Shown here: positions 1 through 20,135 of the stretch, piece after piece
How positions within the stretch are numbered: the stretch's first letter is position 1
How the letters are laid out: the number at the start of each line of letters is the position of its first letter
IMG/VR virus record: IMGVR_UViG_3300035698_000684
Location: 1-20,135 of that record
DNA: 20,135 nucleotides
Strand: one strand, 5' to 3'
From: a virus
Made by a program: the position numbers and the translations under genes
Notes under the pieces: model-generated
Database searches by the model: none
Told to the model about the DNA's origin: nothing
Seen by the model: only the letters and a program-made list of their open reading frames with translations

Positions 1-54
1 AAAATGACAGATGAGTGTCTACGGTTACTAAGGTTAAATTATGCCAAGCGGTAG
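1..54 (+). CDS. possible 3' end of an upstream gene (partial)
   Basis: Of the three plus-strand frames, only the frame starting at base 1 stays open from the window edge, ending at TAG 52-54 after 17 codons (KMTDECLRLLRLNYAKR). If real, it is the tail of a gene upstream of the small terminase and overlaps that gene by 14 bp, in keeping with the tight packing elsewhere. An ATG at position 4 also lies in this frame, so it could be a chance mini-ORF. No function can be assigned. Confidence 0.3.
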   Translation, partial: KMTDECLRLLRLNYAKR

Positions 55-424
55 CCCTAAGTTTGAATCACCAGAAGACTTGAAGTTAATGGTGGACGAT
101 TACTTGGAAAATCCACCTATTCGTACAGTCATCACTAAGGATGGTCCAGTGGATTACCCTGCCATAACTATTACAGGTTTAGCTATACATCTAGGCTTTG
201 AGAGCAGACAGAGTTTATATGACTATGAAAAAAGAGATGGTTTCTCTTACATTATAAAAAAAGCAAGGCTTTATGTAGAGAATGCATACGAGTATCAACT
301 ACAATTTGGCAATAGCACAGGCGCAATATTCGCACTTAAAAACATGAACTGGACAGATAAGGTTCAAAGCGAAAACCTCAACATAGACCTAACGCATGAA
401 CAATGGCTTGACGGACTTAAATAG
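41..424 (+). CDS. terminase small subunit (P22 gp3-like DNA-packaging protein)
   Basis: 127-residue protein, probably the DNA-recognition subunit of the packaging motor, which binds the genome packaging site and hands DNA to the large subunit encoded next. The sequence has the form of the gp3 DNA-packaging family: an N-terminal KFESPEDL segment, a central TITGLAIHLGF helix-turn-helix-like stretch followed by a SLYDYEKRDGFSYIIKKA helix (residues about 45-75), a second long helix, and a FALKNMNW segment near the C-terminus that is typical of these proteins. The start at 41 is supported by TAAGG at 29-33, 7 bases upstream. The gene overlaps the large-terminase start by 29 bp. The family call rests on motif and position, without a search. 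Confidence 0.85.
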   Translation: MPSGSPKFESPEDLKLMVDDYLENPPIRTVITKDGPVDYPAITITGLAIHLGFESRQSLYDYEKRDGFSYIIKKARLYVENAYEYQLQFGNSTGAIFALKNMNWTDKVQSENLNIDLTHEQWLDGLK

Positions 425-1934
425 CAAGCGACAAAGACTCAAGGATGACTTCGAGTTTTACGCTCGCAACTGTTTAGCAATCAGAACAAAGTTTGAAGGG
501 GTTAAGCCTCTCATACTTAATGAGGCTCAGCAGTACATACACAAGCGCATTGAACAACAAACAAAAGATACCGGCAAAGCTAGGGCTATAATACTTAAAG
601 GCCGTCAACAAGGTGCTAGCACTTATGTAGAAGGTCGGTATATATGGAAGACCACCCACAACAAAGGAGTAAGAGCATTTATACTTACTCATGATGGGGA
701 GTCAACCAATGCACTATTTGAAATGACCGAGAGGTATTACGAAAACCTACCTAAATTTATTAAACCCTCGCTAGGGGCTTGTAATGCTAAAGAGCTTCAT
801 TTTAATAAGTTAGATTCGGGATATAAGATTGGTACAGCGGGGAATAAAGCCGTTGGACGCGGACAGACAATACAATTCTTTCATGGCTCAGAAGTGGCGT
901 TCTGGTTAAACGCTAGCGAGCATACTAAAGGGATTATGCAAGCGGTGCCTGATGGTGATGGCACTGAGGTAATATGGGAGTCAACCGCTAACGGTGTTGG
1001 TAACTTCTTTCACGAACAATGGAAGTTAGCAGAAAAAGGATTGTCTGAATTTTTACCAATATTCGTGCCTTGGTTTTGGCAGTCTGAATATAAAAAAAGC
1101 TACCCAGAAGATACGGCGTTTACTGACGATGAATGCAAGCTCAAGGATAAGTACAAGCTAACTTTTGCCCAGTTGTATTGGCGAAGGATGAAGATAGCAG
1201 AGTTGACCACTGACGGCGTTGACGGCATCAAGGCATTCAAGCAAGAATACCCTATGAACGCGGCTGAAGCATTTCAGTTTTCAGGTGGTGATGGTCTTAT
1301 TAATGCTGATATGTGTATGAACGCCAGAAGCAATGATTTTAAAGGTAGTGGCCCGTTAATAGTTGGAGTTGATCCGTCAAGAGGTGGAGATAGATTCGCG
1401 CTATTGAATAGACAAGGCCGAAAGATGTACAATATGAGAGCGTACAAAGGTGATGAGTGCAATACTTTAGGTAAGAATGTATCCATATGCATTGAAGCAT
1501 TAGACACTGTATGCCCAGAGGCAGAAAAGAAACCGGACATGATGTTTATTGATGCTGGTGCCGGTGCTGACATTGTTGATAGGTTGCATGAGCTTGGATA
1601 TAAAGACCGAGTTAAGGCCGTTTACTTTGGCTCAAGCCCGTTAAGACCAAAGAAGTACACGAATAAACGGAATGAAATGTGGGGTGAAATGTCAGACTGG
1701 ATGAGTGATGAGTCATTGCCAGTTGATATACCTGATAGGGATGAATTACAAGCTGACATATGCGCAAGCCCATACTCTTGGGACTCTAACCATAGACGCG
1801 TATTATGGTCAAAAGAAAGAATTAAGAAAGAATTAGGTTTCAGTCCTGATTACGGGGATGCGGGAGCGTTAACATTTACTGAGCCAGTTAACACAGAGGC
1901 TCAAAAATCAATAGAGTTTGAATCATTATGGTAG
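396..1934 (+). CDS. terL: terminase large subunit (ATPase/nuclease)
   Basis: 512-residue packaging motor that translocates DNA into the prohead through the portal and cuts the concatemer. Residues 69-76 (GRQQGAST) form the deviant Walker A loop common in large terminases. Residues 158-170 (ending GSEVAFW) form the Walker B/catalytic-Glu strand. Residues 195-203 (ESTANGVGN) are the coupling motif. The C-terminal RNase H-like nuclease is marked by acidic residues at GVDPSRGGD (D326, D332), FIDAGAG (D386) and SPDYGDAG (D485, D488). All expected catalytic elements are present and the length is normal. The start at 396 lies inside the small-terminase gene and has no strong Shine-Dalgarno site, so initiation may be coupled. 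The stop overlaps the portal start by 7 bp (ATGGTAG). Confidence 0.96.
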   Translation: MNNGLTDLNSKRQRLKDDFEFYARNCLAIRTKFEGVKPLILNEAQQYIHKRIEQQTKDTGKARAIILKGRQQGASTYVEGRYIWKTTHNKGVRAFILTHDGESTNALFEMTERYYENLPKFIKPSLGACNAKELHFNKLDSGYKIGTAGNKAVGRGQTIQFFHGSEVAFWLNASEHTKGIMQAVPDGDGTEVIWESTANGVGNFFHEQWKLAEKGLSEFLPIFVPWFWQSEYKKSYPEDTAFTDDECKLKDKYKLTFAQLYWRRMKIAELTTDGVDGIKAFKQEYPMNAAEAFQFSGGDGLINADMCMNARSNDFKGSGPLIVGVDPSRGGDRFALLNRQGRKMYNMRAYKGDECNTLGKNVSICIEALDTVCPEAEKKPDMMFIDAGAGADIVDRLHELGYKDRVKAVYFGSSPLRPKKYTNKRNEMWGEMSDWMSDESLPVDIPDRDELQADICASPYSWDSNHRRVLWSKERIKKELGFSPDYGDAGALTFTEPVNTEAQKSIEFESLW

Positions 1935-4144
1935 ATTACGAAGATTACACAAAGATGAGCAGCGAGCGCACTAAGTCACAAGGCGTTAATGATGACATGC
2001 GTGAAAGCTCAAGAGAGCAACTGTACTTTGTTGAAAAAGAAGATGGTCAATGGGAGCCTAGAATCATAGAGCGGATGAGCGGTAAGCCCCGATATACTGA
2101 TGACCGTTGTAATCCTATCCTAGATTCTATCTGCGGTGAAATTGAAGACAATGACTTTGCTATTAAGATATCACCGGCTAGCGGCTCGGCAACTAAAGAA
2201 ACCGCAGAGATATTTGAAGGCTTAATTCGTAACATAGAGAACATAAGCTCAGCTAATCTAATCTATTCAGCCATGGCTCGTATGATGGTTACATGTGGTA
2301 TGTCAGGCATTGAGCTTGAGCAAGGCTATGTAGATGGTGACAGCTTCGACCAAGACCTATTCATTAGAGATGTACCAGACTTTGTAAACCGCGTGTGGTT
2401 TGACCAAGCCAGCGTTAAACAGGACAACTCAGACGCTAGATTTGTATTTATAGATGAGAACATCACAAAAGAAGAGAAGGAAGAAAGGTTCCCTGATAGT
2501 AATGGCGGCTCATTAGGCACAGGCGCTCACAGTGACGCCTACTACGACAAGCCAGATATAATCACAATCAGCCGATGCTATTACAAATACCCCGTTAAGA
2601 TTAAATTAGTACAAATGTCAAACGGCGCAGTATATAAAGATGATGAAGAATTAGCTATGGTCTTTGATGAACTAGCAGCGGCAGGAATTACTATATCAGA
2701 CCGTAGGACTAGAGAATCATTCAAGGTCTACCAGCGTTACATGGATAGCTCAGGATGGTTAGGAGAAGCAGAGGAAACAGTATTTGAAATCCTACCTGTA
2801 TTTGGCTGCTATGCTAATCATAAAGTTATTGAAGGCAAAGCAATTGTTCGCGGTGCTATTGCTAAGGCAATGGATCAACAACGTGTACACAACATGGCAT
2901 TTAGTCGTGAAGTAGAGGAAGTAACATTAAGCCCTAGAGCCAAGTTCTTTGGCACCCCAGAGATGCGCAAAGGCCATGAAAGAACATTCGCATCATTAAA
3001 CACTAACGCTGACCCTTGGCAGGATATAAACCATGACCCAAACATGCCTCAAGGCCCAATATTCATGGGTGGTGCACAGGTTAATCAAGGATTATCACAA
3101 CTCAGCATGATGTCTGCCCAATCAATAGACCTAGCAGCCGGCGCATTTAGCCCAGCACTTGCTAACAATGCCAACCTACAATCAGGCGTAGCATTAGATA
3201 AGCAGATTGAGAAAGCTAATACGTCAACAGTTAAGTACTACAGATCCGTACAAGTCACCCTGACAGCCTTAGCTAAATGTTTAGTTAATTGCATACCTCG
3301 CAGTTATGACGCAACAAGACAGCAGCGCATACTAGGCGAGGATGGCACTGGTGAGATGGTTACGCTTAATGAGGTTATCTTTGACCAGCAAACACAACAG
3401 GAAGTCACCTTAAACGACTTAACCAAAGGTGAGTACGATGCTGCCTGTGATTACGGCCCAGCATTTAAGAGCAGACAAGAGAAAGCCAGCGAAGCATTTG
3501 CCACTATTGCACAACTTGACCCGACTATCATGGAACTTGCTCGCGATGTATGGCTAAGTAACATCAACGAACCAGGTATGAAGTTAGTAGCTGAACGCTC
3601 AAGAGCTATGCAAATTCAGAATGGTGTTATACCTTTCGACCAGTTGACAGGTGAAGAACAGGCGCAGGCACAACAACAAGCCCAGCAGCCACCACAACCT
3701 GATCCAAATATGCTTATAGCTGAAGCTGAAATGGGCAAGGCACAAGCTGAACAAATGAGTGCGCAGACTAAGCAGCAAGAGGCACAAGGTAACTTAGAGC
3801 TTAAATTCAGAACCTTAGAATTGGAGAATAGAAAACTAGGACTAGCAGAGCAAGAGCAGCAATTAGACGTAGCTAAATTCCAACGTGAGAAGGATGATAA
3901 ATACAATGTTGATGCGGCGAATATCCAACAGAACCAAGAAAAAATCGACTTGCAATCACAAAACCAACAGTTCACGCAGATGTTGGCAATGCAAAAACAA
4001 TTGATTGAATCACAAAAAGTCCAAGCTGAAACGCTTAAGGCATTAAAGGATGCTATGGGTGCTGAAGCTATAATGAACCCTAACACTGTTAAGGCTTATG
4101 ATAGTGTGTCTGAAGATATAGTGAAGGAAGACCCGCCTAGCTAG
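1928..4144 (+). CDS. portal protein, P22 gp1-like with long C-terminal helical barrel
   Basis: 738-residue portal, expected to form the dodecameric vertex ring through which DNA enters and leaves. Size (P22 gp1 is about 725 residues), position directly after terL, and the body (for example VPDFVNRVWFDQASV and the ISRCYYKYPVKIKL region) match the P22-type portal family. From about residue 565 the protein becomes Gln/Ala-rich, and residues about 597-713 form one long charged, Gln-rich helix with no proline. This corresponds in place to the barrel that extends the P22 portal into the capsid. Its last codons lie inside the hairpin of a transcription terminator. The next plus-strand structural gene, the scaffold, is displaced by a minus-strand island. 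Confidence 0.92.
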   Translation: MVDYEDYTKMSSERTKSQGVNDDMRESSREQLYFVEKEDGQWEPRIIERMSGKPRYTDDRCNPILDSICGEIEDNDFAIKISPASGSATKETAEIFEGLIRNIENISSANLIYSAMARMMVTCGMSGIELEQGYVDGDSFDQDLFIRDVPDFVNRVWFDQASVKQDNSDARFVFIDENITKEEKEERFPDSNGGSLGTGAHSDAYYDKPDIITISRCYYKYPVKIKLVQMSNGAVYKDDEELAMVFDELAAAGITISDRRTRESFKVYQRYMDSSGWLGEAEETVFEILPVFGCYANHKVIEGKAIVRGAIAKAMDQQRVHNMAFSREVEEVTLSPRAKFFGTPEMRKGHERTFASLNTNADPWQDINHDPNMPQGPIFMGGAQVNQGLSQLSMMSAQSIDLAAGAFSPALANNANLQSGVALDKQIEKANTSTVKYYRSVQVTLTALAKCLVNCIPRSYDATRQQRILGEDGTGEMVTLNEVIFDQQTQQEVTLNDLTKGEYDAACDYGPAFKSRQEKASEAFATIAQLDPTIMELARDVWLSNINEPGMKLVAERSRAMQIQNGVIPFDQLTGEEQAQAQQQAQQPPQPDPNMLIAEAEMGKAQAEQMSAQTKQQEAQGNLELKFRTLELENRKLGLAEQEQQLDVAKFQREKDDKYNVDAANIQQNQEKIDLQSQNQQFTQMLAMQKQLIESQKVQAETLKALKDAMGAEAIMNPNTVKAYDSVSEDIVKEDPPS

Positions 4145-4155
4145 CGGGTTTATCT
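4131..4155. terminator. intrinsic terminator at the portal stop / left end of island 1
   Basis: ACCCGC at 4131-4136 pairs with GCGGGT at 4144-4149 (6-bp stem, 7-base loop CTAGCTA), followed on the plus strand by TTTATCTTT. The portal stop codon (4142-4144) lies in the loop/stem boundary. On the minus strand the hairpin follows the last island gene (stop 4156-4158) and is trailed by a moderately T-rich stretch, so it may act in both directions. The U tract is imperfect, so efficiency is uncertain. Confidence 0.6.
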
Positions 4156-4308
4156 TTAAGGCCAAGTCCAGCTCCAGTTTGGTTTGTGTTGAGGATAAAA
4201 CCAAGGTGGGTGTAATTCAAATCTATAAAGTTCATCATACTTACCCGTAAATACATTAAACCTACACTTTCTGCGAGGCTTAACGGCTTTAGATATTGCG
4301 GGCATCAT
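4156..4308 (-). CDS. small hypothetical protein, last gene of island 1 (50 aa)
   Basis: 50-residue protein beginning MMPAISKAVKPRRK and ending HKPNWSWTWP. It has a basic N-terminal third (KAVKPRRKCR) and an aromatic, proline-rich C-terminus with four Trp and several Tyr/Phe. No family recognised. The start at 4308 overlaps the preceding stop as ATGA and has a strong GGAGGG site 8 bases upstream. An ATG one codon later is also possible. It is the eighth and last gene of the minus-strand chain, ending next to the terminator at 4131-4155. The good ribosome site and the tight junction argue that it is translated. Confidence 0.6.
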   Translation of the reverse strand: MMPAISKAVKPRRKCRFNVFTGKYDELYRFELHPPWFYPQHKPNWSWTWP

Positions 4309-4418
4309 CGAATCACCCTCCAAACAAACTCAGTAACACAAGCTATTATCACACCAATAGCTACACCCATAAAGCCAGCGACTAGATAACCGATAGCGCC
4401 GAATATTAGGAATATCAT
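4305..4418 (-). CDS. single-span membrane peptide, island 1 (37 aa)
   Basis: 37-residue hydrophobic peptide starting MIFLIFGAIG. Residues about 2-29 form one glycine-rich transmembrane segment, followed by a short basic tail (FVWRVIR). It has the best ribosome site of the island: AGGAGG lies 6 bases before the ATG at 4418. The start overlaps the previous stop as ATGA, and the stop overlaps the next start the same way. An alternative ATG 4 bases earlier in another frame would give a 30-residue unrelated peptide; the membrane peptide is preferred because its composition is coherent. Function unknown. Small phage membrane peptides include holin-like, superinfection-exclusion and toxin peptides, and nothing here selects among these. 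Confidence 0.6.
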   Translation of the reverse strand: MIFLIFGAIGYLVAGFMGVAIGVIIACVTEFVWRVIR

Positions 4419-4585
4419 TCATCACCTCCTAAAAACTTAGTTAACTTATCAACATCAGCACCACACTCTTTTATTGCATGGTCTACTAGCATAGTGATTA
4501 CCTTTTCTACATCACCGACTATAATAAATTCTTTATCATGTAACGTGGATGTTTTGTTTATCTGCTTACGTGTGTATTTGTTCAT
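4415..4585 (-). CDS. small acidic hypothetical protein, island 1 (56 aa)
   Basis: 56-residue protein with a basic N-terminus (MNKYTRKQINK), a beta-like EFIIVG stretch, then two amphipathic helices (VEKVITMLVDHAIKE and VDKLTKFL) and an acidic end. No family recognised. An AAAGGAA ribosome site precedes the ATG at 4585. Both ends are ATGA junctions with neighbouring island genes, so it is probably translated as part of the coupled chain. Confidence 0.6.
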   Translation of the reverse strand: MNKYTRKQINKTSTLHDKEFIIVGDVEKVITMLVDHAIKECGADVDKLTKFLGGDE

Positions 4586-4761
4586 AGTGCCATTTCCTTT
4601 TGAATAAAAACTCTAAAGCCAAAAACCTTAATGATTGGTTTTTCATAGCCATAACGCTCGCTAAATAATGCTTTGTTTTTTGGACCTTTAACTTGGAAGA
4701 CTAAGCCTAAAAAGAATACGTTAATAATGCCAGACTCGGCGTAATGGTTTTCAATACTCAT
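4582..4761 (-). CDS. small hypothetical protein, island 1 (59 aa)
   Basis: 59-residue protein starting MSIENHYAES, with a hydrophobic, probably beta-rich core (GIINVFFLGLVFQVKG) and a second beta-like end (PIIKVFGFRVFIQK). The alternation of hydrophobic and polar residues looks more like a small beta fold than a membrane span. No family recognised. AAGGGGGAG precedes the ATG at 4761 with good spacing. ATGA overlaps occur at both ends. Confidence 0.6.
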   Translation of the reverse strand: MSIENHYAESGIINVFFLGLVFQVKGPKNKALFSERYGYEKPIIKVFGFRVFIQKEMAL

Positions 4762-5030
4762 GACTCCCCCTTATATAATCCAGGACGCTTAAACGTAATG
4801 GTATCGTGCCATCCTTTTTTGTTGCTGCAATATCCATCTATAAAGTGACGGCTTGCAATGGCGCGTATCTTCTTTGAAAACGGCTTGAGATACCAAGGGA
4901 TGATTACTTTTGATTCATCGAAACCTGGGAGAAATGAGGTTTCAACCTTACTAAGTACCGACTGGCCTTCCATCTTTTCTATTATCACCTTGCTTATTTG
5001 TCGGGTGTACTTATTATCTACACCATTCAT
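4758..5030 (-). CDS. hypothetical protein, largest gene of island 1 (90 aa)
   Basis: 90-residue, soluble-looking basic protein starting MNGVDNKYTRQISK, with a helical N-terminal third and a C-terminal part containing SRHFIDGYCSNKKGWHDTITF. No family recognised. GGGAGG sits before the ATG at 5030. Both ends are ATGA junctions. A 62-codon ORF on the opposite strand (4858-5046) covers the same DNA but has no ribosome site and breaks the island logic, so this minus-strand gene is preferred. Confidence 0.7.
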   Translation of the reverse strand: MNGVDNKYTRQISKVIIEKMEGQSVLSKVETSFLPGFDESKVIIPWYLKPFSKKIRAIASRHFIDGYCSNKKGWHDTITFKRPGLYKGES

Positions 5031-5200
5031 AACTTATCCTCCCTAATCTTTTCAGCTAAAATCTCGTTAATCTTAAGCATAGCTAAGTATTTTACACGCT
5101 CACCTTTGTAATCTTCATACTTAACATACTCACCTTCTAAAAATTCAATCATTTCAATCTCGCCAGATATAGAGAGAGGGTCATAACGTTTAGCACTCAT
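5027..5200 (-). CDS. small charged helical protein, island 1 (57 aa)
   Basis: 57-residue protein starting MSAKRYDPLS, rich in Glu, Lys and Tyr, with two predicted helices (GEIEMIEFLEGEYVKYEDYK and RVKYLAMLKINEILAEKI). No family recognised. A GGAGG site lies upstream of the ATG at 5200, within the end of the preceding gene. ATGA overlaps occur at both ends. Its size, charge and helical design would suit a small protein-protein interaction factor such as an inhibitor of a host enzyme, but that is only a guess. Confidence 0.62.
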   Translation of the reverse strand: MSAKRYDPLSISGEIEMIEFLEGEYVKYEDYKGERVKYLAMLKINEILAEKIREDKL

Positions 5201-5367
5201 AACCTATCCTCCAATCCATTACAACGGCAAACAAGTTGCTCACGGTGCTTATCTTTAACATTGCGGCATGTTCTACGCCAATCGTTATACTTGATGCCCC
5301 AGTGGTCACAGGCTTGCCATACAGTCCAACCTTTCGAATGGATGATGGTTGTGAATTCACATTTCAT
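5197..5367 (-). CDS. small helix-turn-helix-like protein, island 1 (56 aa)
   Basis: 56-residue Cys/Trp-rich basic protein starting MKCEFTTIIH. Residues about 14-31 (TVWQACDHWGIKYNDWRR) fit a helix-turn-helix pattern: a helix with Ala-Cys, Gly four residues after the Cys, then Ile and a second helix ending in Trp-Arg-Arg. The preceding FTTIIHSKGW resembles the first helix of Cro/XRE-type folds. If this reading is right, it is a DNA-binding regulator, possibly of the island promoters. The start at 5367 forms ATGA with the stop of the first island gene. No clear Shine-Dalgarno site precedes it, so its translation may depend on the upstream gene. Confidence 0.62.
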   Translation of the reverse strand: MKCEFTTIIHSKGWTVWQACDHWGIKYNDWRRTCRNVKDKHREQLVCRCNGLEDRL

Positions 5368-5486
5368 CTACAATAACACTTAACTAAACCAAGCCTTTTA
5401 GCAATTACGCCAACAAGCCAAGCAAATGCCAGCAACCAGAATATGCCGCCTGTGCCTATTAATAAACCAATTACAAAATCACTCAT
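5364..5486 (-). CDS. single-span membrane peptide, first gene of island 1 (40 aa)
   Basis: 40-residue peptide starting MSDFVIGLLI. Residues about 4-29 are hydrophobic and Gly/Trp-containing (one membrane span), followed by a basic, Cys-containing tail (KRLGLVKCYCR). This suggests an inner-membrane peptide with the tail in the cytoplasm. AAGGGG lies 8 bases upstream of the ATG at 5486, directly after the conserved leader hairpin, making this the promoter-proximal gene of the island. It ends in an ATGA junction. No family recognised. Possible roles such as superinfection exclusion or membrane signalling are speculation. Confidence 0.62.
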   Translation of the reverse strand: MSDFVIGLLIGTGGIFWLLAFAWLVGVIAKRLGLVKCYCR

Positions 5487-5500
5487 AAATTACCCCTTAA

Positions 5501-5556
5501 ACATAGGCATATCGCCCATCTATAGTGAACTTAGCAAATCAATTATAATAAGTCAA
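5501..5556. promoter_or_regulatory. divergent promoter/leader element, copy 1
   Basis: Read on the minus strand: TTGACT (-35, 5551-5556), 17-bp spacer, TAAGTT (-10, 5528-5533) preceded by TGC (extended -10), then the leader hairpin at 5503-5519 and the ribosome site of the first island gene. On the plus strand it contains a perfect TATAAT (5544-5549) with a weak candidate -35 (TATAGT, 5521-5526) at 17-bp spacing, facing the scaffold gene. The 56 bp match the second element at 8285-8340 at 44 positions by hand alignment, and both lie between divergent genes. The minus-strand promoter is the stronger prediction; plus-strand activity is inferred. Confidence 0.65.
5503..5519 (-). promoter_or_regulatory. 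conserved leader hairpin, island 1
   Basis: On the minus strand, ATGGGC (5519-5514) can pair with GCCTAT (5508-5503) around a 5-base loop GATAT, with one G-T wobble in the stem. The same stem with a different loop (GTTTT) occurs at 8287-8303. It lies between the predicted start of transcription and the Shine-Dalgarno site, so it could be an RNA regulatory hairpin or a protein-binding site in DNA. Confidence 0.5.
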
Positions 5557-5563
5557 ACATGTA

Positions 5564-5578
5564 CGCGACATTATCGCG
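5564..5578. repeat. inverted repeat in the scaffold leader
   Basis: CGCGA at 5564-5568 and TCGCG at 5574-5578 form a perfect 5-bp inverted repeat with a 5-base spacer CATTA. It sits just downstream of the plus-strand TATAAT and 29 bases upstream of the scaffold ATG. It has no counterpart at the second divergent element. It could be an operator half-site pair or a transcript hairpin; it is short enough to be chance. Confidence 0.35.
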
Positions 5579-5595
5579 GTGTAAAACTACCTTTT

Positions 5596-5600
5596 AAGGG
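5596..5600 (+). promoter_or_regulatory. ribosome binding site that fixes the scaffold start
   Basis: AAGGG lies 7 bases before the ATG at 5608. The longer open frame back to 5443 runs through the divergent promoter and the first island gene and lacks such a site. ATG 5603 is followed at once by a stop codon. Confidence 0.75.
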
Positions 5601-5607
5601 CCATGAG

Positions 5608-6420
5608 ATGAGCGACGAGCTACAAAACGATGAGTATGTTGAAGAAACGGAAACCCAAGACGTACAAACCGAAGAGACTAACGAGAGTGAGTCATCAGAA
5701 TTAGCCGCTGATAGTGACGGAGAACACAAAGAAACCTCCACAGATAGCGAGCAAACGCAAGTTAATCAGGATGCGGTTAACAAAGCGATTGATAGGCAGC
5801 ACCGGAAGTACCAAGACGAGAAGCGTAGAGCGGATGAATTTGAGCGTAGATTAGCTGAACTTCAACCTAAGCAACAAGCGCCTAATGAATTGGAAGCACC
5901 GGATCCGTTTGATGACGATTACGACACCAAACAAAAAGCCTATATCGAATCTATCAGGCAAGCAGAGCGATATAGTTACCAGCAAGAGCAATCTACGCAG
6001 TTAACTAATCAACAGCAAGCCGACAAGCAACAGAGAACGCAAGCTGACCTAAATACTAAGGCCGAGTCATATACTGGCAGAGCTAAAGAGTTTGGGATTA
6101 AACCTGAAGAGTTACAGCAAGCGGGGCAGATGGTAGCCAGTTACGGGCTTAGTGATGATGTAGCCATGTTTATCTTAGAAGATGAGCAAGGGCCATTAAT
6201 TACAAGGCACTTATCGACTAACCACGCTGACGCAGAAAAGATTACAGGCATGACAGCAATGCAAGCAGCCATGTATATCGAGCGTACAGTTAAACCTAAA
6301 GTTGCGGCATTGAAACAAAAGAAAACTAAGACGCCCAGCCCAGCGACGAAGGTTAGCGGTGGTGCTAGTAAAGCTAATAAGCTTGAAGACCACTACTTAC
6401 AAGGCGGGACATTCTCATAA
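5608..6420 (+). CDS. scaffolding protein (P22 gp8-type role)
   Basis: 270-residue protein between portal and coat, the place of the scaffold that guides procapsid assembly and then leaves. Residues 1-50 are strongly acidic and Ser/Thr-rich. Residues about 55-88 form a charged coiled-coil-like helix (KYQDEKRRADEFERRLAEL). A Gln-rich helical middle follows, and the C-terminal region is basic (KPKVAALKQKKTKT, about 229-242) before a flexible end. An acidic extended protein with a basic C-terminal coat-binding tail is the usual scaffold design. The start is chosen by the AAGGG site at 5596-5600. The coat gene follows after 18 bases, so the two are probably co-transcribed. Confidence 0.8.
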   Translation: MSDELQNDEYVEETETQDVQTEETNESESSELAADSDGEHKETSTDSEQTQVNQDAVNKAIDRQHRKYQDEKRRADEFERRLAELQPKQQAPNELEAPDPFDDDYDTKQKAYIESIRQAERYSYQQEQSTQLTNQQQADKQQRTQADLNTKAESYTGRAKEFGIKPEELQQAGQMVASYGLSDDVAMFILEDEQGPLITRHLSTNHADAEKITGMTAMQAAMYIERTVKPKVAALKQKKTKTPSPATKVSGGASKANKLEDHYLQGGTFS

Positions 6421-6438
6421 CTTTAGGAGTAGTCACTC

Positions 6439-7707
6439 ATGGCTAATAATGTAGCAAGTAATTTTACAGAAAAACTAATGCGTAAGGCAATGCCTTACTT
6501 TGAATCACAGCGCGTTCTATCTAAAAACGTGAACACTCAATATGTTGAAGGCGAGTTTGGCCGAGACAGTGGCGACTTTGTATCTGTCACACGTCCACTT
6601 GACCATGCAGCAATCGAAACATCTGACGGTGATTTATCATCTTCTACCACCTCACCAATTATCGCTGGTAAAGCTAAAGCGACCGTCCAAGATTACATCA
6701 CTGTATACATGGATATCAAAGAAGCTAACCAAGCACTAGAATATGCAGACCAAAACCGTTTAACCGAAATCCCAGCAATGAACCGCTTGGTAACTCGCTT
6801 AGAAACTAATTTCGCTAAGTTCGCAATGAAAAACACTTCTTTGCTTGCTGGTACAGTTGGCACAGCCGTTTCAACTTGGGGCCATGTAGCAGGCGCAGCA
6901 GCAGTTGCACGCTCTACCGGTATACCTACTGATAAGCTTTGTTGTTTCCTAAACCCTTATGCTGAAGTGGCATTGGCAGACCAGCAACGTGGCCTAGGTG
7001 TCAACCCTCAAGCTGGCGACGCTAACGCAATGGCAACTATCAAAGAGAACTTTGCTGGTATGAAGGTTATGACCGCAACGACTCTTGGCTCGTACACCAC
7101 CGGCACAGGCGCAGATAGAGCGGGTACATTGTCAGGCACTCCAACTGCAACTTACTTAGCAGCTAAAGATAGTATGACTCAGACCATCTCTGTTACAGCT
7201 TTCCAAGCTAATTTAGTTGTTGCAGCAGGCGAAACCATTACGGTTACAGGTCGTAACAGACTTAATCTATCTACTCGTGAACAGTTCCTAGACGCAGCAG
7301 GCGCCGCAGTATTGTTTAGTGGTACGGTTACTGAGACTGTCACATTGAACGGCTCTGGTGCAGGTGACTTGGTTATTACTGGCCCTGGTATCTTTGAGTC
7401 AGGTGGGGCTTATAACACTGTTGCTTCAGCATTAACCACTGGTGATATCGTTACATTAGGCGGCGCGGCTACTACAGTCATTCAGCCTAACTTGTTCTGG
7501 CATAAAGATGCATTCACAATCGCATCAGTACCAATGGAACGTCTAAGCGCTCAAGATACATTCTTTAAAACGAAGGATGGCTTGCAGGTTCGATGCTCAC
7601 AAGGTTCTGATATCATTGCTAACAAGCAGATTATCAGGTTTGATATTCGCCCAGCGTTCGGTGTAATGAACCCGTTCTTTGCTGGTAAAGTGTTCGGCAC
7701 AGCTTAG
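6439..7707 (+). CDS. major capsid (coat) protein, P22 gp5-like
   Basis: 422-residue coat protein of the HK97 fold, P22 type. Length (P22 gp5 is 430), position after the scaffold, an opening with MANNVASNF and MPYFESQRVLSKNV, the HAAIETSDGDL and MDIKEANQALEYADQNR segments, and the late NLFWHKDAFTIASVPM strand (about 350-365) fit the P22 coat family. Residues about 215-345 are rich in Thr, Val and Gly with beta-type alternation (AGETITVTG, ETVTLNG), and would correspond to an inserted I-domain-like module. AGGAG lies 9 bases upstream. A strong terminator follows 18 bases after the stop, which suits a highly expressed gene. Confidence 0.9.
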   Translation: MANNVASNFTEKLMRKAMPYFESQRVLSKNVNTQYVEGEFGRDSGDFVSVTRPLDHAAIETSDGDLSSSTTSPIIAGKAKATVQDYITVYMDIKEANQALEYADQNRLTEIPAMNRLVTRLETNFAKFAMKNTSLLAGTVGTAVSTWGHVAGAAAVARSTGIPTDKLCCFLNPYAEVALADQQRGLGVNPQAGDANAMATIKENFAGMKVMTATTLGSYTTGTGADRAGTLSGTPTATYLAAKDSMTQTISVTAFQANLVVAAGETITVTGRNRLNLSTREQFLDAAGAAVLFSGTVTETVTLNGSGAGDLVITGPGIFESGGAYNTVASALTTGDIVTLGGAATTVIQPNLFWHKDAFTIASVPMERLSAQDTFFKTKDGLQVRCSQGSDIIANKQIIRFDIRPAFGVMNPFFAGKVFGTA

Positions 7708-7725
7708 TGATTAGCTGATATAAAG

Positions 7726-7750
7726 AAGCCCCTTAATCGGGGCTTTTTTT
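7726..7750. terminator. strong intrinsic terminator after coat / left end of island 2
   Basis: AAGCCCC (7726-7732) pairs with GGGGCTT (7739-7745) around loop TTAATC, followed by an uninterrupted T run to 7750. On the minus strand the same hairpin follows the 119-aa gene and is trailed by TTCTTTAT, so it can serve both convergent transcripts. This is the clearest terminator in the window. Confidence 0.9.
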
Positions 7751-7757
7751 GTGGGTG

Positions 7758-8117
7758 TTATTTTATTTCTATGGTTAGGGAGGAGAGGGCGCATCCAACA
7801 TAAAAATTTTGCCTAGTAAATGAATAAAATCTAATTGCTCCGCAAGAGTAAGAGCAATCTACTTGAAACTCACCTTTAGTTTTAATTTGTAAGTAGTCAG
7901 GGCAAGACGCTGCAATTTCAAAAGGAATTCCATCAGAGTTGCAGCCAATAACAAGCATAATCGCATACCCGCTATCATGCTTGTATTTACTCTTCACGAT
8001 AACCACAGAAGAATAATTTGTTTCATGATTCCAGTTTCTATGAGGCAGTTTTTCATAATCACATCTTTTCATACTGTTAAAAGTCATATTCAGTAAACCC
8101 ATTTCTATATCTACCAT
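7758..8117 (-). CDS. hypothetical six-cysteine protein, island 2 (119 aa)
   Basis: 119-residue soluble-looking protein with six Cys (19, 59, 72, 88, 92, 109), a LPHRNWNHETNYSSVVIV segment near residues 24-41 and beta-type stretches later (YAIMLVIG, FYVGCALSSLTIEIK). No signal peptide or membrane span. C88 and C92 form a CxxxC pair that could bind metal or a disulphide, which is not established. I recognise no named family. The start at 8117 is 3 bases after the stop of the neighbouring 48-aa gene, but its ribosome site is weak; internal ATGs at residues 6, 11 and 16 are alternatives. It ends just before the terminator at 7726-7750. Confidence 0.68.
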   Translation of the reverse strand: MVDIEMGLLNMTFNSMKRCDYEKLPHRNWNHETNYSSVVIVKSKYKHDSGYAIMLVIGCNSDGIPFEIAASCPDYLQIKTKGEFQVDCSYSCGAIRFYSFTRQNFYVGCALSSLTIEIK

Positions 8118-8120
8118 TAA

Positions 8121-8267
8121 TTAGCCATTGCCTAACTTCCTTGCGTACAACCCATACAAAGCATCAGCTTCTTTGTAATCAAAATAAGTAAATTGAGTAA
8201 CTTCACCACAATTTACATCAACAACCTTATCCCCTGCTAATGCTCTTTCTAAATTAAACGGTATCAT
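8121..8267 (-). CDS. small hypothetical phage protein, first gene of island 2 (48 aa)
   Basis: 48-residue protein starting MIPFNLERALAGDKVV. This N-terminus is of a kind seen in many short phage proteins of unknown role, an impression from memory rather than a search. The open frame can be read from an ATG at 8303, but that codon is part of the conserved leader hairpin and lacks a ribosome site. The ATG at 8267 has AGGAAG 5 bases upstream, so it is preferred. It is followed after 3 bases by the six-cysteine gene, forming a two-gene unit driven by the divergent element at 8285-8340. Confidence 0.7.
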   Translation of the reverse strand: MIPFNLERALAGDKVVDVNCGEVTQFTYFDYKEADALYGLYARKLGNG

Positions 8268-8272
8268 TTTAA

Positions 8273-8278
8273 CTTCCT
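8273..8278 (-). promoter_or_regulatory. ribosome binding site that fixes the island 2 first start
   Basis: AGGAAG on the minus strand lies 5 bases before the ATG at 8267. It supports a 48-codon gene in place of the 60-codon version starting in the leader hairpin. Confidence 0.65.
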
Positions 8279-8284
8279 TATATA

Positions 8285-8340
8285 ACATAGGCAAAACGCC
8301 CATCTACATAGACCATAGCAAAGGCTTTATAATAAGGCAA
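8285..8340. promoter_or_regulatory. divergent promoter/leader element, copy 2
   Basis: Minus strand: TTGCCT (-35, 8335-8340), 17-bp spacer, TATGGT (-10, 8312-8317) preceded by TGC (extended -10), then the hairpin at 8287-8303. Plus strand: perfect TATAAT (8328-8333) with a weak candidate -35 (TACATA, 8305-8310), facing the 52-aa gene and the tail-accessory genes. It matches copy 1 (5501-5556) at 44 of 56 positions without gaps; the mismatches fall mainly in the hairpin loop and the spacer. Conservation in two otherwise unrelated intergenic regions argues for function. Confidence 0.68.
8287..8303 (-). promoter_or_regulatory. conserved leader hairpin, island 2
   Basis: ATGGGC (8303-8298) pairs with GCCTAT (8292-8287) on the minus strand around a GTTTT loop. 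Stem bases are identical to copy 1 while three of the loop bases differ or shift in type, the pattern expected of a maintained hairpin. It lies just before the AGGAAG ribosome site. Confidence 0.5.
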
Positions 8341-8363
8341 TAAATTATTACCTTGAGATATTT

Positions 8364-8522
8364 ATGTCTGAAACCTTCACTATGTATAAAAAAGACGGCA
8401 CAAAAGTAGAGGTTTCAGAGCCATCTATTACAGCCGCTCTAAAGCTAGGCTGGACTGATACGGCACCAACACAACCAAAGGCTAATAAAAATGTCAAGAA
8501 CCGCTCAAACACTGGTAAGTGA
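8364..8522 (+). CDS. small hypothetical protein upstream of the tail-accessory gene (52 aa)
   Basis: 52-residue protein starting MSETFTMYKKDGTKVEVSEP and continuing ITAALKLGWTDTAP. A short beta-hairpin-like N-terminus is followed by a helix and a Lys/Asn/Pro-rich tail. Proteins of this style (a YKKDGT...V turn then ALxLGW) often lie between coat and head-completion genes in podophages, a remark from general familiarity. It overlaps the next gene by 32 bp. A weak GAG-type ribosome site precedes the ATG. It is the first plus-strand gene after the divergent element, so it would lead that transcript. Confidence 0.65.
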   Translation: MSETFTMYKKDGTKVEVSEPSITAALKLGWTDTAPTQPKANKNVKNRSNTGK

Positions 8523-8949
8523 TATTCTCCAAGAGGTGTTAATTAACGCCGCAGAGCAATCAATCCCAGCGGTTGACTTTCAGACATGTGTTAGATACAT
8601 GAATGACTGGATGGCCGAGCAAGATGCTGATGGTGTTAAACTTGGTTATACAGAGGTTTCAGAGCCTACTGACATTATCACAGTCCCAGCAGGTGCTATC
8701 AACGGCATTAAATGCAATGTAGCCATAGAAATATCTACATCGTATGACGTTATTGTGACCCCTGAACTAGCAGTTAGAGCCAGACGAGGCTTAAGCGTTA
8801 TGATTAAGCTTGGCTCACCTATTCATGGTAGTAAGTACACCTCAAATACTCCTAGAGGCTCGGGTAACTATAACCAGTCCTTTTCAGACTTTAGCTTTTA
8901 CGATGGTTGCTGCGAAGATGATGCTGCAACATGCGAGACTACAACATGA
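8491..8949 (+). CDS. P22 gp4-like tail accessory factor / head-tail adaptor
   Basis: 152-residue protein in the gp4 position, expected to bind the bottom of the portal ring and close the DNA channel before tail addition. It shows the family layout: an N-terminal helix set (TLVSDILQEVLINAAE), a YMNDWMAEQDADGVKLGY segment near residues 36-53, an IITVPAGAINGIKCNVAIEI stretch, the VTPELAVRARRGL helix, and a C-terminal region rich in Ser, Gly and Asn. P22 gp4 has a similar length and the same order (MMAEWYQDGI, then SAVFHNLACRIAP). The stop overlaps the next start as ATGA. Confidence 0.8.
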   Translation: MSRTAQTLVSDILQEVLINAAEQSIPAVDFQTCVRYMNDWMAEQDADGVKLGYTEVSEPTDIITVPAGAINGIKCNVAIEISTSYDVIVTPELAVRARRGLSVMIKLGSPIHGSKYTSNTPRGSGNYNQSFSDFSFYDGCCEDDAATCETTT

Positions 8950-9380
8950 GCTGTAATTCATTAGCCGTTGATATCACATCAGCAGTAAAAACCACCTCCG
9001 TATTGGGTACTGACGTTCTCGCGCTTGTTAGAGAGTCAACGTTATACGGGTTTACATTTACCACTCTGCAAACTGCTTTAGGTGTAACAGGCTCAATTTC
9101 TAGCGTTGGAAGCTCTTCGGGCGTTCAGATATTAAATACGCCATCGACTAACGTTAATAAGGTGCGCTCTATATTGCCATCACAAGGCATCACTGCAACA
9201 GTTGGGTCGTCTGGCAGTATTGAATTAAAGGCAAACTTGGTAAACTCTGGAGTAGCGTCTGATGGCAAGCAGTTGATAGTAGACCCAGCAGCCGAGCAAT
9301 TAAAATTCAAGCGTATTAAAGCTGGGGCTGGCATCACAGTCACAGAGACTGCTGACTCAATCATTATAGCTGTTGCATAA
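8946..9380 (+). CDS. putative fibrous virion protein between gp4-like and gp10-like genes (144 aa)
   Basis: 144-residue protein rich in Ser, Thr, Gly and Val, without Trp and with short beta repeats (SISSVGSSSGVQIL, GITATVGSSGSIEL, GITVTETADSIIIAV). The last strand is of a type common in phage fibre and decoration proteins. It lies inside the head-completion cluster, so a virion role is likely; the exact role is unknown. P22 has no gene between gp4 and gp10. The start at 8946 is preferred over the in-frame ATG at 8931 because it makes an ATGA junction with the preceding stop. The stop overlaps the next start (TAATG). Confidence 0.65.
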   Translation: MSCNSLAVDITSAVKTTSVLGTDVLALVRESTLYGFTFTTLQTALGVTGSISSVGSSSGVQILNTPSTNVNKVRSILPSQGITATVGSSGSIELKANLVNSGVASDGKQLIVDPAAEQLKFKRIKAGAGITVTETADSIIIAVA

Positions 9381-10864
9381 TGGGACAACCCGTACCAGTC
9401 TCATTAGGCGGTGGGTACTATGTATCTGATAGCCTCCCCTTGTCTAATCAGCGGTGTATAAATGTATATGTAGACATCCCGCAGTCTGCCACATTATCCG
9501 AGGCTATATTAAAAGGTACAGCCGGATTGTTAGAGGTAACAACTAGTGGTGTGGTCAATCAAATTAATCGAGGCTCACACGTTAAGAGTGAAGTGCCTTA
9601 TTTTGTAAACGGTGAAACCCTTTATAGGTTGGATAGAGCGGTCGCATCAAGTGGCGTTGAAAGTTTCACAATGTCTGTGATGGGCACTATTCCAGGCACT
9701 TCTAGATGCTCATTTGCTGACAATGGCACCCAGCTAATAATCTTAGACACTTTAGGTAATGGGTACATTGTAAACGAAGCGGCTGGAACGGTATTTCAAA
9801 AGATAACGGATGAAGATTTCACAACCACAAATGGATCGCCTTTGTACGTTGTTTATGTTGATTCATTCTTTGTAGTGACTACTGCCACTAAGAAGATAAT
9901 TAAATCATCAGCTAACGACGGCCTTGCATGGTCGGCTCTAGACTTTACCACAGCATCAGCAGACCCCGATGCAATAGTAGCGCCTATAGTGGTTAAGAAT
10001 AAGCTAACTATAGCAGGCACAGAGACAATTGAAGGGTTTGACAACTTAGGTTTGGCGGGCTTCCCATTCCAGCGTAATGGTTTGTTTGTACAAAAAGGCT
10101 GCTTTGCTCCTGCCTCGCTAGTAAATGTTAACGATGGCTTTATGTTCATTGGTGGCGCAGTAAACGAAAGTCCTGCCGTATGGACGATAAACGGCTCTAC
10201 GCCTCAGAAGATAAGCACAACTTCTATTGACTCGAAGCTACAGACATTTACACGGGCAGAGATAGTTGCATCGTTTGCAATCTCATACGCACAAGCAGGT
10301 GCTTACTTTGTTGAGTTTTCACTACCGTCAATAACGTTTGTTTACGAAATGATTACGCAGACTTGGCATGAAAAAGAAAGTCAAATAATTGACAGTAAAG
10401 GCATAACCGAAGACACACGACATAGAGTTAATAGCTTAGTTACTGCATACGGTCGTATTTTATGCGGTGACTCTCAAGATGGAAGAATAGGCGAATTATC
10501 AACAACGGCTTACACAGAGTACGGCAATCCAATATTAAGAGCGTTTTCACTACAGCCCTTTGCTGATATGGGGACAGCTATATCACTTAACAGCGTCGAG
10601 TTGACTATGGAATCGGGTGTAGGCAATGAAGCGCAGCCTAATCCAGAAATTAGAATGAGCACGTCTGCTAATGGCAAGAACTTTAACGACCCAATACCCA
10701 GAGCCGTGGGCAAGATTGGCGAATATGACATAAGACAGTTTTGGCCAAGGCTAGGAAGGTTCTCACGGTTTGGTATTTTGTTATTTGAATACTCTGACCC
10801 ATGTAAATTTAGAGCGTTAAAGCTAAGAATGAATGTTAAGCAGGGGTCGCAGCGTGGCCGTTAG
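9380..10864 (+). CDS. packaged-DNA stabilisation protein, P22 gp10-like tail hub
   Basis: 494-residue protein matching the P22 gp10 family in length (472 in P22), place and several segments: an opening about a protein's own chromosome end (LSNQRCINVYVD), the middle TIAGTETIEGFDNLG... GLFVQKGCFAPASLVNVNDGF region (about 210-255; compare SLMVQKGIAGTYC in P22), and the final GRFSRFG...FRALKLRMNV strand pair. In P22 this protein joins the gp4 ring to the needle and tailspikes and keeps packaged DNA inside. It begins as TAATG with the upstream stop and ends overlapping the next gene's GTG start by 11 bp. Confidence 0.85.
   Translation: MGQPVPVSLGGGYYVSDSLPLSNQRCINVYVDIPQSATLSEAILKGTAGLLEVTTSGVVNQINRGSHVKSEVPYFVNGETLYRLDRAVASSGVESFTMSVMGTIPGTSRCSFADNGTQLIILDTLGNGYIVNEAAGTVFQKITDEDFTTTNGSPLYVVYVDSFFVVTTATKKIIKSSANDGLAWSALDFTTASADPDAIVAPIVVKNKLTIAGTETIEGFDNLGLAGFPFQRNGLFVQKGCFAPASLVNVNDGFMFIGGAVNESPAVWTINGSTPQKISTTSIDSKLQTFTRAEIVASFAISYAQAGAYFVEFSLPSITFVYEMITQTWHEKESQIIDSKGITEDTRHRVNSLVTAYGRILCGDSQDGRIGELSTTAYTEYGNPILRAFSLQPFADMGTAISLNSVELTMESGVGNEAQPNPEIRMSTSANGKNFNDPIPRAVGKIGEYDIRQFWPRLGRFSRFGILLFEYSDPCKFRALKLRMNVKQGSQRGR
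10842..10846 (+). promoter_or_regulatory. ribosome binding site for a GTG start
   Basis: AGGGG lies 7 bases before GTG 10854, within the end of the gp10-like gene. It selects this GTG over the in-frame ATG at 10833, which has no comparable site. Confidence 0.7.
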
Positions 10865-11114
10865 CACTACACCACCAGACGCAAACCGTCCGATATTAAA
10901 TGAAGACGGCACGATGGATGATGCATTTAGAACTTGGGTAAACACGATCACGCGAGAGTCATTGATAATTGGCACAGGCTCACCGGAAAATGTAATTGAT
11001 GCAGTACAAGGCCGTGAATATATGGACGATAACGGCGCATCTGGTGCGGTTAAATATATTAAACGTGACCCTGATATATCAGGCAATACGGCGCGTGGAT
11101 GGATAGCAATATGA
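10854..11114 (+). CDS. small structural protein in the tail-needle gene slot (86 aa, GTG start)
   Basis: 86-residue protein starting (GTG) MAVSTTPPDANRPI. The middle and end (IIGTGSPENVIDAVQGREYMD...GAVKYIK...GWIAI) follow a short beta pattern that recurs in phage fibre and adaptor proteins: G-SPE-V-A-G-YxD, then YIK, then GW. In P22 the gene between gp10 and gp14 is the 233-residue trimeric needle gp26. This protein is far too short and lacks heptads, so it is not an obvious needle. The GTG start is supported by AGGGG at 10842-10846. The stop overlaps the next ATG as ATGA. Confidence 0.72.
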   Translation: MAVSTTPPDANRPILNEDGTMDDAFRTWVNTITRESLIIGTGSPENVIDAVQGREYMDDNGASGAVKYIKRDPDISGNTARGWIAI

Positions 11115-11548
11115 ATGTCGTTAGAAGCTTTGACGAAAAAGCAATTAGGCAGGTCGTAATGTCAATGATAGATGACGTCATTGAAGATGGTACTAGCCAT
11201 GATTGTTTTTCCGTGAACGCTGATGATGATTGTTGGCTAGAGTTAGAGGATTGCGGCTATATGCACGTATCAGCCTACAACAGGACAACCCTTGATATTC
11301 ACCCATACATTATAAAAGACAAGCGCCACAAGTCGCTAGAGTGCGGCAGGGCTTCACTAGAGTGGGTAGCTGACAATGCGCCCGACATGTACAAAAAGGT
11401 AATTAGCCAAGTGCCAAGCATTTATCCACACATTAAGAAGTACACAGAGCGTTTAGGATTTGAACATGAAGGCACATATAAAAACAGTTTTACTAAAAAC
11501 GGTCAATTGTATGACCTATGGCTATTCGGCCTAATGAGGGCAAGTTAA
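11111..11548 (+). CDS. GNAT-fold protein, P22 gp14-like (DUF2824-type)
   Basis: 145-residue protein with the layout of a small acetyltransferase-like fold: a mixed N-terminal part, a LDIHPYIIKDKRHKSLECGRASLEWV strand-helix pair (about 61-86) where GNATs bind acetyl-CoA, and a C-terminal YPHIKKYTERLGFEHEGTYKN segment (about 105-125), the GNAT motif B. The acetyl-CoA loop (R/Q-x-x-G-x-A) is degenerate, so catalysis is uncertain. P22 gene 14, in the same place, belongs to a GNAT-like family needed for virion morphogenesis. The start at 11111 (ATGA with the previous stop) is preferred over ATG 11099. Confidence 0.7.
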   Translation: MNVVRSFDEKAIRQVVMSMIDDVIEDGTSHDCFSVNADDDCWLELEDCGYMHVSAYNRTTLDIHPYIIKDKRHKSLECGRASLEWVADNAPDMYKKVISQVPSIYPHIKKYTERLGFEHEGTYKNSFTKNGQLYDLWLFGLMRAS

Positions 11549-12090
11549 TGAGTATTATTAAAGATACATTTTTTGGCGGCGCAGAGAAGAAAGCGGCTCA
11601 AGCAACTGAGCGCGGATTAGAGCGGTCTATTGAAGCCATGCGCGTGGGTGCGGATAGGGCTAGGGGTGAGATAATGGATCTCTATCCCGCTGCTGAAGAA
11701 AGTATGAGGCAAGGCTCTCAAGGCGCGCTTGATGTCATGGGTCAATTCCTGCCCCAGCAAGCTAATGTGTTTCAACAAGGCAACATGAATGCCCAAGGAC
11801 AACTTGCAGCCGGATTACCTCAAATACAAAACGCATTAATGGGAGGGGCGGTTGATTATTCACAATTCCAACCTCAACAAATAAACTTTGATCGAGGTGT
11901 ATTTAACCAGCAGTTGCCACAAATGCAAACTAGCCAGCAAGCTTTAAACCCAGAACCCGCGACGCCTCAAGGTGGCGCAATGGGGCCATTTCAAGGATTT
12001 AACGCTAATTCATTCTTAGGTGGCGGGTTTGGCTCTGGCGGCCCGTTTAATGGAAGTACATTCGGGCAAAATATGAGGATTAGACAATGA
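11548..12090 (+). CDS. putative ejection/internal virion protein (gp7-position, 180 aa)
   Basis: 180-residue protein starting MSIIKDTFFGGAEKKAAQ. A basic Ala/Arg-rich helical N-terminal half (ERGLERSIEAMRVGADRARGEI) is followed by a Gln/Pro/Asn/Gly-rich, probably disordered half. It occupies the place of P22 gp7, the first of three proteins ejected with the DNA. GAGGG lies 7 bases upstream of the TAATG start at 11548, which is preferred over the in-frame ATG at 11518. The stop overlaps the next gene's start as ATGA. The assignment rests on position and composition. Confidence 0.68.
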   Translation: MSIIKDTFFGGAEKKAAQATERGLERSIEAMRVGADRARGEIMDLYPAAEESMRQGSQGALDVMGQFLPQQANVFQQGNMNAQGQLAAGLPQIQNALMGGAVDYSQFQPQQINFDRGVFNQQLPQMQTSQQALNPEPATPQGGAMGPFQGFNANSFLGGGFGSGGPFNGSTFGQNMRIRQ

Positions 12091-13931
12091 CACCACCTAA
12101 TAGCGCATTAAGAAGAATACGCCCAACTAATATGATGCGTGGCCATGAATTAATGTCTGGAGCTGCTCAACAGGCTATGGGTGTTAATAACTTGTCTCAG
12201 CAAGCATTATCAGGACAGATGATGGATGCTAACTTACAAAGACCACAGATAGGTGCACCACCTCAAAACCAAATGGCAGTACCTACAATGCAGACTCAAC
12301 AGCAGCCAATGGGCAACGTCGCACAAGCGCCACAACAGGCCGTCCCAGTTGGTGGATCGCAAAACTACGGATTGGCCGGTGCGGAATCTGCCTTCGCTGG
12401 TGGATTGCAAGGGGGGCTTGGTGCATTACAAGGCGCAACCCAACAAGGCCTAGGGCTTTTAGAAGGGACTGGTAACTTTGGATTAGGGCAAATAGGCCAA
12501 GGCTCTCAGAATGCTATGGGTACATTGCAGCAAGCAGGGCAGCAAGGCACATCAGCAATAAATCAAGGCGCTGGACAAGGTTTAAATATTCTTAGCTCTG
12601 GTGCTAATCTAGCTCAGAATAGAATTGGTGCTGGTAATCAAATGGCTCAGGGGAACTTGCGTCAAGGCATGAACGCTTCAAATAATATGTTTAATCAAGG
12701 GGTTGGCGCATTAGGTGGTAATTTTGGAGCATCTGCTGGAAATGTAAATACCGCGACCGGTCAAGAGCAATTTAACCAAGCCGCTCAAGGTGTTGGTGCT
12801 TTCGCTGGTGGAGGGTTACAATCTCAACAACAGCAGTTAGCTTTATCAGGCTCACAAGGTCAAGAAGCATTCGACAATGCAATGCGCAACAACCCAGGCA
12901 CTCAGTTCTTACAAGATGAGATGATGAACGCTGTCACCAATCAAGGTTCAGCAACGGGTAATATTGTAAGCGGCAACATCCTTAGAGAACTTCAAGACAG
13001 AAGTGCAGGCATAGCGGCGCAAGACCTAAATAACCAGTTTAATAGAGCATTCCAAACCACTGGACAAGGACTTCAAGCCGCTGGTCAACAAGGTCAGTTT
13101 TTAGCACAGGCAGGCCAGCAACAAGGGCAGCTTGCAGGGCAGAATGCTCAAATGCAAACACAGGCTAATATTGCCAGTGCTAGTAATAGACTGAACGCAG
13201 CACAAGGTCGAGCTAACCTAATGGGTCAGAACGCTAATAACATATCGAATATGTTTAGCCAAGGCGCAGGGTTTAACCAGCAAGCAGGAATGGCGCAAGC
13301 TGACGCAGTTCAAAACGCAGCAAATCAAGGCGCGGGAATATCTCAAAACTCAGGATTGAACAGAGCTAATCTATTAAGCGCATTAGGTGGTCAAGGCGCG
13401 GGCATTCAAACTAACTCAGGAATGAACCAAGCTAATTTTGGTGCTCAACTAGCAGGGCAAGGCGCTCAAATGCTAGGCAATGCAGGACAGCAAGCGGCGG
13501 GCATGTTCCAGAACACTGGACAAATGTTAGGCGGCGCTAGAAACCAAGCTGGTAGAGATTTGGCCAATTCCATATCTAACGCATCGCAAGGAATGTCGGG
13601 GCTGCAATCCGATCAAGGCGCAGGCTTAGAAAGCATCTTAGCTCAAGGTGGAACTAACATATCTAACCTAATTGCTAATTACGGACAGATGAACTCACAA
13701 CAACAAGAGGAACTTGCTAGAATGCTTGCTAATTTATCGGTAGGGCAGGCCACTCAGGCGGGTAATGCGCAAGCCAATATTGGCAACGCTCAAGCTGGTG
13801 GTATAATAGGCAGAGCTTCGGGGATACGCGCCGGAGTGGGGCAAGTTGCTGGTGCAATAGCTGGTGCCTACGGTGCGCCTCCGGGTCTTACTAGTTCTGC
13901 AATGGGCGCTTTGTCCGGTTTCGGCGGTTAA
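12087..13931 (+). CDS. Gln/Gly/Ala/Asn-rich ejection protein with tandem 22-residue repeats (gp20-position)
   Basis: 614-residue low-complexity protein; Gln, Gly, Ala and Asn dominate throughout. The middle (TNQGSATGNIVSGNILREL followed by AGIAAQDLNNQFNRAF, about 287-325) resembles a segment seen in many podophage DNA-transfer proteins. Residues about 391-480 contain tandem repeats of 22 residues (QGAG...NQA...). The last 45 residues are Gly/Ala-rich and weakly hydrophobic (VGQVAGAIAGAYG), possibly membrane-active. In P22 this slot holds gp20, which enters the host envelope with DNA. Repeats of 22 residues equal two hendecads, which suits long amphipathic helices. Starts in an ATGA junction. 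Confidence 0.7.
   Translation: MTPPNSALRRIRPTNMMRGHELMSGAAQQAMGVNNLSQQALSGQMMDANLQRPQIGAPPQNQMAVPTMQTQQQPMGNVAQAPQQAVPVGGSQNYGLAGAESAFAGGLQGGLGALQGATQQGLGLLEGTGNFGLGQIGQGSQNAMGTLQQAGQQGTSAINQGAGQGLNILSSGANLAQNRIGAGNQMAQGNLRQGMNASNNMFNQGVGALGGNFGASAGNVNTATGQEQFNQAAQGVGAFAGGGLQSQQQQLALSGSQGQEAFDNAMRNNPGTQFLQDEMMNAVTNQGSATGNIVSGNILRELQDRSAGIAAQDLNNQFNRAFQTTGQGLQAAGQQGQFLAQAGQQQGQLAGQNAQMQTQANIASASNRLNAAQGRANLMGQNANNISNMFSQGAGFNQQAGMAQADAVQNAANQGAGISQNSGLNRANLLSALGGQGAGIQTNSGMNQANFGAQLAGQGAQMLGNAGQQAAGMFQNTGQMLGGARNQAGRDLANSISNASQGMSGLQSDQGAGLESILAQGGTNISNLIANYGQMNSQQQEELARMLANLSVGQATQAGNAQANIGNAQAGGIIGRASGIRAGVGQVAGAIAGAYGAPPGLTSSAMGALSGFGG
13260..13523 (+). repeat. four tandem degenerate 66-bp units inside the ejection gene
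   Basis: CAAGGCGC-type starts recur exactly every 66 bases at 13260, 13326, 13392 and 13458, in frame, so each unit encodes 22 residues beginning QGAG or QGAQ. The second and third units are the most alike (CAAGGCGCGGG...AACTCAGGA...GCTAAT). The period is lost after the fourth unit. The pattern is coding duplication, not a CRISPR or origin. Confidence 0.75.
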
Positions 13932-13940
13932 GAGGTAATT

Positions 13941-14963
13941 ATGGCACAGTATGATTTTTTTGACCCATCAGGACGCGGAACAGGCGTTAAAGGCGGGATA
14001 GACGCATCTAACGCATTATTTGACGGCATTGAAAATAGAAAGATTAATGCTATGAAGATGATGGGTATTGAAGACTCTCAACGTAGAGGTGCAATGAATG
14101 AGGATGCTAAAACAGCGGAGTTGTTGATACGTAACGGCGATAATCAAGGCGCTATGGCGTTCCTAAGCGACAGGGCGTTAGCTTCTAGTCAGTCCGGTGG
14201 CAACCCAAGAGAAACGCAAGAAGTCTTTGAAGCATTAAGGAATAACCAGCCTGAGCTAGCACTTGAAATGATTGGTAACTACCGATCTATATTTGATGAT
14301 AAGTATGCGGAAAATAAAAAGTCACTGTCACGCAAGCCAGAAGGAACCGCGCAAGAAAAGAACATCGCAAGGCTTAAGGCTTTACGCGCAGATGATCCGG
14401 CCTTGGCGATAGACTTTGAAAAACTACTTGGACTTACTGAAGAGGTTAAAATGTCTTCAGCAGTTGAGAAGCAAATAATCACTGCCCAAGATGCTTATTT
14501 TGAAAACACACAAACAGCTAGCAAAATGAGAATGCTTGCAACGGATATAGGTAATATAGATTTTGGCGGCGGTACTGCATCAACGTTTAGCGAGAAATTA
14601 AAAAGTATATTAGGGAGTCAAGACGAGGTATCAAACCTGCGTAAAAGCTTTAACGCCATACGGACAAGTCAAGCAACACAGAATTTGCCACCTGGGCCGG
14701 CATCGGATAAAGATATTGAACTTGCATTAAGTGGCTTCCCGCCAGAAAACGCACCAGCCAGTATGGTTATAAGCTTTTTAAACGGTCAAAGAAAGCTATC
14801 AGAGATTAACGCTGATTACTCTAAATTCAAAGCCAATTGGTTTGCAGAGAAGAAAAAGCCCGGTGGCTTGATTAATGCTTGGCAGAGACAAACGGAAATG
14901 AATTACAATCCTAATTCAGCGCCAGCACAAACTGAGTTCAGCGGATTTAAGGTGGTAAGGTAA
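13941..14963 (+). CDS. putative ejection/DNA-transfer protein (340 aa)
   Basis: 340-residue mostly helical, charged protein starting MAQYDFFDPSGRGTG. The N-terminal half has repeated helices around AMAFLSDRALASSQ and QPELALEMIGNYR. The C-terminal half carries NLPPGPASDKDIELALSGFP (about 248-267), a segment that recurs in podophage internal virion proteins, followed by a helix (MVISFLNGQRKLSEI) and an aromatic tail. P22 has three ejection genes; here there appear to be four, of which this may be an extra or a split. AGAGGT lies before the ATG at 13941, 9 bases after the previous stop. It ends as TAATG with the next gene. Confidence 0.68.
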   Translation: MAQYDFFDPSGRGTGVKGGIDASNALFDGIENRKINAMKMMGIEDSQRRGAMNEDAKTAELLIRNGDNQGAMAFLSDRALASSQSGGNPRETQEVFEALRNNQPELALEMIGNYRSIFDDKYAENKKSLSRKPEGTAQEKNIARLKALRADDPALAIDFEKLLGLTEEVKMSSAVEKQIITAQDAYFENTQTASKMRMLATDIGNIDFGGGTASTFSEKLKSILGSQDEVSNLRKSFNAIRTSQATQNLPPGPASDKDIELALSGFPPENAPASMVISFLNGQRKLSEINADYSKFKANWFAEKKKPGGLINAWQRQTEMNYNPNSAPAQTEFSGFKVVR

Positions 14964-16606
14964 TGCCAGTTGTAACTATACAATCTCCTAGTGGGGAGTC
15001 TTTTAAAATAGAGGCTCCTGAAGGTGCAAGTGATGAGCAGATTCTAGCCTTTGCAAAGTCGCAAGGTCTTTTTGATACTCAGCCGCAAACACCTACAATA
15101 CCAGAGCCAGAACAAGGATTTAGCGCGGGACAAAACGCGCTTGGAGCACTAGAAAACGCAGGCAGCTTTATTGCCGGAGCAGTTGCCGAGCCTATTGCTG
15201 GTGTAGCGGGCATAGCACAGTCATTAAACCCATTCGCAGAAGAGGGGGCCGGTGCTGAAGCGGTTGAATCTGTAAGAGGATTTGCAAGAGATTTAACATC
15301 ACCAAGAACCGAGGCTGGTCAAGCACAACAGCAGGCGATAGGAGAGGCTTTAGCTCCAGTCGGCGAAGCTCTTACTGGTGCAGAGAAGTTTTTAGGTGAT
15401 AGCACTTTGAAAGTAACCGGAAGCCCGCTTCTCGCATCTATGGCTCACACTTTACCAACGGCGGTGTTAGAGGTTATAGGAGTTAAGGGGTCTAAAGCGT
15501 TAAGTGGCGGGAAAGGTGTATCCAAGCGCTCCGTTAAAAGAGCTATGATTGAATCAGCACCAGACGCGGAAAAGTTAAAAGGAATCGCTAGAGGCATATA
15601 TGGAGAGATAGACCAATCTGGGGCAGTGCTAAAAAAAGAAGCTCTATCAACTTTAGCAAACAAGATAAGCGCAGCCACTAAAAAGCAAGGTATGGATCCT
15701 CGCACTACTAAAATATCTGCTGGTGTTGTTGATTCAATTAAAGAGTCGGCATTAACAAACCAGCCAATTGGCGAGCTTGAGACATTAAGAAAAGTAGCTC
15801 AAGCAGCAGCTAAAAGCACAGACCCTACAGAAAAAATGCTAGGGTCATTAATAATAAATAACATTGAAGACTTTATGGATAACGTAAAGTCTACTGATAT
15901 GGTCGCTGGCTCTGAGTCATTAGGTGCAACAGCTAAAAAGTATAGAGCCGCTAGAGGTTTGTACGGTAGAGCCAAGCGCTCTGAACTAATAAACGAATCT
16001 ATAAAGGCTGGTGGTGATGCTCGCTCAGGCGCAGAAAACGGCATCAGGAACGAATTAAATAAAATAACTAGAAGCAAGAAGCTTAGTAAGTTTTTTCCAG
16101 AGAGTGAGCTTTCAGCAATGCGTGATGTTATCCAAGGTGATTTTAAAACCAACTTTGCAAAAATGGTCGGTAGAATGGGCTTTATGGAAGGTTCAAGCAC
16201 TAGTGTTTTAGGCTCTTTAGGTGGAGTTTATGCTGGCTCATCTTTACTAGGTCCGGCTGGCGCGGTAGCGGTTCCCACTGCTGGCGTTGCGGCTAGGCAA
16301 ATAGCTAAAGGATTGACAACTAATAAAGCTAAGTTTGTTGATACTATTGTCAGAGCGGGAAAGGACGGCAAGAGAGTAGTTAAAGCTTATATGGAAGCGG
16401 TGCCAAAAAACAAAAGAAACATAGATGACCTATCAGATTTGCTAGCCGATCCAATTATTAATATAGATGAGCTAGAAGGGTTATCAAGCAAAATAGCAAA
16501 TGACGCTTACGAAGCAGCTAAGGGCAAAAGGGCTATATTTTTATCGGTAGGAGCAGCGACAGGCGCAGCAGCAGAAGAATTAAGAGGTGAGGATGATACC
16601 CAATGA
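14963..16606 (+). CDS. large internal virion / ejection protein (gp16-position, 547 aa)
   Basis: 547-residue protein. Residues 1-38 (VTIQSPSGESFKIEAPEGASDEQILAFAK) form a small N-terminal domain often found at the front of large phage internal virion proteins. A Gly/Ala-rich stretch (about 50-85) with possible membrane-inserting character (GSFIAGAVAEPIAGVAGIA) follows, then a long helical, basic body. Near residues 405-450 lies a second glycine-rich hydrophobic region (SSTSVLGSLGGVYAGSSLLGPAGAVAVP). Two such segments suit a protein that enters the host membrane during DNA delivery, as P22 gp16 does. No lytic transglycosylase motif was seen. The stop region overlaps a 45-codon gene by 14 bp. 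Confidence 0.68.
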   Translation: MPVVTIQSPSGESFKIEAPEGASDEQILAFAKSQGLFDTQPQTPTIPEPEQGFSAGQNALGALENAGSFIAGAVAEPIAGVAGIAQSLNPFAEEGAGAEAVESVRGFARDLTSPRTEAGQAQQQAIGEALAPVGEALTGAEKFLGDSTLKVTGSPLLASMAHTLPTAVLEVIGVKGSKALSGGKGVSKRSVKRAMIESAPDAEKLKGIARGIYGEIDQSGAVLKKEALSTLANKISAATKKQGMDPRTTKISAGVVDSIKESALTNQPIGELETLRKVAQAAAKSTDPTEKMLGSLIINNIEDFMDNVKSTDMVAGSESLGATAKKYRAARGLYGRAKRSELINESIKAGGDARSGAENGIRNELNKITRSKKLSKFFPESELSAMRDVIQGDFKTNFAKMVGRMGFMEGSSTSVLGSLGGVYAGSSLLGPAGAVAVPTAGVAARQIAKGLTTNKAKFVDTIVRAGKDGKRVVKAYMEAVPKNKRNIDDLSDLLADPIINIDELEGLSSKIANDAYEAAKGKRAIFLSVGAATGAAAEELRGEDDTQ

Positions 16607-16730
16607 GACAGATGCAATCATAGTTAAAAAGCCAAGAAGCTTAGATACACGCGGAAACTCATCTGCTGATAAGTGCCAAGCAATAGGCAATAAAATTAAA
16701 AACATTAATATAATCATAGGAAGTTTATAG
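16593..16730 (+). CDS. small hypothetical protein ahead of the fibre gene (45 aa)
   Basis: 45-residue protein starting MIPNETDAIIVKKPRSLDTRG, continuing NSSADKCQAIGNKIKN and ending in a hydrophobic INIIIGSL. AGAGG lies 5 bases before the ATG at 16593, and the gene begins inside the end of the preceding one. A strong AGGAAG within its own 3' end serves the fibre gene that starts 2 bases after its stop. I recognise no family. A longer minus-strand ORF (16580-16861) covers the same DNA but also runs into the fibre gene, so it is less likely. Confidence 0.6.
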   Translation: MIPNETDAIIVKKPRSLDTRGNSSADKCQAIGNKIKNINIIIGSL

Positions 16731-16731
16731 C

Positions 16732-17628
16732 ATGCCACGTTATATAAATCCAGTACCAGGGTATGTTTACCCACCATCAGGAAAGCTTTGGTTTTACAAA
16801 TCAGGCACGAATGTTGAGTTAGATACGTTTTCAGATGAGTTTGAAACCATCCCAAATACAAATCCAGTTGACCTAGATAGCTTGGGTAGAGCGCCTAACA
16901 TATGGTTTACAGCTAAGGCTAGAGTTGTCGCACAGGATGCCGACAATGAGCAAGTATGGGCGCGCGACCCAGTAGGTGGTGGCGGCTCGGTTGCAGACTT
17001 TGAGATATATGATTCTTCAATTTCTTACGACATAAATGACATTATTGAAACGTCTGACGGTATATTTTACACGTCTTTAGCTAATGACAACCAAGATAAC
17101 AACCCTGCATTATCACCAGCATCCAACGCTTTTTGGATGCAGATTAGCTTTATTGAAATGTACAACAGTACTAAGTCATTTTCCCAAGGTGATATCGCCC
17201 AAACAACTGAAGGGTATTTGTGGCGTTCAATAACTAATGCAAACGCAGGTAATGACCCAGCCACTGATGATGGTACGTACTGGGCGCCAGCGGTTAATGG
17301 TGACAAGATAGCGGCAATAGCCAACCTATTAGCAAGCATTACAACCGTTGTGGTGCAAACTGGTGGCGGAGCTTTAACAGCCTTGAGAATTAATGAGATA
17401 CAAGACGCCGGCGCTTATACCTTACCAACTGCATCATCAATAGCAGTTAATCAAATTATAACTATTACGCTGCCGGATAAGTTCAAGGCTTTTTCTCCTA
17501 CTGTAACTAGGGCGGGAAGTGATACAATCTCGTATTCAGCAGGCACAGACACAAGCATTACTTTAAACTCTGGTAACAGTGAATCATTCTCGCTAACGTC
17601 TAACGGCGTAAGTGATTGGAGGCTTTAA
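16732..17628 (+). CDS. tail fibre/spike with virion-anchor domain and two chitin-binding-like repeats
   Basis: 298-residue modular fibre. Residues about 10-80 (GKLWFYKSGTNVEL, DEFETIPNTNPVDLDSLGRAPNIWF, ending QVWARDP) match a common N-terminal anchor of phage fibres and spikes. After a Gly linker (82-86), residues about 90-138 and 141-187 form two related repeats: a tyrosine, a GD/ND turn, a strand, Y/W-S, N-rich turn, NPA/DPA and a Trp. This is the pattern of CBM5/12 carbohydrate-binding modules. Residues about 220-298 form a beta-rich end (TLPTAS...ITITLPD...SDWRL). There is no room for a P22-like beta-helix endorhamnosidase. AGGAAG lies 8 bases upstream. Confidence 0.82.
   Translation: MPRYINPVPGYVYPPSGKLWFYKSGTNVELDTFSDEFETIPNTNPVDLDSLGRAPNIWFTAKARVVAQDADNEQVWARDPVGGGGSVADFEIYDSSISYDINDIIETSDGIFYTSLANDNQDNNPALSPASNAFWMQISFIEMYNSTKSFSQGDIAQTTEGYLWRSITNANAGNDPATDDGTYWAPAVNGDKIAAIANLLASITTVVVQTGGGALTALRINEIQDAGAYTLPTASSIAVNQIITITLPDKFKAFSPTVTRAGSDTISYSAGTDTSITLNSGNSESFSLTSNGVSDWRL
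17618..17622 (+). promoter_or_regulatory. ribosome binding site that fixes the second tail gene start
   Basis: GGAGG lies 7 bases before ATG 17630, while the in-frame ATG at 17612 has none. It is embedded in the last codons of the fibre gene. Confidence 0.75.
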
Positions 17629-17629
17629 C

Positions 17630-18454
17630 ATGACAATCAATACCTCAACATTAAATAGCGGCCAAATAAGACCCGTATCAGTTTTCGAGGCAGTCAACAC
17701 AAACAGATCAAACACGCTAACAACGTATGATTCAACTGCTGACTATATAAAACTACCCACATCAGGCACAACGGAAATATCTAGAAATATCATGGGTGGC
17801 TCTGAAGTCTGGGGCGTTGCTCACACTGATATTAACGCAGCGGCAGACAGGTGGAGCGGCTTTATACATTTTGATAGTGTTGGCGGTTTAATTTGGATGA
17901 TAGCAACCGATACTGGTACAACTGAAGATACGCATTATCTTGCCACACTAGCAATTGCTGACGGCGCTATAGTGCAAATAGGTAACTTTCAATCTGATAA
18001 CTTTAGCTTATCCGTAGCCAAATTTATGCCAAACTCTAGAGCTGCCGAAAGTTCAGGTGATTTTACAATTATCTCTCTGGGTAGAAAATTTGTACTCACA
18101 TCCGCTGGGGCATTGTCTACCGATGAGGTATGGGCACCAACAGGGGTTACGGGTTCAGCAGGCAATAGGGCTTCGGGTATTTTAGATACAACAGGCGCTT
18201 ATGTAATATCATCAATTAATGAAGCAGGTATAAGCATAGACACATGCAACGGAGATGATGGAGGTAACGGTTTATTGAATATTCCGCCTCTATCACCGCT
18301 TGTAAATCAAAATACTTTTGCAATGGATTTTGGAATGTGGGGGCCAAATCTTGCTTTATTTAAAATGAACTCTAGTCCAAATAACGCATCATGCCAAAAA
18401 TACTATACCAAAGCCAGTGTGTTTAACTACGTAACATCAATGGTTCTCGTATGA
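17630..18454 (+). CDS. putative receptor-region tail protein (274 aa)
   Basis: 274-residue acidic, Ser/Thr/Gly/Asn-rich, beta-type protein starting MTINTSTLNSGQIRP. It lacks a signal peptide, membrane span or recognisable catalytic motif. Segments such as GGSEVWGVAHTDIN, GLIWMIATDTGTTEDTH and YLATLAIADGAIVQIG alternate in the way of beta-sandwich or beta-propeller fibre domains. It follows the fibre gene after 1 base and has GGAGG upstream, so it is probably a second receptor-binding or host-range protein attached to the first. No family recognised. The stop overlaps the next mini-ORF as ATGA. Confidence 0.65.
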   Translation: MTINTSTLNSGQIRPVSVFEAVNTNRSNTLTTYDSTADYIKLPTSGTTEISRNIMGGSEVWGVAHTDINAAADRWSGFIHFDSVGGLIWMIATDTGTTEDTHYLATLAIADGAIVQIGNFQSDNFSLSVAKFMPNSRAAESSGDFTIISLGRKFVLTSAGALSTDEVWAPTGVTGSAGNRASGILDTTGAYVISSINEAGISIDTCNGDDGGNGLLNIPPLSPLVNQNTFAMDFGMWGPNLALFKMNSSPNNASCQKYYTKASVFNYVTSMVLV

Positions 18455-18522
18455 TGAAATTCGCGTATATTGTGCTATTATTAATATTCAAGTCACACAC
18501 AATAGAGTTAATACAAATATGA
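18451..18522 (+). CDS. tiny hydrophobic peptide ORF (23 aa)
   Basis: 23-codon ORF starting MMKFAYIVLLLIF, joined by ATGA overlaps both to the preceding gene and to the following secreted protein. It would form a short membrane-like peptide, or serve as a coupling device that carries ribosomes to the next start. No clear Shine-Dalgarno site. The exact junctions are suggestive but the ORF is very short. Confidence 0.35.
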   Translation: MMKFAYIVLLLIFKSHTIELIQI

Positions 18523-18944
18523 AATATTTATTTTTAACTATTATGCTGATGTTTTCCACTATTTCATTTGCTGATTCTGGTATAAACCCAAACAATTCAA
18601 AAGGCGGTTATGAGTTCCAGATTGGAGCAAATACTTTTTATGCGGGGTTATTTACTTTCCCCGCTGACCCTGTAACTTTCCCCGATATATTGCAACCTTT
18701 TCTATTGATTAAAAATGGTTCCGGCTGGGATATTATCGATGAATACGATCCGCTATGGACAGATGTGCAGGAGGATATATACCCAGACCCTGAAAGAATT
18801 GCAATTGCCATAATCGACAGGTTTAACCTATCGCTAGAGCAATACACAGTTGTAGGCGCTATGACGTGGAACCAAAAGCTAATAGCTATATTTGAACTTA
18901 GGCTAGTATTAGTTAATCAACAAATTGAAATTAGAGAGAGTTAA
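18519..18944 (+). CDS. hypothetical secreted (periplasmic) protein with signal peptide (141 aa)
   Basis: 141-residue protein with a classical Sec signal: Lys at 2, hydrophobic core LFLTIMLMF, and an SFA cleavage site after residue 18. There is no lipobox cysteine, so export to the periplasm or beyond is expected. The mature part is acidic and aromatic (GYEFQIGANTFYAGLF, GWDIIDEYDPLWTDVQEDIYPDPER), followed by helices ending ELRLVLVNQQIEIRES. No family recognised. A phage protein exported from the host, lying between tail and lysis genes, could act in lysis, in receptor blocking or on the envelope. None of these is shown. Confidence 0.65.
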   Translation: MKYLFLTIMLMFSTISFADSGINPNNSKGGYEFQIGANTFYAGLFTFPADPVTFPDILQPFLLIKNGSGWDIIDEYDPLWTDVQEDIYPDPERIAIAIIDRFNLSLEQYTVVGAMTWNQKLIAIFELRLVLVNQQIEIRES

Positions 18945-18946
18945 TC

Positions 18947-19045
18947 ATGAGCGGACAAACGCAAGGCAAGAAAAAAGACGGGCTTAATAAAAGCGCCTAT
19001 AAAACCGAACCCAAAAAGAAACCTAGTAAGAAGTCTAAAAAGTGA
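18947..19045 (+). CDS. tiny lysine-rich protein (32 aa)
   Basis: 32-residue protein starting MSGQTQGKKKDG; 12 of 32 residues are Lys. It starts 2 bases after the previous stop with an AGAGAG purine-rich site upstream, and its stop overlaps the next gene's GTG start as GTGA. It is strongly basic and unstructured, and could bind nucleic acid or acidic protein. Similar very small basic ORFs are known in phages but no family can be named. Short length keeps the call tentative. Confidence 0.45.
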   Translation: MSGQTQGKKKDGLNKSAYKTEPKKKPSKKSKK

Positions 19046-19515
19046 CATCTGACCTAACTATAATAAGCATATTTATGGCGTTGCTATTAATGTGCTTATT
19101 TACAAGTAAGATAGAGTTTGCACAAGTTAAGGTTAGTTTTTTATACTATTGCACTACAATTGCATACGCTTCTTTTTTCATTGGTGATTTACCTGCTTGG
19201 GCAGACCATGCAATTTACGCCTTATTAGCCGCACCCTTTATATTTATATCAACTATATTCGGAGCGGCCACAATTCTTGCTTATTCAATCTTCAACATCC
19301 TAGTTGCCATCGACTATATTCTTTACCCAAATATTGATACAATTATTAGCAATAACTTCGGATCGTCTCAGCTATTATTTGCATCATTATTAATTATAGG
19401 GTCGATATTCAAGAGCAAGATGAATGATTATAGAATTGCTGACGGTATTATGGATTGGCTGGGTGGTCATAAGAACGTTCATCGAAGTTTATCGAAAATG
19501 GAAAAGCATAAATGA
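19042..19515 (+). CDS. polytopic membrane protein in the lysis region (157 aa, GTG start)
   Basis: 157-residue inner-membrane protein with about four hydrophobic segments (roughly 5-21, 30-48, 57-92 which may be two, and 109-124) and a basic C-terminal tail (GHKNVHRSLSKMEKHK). The start is GTG 19042, overlapping the previous stop as GTGA; the ribosome site is weak, so coupling is likely. It lies directly before the two-span holin candidate and overlaps it by ATGA. It could be a multi-span holin or antiholin partner, or an unrelated membrane factor. No family recognised. Confidence 0.65.
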   Translation: MTSDLTIISIFMALLLMCLFTSKIEFAQVKVSFLYYCTTIAYASFFIGDLPAWADHAIYALLAAPFIFISTIFGAATILAYSIFNILVAIDYILYPNIDTIISNNFGSSQLLFASLLIIGSIFKSKMNDYRIADGIMDWLGGHKNVHRSLSKMEKHK

Positions 19516-19790
19516 TGAAGCAGATGTTCGTAATGATAAGTGACCACGGCAATATATTCGTTAGCAAGTTCATAACCTATTTTGGATTAACTGGCATTGG
19601 TATAGGCACAGTGCAAGCAGCAGCAAGCAGTAAGATAGCTCAAGAGGTGGTACCAAACCTAGCATCGTCATGTAGTAATACACCAAGTTGGATAGCCATA
19701 GCATCAGCTATAGGAGCCTTAAGCTTCGCAGTTAAAAACATTGCTGAAATCGTATTCAGATATATTGAACATAAAGAAAGCATGAAATGA
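19512..19790 (+). CDS. putative holin, two transmembrane segments (92 aa)
   Basis: 92-residue protein with hydrophobic segments at about 17-37 (SKFITYFGLTGIGIGTVQAA) and 59-77 (SWIAIASAIGALSFAV), a polar loop between them holding one Cys, and a charged C-terminus (RYIEHKESMK). The size and two-span plan match class II holins, which permeabilise the inner membrane at the end of infection. Both ends are ATGA junctions, with the polytopic membrane protein upstream and the DUF5675 protein downstream. The call is by topology and context, not sequence family. Confidence 0.65.
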   Translation: MMKQMFVMISDHGNIFVSKFITYFGLTGIGIGTVQAAASSKIAQEVVPNLASSCSNTPSWIAIASAIGALSFAVKNIAEIVFRYIEHKESMK

Positions 19791-20131
19791 TAATCCAGCG
19801 GCTCAAGTCCCCACGCGACCGCACTAACGGCTTATTAACCCTGCCAGATGGCACCGAATTTCCCACCTTAGAACGCCCTTGGCTAGATAATCAAACTAGC
19901 ATCTCATGCATACCAGCAGGCCACTATAAATTCAAGCGTGATACCCACGGCCGCTTCCAGTGGTTTAGGGTCTTAGACGTAACTGACAGAACCCACATAG
20001 AGTTTCACGAAGGCACAAGACCATCACATAGCGAAGGTTGCATTTTAGTTAGCCATGAAGCACTCACAGCAATGATGTGGTTTTTTGGTGATGAAGAGTT
20101 AACTTATGTATTGGAGATTAAAGACGCATGA
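19787..20131 (+). CDS. DUF5675-family protein, lysis-region enzyme candidate (114 aa)
   Basis: 114-residue protein with the features I associate with DUF5675: LERPWLDN (28-35), SCIPAGHY (40-47), RTHIEFHEGT (68-77) and a SEGCILVS box (82-89). His74, His81 and Cys85, in a His...Ser-x-Gly-Cys arrangement, recall the catalytic motif of L,D-transpeptidases, which act on peptidoglycan peptides. The relation is my inference; the family's activity is not established as far as I know. It follows the holin candidate by ATGA overlap, and no lysozyme is visible in the window. Its own stop makes an ATGA with a following gene. Confidence 0.72.
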   Translation: MIIQRLKSPRDRTNGLLTLPDGTEFPTLERPWLDNQTSISCIPAGHYKFKRDTHGRFQWFRVLDVTDRTHIEFHEGTRPSHSEGCILVSHEALTAMMWFFGDEELTYVLEIKDA

Positions 20132-20135
20132 ACTT
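20128..20135 (+). CDS. start of a further gene (partial, truncated by window end)
   Basis: ATG at 20128 overlaps the DUF5675 stop as ATGA, like nearly every junction upstream, and then runs off the window (Met-Asn). In this lysis region it would be the place for a spanin, lysozyme or another small gene. Only the junction supports it. Confidence 0.35.

Follow-up and report, generated by a model that had tools for sequence, protein, structure and literature searches.

The mRNA leaders of scaffolding protein genes in many P22-type phages carry two covarying, crossing helices at a constant position upstream of the start codon, a pattern that is well supported by the leader sequences compared here and that corresponds to a candidate H-type pseudoknot. 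This pseudoknot probably controls the amount of scaffolding protein made. In the phage DNA that we analysed (20,135 nt of IMG/VR record IMGVR_UViG_3300035698_000684, hereafter the window), the pseudoknot lies immediately beyond one copy of a 56-bp element which occurs twice among the head genes and which, as read from its sequence and conservation, is a genuine overlapping, back-to-back, two-way promoter pair. A two-way promoter element joined to a pseudoknot acting as a translational operator of the scaffold gene is the best overall explanation that we can offer, and one towards which we lean.

Head module and minus-strand islands

The window encodes a P22-type head module, with portal, scaffold and coat genes in that order and Pfam matches to P22_portal, P22_CoatProtein, P22_Tail-4 and Phage_stabilise within the 20 kb fragment (PF16510, 1.3e-121; PF11651, 1.9e-44; PF11650; PF11134). 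Among named phages, Pseudoalteromonas phage vB_PspP-H6/1 (H6/1) is the closest relative. Among the related loci compared, which are designated by L-numbers (L024 and L011 are the same relative), L003 is a near-identical strain. The scaffold-coat pair is flanked by terminator-like hairpins (Table 1), and terminators like the one after the coat gene also follow coat in many relatives. Further along the window, a long Q/G/A/N-rich protein with internal repeats (12087-13931) is one of the putative ejection proteins.

Two groups of small minus-strand genes, here called islands, are located among the head genes. No useful Pfam match or confident PHROG match was obtained for the island proteins; one of them gave weak hits in Vibrio phages by tblastn. 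The islands share the features of morons, having their own promoter (its activity is predicted from sequence only), a variable position among relatives and non-morphogenetic genes. A small gene with a product beginning MNKYTRKQIN (4415-4585, minus strand) recurs in portal/scaffold islands whose other genes differ between phages, including the portal-scaffold gap of L005/L037 and L024 (8284-8454). At island 2, three small minus-strand ORFs (L020, 11461-11649 and 11653-11832; L023, 11527-11793) share about 26 identical first residues (MKPHIKVIQRNGVDIFVTSSMTMKET); their C-terminal tails differ, and two of them are in tandem.

Table 1. Features of the head module, the 56-bp element and the scaffold leader in the window.
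Feature	Position	Strand	Details
Terminator-like hairpin over portal stop	4130..4152	+	AGACCCGC-CTAGCTA-GCGGGTTT, followed by a T-rich stretch
Island 1, about 8 small ORFs	4156..5486	-	Membership varies among relatives
Element copy 1, overlapping back-to-back promoter pair	5501..5556		Between island 1 (-) and scaffold-coat unit (+); identity with copy 2; orthologues in L020, L021/L023, L024
Near-dyad ATGGGC-N5-GCCTAT at minus start, copy 1	5503..5519	-	5'-end hairpin or operator; absent from the preliminary description
Predicted minus promoter, copy 1	5528..5556	-	TTGACT (5556-5551), 17 bp, TGC + TAAGTT (5533-5528)
Predicted plus -10 box TATAAT, scaffold-coat transcription unit	5544..5549	+	Invariant in 7 element copies
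Candidate H-type pseudoknot	5559..5578	+	S1 AUG (5559-5561)/CAU (5569-5571); L1 UA; S2 CGCGA (5564-5568)/UCGCG (5574-5578); L3 UA
Scaffolding protein gene, 270 aa	5608..6420	+	37% with annotated H6/1 scaffold; between P22_portal and P22_CoatProtein genes
Coat protein gene	6439..7707	+	Pfam P22_CoatProtein, 1.9e-44
Strong terminator 3' of coat gene	7723..7748	+	Minus-strand face also seen
Island 2, two small ORFs	7758..8303	-	Other genes in L020 and L024 beneath the same element
Element copy 2	8285..8340		Between island 2 (-) and gene at 8364 (+); orthologue in L020, diverged one in L024
Near-dyad ATGGGC-N5-GCCTAT, copy 2	8287..8303	-	Folds as a 6-bp hairpin
Predicted minus promoter, copy 2	8312..8340	-	TTGCCT (8340-8335), 17 bp, TGC + TATGGT (8317-8312)
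Predicted plus TATAAT, copy 2	8328..8333	+	For genes beyond the coat terminator; kept in W2, L20_2, L24_2

Crossing helices in the scaffold leader

The plus-strand transcript from element copy 1 is predicted to start at about position 5556 and opens into the 5' leader of the scaffolding gene. Directly downstream of the plus -10 box, and 49 nt 5' of the scaffold start, lies CAUGUACGCGACAUUAUCGCGG, a piece which is retained in relatives that have no remaining similarity to the 56-bp element. About 50 of the 72 distinct leaders have the same crossing helices at an unchanged distance from the scaffold start, mostly at -41 to -55 nt. They are present in the window group, H6/1, Vibrio phages 234P9 and FGH, Shewanella X14, Thalassomonas BA3 and many metagenomic relatives; the portals of X14, FGH and BA3 are 27-28% identical to that of the window. 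In other phages stem 1 reads ACUG/CAGU, GGG/CCC, AACC/GGUU or ACCG/CGGU, and stem 2 reads CGUGA/UCACG, CUUGA/UCAAG, CUCGA/UCGAG, CUGGG/CCCAG, CCAGUG/CACUGG, CCCGUG/CACGGG or CUGAUG/CAUCAG. Among the curated parses, 36 different sequence pairs form S1 and 26 form S2; L1 is mostly 2 nt long (mostly UA), L2 is 0 and L3 is 1-5.

The knot is also plausible in Kapi1-type, APSE-7, Arsenophonus, Yersinia and Skarpretter leaders, where variation is limited; the Kapi1-type leaders (80 IMG/VR loci) are knot-compatible, almost invariant and add little covariation. In the leaders of P22's own group (phage L, ESNIH1 and Pantoea), the full knot is unconvincing and only a 4-bp hairpin remains. P22 and phage L were not accepted as full members: phage L gives a weak 4+4 fit to the descriptor used below, and stem 2 is disrupted in the related ESNIH1 leader. 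Searches against Rfam 15 gave no match in the window, none with E<=5 for 5480-5680 and none in 16 related loci. In L116, the pseudoknot is directly preceded by a strong terminator-like hairpin, and no clear promoter separates the two.

We searched the 75 nt 5' of 72 distinct scaffold genes using a knot descriptor based on stacking energy. At -12 kcal/mol or below, the descriptor was satisfied by 58 of the 72 scaffold leaders, compared to 10% of dinucleotide shuffles and 7 of the 72 coat leaders of these loci. A cut-off of -14 kcal/mol or below gave 46 of 72, 4.1% and 2 of 72, respectively. Because the descriptor may choose the wrong parse in single leaders, we also used a fixed-frame test which ignores complementarity and is anchored on the 5' strand of stem 2 and the two bases before it. 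All three inner S1 pairs were formed in 28 of 37 anchored leaders, decoys included, compared to 9.8% across mismatched sequences. The other nine mostly have visible decoy anchors (e.g., BA3-type leaders, in which the true stem 2 is CCAGUG).

Covariation was assessed in a selected set of 28 leaders, from which decoys had been dropped after inspection and in which L052 had been re-anchored by hand. In this fixed-frame alignment 90.2% of cells are paired and both-sided changes occur in seven of the eight pairs. The covariation score of these 28 leaders was 0.546, compared to 0.124 +/- 0.025 for shuffled alignments (0/500) and at most 0.145 when the partners were slid. The leaders thus contain two crossing helices with compensatory changes, as in an H-type pseudoknot. 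Single-structure folding, which is blind to pseudoknots, did not find the window leader to be more stable than shuffles, and none of three leaders showed an excess. A conserved hairpin at the ribosome site was rejected as a scaffold-specific on/off platform, being found before 32 of 48 scaffold genes and 31 of 46 coat genes.

A structured leader that is held at a constant place before one gene, with compensatory change across diverged phages, is most simply explained as cis-acting control of the scaffold. A -10-like box is located 5-14 nt 5' of the knot in most of 39 leaders, which places the knot at or near the 5' end of the mRNA. This location, at or beside the predicted 5' end, would also suit a leader RNA that acts as a stability element or as a two-hairpin switch instead of a protein-bound pseudoknot, and the crossing helices may also be mutually exclusive hairpins. 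However, the knot persists in L098 and Kapi1, where there is no good promoter box just before it, so that the constant part is the RNA and not the promoter, and the loop lengths suit an H-type pseudoknot. We consider a stability element or hairpin switch to be rather unlikely, and prefer a pseudoknot that controls the scaffold gene in cis.

An overlapping promoter pair at two junctions

The two copies of the element align without gaps at 44 of 56 positions, as reported in a preliminary description of the window. A repeat search widens the match to 5500-5556 and 8284-8340, and the likeness ends abruptly at either edge. The element core, CATAGGCNNNNCGCCCATCTA, is found twice in the window (0.03 expected by chance, <=3 mismatches) and not in shuffled sequence. 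The position of both copies between divergent genes, the minus-strand hexamers with their 17-bp spacers and TGC extensions, and the plus TATAAT inside each minus spacer are all as first described. The same description called the promoters face-to-face, which is incorrect; they point apart, and are arranged back-to-back and overlap. A bare -35/-10 match is not significant on its own, with 15.6% of shuffles scoring equally well, and the weight of the match comes from its conservation in relatives.

Further copies were sought using a degenerate pattern and a portal-protein scan of relatives, a search of the kind that the preliminary description had recommended. With those of the window, there are seven distinct copies in four genomes, all at the same two junctions; the relatives have it at portal/scaffold in L020, L021/L023 and L024, and after coat in L020 and, in diverged form, L024. 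No further copies were found in the rest of the 33-34 kb element-bearing records (L020 and L024). The element is thus specific to these junctions, and we rejected the idea that it is a general early promoter.

In all seven copies TATTATAA, corresponding to the plus TATAAT, is invariant inside the minus spacer, while adjacent spacer bases vary. A TTG-type -35, TTTGC(T/C)A or TGCTAAGTT, TAGAT and the arms ATRGGC-N5-GCCTAT also persist, and the minus -35/extended -10 and downstream dyad are kept closely or loosely in every copy. The copy-1 arrangement of TTGACT, 17-bp spacer and extended TAAGTT is identical in the window, L020, L021 and L024, and the copy-2 minus promoter is related yet drifted in L020 and L024. 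Relatives without the element retain a -10-like box at the same site 5' of the scaffold gene; together with the invariant TATTATAA, this bears out the earlier proposal that two promoters share DNA at both sites. L025 likewise has TATAAT at the copy-2 junction, where it has no island. In L035 and L036, where the sequence is unrelated, a perfect TTGACA on the minus strand directly adjoins the plus -10 shortly before the pseudoknot, which suggests that the promoter overlap itself recurs.

The preliminary description would, by its own terms, be refuted if close relatives that keep the islands lacked the element at the same place. This is partly the case: the close relative L025 has a minus-strand island at the portal/scaffold junction without the element, and H6/1 likewise has an island without it, so that the element is not required for an island. 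Where the element is present, gene content beneath it differs between phages, and it acts like a constant promoter above an exchangeable set of accessory genes.

The constancy of the element above changing genes could mean that it is merely a moron promoter cassette, i.e., a strong host-type promoter that was duplicated together with accessory genes, in which the plus TATAAT is incidental. Such a history would agree with the details shared by position-orthologous copies, which place the duplication before the split of the window and L020. An incidental TATAAT would not be expected to remain invariant in seven copies beside varying spacer bases, nor a -10-like box to be retained in relatives without the element, and we regard this explanation as unlikely.

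The near-dyad located just downstream of the minus start has conserved arms (ATRGGC and GCCTAT) and a variable centre across the seven copies, although L24_2 is broken and keeps the inner part only. The 17-bp dyad overlaps the minus start in six of the seven copies, as would be expected of an operator at which a phage repressor keeps the islands silent or on. We are doubtful of this role, as the L020 and L024 records (33-34 kb) contain no other close sites and a hairpin at the 5' end of the mRNA fits equally well. In both window copies the dyad opens with ATG; in copy 1 this reads MGDMPMFKG* (5490-5519, minus strand), and at copy 2 (8264-8303, minus strand) and in L024 it shares the reading frame of the first island gene. 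This ATG may thus begin a leader peptide or provide an alternative start.

Overlap should allow one polymerase at a time on each site, making competition plausible, but an either/or switch in which island and structural promoters exclude each other seems improbable to us: the overlap of the plus -10 with the minus -35/spacer is retained in seven copies and appears to recur in L035 and L036, yet the islands of L025 and H6/1 exist without the element, the plus -35 is poor in element-bearing phages and may call for an activator instead of competition, and the islands yielded no recognisable feedback gene.

A model for control of scaffold synthesis

Under the explanation that we favour, a two-way promoter element with a scaffold operator, the minus side of the element would drive the morons, variable accessory genes that were inserted among the head genes as short operons. 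On the plus side, copy 1 would drive scaffold and coat as a transcription unit of their own, preceded by a terminator-like hairpin and followed by a terminator. This mRNA would open with the pseudoknot, about 49 nt 5' of the scaffold start codon. Either free scaffolding protein or a complex that reports on capsid assembly would bind the knot, and the ligand-bound knot would block ribosome loading, such that the supply of scaffold tracks assembly. We infer intracellular folding of the RNA into a pseudoknot, control of translation by this structure, and the identity of its ligand as the scaffold. The location of the knot in the mRNA leader, 5' of the start codon, is one part of what characterises such an operator. 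Counting against it, the P22 group, in which scaffold autoregulation has been reported, is without the full knot.

Scaffolding protein acts transiently and is then reused, and in P22 its synthesis has long been said to be adjusted to assembly through a signal in the mRNA. A covarying knot that heads the scaffold mRNAs of many P22-type phages would represent a concrete, mutable target for this assembly-coupling signal. We found no description of a scaffold-gene pseudoknot in the literature searched; absence from Rfam and these papers is not proof of novelty.

Comparison with known systems

The PeSL of T4 are mobile promoter/stem-loop cassettes, repeated and tied to gene cassettes. The element described here similarly combines a repeated promoter and stem-loop with gene cassettes, but its stem-loop is downstream of the promoter and it reads in both directions. 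The ant moron of P22-like phages is also a variable, independently expressed gene group within the late operon, and morons in those phages have been seen only between genes 16 and 9 and nowhere else in the morphogenetic cluster (PMC2629481). In contrast, the islands here are located at the portal/scaffold and coat/tail-accessory junctions and have one promoter sequence common to both. The element illustrates a way for accessory genes to be accommodated within a head operon, namely by using promoter DNA that also serves the operon.

King, Casjens and co-workers reportedly found that the P22 scaffold (gene 8) lowers its own synthesis post-transcriptionally when it is not engaged in assembly. The gene family and position are the same as here, and assembly-coupled post-transcriptional control would fit the scaffold knot. 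By analogy, the knot may be the missing RNA target of this autoregulation. Unlike the leaders described above, however, those of the P22 group have no convincing stem 1, and in P22 the target could have a smaller or different fold.

In T4, gp32 binds a pseudoknot lying 67 nt 5' of the gene 32 start codon and thereby represses its own translation, described in a 2010 review as possibly the sole viral case of a pseudoknot in translational autoregulation (PMC3014915). As in gene 32 of T4, T2 and RB69, the scaffold leaders have a predicted H-type pseudoknot tens of nucleotides before the start of an abundant phage protein, and thus a candidate autogenous operator (PMC3014915). The two differ in sequence, in phage group and in gene (an ssDNA-binding protein versus a scaffold), and the operator here is proposed by analogy; the scaffold knot spans widely diverged head modules. 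We tentatively raise the possibility that this widespread family of mRNA pseudoknots is the RNA target that couples scaffold translation to assembly in P22-type phages, which would make it the second phage example of autoregulation through a pseudoknot, after gene 32 of T4.
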